A DNA stretch of 64,000 nt from Lysobacter panacisoli (lineage in GTDB: Bacteria > Pseudomonadota > Gammaproteobacteria > Xanthomonadales > Xanthomonadaceae). The translations under genes and the position numbers were made by a program. Each line of letters opens with the position of its first letter. Within the stretch, counting starts at the first letter, position 1. The stretch covers positions 2,345,001-2,409,000 of the forward strand of contig NZ_VLNU01000001.1 of the NCBI RefSeq assembly GCF_009765165.1, read 5' to 3'. The notes beneath the pieces were generated by a model. That model was not told where the DNA came from, ran no database searches, and was given only the letters and a program-made list of their open reading frames with translations. This document shows positions 1 through 64,000 of this stretch, in pieces.

Positions 1-23
1 CGCGGCTGTCTCTCGTCCGCTCG

Positions 24-290
24 TCAGTTGGACGGCGGCGGACTGGTCTTCTGTTCCTCCGGCGGGGTCTGGGTGCCCTCGGTCGGCGGAGGCGTGGTCG
101 GCGGTGTCGTGGTGTCCGCCGGCGGCATGGTGGTGTCGGTCGGAGGCGGGGTCTCCGGCGGGGCCGTCTCCGGCGGCGGGACCTCGGCCGGCGGCGGTGC
201 CACCGTTTCCGTCTCGGTGCGCTGGCAGCCGGCCATCGCGAGCATCGCAGTACTCAGGGCCAGCGCGAGCAGGGCGTTGGATTTCATCAT
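24..290 (-). CDS. Small Pro/Thr-rich lipoprotein, hypothetical
   Basis: An 88-residue protein. An N-terminal hydrophobic stretch ends in a lipobox-like AMAGC (Cys22), so a lipid-anchored envelope protein is inferred. Everything after the Cys is a low-complexity run of Pro, Thr and Glu with no recognisable domain. An AGGAGG ribosome site lies 4 bases before the first ATG and 7 before an immediately following second ATG (position 287). The second is the better-spaced start, giving 87 residues. It follows the EF-hand gene by about 33 bases and shares its PPTT/PPPP style, so the two may be co-transcribed. Function unknown. Confidence 0.6.
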   Translation of the reverse strand: MMKSNALLALALSTAMLAMAGCQRTETETVAPPPAEVPPPETAPPETPPPTDTTMPPADTTTPPTTPPPTEGTQTPPEEQKTSPPPSN

Positions 291-323
291 GGGTCCTCCT
301 TTGGGCTGGAATCGTCGGCGCGA

Positions 324-629
324 TCAGCGCGGCTTGCCCGCGTGATCGTGGCCCGCGGCGAACTCGGTCTGCGAAAGCTGTCCGTCGCCGTCGCGATCGA
401 CCTGCGCGAAGTGACTGGTGAGTCGCGCATCCGCTGCGGCTTCGTCCTTGCTGACCTTGCCGTCGGCATTGACGTCCAGGTCGGCGAAGCTGAAGGACTT
501 CGGCGTGGTGTCGGTGGTGCCGTACGTCGGCGGTGGCGGCGTGGTCGGCGGCTCGGTGCGCTGGGCGAATGCCGGCGCCACGGCCATGCCGGCCAGTGCG
601 ATCGCCAGGATCGTCGAGGTATTTCGCAT
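324..629 (-). CDS. Secreted EF-hand calcium-binding protein
   Basis: 101 residues. A signal peptide (about residues 1-22, ending AFA) precedes a Pro/Thr-rich linker and two canonical EF-hand loops, DVNADGKVSKDE and DRDGDGQLSQTE, with Asp/Asn at positions 1, 3 and 5, Gly at 6 and Glu at 12. Calcium binding in the periplasm or outside the cell is inferred; the partner is unknown. I chose the start at 629, not the open frame extending to 716, because an AGGAGA site sits 7 bases upstream and the signal peptide begins there. It lies 200 bases downstream of rapZ on the same strand and probably has its own promoter. Confidence 0.75.
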   Translation of the reverse strand: MRNTSTILAIALAGMAVAPAFAQRTEPPTTPPPPTYGTTDTTPKSFSFADLDVNADGKVSKDEAAADARLTSHFAQVDRDGDGQLSQTEFAAGHDHAGKPR

Positions 630-830
630 TGCACTCTCCTGCGAGGCGGACGGATGCGCATGGGCGCAACTCCACCGTAACCGTCGCCACGCAAGACGAA
701 CGCAAGCGAGATGCAAAATTTTCGTGATACGGCGCGATGCGTGCGCGGAAGTCAGGACGGATTCACCCCGCGGGGCGGGATCGCGTGTGGAAGCCGTGAA
801 GACGCGCTGCGTGAAGGCGCGCGCGGACGC

Positions 831-1712
831 TCAGTCGAGTTCGCGATGGTGCACGGCCACTTCGTCCCAGCCCTTGCTGCGCGCGTGCTCGGCGAAGCGT
901 TCGGCCAGGTACACCGAACGATGGCGCCCGCCGGTGCAACCGATGGCGATGGTGGCGTAGCTGCGCGTGCTGTCCACGTGCAGTCGCGGAAGCCAGGTGT
1001 CGAGGAACTGATTGACCTGTTCGGCGAACAGGTTCACGTCGGGCTGCGCTTCGAGATACTCGCGAATCGCCGCATCGCGTCCGGACAGCGGGCGCAGGAC
1101 CGGATCCCAGTGCGGGTTGGGCAGCGCGCGCGCGTCGAAGACGAAGTCCGCATCGGCCGGCACGCCGCGACGATAGGCGAAGGATTCGAACAGCAGCGAC
1201 ATGCCCGCGTCGCCGCCGATGCCGAACTCGGTGATCACCTGCCGGCGCAGCTGGTGGACGTTGAGCGTACTGGTATCGACCACCGCATCGGCGATCGAAC
1301 GCAGCGGCTTGAGCACCTGGCGTTCGAGCGAGATCGCATCGGCCAGGCCCAGCCCGAGGTGGCTCAGCGGATGGCGGCGGCGCGTGTCGGCGTAGCGCTT
1401 GAGCAGCGCTTCGTCGCATGCGTCGAAGAACACCAGTCGCGGGTCGAGTCCAAGTGCACCCACCGCGGACAGCCATTCCGGGATGTTGCTGAGGTCGTTG
1501 TTGCGGTTGCGTACGTCGATGCTGACCGCGAGCTTGGCCGGCGCGCCCTCGGCGCTGCGCGTGACGCCCGCGACGAACTGCGGCAGCAGGTCCGCCGGCA
1601 GGTTGTCGACGCAGAAGAAGCCGAGATCCTCGAAGGTCTTCATCGCCACGGACTTGCCCGAGCCGGACATGCCGCTGACGATGACGAGGGTGGAGGCGGG
1701 CGTTTCGCTCAT
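831..1712 (-). CDS. rapZ: RapZ family RNase adapter / nucleotide-binding protein
   Basis: 293 residues, close to the 284 of E. coli RapZ. A Walker A motif GMSGSGKS lies at residues 14-21. The C-terminal RNA-binding domain keeps the [14 protein letters not shown] block from residue 258. In enterobacteria RapZ hands the small RNA GlmZ to RNase E and so tunes glucosamine-6-phosphate synthase. Which RNA it serves here is not visible, and glmS is not in the window. It sits 25 bases after hprK, the usual proteobacterial partner, in the rpoN-hpf-ptsN-hprK-rapZ order, and is probably the last gene of that transcript. Confidence 0.95.
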
Positions 1713-1737
1713 CGGGCGTATGCCGTAGGGAGTGGGT

Positions 1738-2688
1738 TCACGCGTCGCCGCGTTCGAGGAAGTTGCTGTGCCGCGCGATGAACGCCGCCGCCGGATCCAG
1801 CCCCTTCATGCGCAGGCTGTGCAGGCGTGTGGCGGCTTCGGTCAGCACCGCGAGGTTGCGGCCGGGCATGACGGGCAGGGTGATCATCGGCACGTCGAGG
1901 TCGAGCACGCGTCGCGTGCCGCTGTCTCCGGTCAACCGCTCCAGGCCCATCGGCTTGGGCTCGGTCATCGGCTTGGCCAGGTGCACGATCAGGCGCAGGT
2001 ATTTGTTGTTCTTGACCGCGGTGTCGCCGAACATCTGACGGATGTTTAGCACGCCCAGGCCGCGCACTTCGAGCAGATCCTGGAGCATTTCCGGGCAGGT
2101 GCCGTCGAGCACGTCGGGCGCGATCTGGGTGAATTCCGGCGCGTCGTCGGCGACAAGGCGATGGCCACGCGTGACCAGTTCCAGCGCGAGCTCGCTCTTG
2201 CCCGAACCCGATTCGCCGGTGATCAGCACACCGATGGAGTAGATCTCCATGAACACACCGTGCAGCGTCACGCGCGGCGCGAGCGTGCGCGCGAGGTGGT
2301 ACTGCAGGTGGTTGAGCAGTTCGTGACCGCGACGCGGCGATGCCCACAGCGGCGTGTGGCTTTCCTCCGCCGCGATGCGCAGGTCCTCCGGACAGGTCTG
2401 GTCCTTGCTGATCACCAGCGCCAGCGGACGGAACTGGATGATCTTCTCGATCGTCTCCCAGCGCAGGCGCGAATCGAGCGCGTCGAGCCAGGCCAGTTCC
2501 TCGGTGCCGAGGATCTGCACCTTGTTCGGATAGATCGCGTTGAGGTAGCCGGCCAGCGACGGTCGGCGTGCGACCGTGTTGACCGCTTCCAGCACGCGGC
2601 GGTCGCCCTTCTGCCCGGCGAGCCAGCGCAGGCCGAGGCGATCGCGTTGCTGTTCGAACAGTTCTCCCGCGCTGATGCTGGTGCTCAT
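1738..2688 (-). CDS. hprK: HPr kinase/phosphorylase
   Basis: 316 residues, normal for the family. The P-loop GESGSGKS lies at 158-165, preceded by the [11 protein letters not shown] stretch typical of HprK. The enzyme phosphorylates and dephosphorylates a serine of HPr, the phosphocarrier of the sugar and nitrogen PTS. In proteobacteria lacking classical catabolite repression it is thought to set phosphate flow through the nitrogen PTS. GAGGA stands before the ATG at 2688. It begins 8 bases after ptsN. HPr and enzyme I genes are not in this window, although they commonly follow rapZ in relatives. Confidence 0.95.
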
Positions 2689-2696
2689 CCGGATCC

Positions 2697-3203
2697 TCAG
2701 GCCGCGCGGGGAAGTGGCGCGGGGTGCTGTCCCGCGAGCAGATGATGCCTGAGTTCGTCGATGTCGCGCGCCTGGCGCAGGTCCCGGCGGAAGTCGGGGT
2801 CGGCAAAAAGCTCGGCCAGCTCGGCCAGGCGCAGCAGTTGCGGCTGGATGTCGTGCTCGGGCACGAGCAGCGCCAGCACCAGGTCGACCGGCTGGCCGTC
2901 GACCGCGTTGAAGTCCACGGGGCGTGACAGGCGCAGGAACGCACCGTGACAGCGCTCGATGGTGGAGCAGCGCGCATGCGGGATCGCCACGCCTTCGCCG
3001 AGCGCCGTGCTGGCGAGACGTTCGCGGTCGCGCAGGGCGGTTGCGATGTCGCTGGCTCGTTCGGGACCGGACAACAACCGCGCGGCCGCGTCGAGGACGC
3101 GGTCGCGCGGGCTGTTCGCTTGCCCGCCCGCGACGCGTTCGTCCGAGGCGGGCATGTCCATGATCGCAACCCGAGGTGCGGTCAGCAGGTCATGCAGGGG
3201 CAT
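2697..3203 (-). CDS. ptsN: Nitrogen-PTS EIIA component (PtsN, EIIANtr)
   Basis: 168 residues with the PTS EIIA type-2 fold. The phosphorylated histidine is His76 in GVAIPHAR. The N-terminus [12 protein letters not shown] is the usual EIIANtr start, which supports the ATG at 3203 even though no clear ribosome site precedes it. The protein receives phosphate from HPr-like NPr and acts by binding targets such as potassium transporters, not by moving sugar. The link to rpoN and hpf is conserved across proteobacteria. Confidence 0.93.
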
Positions 3204-3230
3204 GTTGTTTGCGTGGGTTCGGGCGACCCG

Positions 3231-3557
3231 TCAGCCGAAGGTGTCGCTGCGCGCGGCGCTCTCGCCGCGGTGGTGGTCGACGACCTTGCTGCGATGTTCG
3301 CGCAGCAGGCGATCGAGCTTGTCGGAGAGCAGGTCGATGGCCGCATACATGTCGATCGCGGCGGCATCGGCGACGAGGGTCTTGCCCGAGATGGTGATGG
3401 TGGCCTTCGCGCGATGGTTGGGCTTGTCCAGGCTGAGCTGGGTCCGCACATCGAAGGGTTGTTCGCAATGTCGTTCCAGTCGCGCCAGCTTGTTTTCCAC
3501 GTAGTCCCGCAAGGCGGGGGTGACTTCAATCTGCTGGCCGTAGGTTTCGATACGCAT
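3231..3557 (-). CDS. hpf: Ribosome hibernation promoting factor (short HPF/YfiA type)
   Basis: 108 residues, the short form of the family. The protein binds the decoding centre of the 30S subunit and helps form inactive 100S ribosomes in stationary phase. It shows the beta-alpha-beta-beta-beta-alpha pattern of the S30AE domain through about residue 95, starting MRIETYGQQIEVTPALRDYV. A very strong AAAGGAGGT site lies 5 bases before the ATG. It lies between rpoN (152 bases upstream) and ptsN (27 bases downstream), the conserved position. The long gap to rpoN leaves room for a separate promoter. Confidence 0.95.
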   Translation of the reverse strand: MRIETYGQQIEVTPALRDYVENKLARLERHCEQPFDVRTQLSLDKPNHRAKATITISGKTLVADAAAIDMYAAIDLLSDKLDRLLREHRSKVVDHHRGESAARSDTFG

Positions 3558-3625
3558 CGGAGACCTCCTTTACGCCGCGACGGGATGACAGGATCGCACG
3601 CTTGCCGTCGTGTGCAAGAGCGTGC

Positions 3626-3643
3626 ATTGGCAGTTTCGCCAAT
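3626..3643. repeat. Inverted repeat between rpoN and hpf
   Basis: ATTGGC, six bases, then GCCAAT: a perfect 6-base inverted repeat in the 152-base gap upstream of hpf. It could be an operator for a growth-phase regulator of hpf or a weak rpoN terminator. It has no T-run and no named consensus that I recognise. Confidence 0.3.
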
Positions 3644-3709
3644 TCGATTCGGAACACATTGATCCACAGCAGGTTTCGCACGCAACCTTCACGCAGCGTT
3701 TGCACTGCG

Positions 3710-5125
3710 TCACGCGATGCGCACGCGATCCTGCGATGAGGGAATGCTCATGGCCTCCCGGTACTTGGCAACCGTACGCCGGGCCACGGGTACACCTGTG
3801 GCCTTGAGGGTTTCCGCCAGGCGCGCGTCGGACAGCGGCTTGCGCGGGTTTTCGGCTTCGATCAGGCGACGGATCATCGCCTGGATCGCCGTGCTGGATG
3901 CTTCGCCGCCGGCACCGGTTTCGATGCCCGAGGCGAAGAACGCGCGCAGCGGCACCGTGCCGCGTGGCGTGCGCGCGTATTTGCGCGCGATCGCGCGCGA
4001 AACGGTGGATTCGTGCAGGCCGACTTCGGCCGCGACTTCGCGCAGCGTGAGCGGACGCAGTGCGCTGTCGCCGAATTCGAGGAACGCGGCCTGCTGTTTG
4101 ATCAGGCAGCGCGCCACCTTGATCAGCGTTTCGCCGCGCGCTTCCAGGCTCTTGAGCAGCCAGCGCGCTTCCTGCAGGTGGCCGCGCAGATAGCTGGCGT
4201 CGGAACCGCTGGCGTGGCGCACCATGCTTTCGTAACCACGATGGATCGCGATGCGCGGACGCATGCCGTCGGCGAGCGCGACGCGCCACAGGCCGTGTTG
4301 GCGCCAGATCACCAGATCGGGCGCGATATAGGTGTCGCTGGCGATCGCGCCGATCTGCGCACCCGGGCGCGGATCGAGCGAGCGCAACAGCTGCACGGCG
4401 GTTTCGGCTTCGGCGAGGTCGAGCTTGAGTTCGGCCGCCAGGCCGGCCACACCGATGCGCGGCAGGCGTTCGAGTGGGCCGTTGGCGAGCTGGTGCGCGA
4501 GCGTGCGGCCCGGCGTTTCGGCCGGGAACTGCGCGAGCTGCAGCCGCAGGCATTCGCCCAGCGTGCGCGCGCCGACGCCGACCGGATCGAACTGCTGCAC
4601 CTGGTGCAGCACGGTGGTGATCTCGTCCTCGTCGCATTCCAGCGTGGGCGCGAGCGAGGCGCGCACCGCATCGAGCGGTTCGCGCAGGTAGCCATCGTCG
4701 TCGATGGACTCGATCAGGGACACGCCGATCGCGCGATCGCGCGACGACAGCGGGCTCAGGTGCAGCTGCCAGAGCAGGTGGTCGTGCAGCGTGTCGGATT
4801 CGGCGACCTGCTCGGCGACAGGCGTGTCGTCGTCGTTGTCGGCGGGGCCGAGGCGCTCGTACCAGGGTTCGCCGTCGTTGGCCCATTCGGCTTCGGGCGG
4901 AAGGTGCTCGGCTTCGCCGTTGGTCGCGGGGGGCTCGCCTGTGCCGTCGCCGTTGGACACGCTGATCGCGGTCTCGGTCCAGTCCAGCAGCGGATTGCTC
5001 TCCACCGCTGCGGCCAATTCAGCCTCGAGCTCGACTGCGGACAGCTGCAGCAGGCGGATCGCCTGACGCAACTGCGGCGTCATCACCAGCTGTTGTCCGA
5101 GTGAGGCTTGAAGGCGGGGTTTCAT
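3710..5125 (-). CDS. rpoN: RNA polymerase sigma-54 factor
   Basis: 471 residues, normal length. The N-terminal Gln-rich activator-interaction region starts MKPRLQASLGQQLVMTPQLRQAIRLLQ. An acidic region (about 55-115) follows, then core-binding and DNA-binding domains. The C-terminal RpoN box ARRTVAKYRE, which contacts the -24 promoter element, is intact. I chose the start at 5125 because the glutamine-rich region begins there; the frame stays open to 5173. It is preceded by lptB (85-base gap) and followed by hpf. This is the usual lptB-rpoN-hpf-ptsN order of proteobacteria. Confidence 0.97.
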   Translation of the reverse strand: MKPRLQASLGQQLVMTPQLRQAIRLLQLSAVELEAELAAAVESNPLLDWTETAISVSNGDGTGEPPATNGEAEHLPPEAEWANDGEPWYERLGPADNDDDTPVAEQVAESDTLHDHLLWQLHLSPLSSRDRAIGVSLIESIDDDGYLREPLDAVRASLAPTLECDEDEITTVLHQVQQFDPVGVGARTLGECLRLQLAQFPAETPGRTLAHQLANGPLERLPRIGVAGLAAELKLDLAEAETAVQLLRSLDPRPGAQIGAIASDTYIAPDLVIWRQHGLWRVALADGMRPRIAIHRGYESMVRHASGSDASYLRGHLQEARWLLKSLEARGETLIKVARCLIKQQAAFLEFGDSALRPLTLREVAAEVGLHESTVSRAIARKYARTPRGTVPLRAFFASGIETGAGGEASSTAIQAMIRRLIEAENPRKPLSDARLAETLKATGVPVARRTVAKYREAMSIPSSQDRVRIA

Positions 5126-5210
5126 TGTCGAAGGCCAACGCGACCAGGGGGAACCGACGGCCGTGACGCGCATCCGGTGTGCGGCAAACGCCGCACCTTC
5201 GACTCAATCG

Positions 5211-5929
<719 letters not shown>

Positions 5930-5930
<1 letters not shown>

Positions 5931-6433
5931 CAGCCGCCCCCCTGCGTGTTCTTGGGCATGATCTGGATCTTCACGCGACCGGCGCCTTCGCCGCCGCCCT
6001 GCACCTGGCCGGTCTTCATGTTGTAGACCACGCGTTCGCCAGCGATGGAACCGCTGGGCTGGCGGATGTTCACGCCGCCGGTGAAGACCACGATCTCGCT
6101 CTTGAGGTCGTAATCGACCTTGTTGGCGACCGCGTCCATCGCCTTGCCGTCGTCGAGTTCCTGCTTGAGCTTCACCGGACCGCCGGTCAGCACCGCACGC
6201 ACCGGCTCGCCGTCGCGCGAGGTGATGACGGCCTGGCTGGAGCGGATGTCGAGCGTGCCCTGCGTGATCACGACACCGCCGCTGAGCGTGGTCGGGCGGC
6301 TGTCGTCCAGCGAGTAGTCGGTGCGGCCCGCCTCGATGTCCATCGGCTTGGTGCGGTCGGACGTGCGCGCCAGCGCCGACGCCGGCGCCAGGGCCACCGC
6401 AAGCAGCGCCAGGCTAAGGAGCGGTGCGTTCAT
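5930..6433 (-). CDS. lptA: Periplasmic LPS-binding bridge protein LptA
   Basis: 167 residues. A Sec signal peptide (about 1-22, ending ALA) precedes one OstA/LptA beta-jellyroll domain, recognisable in the [14 protein letters not shown] and [21 protein letters not shown] stretches. LptA polymerises between LptC and LptD to carry LPS across the periplasm. Starting at 6433 gives the signal peptide; the first 20 coding bases overlap the end of lptC. The C-terminus has a Gly-rich tail. It lies in the kdsD-kdsC-lptC-lptA-lptB order. Confidence 0.93.
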
Positions 6434-6983
6434 ATCGGGCCTTGACGTCGTTCTGGAGGGTGACGCGCTGGGCATTGAGGTCGGCTTCCAACCCACGGCC
6501 GTTCAGTATAAGGCCGGGGTGGGTGACCGTTACCTGGGTGGCCGACGTGGCGCGCTTGGTATCCGGGAATACGTTCAGCTGCTCGGTGGCGATCCGGATC
6601 GGTTTGCCGCTGGCGTTGGTGCTGTCGGCATGGACGTCCCCGCGCAGGCGCAGCTCCTCGCCCTTGGCGTCGATCCAGCCGGTGCGCGAGCGGACTTCCC
6701 AGGGCGTGGCCTTGCTGCCGGCCTTAGGCGGGATCTCGAACAGCGGCGTGACGATGTCGATCGTCTCGGTGTCCGGATCGCGGTTCAGGCGCGGCGCGCT
6801 CACGGTGAACGCCTTGCGGCCCTCGTCGTTGAGCACCACCAGGCGGAAATCGTGCAGGACGTAGTCCGGGCGCTTGGGCGCGGTGCGGTTGTCCTTGTCG
6901 CGATCGCGCTGCGACCACAACGCCCAGCCGCTCAGGAAGGCACCCAGCGCCAGCACCGCGATCAGGATCGGACGCCAGTTCAT
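6414..6983 (-). CDS. lptC: LPS export protein LptC
   Basis: 189 residues (E. coli 191). One N-terminal membrane anchor (about residues 5-23) is followed by a periplasmic jellyroll that receives LPS from LptBFG and passes it to LptA. Sequence conservation in this family is low. The assignment rests on length, topology and position between kdsC and lptA, plus the DUF1239-like core around residues 40-180. Start and kdsC stop overlap as ATGA. Confidence 0.92.
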   Translation of the reverse strand: MNWRPILIAVLALGAFLSGWALWSQRDRDKDNRTAPKRPDYVLHDFRLVVLNDEGRKAFTVSAPRLNRDPDTETIDIVTPLFEIPPKAGSKATPWEVRSRTGWIDAKGEELRLRGDVHADSTNASGKPIRIATEQLNVFPDTKRATSATQVTVTHPGLILNGRGLEADLNAQRVTLQNDVKARYERTAP

Positions 6984-7561
6984 TGCCCGCCCTCCACGCG
7001 CTCACCTTCGACGCGGGTGATTTCGGCGAGGAGGCGCTCGGCATGGCCCTGCGCGGCCAGCAGCAGGTCGCAGAACTCGCGCACCGCGCCGTGGCCGGCA
7101 CGCGCGCCGGTGCGCCAGTGCACCCGCTCGGCGACCCAGCGGTGCGCATCGGCGGGCGCCACCGCGAAGCCGGCCTGCAGCATCACGCGCAGATCGGCGA
7201 GATCGTCGCCGACAAAGGCGACCTGTTCCATCTCCACGCCCACTCGTGCGGCGATGTCGCGCACGCAGGCGAGTTTGTCGCGCACGCTGGTGTGGACTTC
7301 CTCGATGCCCAGATCTTCGCCACGCCGCTTGGCGATGTCGCCACCGCGCGCGGTGACGAAGGCGACCGTGATGCCGACCTTGCGCAGCAACGACAGGCCT
7401 TGTCCGTCATGGACGTGGAAGGCCTTGAGTTCATTGCCCTGGCCGTCGAAGTACAGCCGGCCGTCGGTCAACGTGCCATCCACGTCGAAGCACGCCAGGC
7501 GGATGCGCGAGGCGCGCTCGCGGACGTCGGCGGGATAGTCGTTGAGATGGCTGTAGGGCAT
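6980..7561 (-). CDS. kdsC: 3-deoxy-D-manno-octulosonate-8-phosphate phosphatase
   Basis: 193 residues. This HAD-superfamily phosphatase removes phosphate from KDO-8-P in LPS inner-core synthesis. HAD motif I is FDVDGTLTDG, with nucleophile Asp26 and acid/base Asp28. Motif III/IV is FVGDDLADL. The small cap-less form is typical of KdsC. It follows kdsD by 54 bases and overlaps lptC by 4. Confidence 0.95.
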   Translation of the reverse strand: MPYSHLNDYPADVRERASRIRLACFDVDGTLTDGRLYFDGQGNELKAFHVHDGQGLSLLRKVGITVAFVTARGGDIAKRRGEDLGIEEVHTSVRDKLACVRDIAARVGVEMEQVAFVGDDLADLRVMLQAGFAVAPADAHRWVAERVHWRTGARAGHGAVREFCDLLLAAQGHAERLLAEITRVEGERVEGGQ

Positions 7562-7615
7562 CGAGGGCGGTAGGCGGTTCGGCGACGGTGAAAGGAAAAA
7601 CGGGCGACGCGATTC

Positions 7616-8638
7616 TTAAACCACCCGCGCGCGCAACAGGTCATGAATGTTGAGCGCACCGACCACGCGACCGGTGGTATCGATCACCAGCAGACCGCTG
7701 ATCTTGTGCGCTTCCATCAACTGCGCGGCCTCCACGGCCATCGCATCGGAGCCGATGGTCTTCGGCGAACGCGTCATCACTTCGACGATGCGCGTGTTAC
7801 GCAGATCGAAACGATCGTCGTCGAGCGTGCGGCGCAGGTCGCCGTCGGTGTAGAGACCGAGCAGACGGTTGTCGTCGTCGACCACCGCGGTCATGCCCAG
7901 TCGCTTGCGACTCATCTCGACCAGCGCTTCGCTGATGCTGGCGTCGGCGTGCACGCGCGGCACGTCGTCGCCGGAATGCATGATGTCGGCGATGTGCAGC
8001 AGCAGGCGGCGACCGAGCGCGCCGGCCGGGTGCGAACGCGCGAAATCGTCGGCGGTGAAGCCGCGCGCGTCGAGCAGCGCGACCGCCAATGCATCGCCCA
8101 TCGCCAGCGATGCGGTGGTGCTGGACGTCGGCGCGAGCGCGAGCGGGCAGGCCTCGGCCGGGACGCTCACGTCCAGATGCACGTCGGCTTCGCGCGCGAG
8201 GGAGGAATTGACGCGTCCGGTCATCGCGATGAGGCGGTTGCCCTGGCGCTTGAGCACCGGCAGCAGCATCAGCACCTCGTCGCTCTCGCCCGAGTACGAC
8301 AGCGCCAGGACGATGTCGACGTCGGTGATCATGCCCAGGTCGCCGTGGCCGGCCTCACCGGGGTGCACGTAGAACGCAGGGGTGCCGGTCGAGGCCAGGG
8401 TCGCGGCGATCTTGCGCGCGACGTGGCCGGACTTGCCCATGCCGGTGCAGACCACCCGCCCGTTCGAGGCGAGGATGAGCCGGCAGGCGGCGCTGAAGTC
8501 GCCGTCGATGCGGGCGGCGACCGCGGACAGCGCCTGCGCTTCGATCTCGAAGACGCGGCGTCCGCTGGCGGCCAGGGCGGCCGTGTCGTCTGCATGGGCG
8601 GGAGCGGGGACGGGGATGGTTGCCATTGGGCGTGCCAT
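7616..8638 (-). CDS. kdsD: Arabinose-5-phosphate isomerase
   Basis: 340 residues. A SIS sugar-isomerase domain (about 40-180), with CTGMGKSGHVARKIAATLAS and the STGTPAFYVHPGEAGHGDLG block, is followed by two CBS domains (about 215-340). It converts ribulose-5-P to arabinose-5-P, the first step of KDO synthesis. The first ATG is at 8638; another four codons in (8626) is equally possible, as neither has a good ribosome site. It is probably the first gene of the kds-lpt-rpoN transcript and is divergent from ibaG. Confidence 0.94.
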   Translation of the reverse strand: MARPMATIPVPAPAHADDTAALAASGRRVFEIEAQALSAVAARIDGDFSAACRLILASNGRVVCTGMGKSGHVARKIAATLASTGTPAFYVHPGEAGHGDLGMITDVDIVLALSYSGESDEVLMLLPVLKRQGNRLIAMTGRVNSSLAREADVHLDVSVPAEACPLALAPTSSTTASLAMGDALAVALLDARGFTADDFARSHPAGALGRRLLLHIADIMHSGDDVPRVHADASISEALVEMSRKRLGMTAVVDDDNRLLGLYTDGDLRRTLDDDRFDLRNTRIVEVMTRSPKTIGSDAMAVEAAQLMEAHKISGLLVIDTTGRVVGALNIHDLLRARVV

Positions 8639-8779
8639 TTCGGACCGGGGGCCTTTCCGTTAGGCTAATCCACGAATTCTATGCGGTTCGTCCGCCAAAC
8701 GCCCGTCAACGCCCCGGGCAACGGTCCTCCGCGACATGCGCGGCCGCTGCCGCCGGCTCATGCTCCCGAGGTCCCCACC

Positions 8780-9019
8780 GTGAATCCCGACATCATCCGC
8801 CAGCTCATCGAACAGGGCCTACCGGGCTCCAGCGCCGACGTGCGCGGCGACGATGGCGTGCATTTCGAGGCGACGGTGGTGGCCGAAGCGTTCCGCGGCA
8901 AGCTCCCGCTGGCGCGCCACCGCCTGGTCTACGCCACTCTGGGCGAGCGCATGGGCGGCGAGATCCACGCGCTGGCGCTGAAGACCCTGACGCCTGAAGA
9001 GGCCGGGAACCGGCAGTAA
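8780..9019 (+). CDS. ibaG: BolA/IbaG family iron-metabolism protein
   Basis: 79 residues from a GTG start, matching the roughly 84-residue IbaG size. Upstream in-frame codons (from 8681) would add an unconserved Pro-rich segment. GAGG lies 8 bases before the GTG. The class II KH-like BolA fold is recognisable in SSADVRGDDGVHFEATVV and the RHRLVYATLG stretch (His at 46). IbaG/BolA proteins partner with monothiol glutaredoxins in Fe-S handling. Location directly before murA is the conserved proteobacterial arrangement. Confidence 0.88.
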   Translation: MNPDIIRQLIEQGLPGSSADVRGDDGVHFEATVVAEAFRGKLPLARHRLVYATLGERMGGEIHALALKTLTPEEAGNRQ

Positions 9020-10378
<1,359 letters not shown>

Positions 10379-10381
10379 CGC

Positions 10382-10699
10382 ATGGCTCCGGTCAAGCGCG
10401 CACCGTTCACGCCCCGGCGCAAGGCCGCGCTGGGATTCTTTCTGGTCCTGTTGGCCGTTCTGAGCTGGCTGCACTTCACCGGCGCCGCGGCGACGCGCGG
10501 GCTGGAGCGCAAGGACATGGACTGGAACGGCGACGGCACGACGACGATGCATGAAATGCTGCAGTCGCTCTACGCCGTGACCGTGACCACGACGACCGAA
10601 GGCGCGCGCGAGTGCCGCGCCTTCCATTGGCGCGGCAGCGCGGAGACGCTGCGCGTCGACTGCCGCACCGTGATGCAGCCGGCCACACCGAAGCCCTGA
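10382..10699 (+). CDS. Small membrane-anchored protein with an EF-hand-like loop
   Basis: 105 residues. A positively charged N-terminus ([14 protein letters not shown]) precedes one hydrophobic helix (about 15-35). The exported remainder contains [12 protein letters not shown], which matches the EF-hand loop except for Thr at position 8, and two cysteines (in ARECRAF and VDCRT) that could form a disulfide. It starts 3 bases after the murA stop, so it is probably co-translated with murA. I do not recognise a family; the function is unknown. Confidence 0.65.
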
Positions 10700-10703
10700 A
10701 GCC

Positions 10704-10722
10704 GGCCGCCGCGGGGGCGGCC
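10704..10722 (+). terminator. GC hairpin after the murA transcript
   Basis: A 7-base stem (GGCCGCC / GGCGGCC) with a 5-base loop, directly after the small membrane protein. It lacks a T-run, so it may stop transcription only weakly or protect the 3' end. Confidence 0.4.
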
Positions 10723-10787
10723 TAATCGCACATGCATTCCCTGGTGGATGTGCTAAGAATCCCGGCCACATCGCCAGGGAGATCCGC

Positions 10788-11927
10788 ATGACCACCAGCC
10801 GTCGTGACCTGCTCAAGCTGGGCGCGCTCGCCGCTGCGTCCGCCGTGTTGCCGTCATTCGCTTTCGCCGCGTCGAATCGGCCCATCGAGCGTGCGGCCAA
10901 GCCGTTGAACATCCTGATCCTCGGCGGCACCGGTTTCACCGGTCCGTTCCAGGTGAACTACGCGCTGGCACGCGGCCACAAGGTGACGCTGTTCAACCGT
11001 GGCAAGCGTCCGTCGCCGGAATGGCCGGGCGAGGTCGAGCAGCTGTTTGGCGATCGCAACACCGGCGATCTGCGTTCGCTGCAGGGTCGCAAGTGGGACG
11101 TGTGCATCGACAATCCGACCAGCCTGCCGTTCTGGGTGCGCGATGCCGGCAACGTGCTCAAGGGCAGCGTCGGCCACTACCTCTTCATCTCCACCATTTC
11201 CGTTTACGCCGACGGCAGCCATCCGGGCATCAGCGAGGACGCGCCGCTGGCGGCTTACGAAGGCAAGGACGCGATGGCCGAAACGCAGGAGTCGCTGCGC
11301 GCCGACATCGAGCACCTGTATGGACCGCTCAAGGCGCTGAGCGAGGCCGAAGCGCGCAAGCAGTTCGGCGAGCGCGTCACCATCGTCCGGCCCGGCTACA
11401 TCGTCGGACCGCGCGACGAGACCGACCGCTTCACCTACTGGCCGCACCGCGTGGCGCAGGGCGGCGAGATGCTCGTGCCTGGCGACGGTTCCGATCCCGT
11501 GCAGATCATCGATGGTCGCGACCTGGGCGAATGGATGATCCGGCTCGCGGAAGCCGGCACGCTGGGCACGTTCAACGCGGTCGGTCCTGCGAAGCCGCTG
11601 ACCACTACGGCGATGCTGAAGGGCTGCGAGCGCGTCACCGGCAAGAAGCCGAAGTACACGCACGTGTCGCCGGAATTCCTCGACGAGAACAAGGTCGAGT
11701 TGCCGATCTGGGTGTCGTCGAAGAGCGGGCCGTACGCCGGTTACGGTGCGGTCTCCAATGCGCGCGCGATCGCCGCCGGACTCACCTATCGCCCGCTCGA
11801 CACCACGGTGTCGGATCTGTTGGCCTGGTTCCGCAGCCAGCCGGCCGAACGCCAGGCGACACTGCGTGCGGGCATCACGCGCGAGCAGGAAACCGCACTG
11901 CTGAAGGCGTGGCACGCCAAGACGTGA
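10788..11927 (+). CDS. Tat-exported NAD-dependent epimerase/dehydratase family protein
   Basis: 379 residues. The N-terminus has a twin-arginine signal (SRRDLLKLG, then a hydrophobic core and AFA-A cleavage near residue 28). A Rossmann NAD-binding start, ILILGGTGFTG, follows at about 44-54. The body resembles extended SDR/epimerase proteins (FISTISVYAD, then VRPGYIVGPRDETDRFTYW). The usual catalytic YxxxK is replaced by a stretch around YGPLKALSE, which may supply Tyr and Lys. Export of a folded NAD-type protein is consistent with Tat. Substrate unknown. It has GGAG 6 bases before its ATG and stands alone. Confidence 0.8.
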   Translation: MTTSRRDLLKLGALAAASAVLPSFAFAASNRPIERAAKPLNILILGGTGFTGPFQVNYALARGHKVTLFNRGKRPSPEWPGEVEQLFGDRNTGDLRSLQGRKWDVCIDNPTSLPFWVRDAGNVLKGSVGHYLFISTISVYADGSHPGISEDAPLAAYEGKDAMAETQESLRADIEHLYGPLKALSEAEARKQFGERVTIVRPGYIVGPRDETDRFTYWPHRVAQGGEMLVPGDGSDPVQIIDGRDLGEWMIRLAEAGTLGTFNAVGPAKPLTTTAMLKGCERVTGKKPKYTHVSPEFLDENKVELPIWVSSKSGPYAGYGAVSNARAIAAGLTYRPLDTTVSDLLAWFRSQPAERQATLRAGITREQETALLKAWHAKT

Positions 11928-11940
11928 GTTCGACCATCAA

Positions 11941-11963
11941 GCGCGGGCGCACGTCGCCCGCGC
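11941..11963. terminator. Bidirectional hairpin between convergent genes
   Basis: A perfect 9-base stem (GCGCGGGCG / CGCCCGCGC) with a 5-base loop lies between the stops of the epimerase (+) and the DUF3108 gene (-). There is no T-run on either side. Position and stability suggest it ends both transcripts. Confidence 0.6.
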
Positions 11964-11990
11964 TGTGGAATTCCCAACATCGCTGAGGCT

Positions 11991-12683
11991 TCAGCGCACT
12001 GCCTGCACGCGCAGGTCGATCGCGTCCTGGCCCTTGTCGCGCTGCAGGATGCGCGCCGGCACCGGCATGCCATCGACGATCCACGCAATGGTTTCCTTCT
12101 TGCCCTGCGAGCTGACGATCTTCGTCGCCTGCTTCGTCTGCCCGCCGATGCTGATCGGCTCCTTGCCGGCGACGGTGTAGTCGAGCTGCTTGACGCGTCC
12201 GTCCTCGACCATGCGATAGCTCAGCGGCTTGCCCGCCTGCAGGTCGCGCACGACGGCGAGGTTGATCAGCAACGCATCCAGATCGCCGGCCTGCAGCTTG
12301 ATCGGGCCTGCACGTTCGGGTTTCACGTCGCCGGTCCAGCTGGCGACGCCGCGCGACCAGTCGTAGGTCGCGTTCTTGTTCTGCCGCTTGGTCAGCACGC
12401 GCGAGGTGTCGACGCCGGACAGCGGGCGCCACTGGCCGCCCTTGTCCTCGAACACCGTCGTCTGCTGCAGCTCGGCCAGCGGACTGGTGACCGACAGGCT
12501 GTACTTCCAGCGGTTGCTGCCTTCGGAGGCGAGGGTCATGCGACCGCTGCCCTGCATGCCCATGTAGCTGGCCTGGTAGTCGGCCGTGAACGGCTTGACC
12601 GCCCACGCCGGCGCGCTGGCCGCGGCGAGCATCGCGAATGCGAACGCGGCGCGCAGCATCGGGCGGATCGTGGTGTTGGCCAT
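11991..12683 (-). CDS. DUF3108 family exported protein (copy 2)
   Basis: 230 residues. The signal peptide (about 1-28, ending WA) is followed by a DUF3108-type domain beginning KPFTADYQASYMGMQGSGRM. Conserved blocks such as NATYDWSRGVASWTGDVK, LLINLAVVRDLQAGKPLSYRMV and WIVDGMPVPARILQRDKGQDAIDLR recur in the neighbouring gene, so the two are tandem paralogues. The family is predicted to be periplasmic and beta-rich, possibly lipid- or envelope-related; the function is not established. It begins one base after the stop of the upstream copy. Confidence 0.8.
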   Translation of the reverse strand: MANTTIRPMLRAAFAFAMLAAASAPAWAVKPFTADYQASYMGMQGSGRMTLASEGSNRWKYSLSVTSPLAELQQTTVFEDKGGQWRPLSGVDTSRVLTKRQNKNATYDWSRGVASWTGDVKPERAGPIKLQAGDLDALLINLAVVRDLQAGKPLSYRMVEDGRVKQLDYTVAGKEPISIGGQTKQATKIVSSQGKKETIAWIVDGMPVPARILQRDKGQDAIDLRVQAVR

Positions 12684-12684
12684 G

Positions 12685-13401
12685 TCAGGCTCCCTTGTAA
12701 TCGATCAGGCGAAGGTCGTACGTGTCCTCGCCGTTGTCGCGTTGCAGGATGCGCACGGGCGTGGGCACGCCATCGACCACCCACACTACGGTTTCGTCCG
12801 TGCCTGCGCCCTGAACGCGGCTGACGCGCATGGCGTTGAAGCCCATGCCGTCCACGCTCACACCTTCCAGTTCCTGCGCGACGGCGTAGTGATGGTCGCG
12901 CGCGCGGCCGTTGTCGACGAAGCGGTACGCCAGTTCGCGGCCCGGTTGCGCATCACGGATGATCGCCAGGTTGATCAGCAGCCCGCTCATGTCGCCATCG
13001 CGCAGCGGCACCGGAGCCTGACGATTTTTCTTAACGTCGCCGGTCCAGCGCGCCGTGTGCGTGGACCAGTCGTAGGTGCCGGTGATCTCGCGCCCCATGA
13101 ACACGGCCTTGCGCACGGTGCTCTGGCTCAGCGGCCGATAGGTGTCGCCGATCAGGTCGAAGACGGTGCTCTGCTGCGCGTTGGCACCAGCCAGTCCCAT
13201 CAGGCCGCGAGTGCCGCGCATGTTCAGATCGATCCGCCAGCGGCCGGGCGCATCGCCGGGCACGACCTGCATCGTCGCTTCGCCCAGCGGCTTGCCACCG
13301 TTGAAGATCTGGTAGTTCGCGACGAAGGGCTCCAGCGCCAGTGCGGGCGCGGCGAACGAAGCGGAGGCGGCGAGGGTCAGGGCAAGGATCAGGCGTTTCA
13401 T
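12685..13401 (-). CDS. DUF3108 family exported protein (copy 1)
   Basis: 238 residues. The signal peptide (about 1-22, ending ALA) is followed by a DUF3108-type domain starting LEPFVANYQIFNGGKPLGEATM. It is clearly paralogous to the next gene downstream: both share TYDWSTHTARWTGDVK-like, LLINLAIIRDAQPG-like and VVDGVPTPVRILQRDNGEDTYDLR-like segments. It lies 29 bases after purN on the same strand. In relatives DUF3108 genes often follow purN, so the context is conserved and does not show a role. Confidence 0.8.
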   Translation of the reverse strand: MKRLILALTLAASASFAAPALALEPFVANYQIFNGGKPLGEATMQVVPGDAPGRWRIDLNMRGTRGLMGLAGANAQQSTVFDLIGDTYRPLSQSTVRKAVFMGREITGTYDWSTHTARWTGDVKKNRQAPVPLRDGDMSGLLINLAIIRDAQPGRELAYRFVDNGRARDHHYAVAQELEGVSVDGMGFNAMRVSRVQGAGTDETVVWVVDGVPTPVRILQRDNGEDTYDLRLIDYKGA

Positions 13402-13430
13402 CGAACAGGTTCGTTGGAACGCGCGCCGGT

Positions 13431-14132
13431 TCAGGCAGGAAGGCCGGTTCCGGGCGCGCGCAGGGCTCCGGCGGAATCTAGAAGCAGCGGTGTAAACAAC
13501 CCATGACCGTCGAGGGCGGCGGTTGTTCCCTGTTCAGTCAGCCGGCCCGTCGCGGCGAGCCGCAGGACGGCCAGCAGGAGCGGATGCTCGACCTGGAGCA
13601 CCCGCGCGGCGAGATCGTCCGGGCCGTCGCCCGGCTCCACCGGCACGCGCGCCTGTGCGATCACCGAACCGGCGTCGAGTTCAGGGATGACGAAATGCAC
13701 GCTCGCCCCGTGCACGGTCTCGCCGTCGGCGAGCGCGCGCGCATGGGTACGCAGGCCCGGGTACTTGGGCAGCAGCGACGGATGGATGTTGAGCAAGCGG
13801 CCGCGGAAGCGGGTCACGAACGCATCGCCGAGGATGCGCAGGTAACCCGCACAGACGACCCAGTCGGGATCCGTCGCGGCGACGGCATCGGCGAGATCCG
13901 CATCGAAGGCCTCGCGCGACGCGAACGCCTTCGGGTCCGCGCTCCAGCGCAGCGCGGGTGCGACGCGCTGCAGCGCCGTCGCGCCCGGCTTGTCGGAGAA
14001 CACGCCGACGATTCGCGCGGGCAGGGAACCCGCATCGATCGAATCGAGGATCGCCTGCAGGTTGCTGCCCCGGCCCGAGACCAGCACCGCGATGCGGCAC
14101 GGTGCGGACGTGGGGTGCGATGCGGTGTTCAA
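13431..14132 (-). CDS. purN: Phosphoribosylglycinamide formyltransferase
   Basis: 233 residues. It transfers the formyl group from 10-formyl-THF to GAR, step 3 of purine synthesis. Visible features are the phosphate-binding VSGRGSNLQAI, the active-site block RLLNIHPSLLPKYPGLRTHARAL (catalytic Asn and His) and VHFVIPELDAGSVIAQ with the catalytic Asp. The only suitable in-frame start upstream of the fold is a TTG at 14132, without a clear ribosome site, so the exact N-terminus is uncertain. It follows purM by 13 bases. Confidence 0.93.
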   Translation of the reverse strand: MNTASHPTSAPCRIAVLVSGRGSNLQAILDSIDAGSLPARIVGVFSDKPGATALQRVAPALRWSADPKAFASREAFDADLADAVAATDPDWVVCAGYLRILGDAFVTRFRGRLLNIHPSLLPKYPGLRTHARALADGETVHGASVHFVIPELDAGSVIAQARVPVEPGDGPDDLAARVLQVEHPLLLAVLRLAATGRLTEQGTTAALDGHGLFTPLLLDSAGALRAPGTGLPA

Positions 14133-14145
14133 GCGCGGGTCGCGA

Positions 14146-15195
14146 TCAGCCGATGCGCACGCGTTCGCCGGAACCGGCTTTGACCACCTGTCCGATCGGT
14201 CGGTGCTGCAGGCCGAGGCGATCGAGGTCGGTGTTCACCGCCGCGACGTCGGACGGCGCGACCACCAGCACGAAGCCGACGCCGCAATTGAAGGTGCGCC
14301 ACATGTCGTCGTTCGGCACCGCGCCTTCGCGCTGCAGCCAGTCGAACACCGGCGGCAGCACGATCGCCGACGCTTCGATATCCAGGCCCAGGCCCTCGGG
14401 GATCACGCGGATGATGTTCTCGGTGAGGCCACCGCCGGTGATGTGCGCCATCGCGTGCAGGTCGTGCTTGCCGAGCAGTTCCAGCACCGGCTTCACGTAC
14501 AGCGCGGTCGGCGCCATGAGCGCGTCGATCAGCTTCACGCCGCCGACGTCGAGGTCGGCCGGGCGGCCGGCGCGATCGTAGATCTTGCGAACCAGCGAAT
14601 AGCCGTTGGAGTGCGGGCCGCTGGAGGCGATGCCGATCAGCACGTCGCCTTCGCGCACCTTCGCGCCGTCGAGCAGCTGAGACTTTTCCACCGCGGCGAC
14701 GCAGAAGCCGGCGAGGTCGTACTCGCCCGGCGGGTACATGTCGGGCATTTCGGCGGTCTCGCCGCCGATCAGCGCGCAGCCGGACATCTCGCAGCCCCTG
14801 GCGATGCCGCCGACCACGGCGACCGTGGTGTCGACATCGAGCTTGCCGGTTGCGAAATAATCCAGGAAGAACAGCGGCTCGGCGCCCTGCACCAGCACGT
14901 CGTTCACGCACATGGCGACGAGATCGATGCCGATGGTGTCGTGGCGGTTCAGCTGCTGCGCCAGCTTGAGCTTGGTGCCCACGCCGTCGGTGCCGGAGAC
15001 CAGCACCGGCTCCTTGTACTTGCCAGACAGGTCGAACAGGGCGCCGAATCCACCCAGGCCTCCCATCACTTCCGGGCGGAAGCTGCGCTTGACCAGCGGC
15101 TTGATGCGTTCGACGACCTCGTTGCCCGCGTCGATGTCGACGCCAGCGTCACGGTAGGTGATCGGAGTGGGGGAAGATGGGGGCGTCGGGGACAC
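14146..15195 (-). CDS. purM: Phosphoribosylformylglycinamidine cyclo-ligase (AIR synthetase)
   Basis: 349 residues (E. coli 345), from a GTG start. It closes the imidazole ring of AIR, step 5 of purine synthesis, using ATP. Family blocks are [20 protein letters not shown] at the N-terminus, the [14 protein letters not shown] nucleotide loop, [19 protein letters not shown] and [15 protein letters not shown]. It is the first gene of the purM-purN-DUF3108-DUF3108 run and is divergent from the DUF2066 gene, with a 116-base intergenic region that must hold both promoters. Confidence 0.96.
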
Positions 15196-15311
15196 GGCGG
15201 CCTCGTCGGTCGCGAAAGTGAAGCGGCGATTTTAACAGTCGTGACGGGCGTGAATGGACGGGCCGGCACGGCTGCGGCACCATTTCCTCATTACGCACCT
15301 CAGGGACAGCG

Positions 15312-16439
15312 ATGGTTCGGGCAATCCGCACGGCAACTCCGCGCACCGCCGGTCGCACGGCGATCCACAGGCAGCTCCATGCGTGGACCGCCGCGGCACT
15401 CCTGCTGCTGGCGAGCTTCACCGCCGCGGCGCAGCGCGTGGAGGGCGATCGGGCCCGCGCGGAAGGCATCTACGCCACCGAAGTCCAGGTGAACGGGCAG
15501 GGCGAGACCGAGCGCAACACTGCCTTCGCCCGCGCGCTGGCGCAGGTGCTGGGCAAGCTCTCCGGCGACCGTGGCGCGGCCTCGCGCCCCGGCGTGGGCC
15601 AGGAACTGCGCCAGGCCAAGACCTACGTCGAGAGCTACGACTACCGCCAGGACGAGGGCGTTGGCCCGACCGGCGCACCGAGCTTCCGCACGACATTGGT
15701 CGTCAACTTCGACGAACAGGCCGTCAACGACCTCGCCGCGACGCTCGGCATCCCGGTCTGGCCACAGCCGCGGCCCAAGCCCGTGCTGTGGCTCGCCATC
15801 GACGACGGCAGCGGTCCGCGCCTGGTCGGCCTGCCGCAGGTGAATGCGGCCCGCCCCGCGCTCAACCGTGCGACCGAACGCGGCTACAAGCTCGGCCTGC
15901 CGACCGGCAATGCCGCCGAACAGGCCGCCGTCGGTGCGATCTGGCGCGGCGACAGCGCCGCCGTCGCCCGCGCATCGGCCCGCTACAGCCCACCGATGCA
16001 GCTGATCGGCAAGCTCTACCGCGACGCTTCCGCCGGCTGGAAGGCCGACTGGACCTTCGTCGACGCCGGCAAGGTGCTGTCGAGCTGGTCCCAGACCGGC
16101 GCCGACGCCCGCCAGCTCATGGCCAACGGCGCCGACGGCGCGGCCGACGCGCTGATGAAGCGCTACGCCAAGCGCGTCGAGTCCGGCGCAGCCGGCGCGT
16201 ATCGCGTGACCTTCACCGGCGTGGACAGCAGCGAGGACTTCATCCGCCTTGCCGGCTACCTGCAGAAGCTCTCGGTGGTGCGCCGCCTGACGCCGCTGCG
16301 CGCGACGCCGCTGGGTCTGGAATACGAACTCGAGCTGGTCAGCGGCACGCCGGGCTTCCATCGCCTGCTGGCACGCGACGGCGTGGTCGAAGTACTCGAA
16401 GGTCTGGAAGGCCAGCCGCCGGTCTACCGGCTGCGTTGA
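15312..16439 (+). CDS. DUF2066 family exported protein
   Basis: 375 residues with a long basic N-region and a hydrophobic signal core (about 24-40, ending AAAQ). The DUF2066 domain begins near YATEVQVNGQGETERNTAFARALAQVL. The family is found between purM and the permease/hda pair in many gammaproteobacteria; its function is not established. It is followed after 11 bases by the AI-2E permease gene and is probably co-transcribed with it. Confidence 0.85.
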   Translation: MVRAIRTATPRTAGRTAIHRQLHAWTAAALLLLASFTAAAQRVEGDRARAEGIYATEVQVNGQGETERNTAFARALAQVLGKLSGDRGAASRPGVGQELRQAKTYVESYDYRQDEGVGPTGAPSFRTTLVVNFDEQAVNDLAATLGIPVWPQPRPKPVLWLAIDDGSGPRLVGLPQVNAARPALNRATERGYKLGLPTGNAAEQAAVGAIWRGDSAAVARASARYSPPMQLIGKLYRDASAGWKADWTFVDAGKVLSSWSQTGADARQLMANGADGAADALMKRYAKRVESGAAGAYRVTFTGVDSSEDFIRLAGYLQKLSVVRRLTPLRATPLGLEYELELVSGTPGFHRLLARDGVVEVLEGLEGQPPVYRLR

Positions 16440-16450
16440 CGAGGAAACCA

Positions 16451-17602
16451 ATGCAATCACCGGCACTGGACGACATCGCGCGATTCCTGCGTCGCCTGCA
16501 GTGGACGGCGCTCGCCCTGGGCGTGCTCTGGGTCGTCAGCCTGCTCGCGCCGATCCTTTCACCGTTCGTGTTCGCGCTGATCCTGGCGTGGCTCGGCGAT
16601 CCACTCGTCGATCGCCTGCAGCGCGCCGGACGCTCGCGCAACACCGCGGTGGCGCTGGTGTTCACCGCGATGGCGCTGATCGTGCTGGCAGGCCTGCTGA
16701 TCCTGGTTCCGCTGATCGAGCGGCAGATCGCCACGCTGGTCGAATCGTGGCCGCACTACCGCGACTGGTTCATGCTGACCGCGCTGCCGTGGATCGAGCA
16801 GCGCATCGGCGTGGAGATCACCGACTGGCTGGATTTCGGCCACATGTCGCAGCTGATCCGCGACAACTGGGATCGCGCCGGTGGCATCGCGACCTCATTG
16901 CTGGGGTATGTCTCGCGCTCGGGCTTCGCGGTGATCGGACTGGTCGCGAACGTCGCGCTGCTGCCGGTGATCGCCTTCTTCTTCCTGCGCGACTGGGACC
17001 TCATCGTGGAGCGCGTGGCTTCGCTGATCCCGCGCGACCACCTGCCGACCGTGAGCCGCCTGGCGCGCGAGTCCAGCGACGTGCTCGGCGCGTTCCTGCG
17101 CGGCCAGTTCCTGGTGATGCTGGTGCTGGGCGTGATGTACGGCCTCGGCCTGTGGGCGGTGGGGCTGGACCTGGGCATCCTGATCGGCCTGATCGCCGGC
17201 CTGCTGACTTTCGTGCCGTACCTCGGCCCGGCCAGCGGCATCATCCTCGGCGTGATCGCCGCGCTGGTGCAGTACGGCGACTGGCAGCACGTCGCCGGCG
17301 TGCTGGTGGTGTTCGGCATCGGCCAGGTCATCGAGAGCTACGTGCTGACGCCGAAGCTGGTCGGCGATCGCATCGGTCTGCATCCGGTCGCGGTGATCTT
17401 CGCCGTCCTCGCCGGCGGACAGCTGTTCGGCTTCCTCGGCATGCTGCTCGCGTTGCCGGTCGCCGCGGTGGTGAACGTGCTGCTGCGCTACGCGCAGGAG
17501 CGTTACCGCCACAGCAAGCTCTACGTCGGCGAGACGCCCGTGTCCGACGAGCCCGCGGTCGTGACCGACGTGACGCCGCCGGTAGAGCGCAAGCCCGAGT
17601 GA
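16451..17602 (+). CDS. AI-2E/PerM family inner-membrane permease
   Basis: 383 residues with about eight membrane helices: a pair at about 15-50, one near 65-85, and the rest clustered in the C-terminal half, with the FVPYLGPASGIILGVIAAL and VIESYVLTPKLVGDRIGLHP blocks typical of the family. Substrates of PerM-type members are mostly unknown; some act as sodium/proton antiporters or export quorum signals. GAGGA stands 5 bases before the ATG. The stop overlaps the hda GTG start, so the two are translationally coupled. Confidence 0.9.
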   Translation: MQSPALDDIARFLRRLQWTALALGVLWVVSLLAPILSPFVFALILAWLGDPLVDRLQRAGRSRNTAVALVFTAMALIVLAGLLILVPLIERQIATLVESWPHYRDWFMLTALPWIEQRIGVEITDWLDFGHMSQLIRDNWDRAGGIATSLLGYVSRSGFAVIGLVANVALLPVIAFFFLRDWDLIVERVASLIPRDHLPTVSRLARESSDVLGAFLRGQFLVMLVLGVMYGLGLWAVGLDLGILIGLIAGLLTFVPYLGPASGIILGVIAALVQYGDWQHVAGVLVVFGIGQVIESYVLTPKLVGDRIGLHPVAVIFAVLAGGQLFGFLGMLLALPVAAVVNVLLRYAQERYRHSKLYVGETPVSDEPAVVTDVTPPVERKPE

Positions 17603-18306
17603 GTTCCGGCGTGAGTGTTCCGCAGCTCCCGCTGGCCCTGCGTTATCCGCCCGACCAGCGGCTGGATACGTTCGTGCATGCGCCCGCGGGCGCGATCGAA
17701 CAACTGCGCGCGCTGGCGCAGGGCGAGGCGCGCGACAGCGTGTACCTGGCCGGCGGCACCGGCGTGGGCAAGACGCACCTGCTGCTCGCGACCTGCGCCG
17801 CCACCGATGCGGCGGGTCGTCGCGCGGCCTACCTCCCGCTGGTCGCCGCGGCCGGTCGTCTGCGCGACGCGCTCGAAGCGCTGGAAGGCAACGACGTGAT
17901 CGCGCTCGACGGTCTGGAAACCATCGCCGGTCAACGCGAGGACGAAGTCGCGCTGTTCGACGTGCACAACCGCGCGCGCGCGGCGGGTGTCGTGCTGCTG
18001 TATGCGGCGCGCGACATTCCCGACGCGATCGGCCTGGGTCTGCCCGACCTGCGTTCGCGACTCGGCCAGTGCACGCGCATCACCCTCGCGGCCCTGGACG
18101 AGGAAGGTCGTCGCGAAGTGTTGCGCCAGCGTGCGCAACGACGCGGGCTGGTGCTGGAAGAAGCCGCGCTGGACTGGCTGCTCAAGCGCGTCGGACGCGA
18201 CCTGGGTGGACTGACCGCGTTGCTGGATCGACTCGATCGCGCCTCGCTCGCGGCGCAGCGCAGGATCACGGTGCCGTTCCTGCGGCAGACACTCGGAAGC
18301 GGCTGA
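17599..18306 (+). CDS. hda: DnaA regulatory inactivator Hda
   Basis: 235 residues from a GTG that overlaps the preceding stop as GTGA (a second GTG at 17611 is possible). This AAA+ protein works with the DNA-loaded sliding clamp to trigger ATP hydrolysis by DnaA after initiation. A beta-clamp binding motif QLPLAL lies at residues 9-14 and Walker A GGTGVGKTHLL follows. The Walker B region VIALDGLE is slightly relaxed, as in known Hda. The C-terminal AAA+ lid is present. Confidence 0.94.
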   Translation: MSSGVSVPQLPLALRYPPDQRLDTFVHAPAGAIEQLRALAQGEARDSVYLAGGTGVGKTHLLLATCAATDAAGRRAAYLPLVAAAGRLRDALEALEGNDVIALDGLETIAGQREDEVALFDVHNRARAAGVVLLYAARDIPDAIGLGLPDLRSRLGQCTRITLAALDEEGRREVLRQRAQRRGLVLEEAALDWLLKRVGRDLGGLTALLDRLDRASLAAQRRITVPFLRQTLGSG

Positions 18307-18346
18307 GGCGGCGAGTCGTCGCTGTCCGCGGGAAATCGCTCGACGG

Positions 18347-20114
<1,768 letters not shown>

Positions 20115-20187
20115 GCATTCTCCGTGCGGCGATGGCCGCAGGAGCACAGGGTAGCGGGCCCCCGCGCCCCGGGGAATGCACGGCGAT

Positions 20188-20207
20188 CACGGCCCGGGCG
20201 GGCCGTG
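20188..20207 (-). terminator. Hairpin directly after cysK
   Basis: A perfect 9-base GC-rich stem (CACGGCCCG / CGGGCCGTG) with a 2-base centre starts 2 bases past the cysK stop on the minus strand. There is no T-run. It is probably the end of the cysG-cysK transcript and separates it from amgK. Confidence 0.5.
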
Positions 20208-20209
20208 GT

Positions 20210-21187
20210 TCAGGCGGCGACGGCGTCGCGTTCCAGCGAGGCCAGCCATTCGTCGTCGGAGCCTTCCGCAACGCCCTCGAACAGGAACGTGGACAGGTAA
20301 CGCTCGCCGGTGTCGGGCAGCACGGCCAGCAGCACCGAGCCTTCCGGCGCCTGTTCGGCGACCTTCAGCGCGGCGGCGACCGTGGCGCCGGCGGAGAGGC
20401 CGACGAACACGCCTTCCTCCGCGGCGAGGCGCCGCGCGGTGTCGCGCGCGAGCACGTCGTCGACCGGGAGGATCTCGTCCGCGATCGTGCGGCTCAGCAC
20501 CGCCGGAAGGAAGTCGGGCGTCCAGCCCTGGATCTTGTGCGGCTGCCATTCCTTGCCCGACAGCAGCGCCGCGCCGGCCGGCTCGCTGGCGATGATCTTC
20601 AGGTCCGGACGCGCGAGCTTGAGCACCTCGCCCGCGCCGGTGATCGTGCCGCCGGTGCCCCAGCCGCTGACGAAGTAGTCCAGGCGCTTGCCGGCGAAAT
20701 CGCGCAGGATTTCCGGGCCGGTAGTGCTGCGGTGATAGGCGGGATTGGCTTCGTTCTCGAACTGGCGCGCGAGGAACCAGCCGTGCTTGTCCGCCAGTTC
20801 CTTAGCCTTGCGCACCATGCCGCTGCCGCGCTCGGCGGCGGGCGTGAGGATCACCTTTGCGCCGTACGCGCGCATCAGTTTGCGGCGTTCGACCGAGAAT
20901 GTCTCGGTCATCACCGCCACGAACGGATAACCGCGTGCGGCCGCGACCAGCGCCAGCGCGATGCCGGTGTTGCCTGACGTCGCTTCCACGATCGTCTGCC
21001 CCGGCTTGAGCAGGCCCTTGCGTTCGGCGTCGAGCACGATCGCGAGCGCCAGGCGATCCTTCACCGATCCGCCGGGATTGAATGCTTCGACCTTGGCGTA
21101 CAGCGTCACGTGCTTCGGCGCGATGCGGTGCAGTTTTACGATCGGCGTGGAACCGATGGTGTCGAGGATGCTGTCGTAGAGGGCCAT
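20210..21187 (-). CDS. cysK: Cysteine synthase A (O-acetylserine sulfhydrylase)
   Basis: 325 residues (E. coli 323). This PLP enzyme joins sulfide with O-acetylserine to make cysteine. The PLP lysine is Lys43 in NPGGSVKDR, the substrate loop is TSGNTGIAL, and the phosphate-binding loop is GWGTGGTITGAGEVL. The GLSAGA block is also present. I chose the start at 21187 because the family N-terminus MALYDSILDTIGSTPIVKL begins there. It follows cysG by 37 bases, so the last steps of assimilation and siroheme supply are on one transcript. CysM is the alternative isozyme. Confidence 0.94.
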   Translation of the reverse strand: MALYDSILDTIGSTPIVKLHRIAPKHVTLYAKVEAFNPGGSVKDRLALAIVLDAERKGLLKPGQTIVEATSGNTGIALALVAAARGYPFVAVMTETFSVERRKLMRAYGAKVILTPAAERGSGMVRKAKELADKHGWFLARQFENEANPAYHRSTTGPEILRDFAGKRLDYFVSGWGTGGTITGAGEVLKLARPDLKIIASEPAGAALLSGKEWQPHKIQGWTPDFLPAVLSRTIADEILPVDDVLARDTARRLAAEEGVFVGLSAGATVAAALKVAEQAPEGSVLLAVLPDTGERYLSTFLFEGVAEGSDDEWLASLERDAVAA

Positions 21188-21224
21188 GTCGATTTCCCGT
21201 GCGTGATCGTGGGGGAAGGTGCGG

Positions 21225-22652
21225 TCAAGCCGCTTCGGCGACGCGCGCATCGGCCGTGCCGAGCGGCGGATCGCCGAACCAGTGCAACGTGTTCGCGAGC
21301 GCGGCGACTTCGCCGACGATGAGCAGCGCCGGCGACTGCACGTCATGGGTGCGCGCGCGTTCGCCAAGGTCGGATAACGTGCCGGTGACGACGCGTTGCT
21401 GCGCTCGCGATCCGTTCTCGATCAGCGCGAACGGCGTCGATGCGGCGCGACCATGCGCGATGAGCTGTGCGGCGAAGTGATCGAGTCCCGCCACGCCCAT
21501 GTACACCGCCAGCGTCTGTCGATCCTGTGCCAGCACGGCCCAGTCGAGCGACGTGTGCGAATCCTTGAAGTGCGCGGTGACGAAGCGCACCGACTGCGCA
21601 TGGTCGCGATGGGTCAGCGGCACGCCGGCATAGGCGGCGCAGGCCAGCGCGGCGGTGATGCCGGGCACGACTTCGTAGTCGATACCGTGCGCGCGCAGCA
21701 CTTCGAGTTCCTCGCCGCCGCGGCCGAACACGAACGGGTCGCCGCCCTTGAGGCGCACCACGCGCTTGCCGGCGAGTGCGTGTTCGAGCATCAGGGCGTG
21801 GATCTGTTCCTGCGTCGCGTGGTGGTTGCCGGCCTGCTTGCCGACTTCGATCCGCTCCGCATCGCGACGCGCGAGTTGCAGCACATCGTCGCTGACGAGA
21901 CGGTCGTGCAGGATCACGTCGGCTTCGTTGAGCACGCGCAAGGCGCGCAGCGTGAGCAGACCGGGATCGCCCGGGCCCGCGCCAACCAGCACGACCGAGC
22001 CGCGCGCGGGCGCGGCGGCTTCGTGCAATGCGGCGCTGAACTCGCGTTCGGCAGCCAGGCGTTGGCGCTGGCGCAGCAAGCGCGGCACCGGGCCCGATAG
22101 CAGACGTTCGAAGAAGCGCCGACGCGCGCCGATCTGCGGATGTCGCGCACGAATGCGCGTGCGCTCGCGGCCGAGCAGTTCGGCCAGGTCGCCCAGCGAC
22201 GCGTCGAGCCGGGTTTCGAGTTCTTCGCGCACATGGCGCGCGAGCATCGGCGCGGTGCCGTTGCTGGAGATCGCCACCTGCACCGGACCGCGGTCGACGC
22301 GCGCGGGGATCTGCACGCTGGACGCCCGCGCGTCGTCGACCACGTTGACCCAGATGCGTTGCGCTTCGCCGGCCTCGGCGACGGCGCGGTTCACTTCGTC
22401 GTCGTCGGTCGCGGCGATAGCCAGCCATGCGCCATCGAGCCAGCGCGGCGCGAACGTGCCGTGCAGGTGCTCGATGCGGCCCTCACTCACGAGCGCCGTC
22501 AGCGCCGCGTTCAGCGCCGGCGCGCCGACCCGGACGATCGCACCCGCGTCGAGCAGGGCGGTCGCCTTGCGCTGCGCCACGGTACCGCCGCCGACCACCA
22601 GCACGGCGCGGCCGCGCAGGTCGGCGAAAACGGGAAACAGCGGGCTGCTCAT
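21225..22652 (-). CDS. cysG: Siroheme synthase (trifunctional CysG)
   Basis: 475 residues (E. coli 457). The N-terminal half is the NAD-dependent precorrin-2 dehydrogenase/ferrochelatase ([14 protein letters not shown], about residues 18-31). The C-terminal half is uroporphyrinogen-III methyltransferase, with [33 protein letters not shown] and [21 protein letters not shown]. Together they make siroheme, the cofactor of CysI, encoded nearby. No strong ribosome site is seen before the ATG at 22652. The open frame continues far upstream but without recognisable protein. It is divergent from cysB. Confidence 0.96.
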
Positions 22653-22913
22653 GGCGTCGATGCGGGCAGGGAAGGGGCGATACCGTGACGCTACCCATGC
22701 ACCCGGACGTGCGGAAATGACGCCGCCGTCTGGGTACATGCCCTTTCGGAATGTCGGAAGACCCCGCGCTGGACATGGCGATCCGGGCGGGGTAGCTTTC
22801 TTCCATCCCTCTATTCGTATCGAGCGATAAATGAAAGCGACGCGCTGTCGAACGCCGGAAATCACGCCGTTCCGCACCGACCGCTTCGCCTCATCCCCAC
22901 CGTCCGCTCCGAC
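22653..22913. promoter_or_regulatory. Divergent cysG/cysB control region
   Basis: A 261-base gene-free region that must hold the promoters of cysG-cysK (-) and cysB (+). It contains the window's relatively AT-rich stretch CTATTCGTATCGAGCGATAA near 22810-22830, a plausible CysB-binding or promoter area. No -35/-10 pair is convincing by eye. Confidence 0.4.
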
Positions 22914-23897
22914 ATGACCCTCACCCAGCTCCGCTACCTCGTCGCCATCGCCGACTCCGGCCTCAACATCACGCTGGCCGCCGAGCGCGTGCACGCGACC
23001 CAGCCGGGCCTGTCCAAACAGCTCAAGCAGCTGGAGGACGAGCTCGGTTTCCAGCTGTTCACGCGCAAGGGGCGGAGCCTGGAATCCATCGCGCCGGCGG
23101 GCGAGCGCGTGCTGATGCACGCGCGCCGCATCCTCGAAGAGGCCGGCAACATCCGCGCCTACGCGGCCAACGAACGCGGCCAGCACAGCGGCCAGCTGGT
23201 GCTCGCGACCACGCACACGCAGGCGCGTTTCGTGCTGCCGACGGTGATCGCCGCGGTGAAGCGCGAGTTCCCGCAGGTCAGCATCCACCTGCAGGCGGTG
23301 GCCGGCGACGAAGTGCTCGAGCAACTCGCGCGCGGCGAAGCCGACCTGGCGGTGATCAGCACCGCCGGTGCCGAACCCGAAGGCGGCGTCGCCGTGCCGC
23401 TGTATCGCTGGCGTCGCGTCGTGCTGGTGCCGCGCACGCATCCGCTGGCTTCGCTGCAACGCGCACCGACGCTGGCCGAACTCGCCGCCCATCCGCTGGT
23501 GAGCTACGAGTCCTCGACGCGCCCGGAATCCTCGCTGCGCCGCACGTTCGCCGAAGCCGGCCTGGAGCCGCAGCTGGCGATGACGGCGCGCGACGCGGAC
23601 CTGATCAAGACCTACGTGCGCGCCGGCCTCGGCGTGGGCCTGCTGGCCGAGATGGCGATCGGCGCGCGCGACGAAGACCTGAAGGCACTGCCGGCACCGG
23701 ACGCGCTGCCGGAGTGCATCACCTGGGCGGTGATCCCGCGTGCGCGCGTGCTGCGCGAGTACGCGCTCGCGCTGCTGCACGGCGTGGCGCCGCAACTCGA
23801 CCGCCGCGACCTGCGCCGCGTGCTGGAAGGCAACCTGGAACCGCAGTGGCCGAAGGCGCCGGGCTGGCGCGAGTTGAGCCAACCGATCACGACCTGA
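22914..23897 (+). CDS. cysB: LysR-type regulator CysB
   Basis: 327 residues (E. coli CysB 324). The N-terminal winged helix (about 1-60, [34 protein letters not shown]) and the inducer domain (about 90-300) carry the CysB-specific [11 protein letters not shown] and ADLAVISTA blocks. In other bacteria CysB activates sulfate-assimilation genes when N-acetylserine or O-acetylserine signals sulfur need. Here it stands at the centre of the cys island, divergent from cysG-cysK, which fits local control plus autoregulation. Confidence 0.93.
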
Positions 23898-23940
23898 GCG
23901 CGCGCGAGGCACGCGTGCTCCTTCACGCCGGAGAGCCGAC

Positions 23941-24321
23941 ATGCCGCTGGTGACGTTGACCGTCCGCAAACCCACCGCCGTCGAGCGCAAGTCAGCCGTG
24001 CTCGATGCCGTGCACGCCGCGCTCGTGGCCTCCGGCGTGCCGGACACCGACCGCTTCCAGCGCGTGTTCGAGCTGGACGCCGCCGATTTCCGCTACGACC
24101 CGGGCTATCCCGACGCCGCTTCACCGCGCGGCGACGACTTCGTGCTGATCGAGATCCTGTGGTCGATCGGACGCAGCGTGAAGGTGAAGAAGAAGTTCCT
24201 CGCCGACCTGATGGAGCGCCTGGCGCACGCAGGGCTGGAGCCGGAACACGTGATGGTGGTGTTCAAGGAAACGACCTGGGAGAACTGGTCGTTCGCGGGT
24301 GGAAGGTTGATTCATACCTGA
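23941..24321 (+). CDS. Tautomerase-superfamily protein
   Basis: 126 residues beginning MPLVTLTV, so the processed protein would expose the catalytic Pro1 of the 4-oxalocrotonate tautomerase superfamily. The longer length fits the Tautomerase_2 group, and the [24 protein letters not shown] and [18 protein letters not shown] stretches match that group. The substrate is not predictable. GGAG lies 9 bases before the ATG. It follows cysB by 43 bases, with no obvious sulfur role. Confidence 0.82.
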
Positions 24322-24339
24322 CGCGCTTCGCGCGTTCCC

Positions 24340-24480
24340 CCTCTTCCGCCCTTCGGGCACCTTCTCCCGCAAGCGGAGAAGGAAGAACCATCAGCGCTCG
24401 CCAGCTCCTGGCCCCCCTTGCGGGAGAGGGACAGGCCGCGGAGCGGCCAGGGAGAGGGGTGTGGACGCCAACCACTCCCC
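24340..24480. repeat. Interspersed intergenic repeat (CCCTCTYCC/GGGAGAGGG type), copy A
   Basis: The gap between the tautomerase and cysH stops is filled by a hairpin-rich element. It runs from CCCTCTTCCGCCCTTCGGGC through CTTCTCCCGCAAGCGGAGAAGG to a GGGAGAGGG-containing end. A related copy, with the matching CTTCGGGTGCCTTTCCCCGCGAGGGG segment, sits between sufC and sufB at 47400-47492. Such elements are common in Xanthomonadaceae. Here it separates convergent genes and could end both transcripts. Confidence 0.7.
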
Positions 24481-24483
24481 CCC

Positions 24484-25224
24484 TCACGCCGCGTTGGGCT
24501 CGCTGTCGAAGTGCAGCCCGCACTCACGCTTCAGGCCGAAAAAACGCGTGTCTTCCTCGTTCATGCCGGCCTCCAGCGGACGCGTGGTGTGCACGTCGCC
24601 GATGGACACGTAGCCCTGATGCCAGAGCGGGTGGTAGGGCAGATCGTGGCGTTGCAGGTACTGCCACACGTCGCGGTCGCTCCAGTCGGCGATCGGGTGC
24701 AGCTTCCAGCGGCCGTCGCGCAGTTGCAGGAAATCGATCTGCGCGCGCGTGCGCGACTGACTGCGACGCAGGCCGGCGATCCACGTGCGAACGCCGAGTT
24801 CGTCCAGCGCACGCTGCATCGGTTCGACCTTGCGCATGCGGTTGTAGCGCTCGATGCCGTCGAGCCCACCTTCCCACAGCTTGCCAAGGCGCGCTTCCAT
24901 CCATGCGATGCCGATCTGCGGGCGATAGACCTTGAGGTTCAGGCCGAGGCGGTCGGTGAGCGAATCGATGAAGCGGTAGGTTTCCGGGAACAGGTAGCCC
25001 GTGTCGATCAGGATCACCGGAACGTCCGGCAACTGGCGCGTCACCAGGTGCAGCGACACGGCGGCCTGAGCGCCGAAGCTGGACGACAGCGCGTGCTCGC
25101 CGGCGGTGTGTTCCAGGGCCCAGGCGATGCGTTCTTCGGCACTGCGTTCGCCGAGCCACTGGTTGAGCTCGGCGAGTGCGCGCGGGGATTCGGCGGCGGT
25201 GACGGGATCGGGGGGCGTGCTCAT
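24484..25224 (-). CDS. cysH: Phosphoadenylylsulfate (PAPS) reductase
   Basis: 246 residues (E. coli 244). It reduces PAPS to sulfite with thioredoxin. The PP-loop region [15 protein letters not shown] is followed by [15 protein letters not shown], and the catalytic Cys235 lies in the C-terminal ECGLH. The paired cysteines that hold the 4Fe-4S cluster of APS reductases are absent, so PAPS is the expected substrate, in keeping with the APS kinase domain of the nearby CysNC. The start overlaps the cysI stop as ATGA; it is the last gene of cysJIH. Confidence 0.96.
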
Positions 25225-26948
25225 GCTGCGTTCTCGGTGCGCAGTTGCAGTGGAATCGCCGGGCGGCTCGGGACGATGCCGACGCGGACGAGGAAATCAC
25301 CGAAGCCTTCGTCATCGACGCGTTCGGCGGAGTAGCGGGCAAACACCGGATCGAGCGCTTCGAGGATGCGCGCTTCGTCGATGTTCTCGCGGTACAGCGT
25401 GTTCAGGCGCTGGCCGCGATGGTCCGCGCCCAGCATCAGGTTGTAGCGGCCGGGCGCCTTGCCGACCAGCGCGATCTCGCCCAGGTACGGGCGCGAGCAA
25501 CCGTTCGGGCAGCCGCTGATGCGCAGGTGGATCGGCGCATCGCGCAGGCCGTGCGTGTCCAGCAGCGATTGCACTTTGTCGGTCAACTCGGGCAGGTAGC
25601 GCTCCGCCTCCGCCATCGCCAAGCCGCAGGTCGGCAGCGCGACGCAGGCCAGCGCGTTCTTCTTCAGCGGCGTCGCCGAGACGTGCGTGTCCAGATCATG
25701 CTCGGCGACCAGCGCATCGACGCGCGCGCGCAGCGCCGCTGGCACGCCGGCGATCACGAGGTTCTGGTTGGGCGTGAGGCGGAACTGCGCGCCGTCGCCG
25801 GCATCGTCCAGCACGCGCGCGATCTCGCGCAGGCCGGTGAGGTGGTTCACACCGTCGCGATCCCAGATGCGCCCGGCGACGACGCGCAGGGTCAGGTGCG
25901 CGCGGCCGTCGCCGTCCTCGTTTCCATCCGAATCGATCCATCCGAAACGGTCGCCGTTATGGACGAAATCGAACGGACGCGCCGGCTTGAGGAGGAAGCC
26001 GGCACGCCGTTCGACCTCGCCCTTGAACCAGTCGAGGCCACGGTCGTCGATGGTGTACTTCAGTCGTGCGCGCTTGCGCAGTACGCGGTTGCCGAAGTCG
26101 CGCTGCGCGGTCACGACGGCCTCGGCCACCGCGATGAGCTGCTCCGGCGTGACGAAACCGATCACGTCGCCAAGGCGCGGATAGGTTTCCGGATCGCCGT
26201 GGGTGGCGCCCATGCCGCCACCGATGCTGACGTTGTAGCCGGCCACGATGCCGTCCTCGATGACGGCGATGAAGCCCAGGTCCTGCGCGAACACGTCGAC
26301 GTCGTTGTATGGCGGGATGGCGAAGCCGATCTTGAACTTGCGCGGCAGGTAGGTCGCGCCGTAGACCGGCTCTTCCTCGCCGCCGCTGCCGGCGACGCGC
26401 TCTTCGTCCAGCCAGATCTCGTAGTAGGCGCGGGTGTTCGGCAGCAGGTGTTCCGACAACGCCGCCGCCTGCGCATGCACGGTGGCATGTGCGGCGGACT
26501 GCAGCGGATTGGCGGCGACCGCGACGTTGCGGTTGACGTCGCCGCAGGCGGCGAGCGTGTCGATCAAGGCGGCGTTGATCGCCTGCATCGTCGACTTCAA
26601 CTCGGTCTTGATCACGCCGTGGAACTGGAATGCCTGGCGCGTGGTGATGCGCAGACCGCGTTCGGCGTAGGTCGTGGCGATGGCATCGAGCGCGAGCCAC
26701 TGCGCCGGCGTCACCACGCCGCCGGGCGTGCGCGTGCGGATCATGAAAGCGTACGCCGGTTCCAGCTTGGCCAGGCGGCGTTCCTCGCGGATGTCGCGAT
26801 CGTCCTGCTGGTAGCTGCCGTGGTACTTGATCAGCGTCTGGTCGTCTTCGTTGAGCGCGCCGGTCACCGGATTGGCGAGCGACTCCAGCAGCGTGCCGCG
26901 CAGGCGCGCGCTGTGCTGCTTGATGTCCTCGACGGAATGGCTGCTCAT
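25221..26948 (-). CDS. cysI: Sulfite reductase hemoprotein beta subunit
   Basis: 575 residues (E. coli 570). It reduces sulfite to sulfide at a siroheme coupled to a 4Fe-4S cluster. The four cluster ligands are Cys435, Cys441 (CVALPTC), Cys480 and Cys484 (CPNGC), almost the same numbers as in E. coli. The siroheme-contact [13 protein letters not shown] block is present near residue 100. I chose the start at 26948, where the ATG overlaps the cysJ stop by one base (TGATG). Electrons come from CysJ, encoded just upstream. Confidence 0.97.
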
Positions 26949-28807
26949 CAGTACACGTCCCGGGCGTAGCGTCCCTGCTGCTGCAGGGTGTTGAGGTAGT
27001 CGTTGGCGTCTTCGGCTGACCGGCCGCCGTGTTCGACGACGATGGACAGCAACGTGTCGTGCACGTCCTTCGCCATGCGCGTCGCGTCGCCGCACACGTA
27101 AAAATGCGCGCCGTTCTCCAGCCAGTCGAACAGCTCGCGTCCGCGTTCGCGCAGTCGGTCCTGCACATAGACTTTTCGCGAATCCCTCGCAAAAGCCCGC
27201 ACATCCATGTGCGGACTCTTCACGTGATCACGCGAGAAAGCGAGGTCGAGGCGGTGCAGCGTTCCGTCCTTGAGCGCCTGCTGCCACTCGACCTGATAGA
27301 GGAAGTCGCTGCGGAAATGCGGGTTTCCGAACAGCAGCCAGTTGCGGCCACCGGCGCCGACCGTCGCGCGCTCCTGCACGAACGCGCGGAACGGGGCGAC
27401 GCCGGTGCCCGGACCGACCATCACGATGTCGCGCGAGGCATCCGCTGGAAGGCGGAAGCGCTCGTTGTGTTCGATGAACACCGGAAGGCGCGCGCCTTCC
27501 TCGGCGCGTGCGAAATGGTTCGACGCCGCGCCCCAGCGCAGGCCGTCGCCGTCGTCGTACTCGAGGTGCGCGACGGTGAGGTGGACTTCGTTGCCGACGT
27601 GCTTCTGGCTGGAGGCGATCGAGTACAGGCGCGGTGTCAGCGGACGCAGCGCCGCGACCAGCTCCTGCGCCGTCCACGCCGCAGGATGCCGGCGCAGCAG
27701 GTCGATCACCTGCGAGTGTTCGAGCAGCTTCGCGAGCGCAGGCTGCTGGTCCGGTGCGAGCAGGCGGTTGAGGTCGTCGCTGCGTGCCTGTGCGGCATGG
27801 CTGGCGACGAACGGTCGGGCGAGCTTGGTCAGTTCGCGCTTGTCGGAGAGCCATTGGCGCAGCGGCAACGCATGGCCTGCATGTTCGATGGATTCGTCGC
27901 CGTCGAGCTCCAGCGTGGACAGGATCGCGTCGACCAGCGCCGGTGGATTCGTCGGCCACAGGCCGAGCGCGTCGCCGGGTTCGTAATGCAGACCGGAGCC
28001 TTCCAGCGACAGTTCGATGTGGCGCACGTCCTTGCTGCTGCCACGCGTGGTGATGCGCTGGTTGAGCAGCAGCTCGGCGGAGAACGGCGCCTCGCGGTGA
28101 TGGGTGGGCGCGGCCGGCAACGGGCGCAGCGGCGTGACCGTCGCCAGCGGCGCGGATGGCTTGAGCGCTTCCTTCGCCTTGGCCAGCGCCTGCGCGAGCC
28201 ACGGCGTGGCGATCGTCTCGATGTCGAGGTCGGCATCGGCGCGCGGCAGCAGACGCGTCGCGCCCAGTTCAGCGAGGCGCGCATCGAGCTTCTGCCCGAT
28301 CGCGCAGAACTGCGGATAGCTGGAATCGCCGAGGCCGAGCACGGCGTAGCGCAGCTGCTTCAGTTCCGGCGCGCGCTTGCCAGCGAGGAAGTCGACCAGT
28401 GCACGCGCGTCGTCGGGCGGGTCGCCGTCGCCCTGCGTGCTGATGACGACATACAGGGCGCGTTCGTCCTTGAGTTCGCGCACCGGATACGCGTCGGCGC
28501 GCACCAAACGGACGGCGAGGCCGGCGGCTTCGCCCTGGCGGGCGAGCTGTTCGGCCAGGCGCTTGGCGTTGCCGGTCTGGCTGCCGTACACGACGGTCAG
28601 GCGTCCCGCCGCCTGGGCTTCGGCCGCGGGCGCTGGAACCGTTTGCGCGGCGTTGCCGGCACGGCTGGCCAACCCGGCGGCGTAGCCCGACAGCCACCAC
28701 AATGCATGCGCATCCAGGCCGTCGGTGACACGCGCGAGCGCCCCCAACCGGTCTTCGGTCAGGGGCGTTGCAAGGGCGGCCGGAACATTGGGGAGGGGTG
28801 CCGACAT
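26948..28807 (-). CDS. cysJ: Sulfite reductase [NADPH] flavoprotein alpha subunit
   Basis: 619 residues (E. coli 599). It moves electrons from NADPH through FAD and FMN to CysI. The order is a flavodoxin domain (about 65-205, [17 protein letters not shown]), an FAD-binding domain with RLYSIASSQ, then an NADP domain with [17 protein letters not shown], ending in the family terminus RDVY. I prefer the ATG at 28807; a GTG at 28834 would add nine Pro-rich residues. It is the first gene of cysJIH and is divergent from cysD. Confidence 0.96.
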
Positions 28808-28928
28808 CGGCGGTGGTCTGGGCGGCGGGGACACCAGCAGGCTAGGCCCCCACCGTCGCCATATGAAAGGAACAGGGGTTATGCGCTCATGCCGGCGGCT
28901 TATTTCCAGCCCGACATACCGCCGTTCC

Positions 28929-28934
28929 TACAAT
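28929..28934 (+). promoter_or_regulatory. Candidate -10 element of cysD-cysNC
   Basis: TACAAT, five of six matches to the sigma-70 -10 consensus, 77 bases before the cysD ATG. No -35-like hexamer is found at 15-18 bases upstream, which is the pattern expected of an activator-dependent promoter. The 100 bases upstream, between cysJ and cysD, are AT-richer (for example CATATGAAAGG, GGCTTATTTCC) and are candidate CysB sites. Confidence 0.45.
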
Positions 28935-29011
28935 GTGGTCAGATAGCCGCGAGCGCCGCGCCCGGACGGTCCGGGCCGCATTCAACCGCGGTTTCGCAAG
29001 ATCAAAGCCCG

Positions 29012-29923
29012 ATGAGCCTGCCTGTAGACCTGAGCCACCTCGATCGTCTCGAAGCCGAGAGCATCCACATCCTGCGCGAGGTGGCGGCGGAGTTCCGCAA
29101 CCCCGTGATGCTGTATTCGATCGGCAAGGACAGCTCGGTGCTGCTGCACCTGCTGCTCAAGGCCTTCCACCCGGCGCGTCCGCCGATCCCGCTGCTGCAC
29201 GTCGATACTGGCTGGAAGTTCCGCGAGATGATCGCCTTCCGCGACCGCCGCGCCACCGAAACCGGCGTCGAACTGCGCGTCCATACCAATGCCGACGGCG
29301 TGGCCCAGGGCGTTGGCCCGATCAGCCACGGCGCCACGGTCCACACCGACGTGATGAAGACTCAGGCGCTCAAGCAGGCCCTGGACCATCACGGCTTCGA
29401 TGCCGCGATCGGCGGGGCGCGCCGCGACGAAGAGAAATCGCGCGCGAAGGAACGCATCTTCTCGTTCCGCAATGCGCAGCACCGCTGGGATCCGAAGAGC
29501 CAGCGGCCGGAACTGTGGAACCTCTACAACACCCGCATCCACAAGGGCGAATCGGTGCGCGTGTTCCCGCTGTCCAACTGGACCGAACTGGACGTGTGGC
29601 TGTACATCTACCGCGAGAGGATCCCGGTGCCGTCGCTGTACTTCGCCGCCGAACGCCCGGTGGTGGAACGCGATGGCGCGCTGATCCTGGTCGACGACGA
29701 ACGCCTGCCGCTGCGCGATGGTGAGACGCCAACGAACAGGCGCGTGCGCTTCCGTACGCTCGGCTGCTATCCGCTGACCGGCGCGATCGAATCCGACGCC
29801 GACACGCTGGAGAAGGTCATCGCCGAGATGCTCGTCGCCACGACATCGGAGAGGCAGGGGCGCGTGATCGACCATGATCCGTCCGCGTCGATGGAGAAGA
29901 AGAAGCAGGAGGGGTATTTCTGA
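29012..29923 (+). CDS. cysD: Sulfate adenylyltransferase subunit 2
   Basis: 303 residues (E. coli 302). This small subunit of ATP sulfurylase makes APS from sulfate and ATP. The PP-loop is [18 protein letters not shown], followed by [14 protein letters not shown] and the family block [16 protein letters not shown]. The C-terminus ends in the typical [10 protein letters not shown]. The ATG of cysNC overlaps its stop by one base, so the two subunits are coupled. It is divergent from cysJIH. Confidence 0.97.
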
Positions 29924-31806
29924 TGACGCGCGCACACGACGCCGATGCTGCCGTCGCCTCCTACCTGGCCCGGCACGAATCCCGCGACCTGCTGCGTTTC
30001 ATCACCTGCGGCAGCGTCGACGACGGCAAGAGCACGCTGATCGGACGGTTGCTGTTCGAGAGCCGCGCACTGTTCGCCGACCAGCTCGCCGCACTGGAAT
30101 CCGACAGCCGCCGCCACGGCACGCAGGGCGACGAGATCGACTACGCGTTGCTGCTCGACGGCCTTTCGGCCGAGCGCGAGCAGGGCATCACCATCGATGT
30201 CGCCTACCGGTTCTTCAACACCGACAAGCGCAAGTTCATCGTCGCCGACTGCCCGGGCCACGAGCAGTACACGCGCAACATGGCCACCGGTGCGTCGACC
30301 GCCGACGTCGCGGTGGTGCTGGTCGATGCGCGCAAGGGACTGCTCGCGCAAACGCGCCGGCACAGCTACATCGTCTCGCTGCTCGGCATCCGCCACGTGC
30401 TGCTGGCGGTGAACAAGATGGACCTGGTGGGTTACGACTTCGCGGTGTTCGACGAAATCGTCGCGGGCTATCGCGAACTCGCCGCGCAACTGGGCATCGA
30501 GCACGTCCAGGCGATTCCGCTGTCGGCGCTGCGTGGCGACAACCTGCGCGAGCGTTCGGCCAACACGCCGTGGTACGACGGCCCGAGCGTGCTCGATTAC
30601 CTGGAGACGATCGAGCCCGTGCGCACTGAACGCGAGCTCGGTTTCCGTCTGCCGGTGCAGTGGGTGAACCGCCCGAACCAGGATTTCCGCGGCTTCGCCG
30701 GCACGGTCGCGGCCGGCAGCATCCGCCCCGGAGACGAAGTCGTCGCGCTTCCGTCGGGCCGACGCTCGAGCGTCGCGCGCATCGTCACCGCCGACGGCGA
30801 CCTCGACGTCGCGCGCGAAGGGCAGGCGATCACGCTGACCCTGCGCGATGAACTCGACATCAGTCGTGGCGATGTCATCGCCGACGCGCACGATCCGCCG
30901 CAGGTCGCCGACCAGTTCGCCGCGCATGTGCTGTGGATGGGCGAACAGCCGCTGCTGCCGGGACGTCCGTATTGGCTGAAGATCGGCGCGCGCACGGTCA
31001 GCGCCAGCGTCACCGAGATCAAGCACAAGACCGACGTGAACACGCAGGAGCCGCTTGCGGCCAAGCACCTGGAACTCAACGAGGTCGGTTTCTGCAATCT
31101 CTACCTCGACCAGGGCGTGCCGTTCGAGGCCTACGCCGACAACCGCGCGATGGGCGGTTTCATCCTGATCGACCGGCAGACCAGCGCCACCGTCGCCGCC
31201 GGCACGCTCGCGTTCGCGCTGCGCCGCGCCGGCAACATCCATTGGCAGCATCTGGATGTGGACAAGGCAGCGCGTGCGCGGATCAAGGGCCAGGTGCCGC
31301 GCGTGCTCTGGTTCACCGGCCTGTCCGGTTCGGGCAAGTCCACCATCGCCAATCTCGTCGACAAGCGCCTGCACGCGATGGGGTACCACACCTTCATCCT
31401 CGACGGCGACAACGTGCGCCACGGACTCAACAAGGACCTGGGCTTCACGGCCGAGGACCGCGTCGAGAACATCCGTCGCGTCGCCGAAGTCGCGAAGCTG
31501 ATGAGCGATGCCGGACTGATCGTGCTGGTGAGCTTCATTTCGCCGTTCCGCGCCGAACGGCGCATGGCGCGCGAGCTGTTCGCACCGGGCGAGTTCGTCG
31601 AGGTGCACATCGACACGCCGCTCGCCGTCGCCGAACAGCGCGACGTGAAGGGTCTGTACGCGAAGGCGCGCGCGGGCCAGCTGCGCAACTTCACCGGCAT
31701 CGATTCGCCGTACGAAGTGCCGGAAGCGGCGGAGCTTCGCCTCGATACCGTGAGCGAATCGGCCGAGCGACTGGCGCAGAGGGTGATCGATTACGTGACG
31801 GGCTGA
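29923..31806 (+). CDS. cysNC: Fused sulfate adenylyltransferase subunit 1 / APS kinase
   Basis: 627 residues. The N-terminal CysN GTPase (about 1-445) has GSVDDGKS at 30-37, the [17 protein letters not shown] switch II and NKMD. The C-terminal CysC APS kinase (about 455-627) has a P-loop GLSGSGKS at 466-473, [12 protein letters not shown] and [12 protein letters not shown] hydrolysis by CysN drives APS formation, and CysC then makes PAPS for CysH. The fusion is known in Xanthomonas and rhizobial NodQ. It ends the island before a strong terminator. Confidence 0.97.
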
Positions 31807-31829
31807 CGCCCGGCCGTATCGCAGACATG

Positions 31830-31857
31830 AAAAACCCCGGCATGCGCCGGGGTTTTT
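31830..31857. terminator. Strong bidirectional rho-independent terminator
   Basis: An A-run, then the stem CCCCGGC / GCCGGGG with a 3-base loop region, then TTTTT. It reads as an intrinsic terminator on both strands and ends cysNC (+) and the GlsB-family gene (-). Confidence 0.92.
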
Positions 31858-31878
31858 CGTTTGTCGGCGAGTCGCCGA

Positions 31879-32124
31879 TCAGCCCGCCTTCGGCGTCTTC
31901 CTGCGAATCAACTCGTACAGGAACAGCAACGCAATGGCGCAGAGGATCGACACGATGAAGCCCAAGGCTCCACCGCCGCCGTAGAGCAGGCTGCCGATCC
32001 AGGCACCTGCGATGCCGAGCAGGATGGTGACGATCCAGCCCATCGGATCCGCGCCGGGCTTGAAGAACCGCGCCAGTACACCAATTACCGCACCGATGAT
32101 GATCGTCCAGAGCAGACTGCCCAT
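31879..32124 (-). CDS. GlsB/YeaQ/YmgE family stress-associated membrane protein
   Basis: 81 residues with three hydrophobic helices (about 3-20, 27-45, 50-70) and the family's Gly-rich pattern: LLWTIIIGAVIGVLARFFKPG, then GWIVTILLGIAGAWIGSLL. Members are small inner-membrane proteins often induced by stress; the molecular function is unknown. I chose the start at 32124 because AGGAGA lies 5 bases upstream; the frame stays open further with no protein-like content. It is a single gene. Confidence 0.9.
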   Translation of the reverse strand: MGSLLWTIIIGAVIGVLARFFKPGADPMGWIVTILLGIAGAWIGSLLYGGGGALGFIVSILCAIALLFLYELIRRKTPKAG

Positions 32125-32231
32125 AGCGTTCTCCTGTGGTGGGTGATGCGAGGGGGATCGTAACAGCGCGCAGGCCGGGCGATGACGGCCGTCCGACGGA
32201 TGGACGGCCGCGGCGGCCGGCGGGCACCGAA

Positions 32232-32256
32232 AAGGAAAGCCCCGCCGGAGCGGGGC
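32232..32256 (-). terminator. Rho-independent terminator of the M20 peptidase gene
   Basis: A 7-base GC stem (GCCCCGC / GCGGGGC) with a 4-base loop. On the minus strand it is followed by TTTCCTTTTC. It lies about 25 bases after the peptidase stop. Confidence 0.75.
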
Positions 32257-32281
32257 CTTCATCCTTCGCTGTGCCTGATGA

Positions 32282-33775
32282 TCAACAGCAGCCGTGCCCG
32301 CCGTGGCGATCGCCGCTATCGGGCGCCACCGCTGCGCCGGTGGTCTCGCCGCGCTGGCTGGCGTGGTGGTGCTCGGCGATCACGCGCGACACGCACGCGG
32401 TCACGCGCTTGCCCATCGGGATGTGCAGGAACTCGTTCGGACCGTGCGCATTGCTGTGCGGGCCGAGCACGCCGGTGATCATGAACTGCGCGCCCGGGAA
32501 CTTCTCGCCGAGCATGCCCATGAACGGGATCGAGCCGCCTTCGCCCATGTACATCGCCGGCTGGCCGAAGAATTCGCGGCTCGACGCATCGATCGCCTTC
32601 GTCAGCCACGGCGACTGTGCCGGTGCATTCCAGCCGCTGGAGGACTTCTCCAGCTCGAGCGTGACCTTCGCGCCGTTGGGCGGATCGCGCGTCAGCACGT
32701 CCTTGAGCAGCTCGCCGGCCTTCTTGCCGTCCAGCGTCGGCGGCAGGCGCAGCGACAGCTTCACCGCCGTGTGCGGGCGCAGCACGTTGCCGGCCGATGC
32801 CAGCGGCGGCATACCGTCGATACCGGTCACCGACAGCGCCGGGCGCCACGTGCGGTTGAGCACGAGCTCGGTGAGGTCGTCGGCCATCGGCGTCATGCCG
32901 GGCAGGAACGGGAACTTGTCGAAGATCGCGGTGTTGAGCACCGACGCCGCGCGACGCGCCTGCTCCAGTCGCTCGGGCGGAACGTCGACGAACAGGCCGT
33001 CGATGCGGATCTTGCCGGTCGCTTCGTCTTCCAGTCGCGACAGCAACTGGCGCAGCAGGCGGAAGCTCGACGGCACGATGCCGGATGCATCGCCCGAGTG
33101 CACGCCTTCCTGCAGCACCTTCACCGTGAAGTTGCCGCCGGCGAGGCCGCGCAGCGACGTCGTGCACCACAGCTGGTCGTAGTTGCCGCAGCCCGAATCC
33201 AGGCACACCACCAGCGACGGCTTGCCGATGCGCTCGGACAGATGGTCGACGTACGCCGGCAGGTCGTAGCTGCCCGATTCCTCGCAGGCTTCGATCAGGA
33301 TCACGCAGCGCGAATGCGGCAGGTTCTGTTCCTGCAGCGCGAGCACGGCGGTGAGCGAACCGAAGATCGCGTAGCCGTCGTCCGCACCGCCGCGACCGTA
33401 CAGGCGGTCGCCCTTGATCACCGGATTCCACGGACCGAACTCCGGATCCCAGCCGGTCATCTCCGGCTGCTTGTCCAGATGTCCGTACAACAGCACGCAG
33501 TCGTCGTTGCTGCCACCGTTGGCGGCGGGGATGTCGATGAAGATCAGCGGCGTGCGGCCTTCCAGGCGCACCACCTCGACCTGCATGCCCGGGATCGGCT
33601 GCGCCTTCGCCCAGCGCTCCATCAGCTTGACCGCATCGTCCATGTAACCGTGCTTGACCCAGTCGGCGTCGAACATCGGGGACTTGTTGGGAATGCGGAT
33701 GTACTCGACGAGCTGGGGAATGATCTCGTCGTCCCATTTGTCGCCGACGTAGCGGTCGACCTTGCTGGTGTCCAT
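32282..33775 (-). CDS. M20 family metallopeptidase (dipeptidase-like) with His/Cys tail
   Basis: 497 residues. This zinc dipeptidase/deacylase fold shows metal-binding blocks LLYGHLDKQPE (His and Asp), YGRGGADDGYA, EACEESGSYDLP (Glu-Glu) and a late His in GPHSNAHGPNE. The dimerisation domain lies at about 215-385. It resembles the CNDP-like group of M20 enzymes that cleave short peptides. An ATG at 33775 fits the family start; an upstream TTG at 33808 is less likely. Unusual is the extreme C-terminus, a flexible stretch ending DRHGGHGCC. Confidence 0.88.
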   Translation of the reverse strand: MDTSKVDRYVGDKWDDEIIPQLVEYIRIPNKSPMFDADWVKHGYMDDAVKLMERWAKAQPIPGMQVEVVRLEGRTPLIFIDIPAANGGSNDDCVLLYGHLDKQPEMTGWDPEFGPWNPVIKGDRLYGRGGADDGYAIFGSLTAVLALQEQNLPHSRCVILIEACEESGSYDLPAYVDHLSERIGKPSLVVCLDSGCGNYDQLWCTTSLRGLAGGNFTVKVLQEGVHSGDASGIVPSSFRLLRQLLSRLEDEATGKIRIDGLFVDVPPERLEQARRAASVLNTAIFDKFPFLPGMTPMADDLTELVLNRTWRPALSVTGIDGMPPLASAGNVLRPHTAVKLSLRLPPTLDGKKAGELLKDVLTRDPPNGAKVTLELEKSSSGWNAPAQSPWLTKAIDASSREFFGQPAMYMGEGGSIPFMGMLGEKFPGAQFMITGVLGPHSNAHGPNEFLHIPMGKRVTACVSRVIAEHHHASQRGETTGAAVAPDSGDRHGGHGCC

Positions 33776-34044
33776 GACGAAGGAGCCTCGAATGCGTGGG
33801 GATGCCAAGTTTACGCCTACGCGATGCGCGATCCCGTGCGGGATCGGGCATGGAGCGTGCCATTCCGGCGCGTACGGAGCGCCTTCATTCGGATTTCACC
33901 GACGCCGGGACGAGTCGCAGGCCGCCATTGCGATGGCGTGAAGGACGATGGGCCGGGCGCCGTGCGCAACCGACAGTGTCGTCACGGCACCGCCACGGCG
34001 GCGGCCGCGAACAAGACACCACGCCTTCCGAACGAGGAGCCCGC

Positions 34045-34398
34045 ATGAAACCCGCGTACCAGATCGCCCAGTCCCTGCTGCTGTCCCTGCTGATGGCCAG
34101 CCACGCCATCGCGGCGGAGAAGGTCAACATCAACACCGCCGACGCCGCCACCATCGACCGCGTGCTGGTCAACGTCGGGCCCAGCAAGGCCGAGGCCATC
34201 GTCGCCTATCGCAAGGCCAACGGCCCGTTCCGCTCGCCGGACCAGCTCGCCCAAGTCCAGGGCATCGGCCTGAAGACCGTGGAGAAGAACCTCGACCGCA
34301 TCGTCGTGAGCGGCGGCACGCCGCCGCCGCGCGCCGCTCCAGCCACCGGTGCGAAACCCGCCTCCGCACAGAAGGCTCCGCCGCCCGTGCGCCGCTGA
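34045..34398 (+). CDS. Exported helix-hairpin-helix (ComEA-like) DNA-binding protein
   Basis: 117 residues. The signal peptide (about 1-23, cleaved after AIA) is followed by one ComEA-type HhH repeat pair: KVNINTADAATIDRVLVNVG and the PDQLAQVQGIGLKTVEKN block. A Pro/Ala/Lys-rich tail (about 90-117) is positively charged. Family members bind incoming double-stranded DNA in the periplasm during natural transformation. No other competence gene is nearby, so the role is inferred from domain only. GAGGAG lies 5 bases before the ATG. Confidence 0.85.
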   Translation: MKPAYQIAQSLLLSLLMASHAIAAEKVNINTADAATIDRVLVNVGPSKAEAIVAYRKANGPFRSPDQLAQVQGIGLKTVEKNLDRIVVSGGTPPPRAAPATGAKPASAQKAPPPVRR

Positions 34399-34415
34399 CC
34401 CTCGGGCCGCGCCGT

Positions 34416-34434
34416 CGGTTCGGGCACCGAACCG
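34416..34434 (+). terminator. Hairpin after the ComEA-like gene
   Basis: A perfect 8-base stem (CGGTTCGG / CCGAACCG) with a 3-base loop, 17 bases past the stop. No T-run follows, so it is a weak terminator candidate. Confidence 0.45.
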
Positions 34435-34504
34435 CGGCGCCGGTCGCCTCGTGAGGACACGGACGACGGCTAGACTGTGGCGCAGACGAGCTGCGAATAC
34501 CTCA

Positions 34505-35128
34505 ATGGCCATCGAACGTGTCAGCCGGTCCTGGGTGATCCCTGCCAACGAATACCGCCGGGAGCGCTGGCGCAACCAGCTCGGCTGGACGCGCGAGATC
34601 CACGCCAGCCATCTGCCCGGCCCGGCGCCCGATTCGCCGTGGGATTGGCGGTTGTCGATCGCGGAAATCGAGCGTGATTCGGAGTTTTCGGCATTCCCGG
34701 GGATAGACCGCGAACTGGTCCTGCTGTCCGGCAACGGCGTGCGTCTGCGCTTCGACGACGGCGAGGCGCACGAGCTGCATCCGCCGCACGAGCGTCTCCG
34801 CTTCGCCGGCGAGCGCAAGGTGGTAGGCGAACTGCTCGATGGCCCCACGCACGACTTCAACCTGATGTGGCGTCGCGATCGCGTCAGCGCGACCTTGTGG
34901 CACCGCCCGCTGGTCGGTCCGATGGTGCTGTTCGCCGATCCGGGTACGACATGGGTGGTGTACCTGATCGCGGGCCAGGCGCAGTTTGCGGACGAGTCCG
35001 GCCTTCCGGCGATGTCGGCGAGCGACTCGGCGATCTTTGCAGCGGGCGACGAGCGCCTGCGCCACGTCATCGACGGCGGTGGCGAGGCGCTGCTGATCCG
35101 CATCGAGCCGGTGACGGCGACCGGCTAG
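34505..35128 (+). CDS. HutD family protein
   Basis: 207 residues of cupin-like beta structure. HutD/Ves features are the N-terminal WVIPANEYRRERWRNQLGWTREI, WDWRLSIAEIERDSEFSAFPGIDREL and the DFNLMWRRD block. The family often sits near histidine-utilisation genes and is thought to be regulatory or metal/ligand-binding; none of those genes are here. No strong ribosome site is visible before the ATG. It converges with the diflavin reductase gene. Confidence 0.87.
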   Translation: MAIERVSRSWVIPANEYRRERWRNQLGWTREIHASHLPGPAPDSPWDWRLSIAEIERDSEFSAFPGIDRELVLLSGNGVRLRFDDGEAHELHPPHERLRFAGERKVVGELLDGPTHDFNLMWRRDRVSATLWHRPLVGPMVLFADPGTTWVVYLIAGQAQFADESGLPAMSASDSAIFAAGDERLRHVIDGGGEALLIRIEPVTATG

Positions 35129-35172
35129 TCCTGTGGCGTGACGATGTTGTCGCGCGTGCGTCGCGTCGGCCG

Positions 35173-36810
35173 TCAGTACACGTCGCGACGATAGCGACCG
35201 TCGGCGGCCATCGTCTCCAGCGCTTCCAGTCCCACCGCTTCGCGCAGCACGGCATCGACGCCGGGCGCCATGCCTTCGAGACTGCCGCAGACGTAGATGG
35301 CCGCGCCGTTCGTGATCCACTCGCGCAGGCGCGGCAATTCTTCGCGCAGGCGATCCTGCACGTACACGCGTCGCGAGGGATCCTCGCGCGAGAACGCGAG
35401 GTCCACGCGCTCGATCGCACCCTCGCGCAGCCAGGCTTCGATCTCGTCGCGATGGTGGAAATCGTGGTCGCGCTCGCGTTCGCCGAACAGCAGCCAGTTG
35501 CGGCGATGGCCCGCGACGATCCGTGCTTTCAGCAGTGCACGCAGTCCGGCCAGTCCCGTGCCGTTGCCGATCAGCACCACTGGACGGTCGTCCTGTGGCG
35601 GATGGAAGGCGGTGTTGCGGCGGATACGCACGTCGATGGATCCGCCCATCGGCGCATGTTCGGTCAGCCAGCCGCTGCCGCTGCCAAGCCGTCCGTCCGG
35701 GTGGCGCATCTGCCGTACCAGCAGTTCCAGGCGTCCGTCGGATGCGAGCGAGGCGATGGAGTATTCACGATGCGGCAACGGCTGCAGCGATTCGACCAGC
35801 GCCTGCACGCCGTGTCCGCGCACCTGCGCGATGTCGGGCAGTCGCGAGCGCTGCAGCCACTGCGCGAGCTCCATGCTCTCGTTGTTCGCCTCGATGCGCT
35901 GCGTGCCGTCGAAGCCGGCTTCAGCCAGCCATGCGGCGACGTGCGCGGGCGCGTGGCGTGGACCAATCTCGGCGATGTCGCCGGCTTGCCACTGCATGTC
36001 GCGTGCATCCACCGGCACTAGCGCGACGTGATAAGCAGGTCCACCGACGCTGCCGCGATTGAGCCAGCGGCGTTCATCCAGGCGCCATGTGCGATAGGCC
36101 GGCGCACTCCAGTCGGCGAGCGCGACGTGTCCGGCGATCTGGCCCAGCCGATGCTGCCAGTGACGCAGCGCACCGGCATCGCCCGCATCGACGTCGATCC
36201 GATCGAACAGCGGCTGCGCACCGCTGTGGTGCAGCCACTGGTCGAGACGTCGACCGAAGCCGCAGAAGTGGTCGTAGGCGCGATCGCCCAGTGCGAGTAC
36301 TGCGTATTGCAGGCCGTCCAGTGTCGTCGTCTCGCCCAGCATGTGACGGGTGAAGCCCAGCGCATGGTCCGGCGGATCGCCTTCGCCTGTGGTGCTGGCG
36401 ATGAACAGTGCACGCCGATGCGCGCGCAGTACGTCGGCATCCACACGTTGCAGCGGCAACGAACGCACCGGCACGCCCGCGCCGCGCAGGGCCTCGGCGG
36501 TGTGCTCGGCGACCTGCCGCGCGAATCCGGTCTGGCTGGCCCAGGCCAGCAGCACCCCACCGTCTTCGCCTGCGTCGTCGCCGTTGTTCTCCGTGGCGGC
36601 GCGCGAAGTGCGTGCGTCGAACCACGTGCTCACGCACAGGCCGACGAAGGCCAGCGCGACGACGATCGCCAGCACCCAGCTGCCCGCACGCGGCGAGGCG
36701 GTCCACCACGGCTCGCTCTGCCAACGCGCGAATGCGATGCCCGCAGCGAACAGCGCGCCCAACATCAGCGCGTTGCCGAACCAAACCTTCAGGGAACGAT
36801 CCTGCTTCAT
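35173..36810 (-). CDS. Membrane-anchored diflavin (flavodoxin-FNR) reductase
   Basis: 545 residues. Two N-terminal membrane helices (about 10-29 and 44-63) with basic ends place both tails in the cytosol. A flavodoxin domain follows (about 85-225, WASQTGFARQVAEH and IASTTGEGDPPDHA). Then comes an FAD/NADP reductase domain with REYS at 348-351 and VVLIGNGTGLAGLRALL. It should pass electrons from NADPH through FAD and FMN to a membrane partner. It resembles CysJ, and both end in RDVY, but CysJ has no helices. It is last in the iron operon; its ATG overlaps the apbE stop (TGATG). Confidence 0.9.
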   Translation of the reverse strand: MKQDRSLKVWFGNALMLGALFAAGIAFARWQSEPWWTASPRAGSWVLAIVVALAFVGLCVSTWFDARTSRAATENNGDDAGEDGGVLLAWASQTGFARQVAEHTAEALRGAGVPVRSLPLQRVDADVLRAHRRALFIASTTGEGDPPDHALGFTRHMLGETTTLDGLQYAVLALGDRAYDHFCGFGRRLDQWLHHSGAQPLFDRIDVDAGDAGALRHWQHRLGQIAGHVALADWSAPAYRTWRLDERRWLNRGSVGGPAYHVALVPVDARDMQWQAGDIAEIGPRHAPAHVAAWLAEAGFDGTQRIEANNESMELAQWLQRSRLPDIAQVRGHGVQALVESLQPLPHREYSIASLASDGRLELLVRQMRHPDGRLGSGSGWLTEHAPMGGSIDVRIRRNTAFHPPQDDRPVVLIGNGTGLAGLRALLKARIVAGHRRNWLLFGERERDHDFHHRDEIEAWLREGAIERVDLAFSREDPSRRVYVQDRLREELPRLREWITNGAAIYVCGSLEGMAPGVDAVLREAVGLEALETMAADGRYRRDVY

Positions 36811-37781
36811 CAGGCGAGCAACGCTTCGAACGCAGGCGTCATGCGTTCCACCACGTCGCCGTCGCGCGCATCGACGAAGCGCGCCGCCAGTCCGAGCGCC
36901 TCCGCCAGTTCGTAGCCCTCGCGCATGCCCAGCACCGTCAACGCCGTGGCCCAGGCGTCGGCGTGCATCGCGTCTGGCGCGGCGACGGTCACGGCAGTCG
37001 GCGCATCCGCGACCGCTCGGCCCGTGCGCGGATCCAGCGTGTGGCTCACTTCGCGCCCTTCATGCGAACGGCGATGCCAACGGTCGCCGGACGTCGCGAC
37101 GGCAAGCGCGTCGAGCGCCAGCACACGCGGTTCGCTCGCGTCGTCCTCATCGCCCGACCAGCCTTCGACGATCACCCGCCACGGCGAGCCGTCGGGTTTG
37201 CGTCCATATCCAGCGAGCTCGCCGCCGACTTCGACCAGTGCGCAGTCGATGCCATCCGCGCGCAACTGCGCGGCGACCGCATCCACCGCATGACCCTTCG
37301 CGATCGCGCACAGGTCCAGGCGCGTTCCGCCGGGCTGGAGCGCGCGTCGCGTGTCCGCATCGAGCACGACGCGCTGCCAGCCCACCTGTGCACGCACCGC
37401 ATCCGGCGAGAACGCACCGGCCTGGCGACCGGCGGGGCCGAAGCCCCAGGCATCCACCAGCGGGCCGATCGTCGGGTCGTAAGCGCCACCGCTGGCGTGC
37501 GCGACCTTCAGCGCACACGACAGCACCGTCCAGAACTCCTCCGGCAACACGTGCCAGGAACCCGCGGGCGATGCGTTGTAGCGGCTGAGGTCGGAATCCG
37601 CTTCCCAATTGCTCATCTGTGCGACGACACGGTCGAGCGTGGCCTGGATGCCGGCATGCACGCGGTGCAGATCGGCATGCGCCGGCGCGACCAGCTTCAC
37701 CGACCAGCTCGTGCCCATGCTCGCGCCGCCGAGGATGTCGACGGCGCGCGGAGCGTCCACGTTGGAAACGTTCGAAACCAC
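36810..37781 (-). CDS. apbE: ApbE family FAD:protein FMN transferase
   Basis: About 323 residues from a GTG at 37781; a GTG at 37760 is also possible. Family motifs are all present: GGASMGTSWSV at the N-terminus, DPTIGPLVDAWGFG, LDLCAIAKGHAVD, SGDRWHRR followed by SHTLDPRTGRAV, and MHADAWATALTVLG with the metal-binding Asp. ApbE attaches FMN by a phosphoester bond to Thr/Ser of target proteins. Unusually, no signal peptide or lipobox is visible at any possible start. The likely target is the DUF2271 protein encoded two genes upstream. Confidence 0.92.
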   Translation of the reverse strand: MVSNVSNVDAPRAVDILGGASMGTSWSVKLVAPAHADLHRVHAGIQATLDRVVAQMSNWEADSDLSRYNASPAGSWHVLPEEFWTVLSCALKVAHASGGAYDPTIGPLVDAWGFGPAGRQAGAFSPDAVRAQVGWQRVVLDADTRRALQPGGTRLDLCAIAKGHAVDAVAAQLRADGIDCALVEVGGELAGYGRKPDGSPWRVIVEGWSGDEDDASEPRVLALDALAVATSGDRWHRRSHEGREVSHTLDPRTGRAVADAPTAVTVAAPDAMHADAWATALTVLGMREGYELAEALGLAARFVDARDGDVVERMTPAFEALLA

Positions 37782-37786
37782 CGTGC

Positions 37787-38596
37787 TTACTGCGGCAGCA
37801 CTTCCAGCGTGGCGACGTAGCCGAGGCGACGCTGCTTGGCCTGCGGCACGCTGGTCTTCTTGTCTTCGCTCGTCGCTTCGAGCCAGTACATGCCGGCTTC
37901 CGGCCACGTCACCGAGAACTCGCCCTTGGCGTCGGTCTTGACCTTCAACTCGTCCTGCGCGTTGCGGTAGCGCGTGTTGCCGCGCACGATCTCGACGTCG
38001 AGACCCGCGGCCGGCTTGCCGTCGATCTGCAGGCGGAACGTCGCCGCCTCGCCCGCGAACAGGTCGTTGGGATGCGTCACCGGCACCAGCTCCAGGCCTT
38101 CGCCGCTGGGCTTGAGCGCGGTTTCGCTGGGCGAACCATTGGTGACGAAGGTTTCCACGCGGCTGACCGACTGCGAGACCTGCAGCTTCTTCGCATCCTT
38201 CGGCACGCCGGTCGCGAACTCGGCCACCGTGCCGCGCCAGCGCTTGGGCTGGCCGTTCTCTTCCCATTGGCCGATCACGTAGTTGTTGACCACGCCGATG
38301 CGGTAGGTGCCGGTCTGCTTGAGTTCGACGTCGAACACCGAACGGTATTTGCCGGTCGCGCTGTTCTGCGGCGCGACCGTGCTGCCGTCGGGCGCGGTGA
38401 TGGTCAGGTTGTCCGTGCGCAGCGGCACGTGGTTGAAATAGAACAGGTCGTTGGAGACCGCCGCATCGACCGTCACCCACGGGTTGTTGCCAGCGAGCAC
38501 CGTCTGCGAAGGCTGCAGCCAGGCCTTGTGCGCCTGTGCGGCGAAGGGCAGGGACAGCGCGGCGACGAGGGCCGCGGTGATGAGGGAACGCTTCAT
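37787..38596 (-). CDS. DUF4198 family periplasmic protein
   Basis: 269 residues with a clear signal peptide (about 1-22, cleaved after AQA). The mature protein starts [28 protein letters not shown], the typical DUF4198 N-terminus with an early His. Two beta-sandwich halves follow, the second with a transthyretin-like [21 protein letters not shown]. Members occur in metal-uptake loci and are thought to act in periplasmic metal delivery. It sits between the DUF2271 and apbE genes in the iron operon. GGAG lies 7 bases before the ATG. Confidence 0.88.
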
Positions 38597-38635
38597 GGCG
38601 ATGCTCCGTGGAGGAAGTCGATGAGAGTGCTGGGC

Positions 38636-38712
38636 GTCATTCCCGCGCGGGCCCGGACCCAGCGACTGGAGAGGGGGAGGGCACACCGGCCCGGCGCCCC
38701 CGCGGGAACGAC
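38636..38712. repeat. 77-base inverted-repeat element inside the iron operon
   Basis: Arms GTCATTCCCGCG and CGCGGGAACGAC (one mismatch) flank a GC-rich centre between the DUF2271 stop and the DUF4198 start. This is the interspersed CATTCCCGCG type seen in Xanthomonadaceae. It would fold into a long hairpin in the operon mRNA and could lower expression of the downstream genes. Confidence 0.7.
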
Positions 38713-38721
38713 AAAGAGGAA

Positions 38722-39231
38722 TCAGGAACGCGTGGACAGCGTGACCGTGCCGAGCTCGGCACTGCCCTGCGCCTGGCCGTTGCTGGTGCCGCCCCACTTG
38801 AACGGGATCTTCAGCAGCTCGCGACCGCCGACTTCGCGCGCGGCCTCGATCACCAGCGTGTACTCGCCCGGCGGCAGCTTGCCGAGTTCCGGATGCTGGT
38901 CGGTGAACTGCAGCGCGTGCTTGCCGACCGGACGCGTCGGACCGGTCACGCCATCCACCGGCACCTTCAGCGTGCGACCGCTGCGGCGCCACCACTGGCG
39001 CAGGTCCGGCAGCCACTTGGTGCCGGCGCCTTCACTGGTCGCCTTCTGCTGGTACCACACCGCGAGATTGGCGAGCGCCTTCTGGTCAGCGCCTTCGACC
39101 CAGATCGCCACGTACGGGCGGTGGTATTCGGCGACGTTGAGCTGCGGGATCTGCACGTTGAGGTTGATCTCGGCCGAGTACGCCGGCAGCGCGAGCAGGC
39201 CGCTCAGGGCGATGGTCAGTTGGACGCGCAT
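38722..39231 (-). CDS. DUF2271 family periplasmic protein, probable covalent flavoprotein
   Basis: 169 residues. The signal peptide (about 1-20, cleaved after YSA) precedes a single beta-rich DUF2271 domain ([41 protein letters not shown]). At residues 93-99 the sequence DGVTGPT matches the ApbE target pattern D-G-x-T/S-G-A-T except that Pro replaces Ala; the acceptor would be Thr99. With ApbE in the same operon, covalent FMN is a reasonable inference. GGAG lies 5 bases before the ATG. It follows the PepSY gene by 22 bases. Confidence 0.87.
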
Positions 39232-39253
39232 GGGAACTCCGTGGGGTGTGGGG

Positions 39254-39898
39254 TCAGTGGATGAACAGCAATGCGAGCAGCAGCGGCAACGCCAGGCCCA
39301 GTGCAACGTAGGGCCAGGTCGCGCGGCGCTGGCGCGCGTGCATCTGCAGCAGGAACAGACCGGTAATGCAGAACACGAGGCAGGCCAGCGCGAACACGTC
39401 GATGAACCAGCGCCATGCCGTGCCCGCGTTGCGGCCCTTGTGCAGGTCGTTGAGATAGGCGATCCAGCCGCGCGTGGTGCGTTCGTATTCCACCGCGCCG
39501 CTGGCGCGATCGATGCTCAGCCACGCATCGCCACCGGGACGCGGCAGCGAAAGGTAAACCTCGTCGCTCGACCATTCCGCGTTCTGCTTGCCGATCGACA
39601 CCGGCAGCACGTCGCCGAGCCAGTCCGCGACCGTGCCCGGCAGTGGCGCGTTGCCGTCCTCGCGCGTGCCAAGCGCGCGCAGCACCGAGGCGGGCATCTC
39701 GACCTTGCGGTTGAGCGTGTGCGGCTTCGCCTCGATCGCGGAGGAGTGGTTCAGCGTGACTCCGGTGATCGCGAACAGCAGCATGCCGACCAGGCAGATC
39801 GCCGAGCTGATCCAGTGCCACGAATGCAGCGTGCGCAGCCAGAAGCCGCGTCGCTGTTGGCGGGCGGCGATGTCGGGCGCGTTGGAGGATGCGGACAC
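39254..39898 (-). CDS. PepSY-associated transmembrane protein
   Basis: 214 residues. An N-terminal cytosolic tail precedes helix 1 (about 27-49), flanked by His25, His28 and His51, with LRTLHSWHWISSAICLVG. A periplasmic PepSY-like domain follows (about 50-160), then helix 2 (about 162-187) and helix 3 (about 194-213). Histidines at the membrane face could hold heme, as in ferrisiderophore-reductase relatives. It starts with GTG, and the GAGG of its ribosome site overlaps the piuC stop. It is inferred to carry electrons from the diflavin reductase to the periplasm. Confidence 0.87.
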   Translation of the reverse strand: MSASSNAPDIAARQQRRGFWLRTLHSWHWISSAICLVGMLLFAITGVTLNHSSAIEAKPHTLNRKVEMPASVLRALGTREDGNAPLPGTVADWLGDVLPVSIGKQNAEWSSDEVYLSLPRPGGDAWLSIDRASGAVEYERTTRGWIAYLNDLHKGRNAGTAWRWFIDVFALACLVFCITGLFLLQMHARQRRATWPYVALGLALPLLLALLFIH

Positions 39899-39905
39899 GT
39901 CGGCC

Positions 39906-40592
39906 TCAGGTATCGGCCCAGCGCCGCAACAGGTTGTGATAGACGCCGGTGAGCTGCACCAGTGCGGGGTGGTCCGGCACGTCCTGGGTGAGTCGTCGGA
40001 TCGATACGTCCAGCTCGAACATCATCCGGCGCTGCGCGTCCTCGCGCACCAGGCTCTGGATCCAGAAGAACGAGGCCAGTCGCTCGCCGCGCGTCACCGG
40101 CGTCACCTTGTGCAGGCTGGTGCCCGGATACAGCACCATGTCGCCGGCCGCGAGCTTCACCTTCTGCACGCCGTAGGTGTCTTCGATCACCAGCTCGCCG
40201 CCGTCGTAGTCTTCCGGCGCGTTGAGGAACAGCGTCGCCGACAGGTCGGTGCGGATCGGATCGGCACCGCCCTCGCTGCGGTCGTAGCGGATCGCGTTGT
40301 CGACATGGAAACCGAACGACTGCCCGCCGCTGTAACGGTTGAAGAGCGGCGGATAGATGCGCTGCGGCAATGCCGCGGAGAAGAACGTCGAATTGCGCGC
40401 AAGCGCTTCGAGCACGAGGACGCCCAGCTCGCGCGCCACCGGATCGTTCTCCGGCAGCTGCGCATTGTCCTTGGCCATCGCCGACTGGTAGCCGGCGGTG
40501 ATGCGACCGTCGGCCCAGCCGGCATTCGCGAGGCGGTCGCGGAAATGCGCGACCTGATCGGCGGACAGCACCTGCGGCACCTGCAGCAGCAT
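39906..40592 (-). CDS. PiuC-like Fe(II)/2-oxoglutarate-dependent hydroxylase
   Basis: 228 residues. The double-stranded beta-helix iron site is His96-x-Asp98 (FHVDNA) and His161 ([10 protein letters not shown]), with a following Arg for 2-oxoglutarate. Family blocks [37 protein letters not shown] and [18 protein letters not shown] are intact. PiuC/PKHD-type genes lie next to TonB-dependent siderophore receptors in many gammaproteobacteria and are iron-repressed; the substrate is unknown. AAGGAG lies 6 bases before the chosen ATG. It follows the receptor gene. Confidence 0.93.
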
Positions 40593-40609
40593 CTTCGACT
40601 CCTTCAATG

Positions 40610-40636
40610 CGTCCGCCCGGGCATGCCGGGCGGACG
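40610..40636 (-). terminator. Strong hairpin between the receptor gene and piuC
   Basis: A perfect 11-base stem (CGTCCGCCCGG / CCGGGCGGACG) with a 5-base loop, just before the piuC ribosome site. There is no T-run, so partial termination or 3'-end protection is likely. Either would make the receptor more abundant than the downstream proteins. Confidence 0.6.
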
Positions 40637-40671
40637 AAGCCGGTACGGGCAAATCAGCCCAGGAACCGGGA

Positions 40672-42981
40672 TTAGAACCTGTACGTGGCCTGCAGCACCA
40701 CCGAGCGCTCGTCGCCCGGGGTCGCCCAGCCGTTGTTGCGGACGCGGATGTAGTACTCCTTGTCGAACAGGTTGTTGGCGTTGAGCTGCAGGCTCAGGCG
40801 CTCGTTGACGCTGTAACCGACCATCGCGCGGTGCGTCGTGTAGCCCTTGATCGTGCCCGCGTTGGCGCCGGTACCGGTGTAGTAGTCGTAGCTGCTCTGG
40901 TAGGTGATGCCGTAGCCGAAGGTCCACTGCGACAGCTCGTAGGTGGTCCACACGCTGCCCGCGCGTTCCGGCGTGCCGCTGATCGGACGGCCTTCCAGCG
41001 GATCGGGATTGGCGGCGGTGTTGCCGCACGCCGTGCTCGGATTGGTCTTGCAGAAGTCCGACACGCCCTGCAGCACTTCGCTGTCGAGCCAGGTCACGTT
41101 GGCGAACACCGACCAGTGGTCCGCAAGCTGACCGGCCACGCCGAGCGACACGCCGTCGACACGCGCCTCGCCATCGAGCTGCTGCTCGCCGCTCGGATTG
41201 GCCGGGTTGCCCGGATCAGCGACCTTGAACTCCTCGCGGTCGTTGCGGAACACCGCACCGGTCAGCGCCAGGCGCTGGTTGATGTCCCACTTCGCGCCGA
41301 ATTCGATGTTGACGGCGCTTTCCGGATCGACGTTGCAGTTGGCCGTGCCGGTGGTGCTGGTCGCGGTGCACGAGCCGTTGACCGAAGCCTTCGACGGGGT
41401 CTTGCTGTTCGCGTACGACACGTACAGCGTGCCGTTCGCGGCTGGCTTGAAGATCAGGCCCGCGCGGTAGGAGAACAGATCGTCCTCGTTTTCCGACACG
41501 GTGCGGCCGGTGACTTGGCCCAGGGTCGGGCTGCCCGCCGTGGTGTTGAAGGTGTACGCGACGCTGTCGCCCTTGTTGTGCTCGTAACGCGCGCCGAGGT
41601 TGAGCATCCAGCGCTCGCTGAACTTCAGCGTGTCGAACGCGTAGATCGCCTGGTTGTCCAGGCTGCCCTCGGTGATGCCGCTGCGGATGAAATTGATCGG
41701 GCCGGTGTAGCGCGAGTCGGGATCGCTGATCGACATCAGCGGCAGCGTCACCGCGGTGCCGTTGGCGGTGCGGAACAGGTTGCCGGTGTCGAGGTCGAAG
41801 TCCTCGCGCGACAGCGACACGCCCGCCACCAGCGAGTGCTCGACCGAGCCGGTGTCGAAGTGCGAGATGACGTCGGTCTGGCTGATCGCGATGGTGTTGC
41901 GGGTGTCGCGCTTGAAGCCGCGCGGGCCGCTCGGAAGGTAGGTGTTCGGCTGCATCGTCGTCGGACAGGCGACGCCGGTCGCGGCGTTGATGCCGCTTGC
42001 CAGGCACCACGTTCCCTGCGGTGCGTCGACGATGCTCAGCTGGTCGACTTGCTGGTAGCGCGCGAGGCTGCGCAGCGTGATCTTGTCGTTGAAATCGTGC
42101 TCGAACACGCCGGTCAGCATGTCGACGTCGATCTCCTGCGTGTCGATGTTGTGGTAGCCGTAGTAGTTCGACGGATCCACGCCTGGCAGCGGACCGCCGA
42201 AGGCGCTGAAGTACGGCACGCCGTACTGCGGGACGTTCTCGTCGCTCTGGTGCAGGTAGCTCAGGGTGAAGCGCGTGTCGCCGTCCAGGCCGAACGCCAC
42301 CGACGGCGCGATGCCCCAGCGCTTGAACTGCTCGTAGTCGCGGCCCGGCGCGTCGTTCTCGTGAACCATCGCGTTGACGCGGAACGCCGTGCCGTTGTCG
42401 AAGTCGGTGTTGCTGTCGACGGTGATGCGGCCGAAGCTGTCGGTGCCGACGCCCGCGGTGACGTTGGTCGAATCGCCGGTGCGCGCGCTCTTGCTCACCA
42501 GGTTGATGTTGCCGCCGACCGAGCCTGCGCCGGAGTAGACCGAGTTGGCGCCGTTGACCAGTTCGATCGCGTCGAGGTTGAAGGTGTCGCTGCGCGAGTA
42601 CTGCGCGCTGTCGCGCACGCCGTCGGTGGTGATGTCGCTGTTGGCGTTGAAGCCACGCAGCGTGATGCTGTCGCCGTAACCGCCGCCGCCTTCGCCCGCG
42701 CCGAAGGTGATGCCGGGCAGAGTGCTCAGCACGTCGCGCAGGCCCAGCAGGTTCTGCTGGTCCATCACGTCCTTGGTGATGACGGTGATCGTCTGCGGCG
42801 TATCGAGCAGCGGCTCGGTGTACTTCACCGAGGACGGCTTCTCGACGTACTCGCCGTGCACTTCGATCTTGTCCAGATCCTTGGCCTGCGGCTCGCCGGC
42901 CGGGTCGGCCAGCACGGGCGTGACGACGGCAAGGGCGAGGGCGCCGGCGAGCGGCGAGACGACGAACTTCCTGTTGGACAT
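40672..42981 (-). CDS. TonB-dependent siderophore receptor
   Basis: 769 residues. The signal peptide (about 1-25, cleaved after VLA) is followed by a possible TonB box in DKIEVHG, then the plug domain (about 45-170: [24 protein letters not shown], then [19 protein letters not shown]). A 22-strand barrel ends in the outer-membrane signature ATYRF. There is no N-terminal signalling domain, so it does not feed a sigma/anti-sigma pair. It resembles Fiu/catecholate receptors, but the ligand is not certain. It is the first gene of the iron operon, behind a Fur-box promoter. Confidence 0.95.
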
Positions 42982-43026
42982 GTTGATCCCGATGTCGTGG
43001 TGCGGCGGGGGCCGCGGCGGACGACA

Positions 43027-43055
43027 ATCTTAATGAGATCGATTCGCATTTACAA
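43027..43055 (-). promoter_or_regulatory. Promoter with Fur box in the spacer, iron operon
   Basis: Reading the minus strand: -35 TTGTAA (43055-43050), a 17-base spacer, then -10 TAAGAT (43032-43027). The 19-base sequence at 43050-43032, AATGCGAATCGATCTCATT, is an imperfect 9-1-9 inverted repeat matching the Fur-box style and spans the whole spacer. Bound Fur-Fe would block polymerase. The start codon of the receptor is about 45 bases downstream. Confidence 0.75.
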
Positions 43056-43201
43056 CGAAAAGTGAACGCGCCGCGACGAACGGCCCGGTTGGATCAGCCG
43101 ATGGGCATCGATGGTGCGGGGGGCGAGAGGCTAGACCGAGTTCGAGCGGGAACGGCTCACCGGTGGGGTGCGCCGAGCCGATCAGGCGTAATCGAGGCAG
43201 A

Positions 43202-43528
43202 TCAGCCGCGATCGTCGCGGGTCCAGACCCCGCCGTCCTCGACCTTCACCGGGAAACGCACGACCGGCTCGTAGGCCGGTGCGCATAGAGCGCGGCCGTC
43301 GCGCACGTCGAACTTGGCGCCGTGCAGGACGCATTCGACGGTGGCTTCGTCGCCGTCGTAGTTGCCGGCCGACAGCTCGAAGTCCTCGTGCGAACACTTG
43401 TCCTCGAGGGCATAGAAGTCGCCGTCGTAGTTCACCACGAGGATCGGCGTGTCGCCGTCCCAGGCCACCGTGCGCTCGCCCGGCAGCAGTTGCGAGGTTG
43501 CGCAGACGAACACCCAGCCGTCGCTCAC
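43202..43528 (-). CDS. Rieske-type non-heme ferredoxin
   Basis: 108 residues. The Rieske cluster motif is Cys45-x-His47 (CSHEDF) and Cys66-x2-His69 (CVLHGAKFD), ligating a 2Fe-2S centre. The size and sequence fit stand-alone ferredoxins of the NirD/dioxygenase type. The GTG start overlaps the GNAT stop as GTGA, so it is coupled to the suf operon as its last gene. Its likely role is electron transfer linked to Fe-S assembly or quality control, inferred from position alone. Confidence 0.9.
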   Translation of the reverse strand: MSDGWVFVCATSQLLPGERTVAWDGDTPILVVNYDGDFYALEDKCSHEDFELSAGNYDGDEATVECVLHGAKFDVRDGRALCAPAYEPVVRFPVKVEDGGVWTRDDRG

Positions 43529-44088
43529 AGTGCCTTCTCCAGCACCTCGAAGCGCAGGTCGTCGCGTTTGGGTTCGCCGAAGCGCGCGTCGCCGTAGGGG
43601 AACGGCTTCTTGATGCCGGTACGACGGTAGCCGCGACGCTCGTAGAACGCGATGAGTTCGTCGCGGATATCGATGACGGTCATGCGCATCGCCGGCAGGC
43701 CCCAGTCTTCGCGAACGAGGCGCTCGGCTTCGGCGATGACGACTTTGCCGACGCCGCCGCCCTGCTGCGTCGGCTGCACCGAGAACATGCCGAAGTAGCC
43801 CGCGCCCTCTTCGTCCGCAACGTGTGCACAGGCGATCAGTTCGTCGCCATTCGCACCGCGGCGTTCGGCGATCAGGATCACGCTGCGCGATCGGTCGATA
43901 CAGGCCTGGATGTCGTCCGGACCGGTGCGGCGTCCGCCGAGCATGTCGGCCTCGGTGGTCCAGCCCTGCTTGCTGGCGTCGCCGCGATAGGCGGACTCGA
44001 CCAGCGCGACGAGCGCGTCGATGTCGGTGAGGGTGGCGTGGCGGAAGCGGAGGCCGGCGTGCGCGGGCGAAGGGGCGATCGTGTTCAT
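43525..44088 (-). CDS. GNAT family N-acetyltransferase
   Basis: 187 residues. The GNAT fold is recognisable from LRFRHATLTDIDALVALVESAY, the central FGMFSVQPTQQGGGVGKVVIAEAE (acetyl-CoA pyrophosphate loop QGGGVGK) and ELIAFYERRGYRRTG. Substrate unknown. Its start overlaps the sufS stop (ATGA) and its stop overlaps the Rieske start. It is therefore a built-in part of the suf operon and may modify a Suf protein or a small amine. Confidence 0.9.
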   Translation of the reverse strand: MNTIAPSPAHAGLRFRHATLTDIDALVALVESAYRGDASKQGWTTEADMLGGRRTGPDDIQACIDRSRSVILIAERRGANGDELIACAHVADEEGAGYFGMFSVQPTQQGGGVGKVVIAEAERLVREDWGLPAMRMTVIDIRDELIAFYERRGYRRTGIKKPFPYGDARFGEPKRDDLRFEVLEKAL

Positions 44089-45326
44089 CCGAGCAGTTTA
44101 CGCACCTTGCGCAGTGCCGCGACGAAGGCATCGACCTCGTCATGGGTGTTGTAGAAAGCCAGCGACGCGCGGCAGGTCGCGGGTACGCCGAAGTGCTGCA
44201 TGAGCGGATGCGCGCAATGGTGGCCGGAGCGGATCGCCACGCCTTCCAGGTCGAGAAGCGTCGCCAGGTCGTGCGCGTGCGCGCCTTGGACCAGGAAGCT
44301 GATCACCGCCGCCTTGTCGCGCGCCTGGCCGAAGATGCGCAGGCCATCGACCTTCGACAGTTCCTCGGTCGCGTGCGCCAGCAGTTCCTGTTCGCGCGCC
44401 TCGATGTTCTCCATGCCCAGCGCGGACAGGTAATCCACCGCCGCGCCCAGGCCGATGAAGCCGGCGATGTTCGGCGTGCCCGCTTCGAACTTGTGCGGCG
44501 GCTCGTTGAACACGGTGCCTTCGAAACGCACTTCCTTGATCATCTCGCCACCGCCGATGAAGGGCGGCATCGCGGCGAGGTGCTCGCGACGCGCCCACAG
44601 CGCGCCGGTGCCGGTCGGGCCGGACATCTTGTGGCCGGTGATCGCATAGAAATCGCAGCCGATCGCGGCGATGTCGAGCGGGCGGTGCGGTGCGGCCTGC
44701 GAGCCGTCCACCGCGGTGACGATGCCGCGCTTGCGTGCTTCGCGGCAGATCTCGCGCACGGGATTCACCGTGCCCAGCACGTTGGAGACGTTGGTCAGCG
44801 AGAGCAGTTTCACGTCCGGCGTGAGCAGCGAATACAGCTGCGCCAGGTCGAGTTCGCCGCGTTCGTTGAGCTCGGCCACCTTGATCGTCGCGCCGGTGCG
44901 CTGCGCGACGAGCTGCCACGGCACGATGTTGGCGTGGTGCTCCATGCGCGTGAGCACGATCGAATCGCCCGGCTGCAGGCGAGGTAGCGCCCACGAATAC
45001 GCGACCAGGTTCAGCGCGAAGGTGGTGCCGCTGCACAGCACCAGCTCGTCGCCGCGCACGTTGAAGAACTTCGCCAGTTTCGCGCGCGCGCCTTCATAGG
45101 CGTCGGTCGCTTCGGTGCCGAGCGCATGCACGGCGCGACTGACGTTGGCGTTGTGATTACGATAGAAATCGTCGACCGCTTCGATCACCGATTCCGGTTT
45201 CTGTCCGGTGTTGGCCGAATCGAAATAGATCAGCGGCTTGCCGTGGACTTCGCGCGTGAGCAGCGGGAAGTCGGTGCGGACGCGGGCCCAGTCGACGGCA
45301 GCGGTGGAGGAAGCGGGGAGGTTCAT
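44085..45326 (-). CDS. sufS: Cysteine desulfurase SufS
   Basis: 413 residues (E. coli 406). This PLP enzyme takes sulfur from cysteine for Fe-S assembly. The PLP lysine is Lys233 in ITGHKMSGPTGTG and the persulfide cysteine is Cys371 in RSGHHCAHPL. Other blocks are YFDSANTGQKPESV and MEHHANIVPWQ. GGAG lies 5 bases before the ATG, which overlaps the sufD stop as ATGA. The usual partner SufE is not in this operon and must be encoded elsewhere or be absent. Confidence 0.96.
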   Translation of the reverse strand: MNLPASSTAAVDWARVRTDFPLLTREVHGKPLIYFDSANTGQKPESVIEAVDDFYRNHNANVSRAVHALGTEATDAYEGARAKLAKFFNVRGDELVLCSGTTFALNLVAYSWALPRLQPGDSIVLTRMEHHANIVPWQLVAQRTGATIKVAELNERGELDLAQLYSLLTPDVKLLSLTNVSNVLGTVNPVREICREARKRGIVTAVDGSQAAPHRPLDIAAIGCDFYAITGHKMSGPTGTGALWARREHLAAMPPFIGGGEMIKEVRFEGTVFNEPPHKFEAGTPNIAGFIGLGAAVDYLSALGMENIEAREQELLAHATEELSKVDGLRIFGQARDKAAVISFLVQGAHAHDLATLLDLEGVAIRSGHHCAHPLMQHFGVPATCRASLAFYNTHDEVDAFVAALRKVRKLLG

Positions 45327-46618
45327 GCGGACTCCAGTCGGGCCAGCGCGGCATCCAGACGGACTTCGAGCGCGCGGCGCAGGTCCGCGTCGGCGGACAT
45401 CACGGCGAGCGTTTCGCGACAGAACGCCGCGGTCAGCAGGGCGCGCGCCTGGTCGGCCGGAACGCCACGGCTGCGCAGGTAGAACAGCGCGGTCTGGTCG
45501 AGCTGGCCGACAGTCGCGCCGTGCGCGGCCTGTACTTCGTCGGCGTGGATCTCGAGCACCGGCTGGGTGTCGATCTCGGCGCCTTCGCTGAGCAGCAGGT
45601 TCTTGTTGGACAGCGAAGCAGCGGTGCCGTCGGCGCCTTCGCGGATCAGGATGCCACCGTGGAACGCGGCCTTGGAGCGGCCCGCCGCCATGCCGCGCCA
45701 GGTCAGTTCGCACGAGGAGTCACGACCGACGTGATCGATGCCCAGGCGCGTGTCGAGGTGGCGCTTGCCGCTGGCGAGCAGTACGCCATTGGCGTGCAGG
45801 CGCGCGGACTGGCCGTGCAGGGCGACGTTGAGTTCGTGCCGCGACAGGCCAGCGCCGAGTTCGAGGTCGATGCGGCGGTACTCGGCATCCTTCGCCAGCA
45901 CCGCATCGGTGCGCGCCATCAGCGTCGCGCCCGTGGCCTCGTCCTGTACGCGCGCATGGCGCAGGGTGGCGGCTTGACCGAGATGCACATGGGTCAGGTG
46001 GTTGGCGAGATGGTTGTGCGCGCCGTCGCCGATGCAGTGCTCGACGAGCGTGAGCGCGGCGCCGTCGCGCAGCTCGACGAGGTGGCGAAGATGCCATGCG
46101 CGATCGCCATCGGCCGTCGCGCCGATGAAGACCAGGTGGATCGGCTGGCTCGACTGCACGCCGGCGTCGGCGCGCAGCACCACGCCGTCGTCGGCGAGCG
46201 CGGCGTTGAGGCGGGCGAAGATCTCATCGGCGCGATCGAAACGGCGCGCGAGGAAGTTGGCGTCGCGCGGCTCGCCGTCGACCAGAACCTGCGAGAGCGG
46301 CAGCAGGCGCACGCCGTCGGGGAGTGCGGCCAGATCGCTGTGCGCGGCGTCGAAGCGTCCATTGACGAAGACGATGCGCGGGCCGGCGATGTCTGCGAGC
46401 AGGGCGGTATCGAACGACGGCGCGGCGCCGGGAGACGCGAACGCGCGTCGTTCCAGCGAGCGCAGCGGCGTGTACTTCCACGCTTCCACGCGCGCGTGCG
46501 GGATGCCGTCGCGCAGCACGGCATCGAGTGCTGCGCGGCGACTGTCGCCGAGCCCGGCGGCGTCGCGTGCGGGCAGCGAGTCGAAAGCGGCCGCGAAGGA
46601 GTCGAGCAGGGCGCTCAT
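45323..46618 (-). CDS. sufD: Fe-S cluster assembly protein SufD
   Basis: 431 residues (E. coli 423). It is part of the SufBC2D scaffold in the cytosol. The N-terminal helical region contains ARVEAWKYTPLRSLERR. The C-terminal beta-helix core carries ELNVALHGQSARLHANGVLLA, LDTRLGIDHVGRDSS and SNKNLLLSEGAEIDTQPVLEIHADEVQAAHGATVG. I chose the start at 46618, one base after the sufC stop; the frame continues upstream without family similarity. Confidence 0.95.
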   Translation of the reverse strand: MSALLDSFAAAFDSLPARDAAGLGDSRRAALDAVLRDGIPHARVEAWKYTPLRSLERRAFASPGAAPSFDTALLADIAGPRIVFVNGRFDAAHSDLAALPDGVRLLPLSQVLVDGEPRDANFLARRFDRADEIFARLNAALADDGVVLRADAGVQSSQPIHLVFIGATADGDRAWHLRHLVELRDGAALTLVEHCIGDGAHNHLANHLTHVHLGQAATLRHARVQDEATGATLMARTDAVLAKDAEYRRIDLELGAGLSRHELNVALHGQSARLHANGVLLASGKRHLDTRLGIDHVGRDSSCELTWRGMAAGRSKAAFHGGILIREGADGTAASLSNKNLLLSEGAEIDTQPVLEIHADEVQAAHGATVGQLDQTALFYLRSRGVPADQARALLTAAFCRETLAVMSADADLRRALEVRLDAALARLESA

Positions 46619-46619
46619 G

Positions 46620-47381
<762 letters not shown>

Positions 47382-47399
47382 GTTCGTTTCCAGTTGTTT

Positions 47400-47492
47400 T
47401 GCTCCCTCTCCCCTGTGGGAGAGGGTTGGAGGGAAGGCGCCACGCGCATCCCTCATCCGTGCTTCGGGTGCCTTTCCCCGCGAGGGGTGAAG
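47400..47492. repeat. Interspersed intergenic repeat, copy B, inside the suf operon
   Basis: A hairpin-rich element between sufB and sufC with CCCTCTCCCCTGTGGGAGAGGG (split by a short loop) and CTTCGGGTGCCTTTCCCCGCGAGGGG. It is related to copy A at 24340-24480 and is in the same orientation. Placed in the mRNA between sufB and sufC it may stabilise the upstream message or lower downstream translation. Confidence 0.7.
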
Positions 47493-47495
47493 GCG

Positions 47496-48944
<1,449 letters not shown>

Positions 48945-48960
48945 GAGGGCTGCCTACTCG

Positions 48961-49416
48961 TTATGCCTGGGCCAGGTGCAGGTCGATGCGCCGGGCCGGT
49001 GATCCGGGTGGGGGCGGGGGAAGGAGCATCTGCGCCAGGGTGACCCCGCGCAGTGCATCGATCACCACGTCGTTGATGCGTCGCCAGTTGGCGCGGACGC
49101 TGCAGGACTGCTCGATGCCGCAATTGCCCGTGTGGACGCTGCATTCGGTCATGCCGAGCGGGCCTTCCATCGCCTCGACGATCTCCAGCAGGCCGATCGC
49201 GTCGGCCGGCCGTGCCAGGCGGTAGCCGCCGTTGGCGCCGCGGAAGCCTTCCACCAGTGCGGCCTGCGCCAGCGGCTTGAGCACCTTGGCGACCGTGGTG
49301 GTCTCAAGGCCCGCACGCTCGGCCAACTCGGATGCGCTGAGGACGGCATCCGGATCGTGGGCCAGGACGGTCATGACGACCGTGGCGTAGTCGGTGAGCT
49401 TGGTGACGCGGAGCAT
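48961..49416 (-). CDS. Rrf2-family Fe-S cluster regulator of the suf operon
   Basis: 151 residues. An N-terminal winged helix (about 1-65, MLRVTKLTDYATVVMTVLA, then the LSASELAERAGLETTTVAKVLKPL recognition region) is followed by three cysteines, Cys92, Cys99 and Cys105 in ECSVHTGNCGIEQSC, matching IscR spacing for a 2Fe-2S cluster. It belongs to the SUF-associated group of the family and is the first gene of its own operon. It should sense cluster status and autoregulate. A Pro run (LLPPPPPGSP) near the C-terminus is lineage-specific. Confidence 0.93.
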   Translation of the reverse strand: MLRVTKLTDYATVVMTVLAHDPDAVLSASELAERAGLETTTVAKVLKPLAQAALVEGFRGANGGYRLARPADAIGLLEIVEAMEGPLGMTECSVHTGNCGIEQSCSVRANWRRINDVVIDALRGVTLAQMLLPPPPPGSPARRIDLHLAQA

Positions 49417-49438
49417 TTTTCGCTGGGGGAGAGCTAAT

Positions 49439-49477
49439 CCGTACCGGAATTGTACGGTTTCGGGGCGTCGAGTCCAA
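49439..49477 (-). promoter_or_regulatory. suf operon promoter with overlapping operator
   Basis: On the minus strand, TTGGAC (49477-49472), a 17-base spacer and TACAAT (49454-49449) form a candidate sigma-70 promoter with a good -10 and a weak -35. The inverted repeat CCGTAC, seven bases, GTACGG (49439-49457) covers the -10. It is the obvious candidate operator for the Rrf2 repressor. The regulator ATG lies about 33 bases past the -10. Confidence 0.65.
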
Positions 49478-49683
49478 GGGGCCGGGGACGGGCGGTTCCG
49501 GGAAGGTTGGGGATCGGGGCCGTGGGGGCGGGATCGATGCGGTCGCGGATGGGTTCCCCGACCGCGACATGCGAGCCTGCGATGCGGCATCGATCGCACA
49601 CGTCGTGCACGTGATGGACACGCGATGGCTATGTCCCGGCGATCCGTACAAAATGTCCGCTTTCCTCGAAACCGGATCCGTGC

Positions 49684-50238
49684 ATGCCCCGCAAGATCGT
49701 CGCCCGTCGTTCCGCCATTCACGGCAACGGTGTCTTCGCCGTCGCCCCGATCGCCAAGGGCGAGCGCGTAGTCGAATACAAGGGGCGTCGCCGCACCCAC
49801 GAAGACGTCGATGCCGGTGAGAGCGGCGACATCGATTCCGGCCACACCTTCCTGTTCACGCTGAACGACGAATACGTCATCGACGCGAACTTCGAAGGCA
49901 ACACCGCGCGCTGGATCAACCACAGCTGCGCGCCGAACTGCGAGGCGGTCCTGGACGAGGACGACGGCGACGACCGGACCCGCGACCGCGTCTTCATCGA
50001 GGCGATCCGCGACATCAAGCCGGGCGAGGAGCTGTCGTACAACTACGGCATCACGCTGGCCGAGAAGCACACCGCGGAACTGAAGAAGATCTGGGAATGC
50101 CGCTGCGGTTCGCGCAAGTGCACCGGCACGATGCTGCAGCCCAAGACCCCGGCCAAGGCGAAGAAGAAGCCCGCCAAGGCCGCCAAGGGCAAGAGCGCGA
50201 AGAAGGCCAAGAAGGCCAAGGTCGCGAAGAAGCGCTGA
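49684..50238 (+). CDS. SET-domain protein-lysine methyltransferase with basic tail
   Basis: 184 residues. The SET domain (about 3-125) has the S-adenosylmethionine/catalytic motifs RWINHSCAPNC (76-86) and EELSYNYG (115-122). A post-SET zinc motif follows, with Cys139, Cys141 and Cys146, which together with Cys82 would form the usual zinc site. Residues 153-184 are a histone-H1-like tail in which 15 of 32 residues are Lys. It should methylate a protein lysine; the target is unknown. Divergent from the suf operon. No ribosome site is obvious. Confidence 0.9.
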   Translation: MPRKIVARRSAIHGNGVFAVAPIAKGERVVEYKGRRRTHEDVDAGESGDIDSGHTFLFTLNDEYVIDANFEGNTARWINHSCAPNCEAVLDEDDGDDRTRDRVFIEAIRDIKPGEELSYNYGITLAEKHTAELKKIWECRCGSRKCTGTMLQPKTPAKAKKKPAKAAKGKSAKKAKKAKVAKKR

Positions 50239-50340
50239 TCGCCCCGTACCATCGGGCAATGGCGGTGTCACACGGGCACCGCCACACTGCGCCGATGCGC
50301 GCCGCCCGGCGTGCTTTCGCCCAAGCATCCGGAGTCACGC

Positions 50341-51153
50341 ATGAGCACGTCCTCCAACGCCCTTGAAGGCAAGACCGCGCTGGTCACCGGCGCGGCCAGC
50401 GGCATCGGTCGCGAGATCGCCTTCGAACTCGCGCGCGCCGGCGCGGCGGTGGTCATCGCCGACCTGAACGTGCACGGCGCGCAGGCCGTCGCCGCGGAGA
50501 TCGAATCCGCCGGGGGACGCGCACTCGGCGTCGCGATGGATGTCACCGACGAGGCCGCGGTCGAGGCCGGCGTGGCGCAGGCCGCGCAGCGCTTCGGCGG
50601 CGTCGACATCCTCGTCTCCAATGCCGGCATCCAGATCGTCAACCCGATCGAGCAGTTCGCCTACGCCGACTGGAAGAAGATGCTGGCGATCCACCTCGAC
50701 GGCGCCTTCCTCACCACGAAGGCCGTGTTGCCGCACATGTACGGCGCGGGCGGCGGCGGCAAGAGCCGCGGCGGCACCGTGATCTACATGGGGTCGGTGC
50801 ATTCGCACCTGGCCTCGCCGCTGAAGTCCGCCTACGTCACCGCCAAGCACGGCCTGCTCGGCCTTTCGCGCACCCTGGCAAAGGAAGGGGCGAAGCATGG
50901 CGTGCGCAGTCATGTCGTGTGCCCGGGCTTCGTGCGTACGCCGCTGGTGGACAAGCAGATTCCCGAACAGGCGAAGGAACTGGGGATCAGCCAGGAAGAG
51001 GTCGTCAGCCGGGTGATGCTCGGCAACACCGTGGATGGCATCTTCACCACCGTCGAGGACGTGGCGCGGACCGTGCGCTTCCTCGCGGAATTCCCCACCG
51101 CCGCGTTCACCGGCCAGAGCTTCGTCGTCAGCCACGGCTGGCACATGCAGTAA
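50341..51153 (+). CDS. 3-hydroxybutyrate dehydrogenase (SDR family)
   Basis: 270 residues. The short-chain dehydrogenase shows the cofactor motif [18 protein letters not shown], and the active site Ser in [23 protein letters not shown] with Tyr-x3-Lys. The [19 protein letters not shown] and [19 protein letters not shown] blocks, and the final [11 protein letters not shown], match the 3-hydroxybutyrate dehydrogenase group. It would interconvert 3-hydroxybutyrate and acetoacetate with NAD in ketone-body or PHB breakdown. I chose the start at 50341, with GGAG upstream. It stands 102 bases after the SET gene. Confidence 0.88.
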
Positions 51154-51386
51154 GCGGCCGGCACAATCCGCCACCAGTCTCCGATGCAGGCGGGTGCGGA
51201 AAGGTTTGCATGACTTCCGCCATTCGGTGATGCGCGCCGGGACGACTAGGCTGCGCGTCGCCCGGGTCGTTCGCGTCCCGCGCCAGCTGCGAAGCTGAAG
51301 CACCCGCACGGAACGCCTGGGGAGCGCTGAACGCGCATCCGCGACGCCCGTGCTGGCGACGATGGCCTCCCGAGATCCCCCGCCCG

Positions 51387-53612
51387 ATGCGTGTCCCGCT
51401 GACCCTGGCCATCCTGGCCGCCCTGTCCGCTCCGGTTTCCGCCGTGGAGATCGACGGCCGCGTCGATCCGGCCGAATGGCAGGGCGCGCGCCACGTGACC
51501 GACTTCCGCAAGGTCCAGCCGCTGTCGCTGGATCCGGCCTCGTTGCCGACCGAGGCGTGGATCCTCGCCACGCCCGAAGGCCTGGCGATCGCGTTCCGCA
51601 ACCAGCAGCCCGCGAGCGTGCCGCGCACCCGCCAGCGTGTGCAGCGCGATTTCGAGGAACAGGTCGATCGCGTCAACCTGATGATCGATTACGACGGCGA
51701 CGGTCGCACCGGCTACAACTTCACCGTCTCGTCCACCGACGGCATCGCCGACGCGGTGATCACCAACGAAAGCCAGTTCAACGACGACTGGGACGGCAAC
51801 TGGCGCCACGCCGTCAGCGAGGACGACGAGTACTGGTACGTCGAGATGCTGATCCCGTGGTACATCGCGCCGATGCGCGAGGGCCGCGACGGCACGCGCA
51901 CGGTCAAGATCTACCTTGACCGCGTGATCGGCTCCACCGGTGAGCGTTCCGCCTGGCCGGGCGCGAGCTTCCAGCGTCCGCGCTTCCTGTCCGACTTCGC
52001 GCCGGTGGAGATGCCGCAGTACAGCCAGTCGCTGCTGGCGATCACGCCCTACGCGTCGGGCCTGTACGACAACGTCAACCATTCCAGCGACTTCGACGGC
52101 GGCGCCGATCTCTTCTGGAAGCCGAACGGCCAGTTCCAGCTGTCGGCCACGCTGAACCCGGATTTCGGCCAGGTCGAGAGCGACGACCTCGTCGTCAACT
52201 TCGATGCGACGGAGATCTTCATCAGCGACAAGCGCCCGTTCTTCACCGAGAACCAGGGCATCTTCGAATTCACCACGCCGTCGGACTACAGCCAGCTGCT
52301 GTACACGCGCCGCGTCGGTGGCCCGGCGGACGACGGCGATGGCGCCGGCGACATCACCGCGGCGGTGAAGCTCAACGGCAGCATCGGCGCGACCAAGTAC
52401 GGCGTGTTCGCCGCCGACGAAGCCGATGAAGTCGGTCGCACGTTCGGCGCGCTGCGCGTGGTGCGCGACATGGACAAGCAGAACCTCGGCGCGATGGTCA
52501 CCCACGTCGACCGTCCGTTCCTCGATCGCGACGCGACCGTGATGGGCGTGGACCACAACTGGCGCCCGAGCGCGCGCGTGAGCGTGGAAACGCGCCTGAT
52601 CGGCAGCCAGATCGACGAGTCGGGCCGCACCACCGACGACACCGGCGCGACGATGTGGGTCAACTACGAGATGGACCACGGCTGGCGCCAGCGCTGGCTC
52701 GCGATGCACTTCGGCAACGAGCTGGAGATCAACGACTTCGGCTACCTGCAGCGCAACAGCACCAACTACTTCAACTGGGAAGTGCTGCGTCGCTTCACCG
52801 ACCTGCCGGCCGATTCGCGCTACTCGTCGAAGGACTGGCGCGGACGCATCAGCGGCACCGACAACGACCACGGCGATCGCCTGCAGCGCCAGCTGCGCAT
52901 CAGCCGCGAGGGCAACCTGCGCAACGGCAGCTACGAATACGCGCAGATCAACATCAACACTTCCGGCGTCGACGATCTGCTCACGCGCGGCAACGGCCTG
53001 GTCGACAAGCCGTCGAGCTTCAACGCGTACTTCGAGTTCACGCGTCCGCGCAAGGGCGACTGGGCGTGGGAAGTAGAAGCGGACCTGTTCAGCGGCGGCC
53101 TCGCCGGCAACGACAAGGTCGGCTACGACTTGCGCGTCCAGCCGACGTACTTCATCAGCGACGCCTTCAGCGTGTACCTGGGCGGTTACTACGAGCGCAT
53201 CCCGAGCTGGCTGGTGTGGCAGAACGACAACCTGATCGGCGAATTCAACGAGCACATGCTGCAGCTCGACGCCGGCATGGACTGGACGATCACCAGCAAG
53301 CAGGAGCTGCGCGTGAAGCTGCAGGCCATCGGCCTGGACGCCGACCTGGAGCAGGCGTACCGGGTGGCGCAGAACGGCGCGTCGATTCCGACCGACGAAC
53401 CGGTCGAGGATTTCAGCGTCAGCAACCTCGGCTTCCAGATCCGTTACCGCTACGAACTGGCGCCGCTCTCGTATCTGTATGTGGTCTATGGCCGCGGTGG
53501 TTTCGACCAGCAGCCGTTCGCCGATGGCGCGGACCGCGCGCTGCGCGACAGCATGGACCTGCGCGACGACGAGCAGTTGCTGGTGAAGCTGAGCTATCGG
53601 TTCGAGCTGTAA
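51387..53612 (+). CDS. DUF5916 outer-membrane protein with N-terminal carbohydrate-binding-like domain
   Basis: 741 residues. The signal peptide (about 1-19, cleaved after VSA) precedes a CBM9-like sandwich (about 20-190: EIDGRVDPAEWQGARHV, then EDDEYWYVEMLIPW). The DUF5916 core follows, with LNPDFGQVESDDLVVNFDATE and DKRPFFTENQGIFEF, and then a long region of alternating beta strands ending in LSYRFEL. An outer-membrane barrel is inferred. Function unknown; relatives occur beside peptidase and polysaccharide genes. It is a single gene, 233 bases after the dehydrogenase. Confidence 0.88.
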   Translation: MRVPLTLAILAALSAPVSAVEIDGRVDPAEWQGARHVTDFRKVQPLSLDPASLPTEAWILATPEGLAIAFRNQQPASVPRTRQRVQRDFEEQVDRVNLMIDYDGDGRTGYNFTVSSTDGIADAVITNESQFNDDWDGNWRHAVSEDDEYWYVEMLIPWYIAPMREGRDGTRTVKIYLDRVIGSTGERSAWPGASFQRPRFLSDFAPVEMPQYSQSLLAITPYASGLYDNVNHSSDFDGGADLFWKPNGQFQLSATLNPDFGQVESDDLVVNFDATEIFISDKRPFFTENQGIFEFTTPSDYSQLLYTRRVGGPADDGDGAGDITAAVKLNGSIGATKYGVFAADEADEVGRTFGALRVVRDMDKQNLGAMVTHVDRPFLDRDATVMGVDHNWRPSARVSVETRLIGSQIDESGRTTDDTGATMWVNYEMDHGWRQRWLAMHFGNELEINDFGYLQRNSTNYFNWEVLRRFTDLPADSRYSSKDWRGRISGTDNDHGDRLQRQLRISREGNLRNGSYEYAQININTSGVDDLLTRGNGLVDKPSSFNAYFEFTRPRKGDWAWEVEADLFSGGLAGNDKVGYDLRVQPTYFISDAFSVYLGGYYERIPSWLVWQNDNLIGEFNEHMLQLDAGMDWTITSKQELRVKLQAIGLDADLEQAYRVAQNGASIPTDEPVEDFSVSNLGFQIRYRYELAPLSYLYVVYGRGGFDQQPFADGADRALRDSMDLRDDEQLLVKLSYRFEL

Positions 53613-53624
53613 GGCTTCAGCCGT

Positions 53625-53646
53625 GATCCCCGCGAAGGCGGGGATC
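53625..53646. repeat. Palindromic GATCCCCGC repeat
   Basis: A perfect 9-base stem (GATCCCCGC / GCGGGGATC) with a GAAG loop, between the convergent stops of the DUF5916 gene and the PIN gene. It is a member of the short interspersed palindromes common in Xanthomonadaceae and may serve as a bidirectional terminator. Confidence 0.75.
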
Positions 53647-53648
53647 CT

Positions 53649-54119
53649 TCAGCGCGGTGACGACCACGCCTCCACCCACTGCGCTGGCGTCAGGATGTCG
53701 AGCGAACACTCGCGTTGCATCCGCCGCGCGAGCTTCAACAGCGCGTCGTCGCGACTGAGCAGCCATCGTGCCTCGCAGCCGGCAGCGAGCTCCAGGAACT
53801 TCTGGTCGTCCGGATCCGCGCAGCGGGGCAAGGGATTCGATTCCGTGCGCGGGAATGTCCCCACGCGCATCACGGCGTCATAGTCGGACAGACACGTCGC
53901 GCGCGTCGCATCGTCGAGTTTCAGTACGGGGTAGGCCAGCACGCGCTGCCATTCGTCGCGACAGGCTTCATCGGTGACGCCGGACAACGCACCGGAACGT
54001 AGCGCATCGCGCAGCGGCGCGACGCGCGGATCGGCGAACACGAACAGGTCGAGGCAGACATTGGTGTCCAGCACGATGCGCGGCGGACCGCGTTCCGCGC
54101 CGGACGCGATGGTGCTCAC
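53649..54119 (-). CDS. PIN-domain protein (toxin-like ribonuclease family)
   Basis: 156 residues. The PIN fold's acidic residues are visible: Asp in IVLDTNVCLDLFVF, Glu in TDEACRDEWQRVL, and Asp in CADPDDQKFLELA and LLSRDDALL. The GTG start overlaps the preceding lipoprotein stop (GTGA). It resembles the family annotated as PIN-type toxin-antitoxin toxins, but no antitoxin-like gene adjoins it. A housekeeping RNase role is equally possible. Confidence 0.85.
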   Translation of the reverse strand: MSTIASGAERGPPRIVLDTNVCLDLFVFADPRVAPLRDALRSGALSGVTDEACRDEWQRVLAYPVLKLDDATRATCLSDYDAVMRVGTFPRTESNPLPRCADPDDQKFLELAAGCEARWLLSRDDALLKLARRMQRECSLDILTPAQWVEAWSSPR

Positions 54120-54790
54120 TGCTCGACTTCGCGCAGGTCCGCCGTGCCGATGCGCCAGGCGCGTTGGTCCGCCGTCGCGCCGTCGACCACGCTGCGACGC
54201 AATGTGTACGCGCCGACGAAGCGCTGCTGGCGGCCGTCGGCATGCGTCGCGGTGAGCGCCACCGGCACTTCGATATAGCGCGAGCCCGCTGCCGCATCGA
54301 CCTGCCCCGGCGCGAGGATTTCGATCGACACGCCCGTGGTATCGGCGAAACCGCCGGCGAACTGCTCCGCGCTCTGGCCGCTGGCACGGCCACCGTCGGA
54401 CCACAGCGCGTGCGCAGCCGCGTAGTCGCGGCGGTTGATCGCCGCGTAGTAGTCGCGGATCACCCCGACCGCGTCCTGCACGGTGGGTTCGCTGGTCGCT
54501 TCCGCTGCAGCAGTGTCGGGTGCTTCCGTCGTGGATTCACCGGTGCCCTCAGGCAGGATCGGGTTGCCGTTCTCGTCCAGCGCGACCTCGCCTTCGTCGG
54601 GCTGCGGAAGGCCGATCTGGCCCGGGCCCGGTTTGTCGGGCATGCCGGTGACGCCACCGCGCGCACCTTCGGGCGTGGGCAGCGTTTCGGCGTTGCCGTC
54701 CTTCGATGCGGGCCCGGTGGTGGCCTTGTCGCCGCAGGCCGAAAGCGTGGCGCACAACGCCAGCGCGGTTACGAGGAAACGCAGGTGCAT
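54116..54790 (-). CDS. Lipoprotein with NTF2-like domain
   Basis: 224 residues. The lipobox LSAC has the lipid-modified Cys near residue 19. A long Pro/Glu/Thr-rich linker (about 25-100) precedes an NTF2/SnoaL-like domain (about 105-224) beginning TVQDAVGVIRDYYAAINRRDYAAAHALWSDGGRASG. Envelope location is inferred; ligand unknown. It starts 2 bases after the DUF1439 stop and overlaps the PIN start, so the three genes form one transcript. Confidence 0.82.
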   Translation of the reverse strand: MHLRFLVTALALCATLSACGDKATTGPASKDGNAETLPTPEGARGGVTGMPDKPGPGQIGLPQPDEGEVALDENGNPILPEGTGESTTEAPDTAAAEATSEPTVQDAVGVIRDYYAAINRRDYAAAHALWSDGGRASGQSAEQFAGGFADTTGVSIEILAPGQVDAAAGSRYIEVPVALTATHADGRQQRFVGAYTLRRSVVDGATADQRAWRIGTADLREVEQ

Positions 54791-54792
54791 GT

Positions 54793-55353
54793 TCACTGAT
54801 CCAGGTGGACGACGACGGTGCCCTGTTCGATCGTGGTCGTGCCGATGCGACGCGAGCCGAGGCGGTCGAGCAGGCTGTTGTCGAGGCGATAGACCGGCTC
54901 CTGCCGTGCGTATTCGCCGAGCCATGAATTGAGCAGCGCACGCGAACTGGCGTTCATCGCGCCGCCCAGGCCGGGTACGTTCACATCTTCGATGCGCGGC
55001 TCCTGCAGGTGCAGGCCGCGCGTGCCGGGGTCGTAGCGCAGCGCGCTGGTCAGCGCGAAATGGCCGTCGGGCCGGCTGCTGTCGCTGCCGAGCGCGGACA
55101 CGCCGAGGTCGAAATCCACACGCAGGCGACTGGAGCCTTGCGGGATCGACACACGCGGGTTCATCAGCGTCATCGAGACCAGTCCGCCGAGCTTGTCGTA
55201 ATGCTTGGGGAAATTGCGGTCCAGCGAATGCTGCAACTGCATCGGCGTGAAGCGCACGTCGTTGCCGAGCAGGGCGCCCAGGCTGGTGCAGGCGGCGAGT
55301 GCGACGCCGAACGCGGCGGCGACGAGGATTCGGGAAATGCGGCGCGGGTACAT
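54793..55353 (-). CDS. DUF1439 family lipoprotein
   Basis: 186 residues. The lipobox LAAC (Cys22) follows a hydrophobic signal. The mature part is the beta-rich DUF1439 domain (FTPMQLQHSLDRNFPKHYDKLGGLVSMTLMNPRVSI, then LRVDFDLGVSALG). The E. coli relative YceB is a lipoprotein of similar fold with a suggested lipid-binding pocket. It is first in the three-gene lipoprotein-lipoprotein-PIN set. Confidence 0.85.
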   Translation of the reverse strand: MYPRRISRILVAAAFGVALAACTSLGALLGNDVRFTPMQLQHSLDRNFPKHYDKLGGLVSMTLMNPRVSIPQGSSRLRVDFDLGVSALGSDSSRPDGHFALTSALRYDPGTRGLHLQEPRIEDVNVPGLGGAMNASSRALLNSWLGEYARQEPVYRLDNSLLDRLGSRRIGTTTIEQGTVVVHLDQ

Positions 55354-55532
55354 CCGGGGCTCCACGGGTATGCCGGGACGATACCCGCGCCGCATGAACA
55401 AGAACAGGACCGATGCGCACGACCACTGCTGGTCCGCCCGGTCGCATCCCCGTCGCGCGCGGGTGGTTATGGGGTCGATCCTAACGTCCGTGCCTGCGGC
55501 GCATGGTGGCGAGCCGACCAGCGGTCGCGGCT

Positions 55533-56162
55533 TCAGGCCCGCTGCTGGATCGCAAGGCGCAGGCCCAGGCCGATGAACAGCGTGCCGGTCGCGCGCTGCA
55601 TCCAGCGTCCGCCACGACCCGCGACACGGCGGCCGAGGCGACCGACCGCGACGCTGAGGAACACGTCGTTGCACAGCCCCACCAGTGCGAGCAATGCGCC
55701 GAGCACGAGGAACTGCAGCCACACCCAGCCGCGTTCGGGATGCACGAACTGCGGCAGGAACGCGAGGAAGAACAGCGCGACCTTCGGATTGAGCACGCCG
55801 GTCACGACCGAACGCAGGTAGACGCCGCGCCCCGACGTCGCGGCCGGCGGTGTGCTTTCGGCCGGCGCCTCGCCACTGCGCCAGGCCTTGATGCCGAGCC
55901 AGATCAGATACGCCGCGCCGAGGTACTTGATCGCCTCGAACGCCAGCGCCGACGTGGCCAGCACCGCCGACAGGCCCAGCCCCGCCGCGACCGCATGCAG
56001 CAGCGTCGCGGTCTCCAGTCCCAGCCCGGCCTGCAAGCCGCGACGCATCCCGCCGGACAGGCTCTGCGCGACGATCCACGCGGTTCCCGGCCCGGGCAGG
56101 ATCACCAGCACCGCCGCGGCGGCGAGGTAGGCGAGCAGGGTCTGGGTGTCGAACAGCGGCAT
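55533..56162 (-). CDS. LysE/RhtB family amino-acid exporter
   Basis: 209 residues with about six membrane helices. The LysE signature ILPGPGTAWIVAQSLSGGMRRGLQAGLGLETATLLHA (broken here for length: Pro-Gly-Pro near residue 23, GG-RG-aG-G near 37-48) starts the protein, and TGVLNPKVALFFLAFLPQFV is present in the middle. It exports amino acids or homoserine lactone-like compounds; the substrate cannot be told. The 180 bases to the DUF1439 gene hold nothing recognisable. It stands alone. Confidence 0.92.
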   Translation of the reverse strand: MPLFDTQTLLAYLAAAAVLVILPGPGTAWIVAQSLSGGMRRGLQAGLGLETATLLHAVAAGLGLSAVLATSALAFEAIKYLGAAYLIWLGIKAWRSGEAPAESTPPAATSGRGVYLRSVVTGVLNPKVALFFLAFLPQFVHPERGWVWLQFLVLGALLALVGLCNDVFLSVAVGRLGRRVAGRGGRWMQRATGTLFIGLGLRLAIQQRA

Positions 56163-56263
56163 CGCGGTGGTCCGTAGGAGCAGAATGTCAGACTACGCGC
56201 CGGGCCGAAGTCGTGCGCGCCAGCGCACGCGATGCAGCGTTCCGCGCAAAGTCGGGTGCGATG

Positions 56264-57478
56264 TCACGGCGAGGAAGCCTTGGCCGGAGTCGACGTCCCT
56301 CGACCCTGCAGAGGCAGCGGCGGCGGTGCGCGGCGGCTGCCGGCGTAGCGCGCGTAGTCGCGGTAGAGCGTCTGCACCGTCGGCGTGCCGTCGAGGTCGT
56401 GCGCGACCTTGCCGCCCGAACGCGGCTTCAGCACCGCGAACCAGCGGTGCGCGCCGACGATGTCCTGGTCGGTGAGCGGCCGCCCCTTGGCGTCGGTCGC
56501 GATCACCGACAGCGTCACCGCATGGTTCACGTTGCCGCCGATCGCATACAGCCGCCGGCGGTCCGTGTCGGTTTTCACCACCAGATCGCAGTGCAGCGCG
56601 TTGGAATCGCTGTTGCCGCTGCGCACATCGGCGATGGAGGCGAAGGTGGCATCGCCGCGCGCCGTACACAGCAGGTCGCCCGCGGCTGGCGTTGATTCGG
56701 CAAGGTCGTACGCGACGTACAGTTGCGAGGAATCCTGTCCGTCGCGTGCGCGCACCGCGGCGCGCACGTAGTCGATGTGGCCACCGCTGCGCTGGAACTG
56801 CGCGGTCGACAGCCCGGCCTCGCAGGCGAGCCAGGAAATGAATGCCGCCGACCACGGCATCGCCCAACCGGCTTCGTGCCAACCGTAGTTGACGATGCTC
56901 TGCACGCGCATCGCTTCCTCGTTTCCGGTCGCGGCCCAGTAGCCGGCGATGGTGCCCTGCACGGCGGCGTCGTCTTCCATCAAACCCAGGCGCGGCGCCT
57001 GGCGCAGCACGCGGCTGCCGATGGAAGCGTTGCGGCCGGGCGAGATGATCTCGACCACGCCGTCCGGCTGCGGCACGCGCGGCACGATCGCCGACGGTTC
57101 CACCGCCATGTCCAGCACGGGCAAGCCGAAGTAGGCCCATTCGGCGGCGGCAAGGTCGATCATCCGCGTGCGCGGATCGCCGCGCGGCGGGATCGATGGA
57201 CACGAGCTGATCGCGATGCGGTAGCCCGCCGCGCGCGCCGGCACATAGCCGTTGCCCGAGCGCCGGTACATCGGTTCGAACGAGTTCGGACCGACGCGCA
57301 CCATCATCGGCGGCGCGTCCTCGCCGCGCGACCAGGTCACGCGCAGCGCGGGATCGGGGAAACCGGTGGGACGCGGAAACGCGGGGATGGCCCGACTGGC
57401 GTTCTGCTGCGCGCACACCGGCGCGAGCAGCAGGATCAAGGTGAGCGCGGTGGCGAGAATCCCGAAGCTCGATCGCAT
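56264..57478 (-). CDS. DUF2272 domain exported protein
   Basis: 404 residues. The signal peptide (about 1-23, cleaved after CA) is followed by an N-terminal region of unknown type (about 30-190). A DUF2272 domain (about 195-370) has MPWSAAFISWLACEAG, VAYDLAESTPAAGDLLC and HCDLVVKTD. The order of Ala/Cys-like, then His, resembles NlpC/CHAP amidase folds, but the usual Cys nucleophile is not obvious. A cell-wall role is possible, not shown. GGGAG lies 6 bases before the ATG. Confidence 0.83.
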   Translation of the reverse strand: MRSSFGILATALTLILLLAPVCAQQNASRAIPAFPRPTGFPDPALRVTWSRGEDAPPMMVRVGPNSFEPMYRRSGNGYVPARAAGYRIAISSCPSIPPRGDPRTRMIDLAAAEWAYFGLPVLDMAVEPSAIVPRVPQPDGVVEIISPGRNASIGSRVLRQAPRLGLMEDDAAVQGTIAGYWAATGNEEAMRVQSIVNYGWHEAGWAMPWSAAFISWLACEAGLSTAQFQRSGGHIDYVRAAVRARDGQDSSQLYVAYDLAESTPAAGDLLCTARGDATFASIADVRSGNSDSNALHCDLVVKTDTDRRRLYAIGGNVNHAVTLSVIATDAKGRPLTDQDIVGAHRWFAVLKPRSGGKVAHDLDGTPTVQTLYRDYARYAGSRRAPPPLPLQGRGTSTPAKASSP

Positions 57479-57566
57479 GAGCCGCTCCCGGTTGGCTGGG
57501 AGCAGCTTGCGGACTCCAGTGTGAAAGCGGCGCAGTCCCGCGCGGACCGGCCGCTTCCGTGGCCGC

Positions 57567-59609
57567 TCAGTCTTCTTCCGGGCGTGGCTTGTAGGCCTCG
57601 ACCAGCTTCTGCTGCACGTTCACCGGGACCGGCTCGTAGTGGCTGAAATCCAGCGAATAGCGACCGCGGCCGGCGGTCACCGATTTCAGTTCGGCCGCAT
57701 AGCCTTCCAGCTCCGAAAGCGGCACCTGCGCCTTCACCAGGATCTCGTTGCCGCGCACGCTGTCGGTGCCGCTGATGCGCGCGCGCTTGCTGGCCAGACC
57801 GCCGCTGACGTCGCCCATGTGCTGCTCCGGCGCGCTGACCTCCAGTTCGACGATGGGTTCCAGCACCTGCGGGCGCGCCTTGCCGATGGCGTCGAGGAAG
57901 GCCTTCTTGCCCGCCGCGACGAACGCGACTTCCTTGCTGTCGACCGGATGGTGCTTGCCGTCGTACACGATCACGCGCACGTCCTGGATCGGATAACCCG
58001 CGACCGCGCCGCTGCGCAGCACCTGGCGCACGCCTTTCTCCACGGCGGGCATGAACTGGCCAGGGATCGTGCCGCCCTTCACCTCGTCGACGAACTCGAA
58101 GCCGCCGCCGCGCGGCAGCGGTTCGATGCGCAGGAACACCTCGCCGAACTGGCCCGCGCCACCGGTCTGCTTCTTGTGGCGATGGTGGCCTTCGGCCTTG
58201 CCGGCGACGGTCTCGCGATAAGCGATGCGCGGCGGACGCGAGTTGACCTCGACACCGTAGCGGTCCTTCAGGCGTTCCAGGTTGATGCGCAGGTGCAGGT
58301 CGGACAGGCCGCGGATCACCGTCTCGTTGGTTTCCACCTCGTGCTCTACGACGAAGCACGGATCCTCCTCGGCGAGCTTGTGCAGTGAAGTGGAGAGTTT
58401 CTGTTCCTGGCCCTTGCTCGCCGCATCGACCGCGAGCCCGAACATCGGGCGCGGAAAATCCAGCGGCGCCAGGCGGATCTGGTCCTCGTCGTGGCTGTCG
58501 TGCAACACCGCATCGAAGTGCAGTTCGTCGACCTTCGCCACCGCGGCGATATCGCCGGGAATCGCCTGCTCGATCTCGACGTGGTCCTTGCCCTTGAGCT
58601 TGAACAGGTGGCCGACCTTGAACGGCTTCTTGCCGTCGTCGACGAGCAGCTGCGTGTCCTTCTTCACCGTGCCCTGGTAGACACGGAAGATGCCGAGCTT
58701 GCCGACGAAGGGGTCGTTGACGATCCGGAACACGTCGGCCAGTACGTGCGCTTTCGGGTCCGGCACCGCTTCGATGCGTTGCCGTTCCGGGCCTTTCTCG
58801 AATGGCGGCGCGTTGGCTTCGGCCGGATTCGGGAACCAGCGCTCGGCGACATCGAGCAGTTCGGTGATGCCGGCGCCGGTGCGCGCCGAACAGAACAGGA
58901 CGGGCACCAGGTGGCCCTCGCGCAGGCACTGTTCGAACGCGTCGTGCAGCTCGTCGCCGGACAGGCCTTCCTCGCCGACGTCGAGGTAGTGCTCCATCAC
59001 CGTCTCGTTGATCTCGACGATCTGGTCGATGATCTTCTGGTGCCAGTCGCTCAGCGGGCCGAGATCGCTGTCGCCGGTCGGATTGAGCAGGCAGTCGACC
59101 ACGCGCTTGCCGTCGTCGGCTGGCAGGTTCAGCGGCAGGCATTCGGGGCCGAACGCTTCGCGCAGGTCGGCCAGAACGCCTTCGATGGACGTGCCCTCGT
59201 GGTCGATCTTGTTGACGACGATGGCGCGGCACAGGCCGCGTCCGCGCGCGTACTCCATCATCCGGCGCGTGCCGTACTCCACGCCGCTGACGGCATCGAC
59301 GACGACCAGTACCGTTTCCACCGCGCCCAGCGCCGACAGCGCCGGACCGCGGAAATCCGGATAGCCGGGCGTGTCGATGAGGTTCACGTGAATGCCCGCG
59401 TGGTCGATCGAGGCGATGGCCGCGTCGATGGAATGGCCACGCTGCTTTTCGATGGCGTCGAAGTCGGAGACCGTGCTGCCGCGCTCGACGCTGCCTGCCG
59501 TCTGGATTGCGCCGCCGGCCTGCAGCAGGGCTTCGAACAGTGTGGTTTTGCCGGCGCCGGGGTGGCCTGACAGGGCCACGTTGCGGATGTTCTGTGTGCT
59601 GTAGGGCAT
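57567..59609 (-). CDS. Elongation factor G-like translational GTPase (EF-G2 type)
   Basis: 680 residues with all five EF-G domains. G1 is GHPGAGKT (15-22), G3 is DTPGYPDF (79-86) and G4 is NKID (133-136). Domain IV shows GHHRHKKQTGGAGQFGEV. Compared with true EF-G, the catalytic switch-II His is Tyr83 and G1 has His-Pro in place of His-Ile-Asp. This matches the EF-G2-like group, whose role differs from the main elongation factor. I chose the start at 59609; frame upstream is unlike the family. It stands alone with 299 gene-free bases upstream. Confidence 0.9.
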   Translation of the reverse strand: MPYSTQNIRNVALSGHPGAGKTTLFEALLQAGGAIQTAGSVERGSTVSDFDAIEKQRGHSIDAAIASIDHAGIHVNLIDTPGYPDFRGPALSALGAVETVLVVVDAVSGVEYGTRRMMEYARGRGLCRAIVVNKIDHEGTSIEGVLADLREAFGPECLPLNLPADDGKRVVDCLLNPTGDSDLGPLSDWHQKIIDQIVEINETVMEHYLDVGEEGLSGDELHDAFEQCLREGHLVPVLFCSARTGAGITELLDVAERWFPNPAEANAPPFEKGPERQRIEAVPDPKAHVLADVFRIVNDPFVGKLGIFRVYQGTVKKDTQLLVDDGKKPFKVGHLFKLKGKDHVEIEQAIPGDIAAVAKVDELHFDAVLHDSHDEDQIRLAPLDFPRPMFGLAVDAASKGQEQKLSTSLHKLAEEDPCFVVEHEVETNETVIRGLSDLHLRINLERLKDRYGVEVNSRPPRIAYRETVAGKAEGHHRHKKQTGGAGQFGEVFLRIEPLPRGGGFEFVDEVKGGTIPGQFMPAVEKGVRQVLRSGAVAGYPIQDVRVIVYDGKHHPVDSKEVAFVAAGKKAFLDAIGKARPQVLEPIVELEVSAPEQHMGDVSGGLASKRARISGTDSVRGNEILVKAQVPLSELEGYAAELKSVTAGRGRYSLDFSHYEPVPVNVQQKLVEAYKPRPEED

Positions 59610-59908
59610 GAGCGGACTTCTCCCGCGTCTGTCGGGTGGGAAGGCCGTCATGGCTGTCCGCGCTGCGCGCCAGCGCAGGTGCGCTCGGCGGGCGGTCATG
59701 GCGGAAAACTCCGGCGGGGCCGGGATCGCAAGCCTCGCGCAAGGGGCAGGGGTGGTCAAGCGCATGGAGGGCGAAATGCGAAACAGGCGCAGCCGTTCAC
59801 GCGCCGCGTGAAGGCGGCGTGCGGCCGGTTTCGGGCACGAACCGACATGCCCGGCTAACGTCCCGCGCGCTAGGCTGGCGCTCCTTCACGTCGAACGGGA
59901 GTTGCGTC

Positions 59909-60346
<438 letters not shown>

Positions 60347-60353
60347 CGCACGG

Positions 60354-61058
60354 ATGGCATCGGAGGCGATCTCGCGTGCCGTGCTCGTGCACGGCGCCGG
60401 TGGTGGCGGCTGGGAATGGAATGTGTGGCGGCGGGTGTTCGCCGCACGCGGCATCGATGCGGTGGCCCTCGACCTGGCGCCGGCCGCGGCAGGTCTGGCG
60501 GCCACCGGCTTCGGCGATTACCTCGCGCAGGTGCGCGCGGCGCTGGCCGGGTTACCGCGTCCGCGCGCGCTGGTCGGGGCCAGCCTCGGCGGCCTGCTCG
60601 CCGCAGCCTGCGCCGACGAGGCCGATGCGCTGGTGCTGGTGAATCCGCTGCCGCCCGCGCCGTGGTCCGCCTCGATGCCCGCGCGCGATTGGCCCGACCT
60701 CGTGCCGTGGCGGCGCGACGCGCGCCTGTCGTCCACGCGCCGCTCGCTGGCCGATGCCGACGACGCGACGGCGCTGTTCGCGTTCCGCCGATGGCGCGAT
60801 GAATCGGGCGCGGTGTTGCGACACGCGCAGGCGGGCCTGAACGTGGCCGCGCCGTCCTGTCGCACGCTGATGCTGACTTCGGATCGCGATGAAGACGTAC
60901 CGGCCTCAATCACGCTGGAAATCGCGCACGCCTGGAACGCCGACGTCGTGAAGCTGGCCGGTTCGCATGTGGGCCCGCTGCTGGGGCGCGACGCCGCACC
61001 GGTCGCCCTCCGGGTGGCGGGCTGGCTGGCGCAGGGACGGGTGTCCCGGGCGGCGTGA
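60354..61058 (+). CDS. Alpha/beta hydrolase
   Basis: 234 residues. The oxyanion-hole loop is LVHGAGGGGWEW, the nucleophile elbow GASLGG has Ser77, the acid Asp lies in TSDRDEDVP and the base His in GSHVGPLLG. The size and short cap resemble small esterases related to plant MES/RsbQ-like enzymes. Substrate unknown. It starts 7 bases after osmC and is probably co-transcribed with it. Confidence 0.87.
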   Translation: MASEAISRAVLVHGAGGGGWEWNVWRRVFAARGIDAVALDLAPAAAGLAATGFGDYLAQVRAALAGLPRPRALVGASLGGLLAAACADEADALVLVNPLPPAPWSASMPARDWPDLVPWRRDARLSSTRRSLADADDATALFAFRRWRDESGAVLRHAQAGLNVAAPSCRTLMLTSDRDEDVPASITLEIAHAWNADVVKLAGSHVGPLLGRDAAPVALRVAGWLAQGRVSRAA

Positions 61059-61079
61059 TCCAGTTATGGGAATTCCGGC

Positions 61080-61961
61080 TCAGGGCCAGTCGATGGTCCC
61101 GGCGACGACGTTGCAGACCTGTCCACCCGACCAGACTTCTCCGTCCTCGTCGACGCGCAGTCTCAGGCGCGCATCGAATCCGACCTCGCGACCCTGGCTG
61201 ACGAGGTAACGCCCGTTGCGGCCGGGCAGGGCGCCGTTGTGGTTGAGCCAGGCCGCGAGCGTCGCGTTGGCCGCGCCCGAGGCAGCGTCTTCGAACCGGG
61301 CCGGTGCCCCAACGAACGCGCGCACGACCAGGTCGTAATCGCGCCCGGCATCGGCACGCGCGAAGGCGCACAGGCCCATCGTTTCGGTCGATTCGGCTAG
61401 ATGCGCGATCGCATCCCAGTCCGGCGCCGCGCCGCGCAATGCGGCCTCACTGGCGAGTTCGGCCAGCCACCAGCGCCGCCCGCCGTCCATGAGGGCCGGC
61501 GGCAATGTGCCCGGAGCGAGGTCCTTGAGGACGTCGGCCAGCCGCGCGTCGCCCGCTTCGGCGACTTCGACCACGCGGGCGCGCGGCGTGCGCACCGCGA
61601 TCACGCGCGCGGCGCCTTCGCCGTCGACCGACAGCGGCAGCGTGCCGGCGATGCCCTCCTGCAGCAGTCGCCCCTGTTCCGGCCGGGCCAGACCGGCCTC
61701 GAGCACGACGTGCGCGGTGCCGACGCTGGGATGGCCGGCGAACGGAACCTCGCGGCGCGGGCTGAACATCCGCACGCGGTAACTGGCGCCGGGCGCGGTC
61801 GGCGGAAACACGAATGTGGTTTCCGGCAGCCGCGTCCAGCGTGCGATCGCCTGCATGGCGTTGTCGTCCAGGCCTTCGGCGTCGAGCACGGCGGCCAGCG
61901 GATTGCCGGCTCCGGGCCGATCGGCGAACACATCCAGTTGCAGGTAGCGGCGAAGCGTCAT
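61080..61961 (-). CDS. PhzF family isomerase/epimerase-like protein
   Basis: 293 residues. The two-domain diaminopimelate-epimerase fold shows VFADRPGAGNPLAAVL, catalytic Glu47 (RLPETTFVF), VPFAGHPSVGTAHVVL, and late SGAANATLAAWLNHNG. The named family member PhzF isomerises a phenazine precursor, but most homologues have unknown substrates, and no phenazine genes are present. No strong ribosome site before the ATG. It is divergent from the aspartokinase fusion gene and convergent with the hydrolase. Confidence 0.92.
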   Translation of the reverse strand: MTLRRYLQLDVFADRPGAGNPLAAVLDAEGLDDNAMQAIARWTRLPETTFVFPPTAPGASYRVRMFSPRREVPFAGHPSVGTAHVVLEAGLARPEQGRLLQEGIAGTLPLSVDGEGAARVIAVRTPRARVVEVAEAGDARLADVLKDLAPGTLPPALMDGGRRWWLAELASEAALRGAAPDWDAIAHLAESTETMGLCAFARADAGRDYDLVVRAFVGAPARFEDAASGAANATLAAWLNHNGALPGRNGRYLVSQGREVGFDARLRLRVDEDGEVWSGGQVCNVVAGTIDWP

Positions 61962-61990
61962 CGGGTGGGGGTCCGAGTGGGGATTTCGAC

Positions 61991-62075
61991 TAGAATTGCG
62001 GGGTTTACGGCCGCGTTACTCGCCTGATCGGCGACGGCGCGCCATTCTAGGTTCTGTGCGGGCGGCGTGCCCGCA
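61991..62075 (+). promoter_or_regulatory. Candidate promoter and leader of the aspartokinase fusion gene
   Basis: A -10-like TAGAAT at 61991-61996 without a good -35, then a leader of about 145 bases. It holds a 7-base perfect hairpin (TGCGGGC / GCCCGCA, loop GGCGT) at 62057-62075. The leader is too short and dissimilar for a lysine riboswitch, and no short Lys-rich leader peptide is evident. Confidence 0.35.
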
Positions 62076-62146
62076 CGGTTGCAGGCGTAACAACTTACCA
62101 ATCCCCTTCACTTTTCGATCTGAAGATCATCACGAGGACAGTTGCG

Positions 62147-64000
62147 GTGGCGCAAGCGAATCGCTGGGTAGTACTCAAGTTCGGCGGCACATCCGTGTCT
62201 CGCCGGAACCGTTGGGACACCATCGGACGCCTCGCCGGAAAACGCATGTCCGAGGAAGGCGTGCGCGTGCTGGTGGTGGTGTCGGCGCTGTCGGGCGTCA
62301 CCAACGAGCTGCAGGCGATCGCCAATGGCGACGGCATCGACGCGCGCATCGCCGCGCTGGTCGAACGCCACCGCGCGTTCTGCGGCGAACTCGACCTCGA
62401 TCCCGACCAGGTGCTTGGCCAACGGCTCGCCGCGCTGCAGGCGCTGGCGACCGATGCGCGTGCGTCTTCGCGTCCGTTGGAATGGCAGGCCGAAGTGCTG
62501 GCGCAGGGCGAGCTGCTGTCGTCCACGCTCGGCGCGGCTTACCTGCGCACGCAGGGCCACGACTTCGGCTGGTGCGATGCGCGCGAGTGGCTCGATGCGG
62601 TGTCGCTGCCCAACGCGAGTGCGTGGTCGCAGCGACTGTCGGTGAACTGCCGCCTCGATGGCGACGGCTTCGGCGCGCGCTTCTCCGAGCAGGCTTCGCC
62701 GATGCTCATCACCCAGGGTTTCATCTCGCGCCACGGCGACGGCGGCACCGCGATCCTCGGACGCGGCGGCTCCGATACGTCGGCTGCGTACTTCGGTGCG
62801 CTGCTGAAGGCACAGCGCGTGGAGATCTGGACCGACGTGCCCGGCATGTTCAGCGCCAATCCGCGCGACGTGCCCGAAGCGCGCCTGCTCACCCGCCTGC
62901 ACTATGCCGAAGCGCAGGAAATCGCCACCACCGGCGCGAAGGTGCTGCATCCGCGTTCGATCGCGCCGTGCCGCGACGCCGGCGTGCCGATGGCGATCCT
63001 CGACACCGAGCGCCCGGATTTGCCGGGCACGCGCATCGATGCGACCGCCGCGACCGTGCCGGGCGTGAAGGCGATCAGCCGTCGCAACGGCATCGTGCTG
63101 GTGTCGATGGAAAGCATCGGCATGTGGCAGCAGGTCGGCTTCCTCGCCGACGTGTTCGAACGCTTCAAGCGCCACGGCCTGTCGATCGATCTGATCGGTT
63201 CGTCGGAAACCAACGTCACCGTGTCGCTGGATCCGAGCGAGAACCTGGTCAACACCAACGTGCTCGAAGCGCTCAGCGCCGATCTGGCCGAGATCTGCCG
63301 GGTCAAGGTGATCGCGCCGTGCGCGGCGATCACCCTGGTCGGTCGCGGCATGCGTTCGCTGCTGCACCGCCTGAGCGACATCTGGGCGACGTTCGGCCGC
63401 GAGCGCGTGCACCTGATCTCGCAGTCGTCCAACGACCTCAACCTGACCTTCGTCATCGACGAGGCGGACGCCGAAGGCCTGCTGCCGCACTTGCACGCCG
63501 AGCTGATCCGCTCGCGCGCGATGCCGGTGCGCGATGCGACGGTGTTCGGTCCGAGCTGGCGCGAGATCGCGTTCGGCGCGCCCAAGCGTGCGCCGGCGTG
63601 GTGGCGCGGTCGCCGCGAGGCGCTGCTCGCGATCGCGCAGCAGGGCACGCCGCGCTACGTGTACGACCTGGCCACCGTGCGCGAACGCGCGCGCTCGCTC
63701 AGCGAGACCGCCGCGGTCGACCGCTGCTTCTACGCGATCAAGGCCAACTCGCACCCGGCGATCCTCAAGGCCATCGCCGGTGAAGGCTTCGGCCTGGAAT
63801 GCGTGTCGCAGGGCGAGTTCGAGCGCGTGTTCGCCACGCTGCCCGACCTCGCGCCGGGTCGCGTGCTGTTCACGCCGAGCTTCGCGCCGCGTCGCGAGTA
63901 CGAGGCGGCATTCGAGCGCGGCATCATCGTCACGCTCGACAACATCGAGGCGCTGCAGCGTTGGCCGGAGGTGTTCCGCGATCGCACGATCTGGCTGCGC
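62147..64000 (+). CDS. Bifunctional aspartate kinase/diaminopimelate decarboxylase (5' part)
   Basis: Partial: 618 codons are in the window and the gene continues past the right edge. The GTG start has GAGGA 8 bases upstream. The aspartokinase domain (about 1-300) starts VVLKFGGTSVS (Lys11) and has ILGRGGSDTSAA. Two ACT domains (about 310-450) follow, with VSMESIGMWQQVGFLADVF and SSETNVTVSLD. The PLP barrel of diaminopimelate decarboxylase then begins, with Lys532 in YAIKANSHP. It joins the first and last steps of lysine synthesis, and the ACT domains suggest lysine or threonine feedback. The fusion is typical of Xanthomonadaceae. Confidence 0.93.
   Translation, partial: MAQANRWVVLKFGGTSVSRRNRWDTIGRLAGKRMSEEGVRVLVVVSALSGVTNELQAIANGDGIDARIAALVERHRAFCGELDLDPDQVLGQRLAALQALATDARASSRPLEWQAEVLAQGELLSSTLGAAYLRTQGHDFGWCDAREWLDAVSLPNASAWSQRLSVNCRLDGDGFGARFSEQASPMLITQGFISRHGDGGTAILGRGGSDTSAAYFGALLKAQRVEIWTDVPGMFSANPRDVPEARLLTRLHYAEAQEIATTGAKVLHPRSIAPCRDAGVPMAILDTERPDLPGTRIDATAATVPGVKAISRRNGIVLVSMESIGMWQQVGFLADVFERFKRHGLSIDLIGSSETNVTVSLDPSENLVNTNVLEALSADLAEICRVKVIAPCAAITLVGRGMRSLLHRLSDIWATFGRERVHLISQSSNDLNLTFVIDEADAEGLLPHLHAELIRSRAMPVRDATVFGPSWREIAFGAPKRAPAWWRGRREALLAIAQQGTPRYVYDLATVRERARSLSETAAVDRCFYAIKANSHPAILKAIAGEGFGLECVSQGEFERVFATLPDLAPGRVLFTPSFAPRREYEAAFERGIIVTLDNIEALQRWPEVFRDRTIWLR

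Follow-up and report, generated by a model that had tools for sequence, protein, structure and literature searches.

The seven-gene locus and its upstream region

Here, we describe a run of seven genes on the minus strand of the Lysobacter panacisoli genome (3.88 Mb, 99.99% complete), lying within a 64,000-nucleotide stretch of contig NZ_VLNU01000001.1 that was analysed as a whole and that we call the window. From position 42981 down to 35173, they encode a TonB-dependent receptor, a PiuC dioxygenase, a PepSY membrane protein, a DUF2271 protein, a DUF4198 protein, an ApbE flavin transferase, and a two-helix flavodoxin/NADPH reductase. A first-pass annotation had described a co-directional set in this order, and all seven genes were found on the minus strand with Pfam assignments that agree. 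The intergenic gaps are, in order, 79, 7, 22, 125, about 5-10 (the ApbE start being uncertain), and -1 bases, all but the 125-base gap being shorter than 80 bases and the last pair, the genes for ApbE and the reductase, overlapping by a single base.

The receptor (40672..42981, 769 aa, with a hydrophobic N-terminus) has TonB_dep_Rec_b-barrel and Plug domains and is of the PiuA/Fiu type, a catecholate-class siderophore receptor family. Its closest matches of known structure include 5fok (E 2.4e-110), 5nec (7.7e-107), and 5fp1, which we take to be PiuA and PiuD (the PDB titles being generic), as well as Fiu (6bpm, 2.5e-78). It scores 235.4 bits against the siderophore receptor model TIGR01783 (cut-off 223.5) and 419.5 bits against the NCBIfam Fiu equivalog, under the curated cut-off of 686, and we do not call it a Fiu equivalog. 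Adjoining it, as in a piuA-piuC pair, is a PKHD-type Fe(II)/2-oxoglutarate dioxygenase (39906..40592, 228 aa; PF13640, 2OG-FeII_Oxy_3, and PF18331, PKHD_C) whose best solved relative is PiuC (PDB 9qn1, E 2.7e-97).

The five genes that follow form the core of the locus. The first encodes a PepSY_TM-like inner-membrane protein (39254..39898, 214 aa; PF16357, PepSY_TM_like_2, 1.4e-84), followed by an exported DUF2271 protein (38722..39231, 169 aa; PF10029, 7.5e-49) with a Sec-type signal and a predicted FMN site at Thr99, and by an exported DUF4198 protein (37787..38596, 269 aa; PF10670, 2.8e-64) whose residues 4-22 are hydrophobic. The ApbE flavin transferase (36810..37781; PF02424, 3.9e-74; PDB 5mgy, E 1.5e-58) has no export signal; its start is likely, if uncertainly, the GTG at 37781, and residue 1 in our numbering is the codon at 37790-37788. 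Last comes a membrane-anchored reductase (35173..36810, 545 aa) in which hydrophobic stretches at 9-28 and about 38-67, both N-terminal of the flavodoxin domain, form a two-helix anchor ahead of an FMN-type flavodoxin, a CysJ-like FAD/NADPH module, and a C-terminal RRDVY. We assume the usual meanings for its flavodoxin, FAD, and NADPH motifs and for the RRDVY end. Pfam places Flavodoxin_1 (6.7e-25) and NAD_binding_1 (5.8e-10) in this protein, and both halves match CysJ and cytochrome P450 reductase; given its anchor and a score of 254.6 bits against the NCBIfam CysJ model, below the cut-off of 668.15, it is not classed as CysJ itself.

The first-pass annotation also placed these genes behind a Fur-type promoter, and a candidate Fur box, AATGCGAATCGATCTCATT, is indeed present on the minus strand at 43032..43050, before the first gene and 51-69 bases upstream of the receptor start. 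The degenerate pattern AATGNGAATNNNTCTCATT, which was derived from this site itself, has it as its single site in the 3.88 Mb genome even at up to one mismatch. When loci of the same family (Xanthomonadaceae) are scored against what we take to be the palindromic Fur consensus, a site with at most five mismatches precedes the run's first gene in 29 of 44 (window included); random stretches from the same sequences contain one in 48 of 880. With at most three mismatches, the counts are 14/44 versus 18/880.

Within the run, DUF2271 and DUF4198 are separated by 125 bases that hold a long minus-strand hairpin (38636..38713), possibly a repeat element or an attenuator, whose outer repeat GTCRTTCCCGCG occurs at positions 38636 and 38701; the gap folds at -56.7 kcal/mol. 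In view of so strong a hairpin, a single unbroken transcript across all of the genes is likely as a prediction only.

Conservation of the gene set and its published relatives

DUF2271 was found in 47 of the 99 sampled genomes of the family, our own counted. Among named loci, those nearest by DUF2271 are mostly from Lysobacter, at 82-89% identity. Conservation was scored on 43 other family loci of the high-scoring type, and the uninterrupted order PepSY-DUF2271-DUF4198-ApbE-reductase is present in 42 of them; in the exception, L055, the DUF4198 gene, the ApbE gene, and the initial portion of the reductase are gone, or the locus is misassembled. A same-strand receptor and PiuC lie upstream within the stretch in 33/43, 20 of these in one run with the core. 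Eight more family loci are of other types: four have ApbE and DUF2271 sharing one open frame, and four have a reductase and ApbE next to a divergent DUF2271 missed by the DUF2271 profile. Outside the family, the profile matches in 48 of 61 loci, where the core is often partial. The co-occurrence of the DUF2271, ApbE, and reductase families in other genomes, which the first-pass annotation had offered as a check on its proposal, is therefore strong.

The reductase is linked to the PepSY protein by gene fusions found elsewhere. All four long reductases that were checked (L074, L128, L130, and L132, three of these from other families) carry PepSY_TM, flavodoxin, and NADPH modules in one chain. 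These are the modules present here, and as here DUF2271 and ApbE adjoin every one of them, the difference being that our PepSY protein and two-helix reductase are separate polypeptides. Pseudomonas aeruginosa PA4513 is presumably another PepSY-flavodoxin-NADPH fusion.

The first-pass annotation regarded this combination as outside the textbook, a claim to novelty that is not supported, since the same five-gene set is both a published Fur target in Caulobacter and an instance of the PepSY-like system of Meheust 2021. The Caulobacter operon (CC_3059-3063, or CCNA_03155-03159) comprises the same five co-directional families in the same order (PMC3751524, PMC11870441). It is 12 to 44 fold up under iron limitation, its promoter fusion answers to iron and Fur, and its Fur binding site has been validated (PMC3751524), while insertions in it reduce fitness on EDTA (PMC3751524, PMC11870441). 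In Caulobacter, the receptor and dioxygenase (CC_0028-0027, cciT-cciO) are at a separate locus, whereas here they are upstream of the core. Their arrangement as receptor then PKHD-type dioxygenase is that of piuA-piuC, fiu-ybiX, and cciT-cciO, where a PepSY gene is the next commonest neighbour, in <25% of genomes (PMC12004943); unlike such pairs, ours runs straight into a five-gene electron-transfer set.

The operon falls within the PepSY-like flavinylation system as that system was defined in print, having a PepSY-like protein (PF03929 or PF16357, here the latter) within a flavinylation-associated cluster and, by our scan, a signal peptide on the target gene product, DUF2271. As described by Meheust 2021 (PMC8238504), that system combines a PepSY-like protein, ApbE, DUF2271, a secreted DUF4198, and sometimes a TonB receptor and an NAD-binding module; of 3220 PepSY-like clusters, 231 have a TonB receptor, and iron reduction with a role for siderophore-bound iron was already proposed. 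The operon described here differs in that the NADPH module belongs to a two-helix flavodoxin reductase of its own, the carrier motif is TGPT, the ApbE is signal-less, and PiuC is included.

The DUF2271 motif and the neighbouring ApbE

Rather than the canonical ApbE-substrate motif D-x-x-[S/T]-G-A-[S/T], the DUF2271 protein here carries D93-G-V-T-G-P-T99. A conserved [S/T]GA[S/T] was reported for 282 DUF2271 proteins, DUF2271 flavinylation was demonstrated in A. ursilacus, and swapping the predicted Thr in one DUF2271 protein abolished it (Meheust 2021, PMC8238504). The Pro variant is common among relatives: the best 120 of 6686 homologues comprise 115 with [ST]GPT, 3 with TAPT, and 2 with TGAT (Pro in 118/120), and in 107 non-redundant locus rows position 98 is Ala in 54 and Pro in 53, with no other residue. 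Switches between the two number at least 8 on the best tree, which has modest support. In the text of the papers found on ApbE flavinylation motifs or TGPT, figure logos and supplements aside, we saw no such motif with Pro.

The ApbE is no less unusual. Canonical extracytosolic ApbEs carry either a lipid anchor or an export signal; a hydrophobic N-terminal segment is missing from the window ApbE and from 135 of 145 cluster ApbEs in all (window included), whereas 142 of the 145 DUF2271 proteins have one by scan and the other 3 look signal-like by eye. These calls come from a hydrophobicity scan rather than SignalP (cut-off 2.0 for ApbE and a lower 1.5 for DUF2271), which has the nos ApbE of our genome as positive control (3.36) and says nothing about unusual export routes. 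ApbE signals occur in 0/69 Pro-type versus 10/76 Ala-type pairs; within the family, the counts are 0/45 and 9/13, and outside it 0/24 and 1/63. As signals are rare in both types outside the family, their absence is not tied to Pro generally.

A signal-less ApbE next to an exported substrate is odd, and suggests flavin attachment ahead of export. A cytosolic ApbE is known for the soluble fumarate reductase of Klebsiella, secreted targets are described as served by a membrane-bound, exported ApbE, and how FAD gets to a periplasmic ApbE is termed obscure (ApbE review, 2025). The pairing is not discussed in the signal-peptide text of Meheust 2021 or in the titles and abstract openings of the papers found on the topic. 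The first-pass annotation, which had DUF2271 flavinylated in the periplasm, overlooked both the TGPT motif and the missing ApbE signal, and these complicate that step of its path. On the sequence evidence, the local ApbE would place FMN on Thr99, the predicted site, most likely in the cytosol before the carrier is exported.

Does this ApbE act on the variant motif at all? One clue is that the two proteins appear to vary together. The ApbE loop that reads TSGDYR elsewhere is TSGDRW in the window, and among the first 87 DUF2271-ApbE pairs the Tyr of T-S-G-D-Y (position 237) is present in 30 of the 35 with Ala and missing from 51 of the 52 with Pro. A second sample from three other families, comprising 60 loci (58 with ApbE) hand-chosen from 128 places listed and mostly better-scoring places beyond the first sample, gave Pro with non-Tyr in 11/17 and Ala with Tyr in 27/41, so that Pro alone is too narrow a trait. 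The trait was then redefined post hoc, on data already seen, as Gly97-Ala98 kept versus any departure; on this definition, Tyr is present in 24 of 26 canonical pairs of the second sample and absent in 23 of 32 non-canonical ones (counted from the listing). In the joint set of 145 pairs, which includes the 87 on which position 237 was selected, the counts are Tyr in 52/56 canonical and non-Tyr in 77/89 non-canonical pairs. Where Pro and Tyr do occur together, Asp93 is replaced by Asn or Ser in 6 of 7 rows.

The covariation was also followed over phylogenetically independent pairs. Using all branches (14 independent pairs), Tyr237 ranks 1st of 312 ApbE columns for the redefined trait (mean 7.5 with, 0 against) and 2nd of 313 for Pro98 alone; with loss of Asp93 as the trait, it falls outside the top 12 of 315. 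Well-supported branches alone yield 4 independent pairs, and the result is then not significant (mean 2.3 same, 0 opposite, 1.7 no difference), with 3 pairs for Pro alone (1.3 same, 0.2 opposite). Departures from Gly-Ala in DUF2271 thus appear to covary with Tyr loss in the neighbouring ApbE, few of the independent pairs being well supported, and this covariation supports DUF2271 as the ApbE substrate. The position may also be placed relative to the active site. The window residues Ser234, His250, and Asp278 show at least 95% conservation across 25 rows and, by a constant offset of 7, would correspond to the Vibrio cholerae triad Ser241-His257-Asp285 (ApbE review); if this match is right, Tyr237 is three residues past the putative catalytic Ser.

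We also considered whether the Pro motif might serve to insulate two ApbE systems from one another. Our genome has a second ApbE, in the nos cluster, where the NosR motif is VSGAT and the ApbE loop SGDYL. By tally, the 30 Pro-type genomes have one ApbE in 21 cases, two in 8, and none in 1 (L055). Because only 8/30 have two, insulation is not a general explanation and was rejected.

The alternative that survives best is that the TGPT form of DUF2271 is not flavinylated, with the signal-less ApbE modifying another cytosolic protein and DUF2271 working in some other way. Besides the missing export signal and the Ala of the published motif, this could draw on the report that an Ala to Val change in the motif of another substrate about halved its flavinylation (ApbE review), and on L055, which retains TGPT though no ApbE adjoins. 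Against these stand the retention of the acceptor residue (position 99 is Thr in 64 and Ser in 1 of 65), Pro as the sole alternative to Ala98 through its repeated changes, the shift of ApbE Tyr237 along with the motif, and the single ApbE of most Pro-type genomes, and we consider the alternative unlikely. Our preferred reading, that FMN is attached to DUF2271, can be put in a more general form: a cytosolic ApbE loads a D-x-x-[S/T]-G-P-T carrier before Sec export, ApbE position 237 and the carrier having co-evolved. We offer this tentatively, with somewhat less than even confidence. If true, it would sidestep the question of how a periplasmic ApbE is supplied with FAD, and would amount to a code by which ApbE recognises its substrates. 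Both the Pro motif with its ApbE Tyr covariation and the signal-less ApbE go beyond the published descriptions consulted here.

A proposed electron path for periplasmic iron release

What might the role of these proteins be at the inner membrane? The PepSY protein has three hydrophobic segments (26-52, 160-189, and 193-214), and His25, 28, 51, 153, 187, and 214 sit near the membrane faces. His28 and His153 are invariant in 64 aligned sequences; His51 is kept in 59/64, His187 in 48/64, His25 in 42/64, and His214 in all 56 with data. The siderophore reductase FoxB (PDB 7abw), also of the PepSY family, has haem-binding histidines in its trans-membrane helices (PMC11334425) and a longer chain. The predicted structure of our protein (pLDDT 92.9) matches FoxB weakly, and the case for haem binding therefore draws on family knowledge (PMC11334425): by homology to FoxB, the PepSY protein may hold b-type haems via His pairs.

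The genome has one FeoB match and no match to the FecCD permease, a type found in 13 of 14 control genomes searched in the same way. A ferric siderophore that has passed the receptor would thus be without that common permease type, which favours release of its iron in the periplasm. It could also be taken to mean that another inner-membrane route is needed and that PepSY is it, a siderophore permease (FptX/RhtX-like) with the flavin proteins merely aiding iron release in the cytosol; Manck 2020 takes PepSY proteins beside iron-regulated receptors as permeases. Just three hydrophobic segments, with conserved histidines at the membrane faces, are a poor fit to such a transporter, the PepSY-reductase fusions suit electron transfer, and the exported flavin carrier would be left without a role, making a permease quite improbable.

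Instead, we consider it likely that this is an iron-starvation operon by which iron is taken from a ferric siderophore, probably of the catecholate type, through periplasmic reduction by a flavin/haem electron path followed by FeoB uptake. The PiuA/Fiu-like receptor would carry the ferric complex across the outer membrane. At the cytosolic face, the anchored reductase would pass electrons from NADPH to FAD, FMN, and on to PepSY, whose haems would move them across the inner membrane to the FMN on exported DUF2271; this in turn would reduce the ferric siderophore or ferric iron, and the resulting Fe(II) would be imported via FeoB. DUF4198 may be an exported accessory, perhaps binding metal or the complex, and PiuC may act on the siderophore or its fragments. 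In outline, this is the path of the first-pass annotation, which gains support from the fusions, the conserved histidines, the gene order, and FeoB without FecCD; as the best reading it is plausible and well supported by inference. It draws on gene content and order, conservation, the fusions, conserved histidines, FecCD absence, and the motif variant with its covariation, from which we infer the haems, electron flow, acceptor, flavinylation and its place, and iron regulation in this strain.

The carrier might otherwise act on a target other than a ferric siderophore, for example by reducing Cu(II), a thiol, or methionine sulfoxide, as protection under iron stress, since Caulobacter CciT/CciO matter in copper resistance and two genes of the Caulobacter five-gene operon changed in a zur mutant, but this is distinctly unlikely given the candidate Fur box and receptor/PiuC context here, the Fur control and EDTA phenotype in Caulobacter (PMC3751524, PMC11870441), and the response of Alteromonas DUF2271/DUF4198 genes to iron.

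The changes in the motif and in ApbE provide a direct handle on substrate recognition by ApbE, and the missing ApbE signal one on where the flavin goes on and how FAD arrives. With FeoB and no FecCD match, the genome offers a clean setting in which to test periplasmic iron release. Bacteria that are short of iron and have no siderophore permeases must free iron in the periplasm, and this operon would be a compact solution.

The ApbE loop and the second ApbE of the host

Where Asp93, the first residue of the DUF2271 motif DGVTGPT, is replaced by Asn or Ser, the ApbE loop (TSGDRW in the window, instead of TSGDYR) often reads [ST]SGNY, as at the sampled loci L184, L185, L190, L191, L194, L023-L025 and L109. 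Asn occupies the loop in 10 of the 18 rows with Asp93 replaced in this way, versus 2 of the 127 other rows. The loop-Asn column nevertheless falls outside the first 12 in the ranking of ApbE columns over independent pairs, so that the joint occurrence of loop Asn and Asp93 loss may reflect shared descent.

A further ApbE is encoded outside the window, at the end of a nos cluster (L080; G000:C1:3422000-3440000 in the host genome) whose genes were assigned by reading as NosZ, NosR (carrying VSGAT), NosD, NosF, NosY and NosL. This last gene product begins with a hydrophobic segment, and its loop reads SGDYL, so the host genome holds two ApbE types.

Other arrangements of DUF2271, ApbE and reductase

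A second DUF2271 type occurs within the Xanthomonadaceae at L072, L073, L076 and L079, where one open frame joins ApbE and DUF2271 (Pfam test on L072); DUF4198 and a TonB receptor lie close by. Reductase frames of more than 730 codons adjoin divergent DUF2271 places at L074, L075, L077, L078, L128-L135, L137-L139 and L141, and PepSY_TM is fused to the long reductase in all four checked (L074, L128, L130, L132). At L055 (6374-7669) a TGPT DUF2271 is followed directly by a two-piece reductase remnant, with no DUF4198 or ApbE between them, and an ApbE search of that genome found none.

The hairpin, the surroundings and the receptor

The gap between DUF2271 and DUF4198 holds a strong hairpin (window 38636-38713; outer repeat GTCRTTCCCGCG). 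It may represent an attenuator, or else a dispersed repeat. With up to 1 mismatch allowed, the window contains three 12-mers like the outer repeat; 0.96 would be expected, and 9 of 100 shuffles contain at least 3.

The operon is bordered upstream, on the same strand, by iron-sulfur cluster genes (window 43202-46699): inspection of the open frames by eye suggests a Rieske-type protein, an acetyltransferase, SufS and SufD. A FecCD-type permease has no match in the host genome (99.99% complete) and is matched in 13 of 14 control genomes.

By phmmer against the window receptor, the receptor ahead of the same core (PepSY to reductase) is clearly of another type in L008, L012, L019 and L021, scoring about 320-400 versus about 700-1440 in most others. 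Since these four loci pair a different receptor type with the same core, the receptor seems, on sequence comparison, to be exchangeable in front of it.
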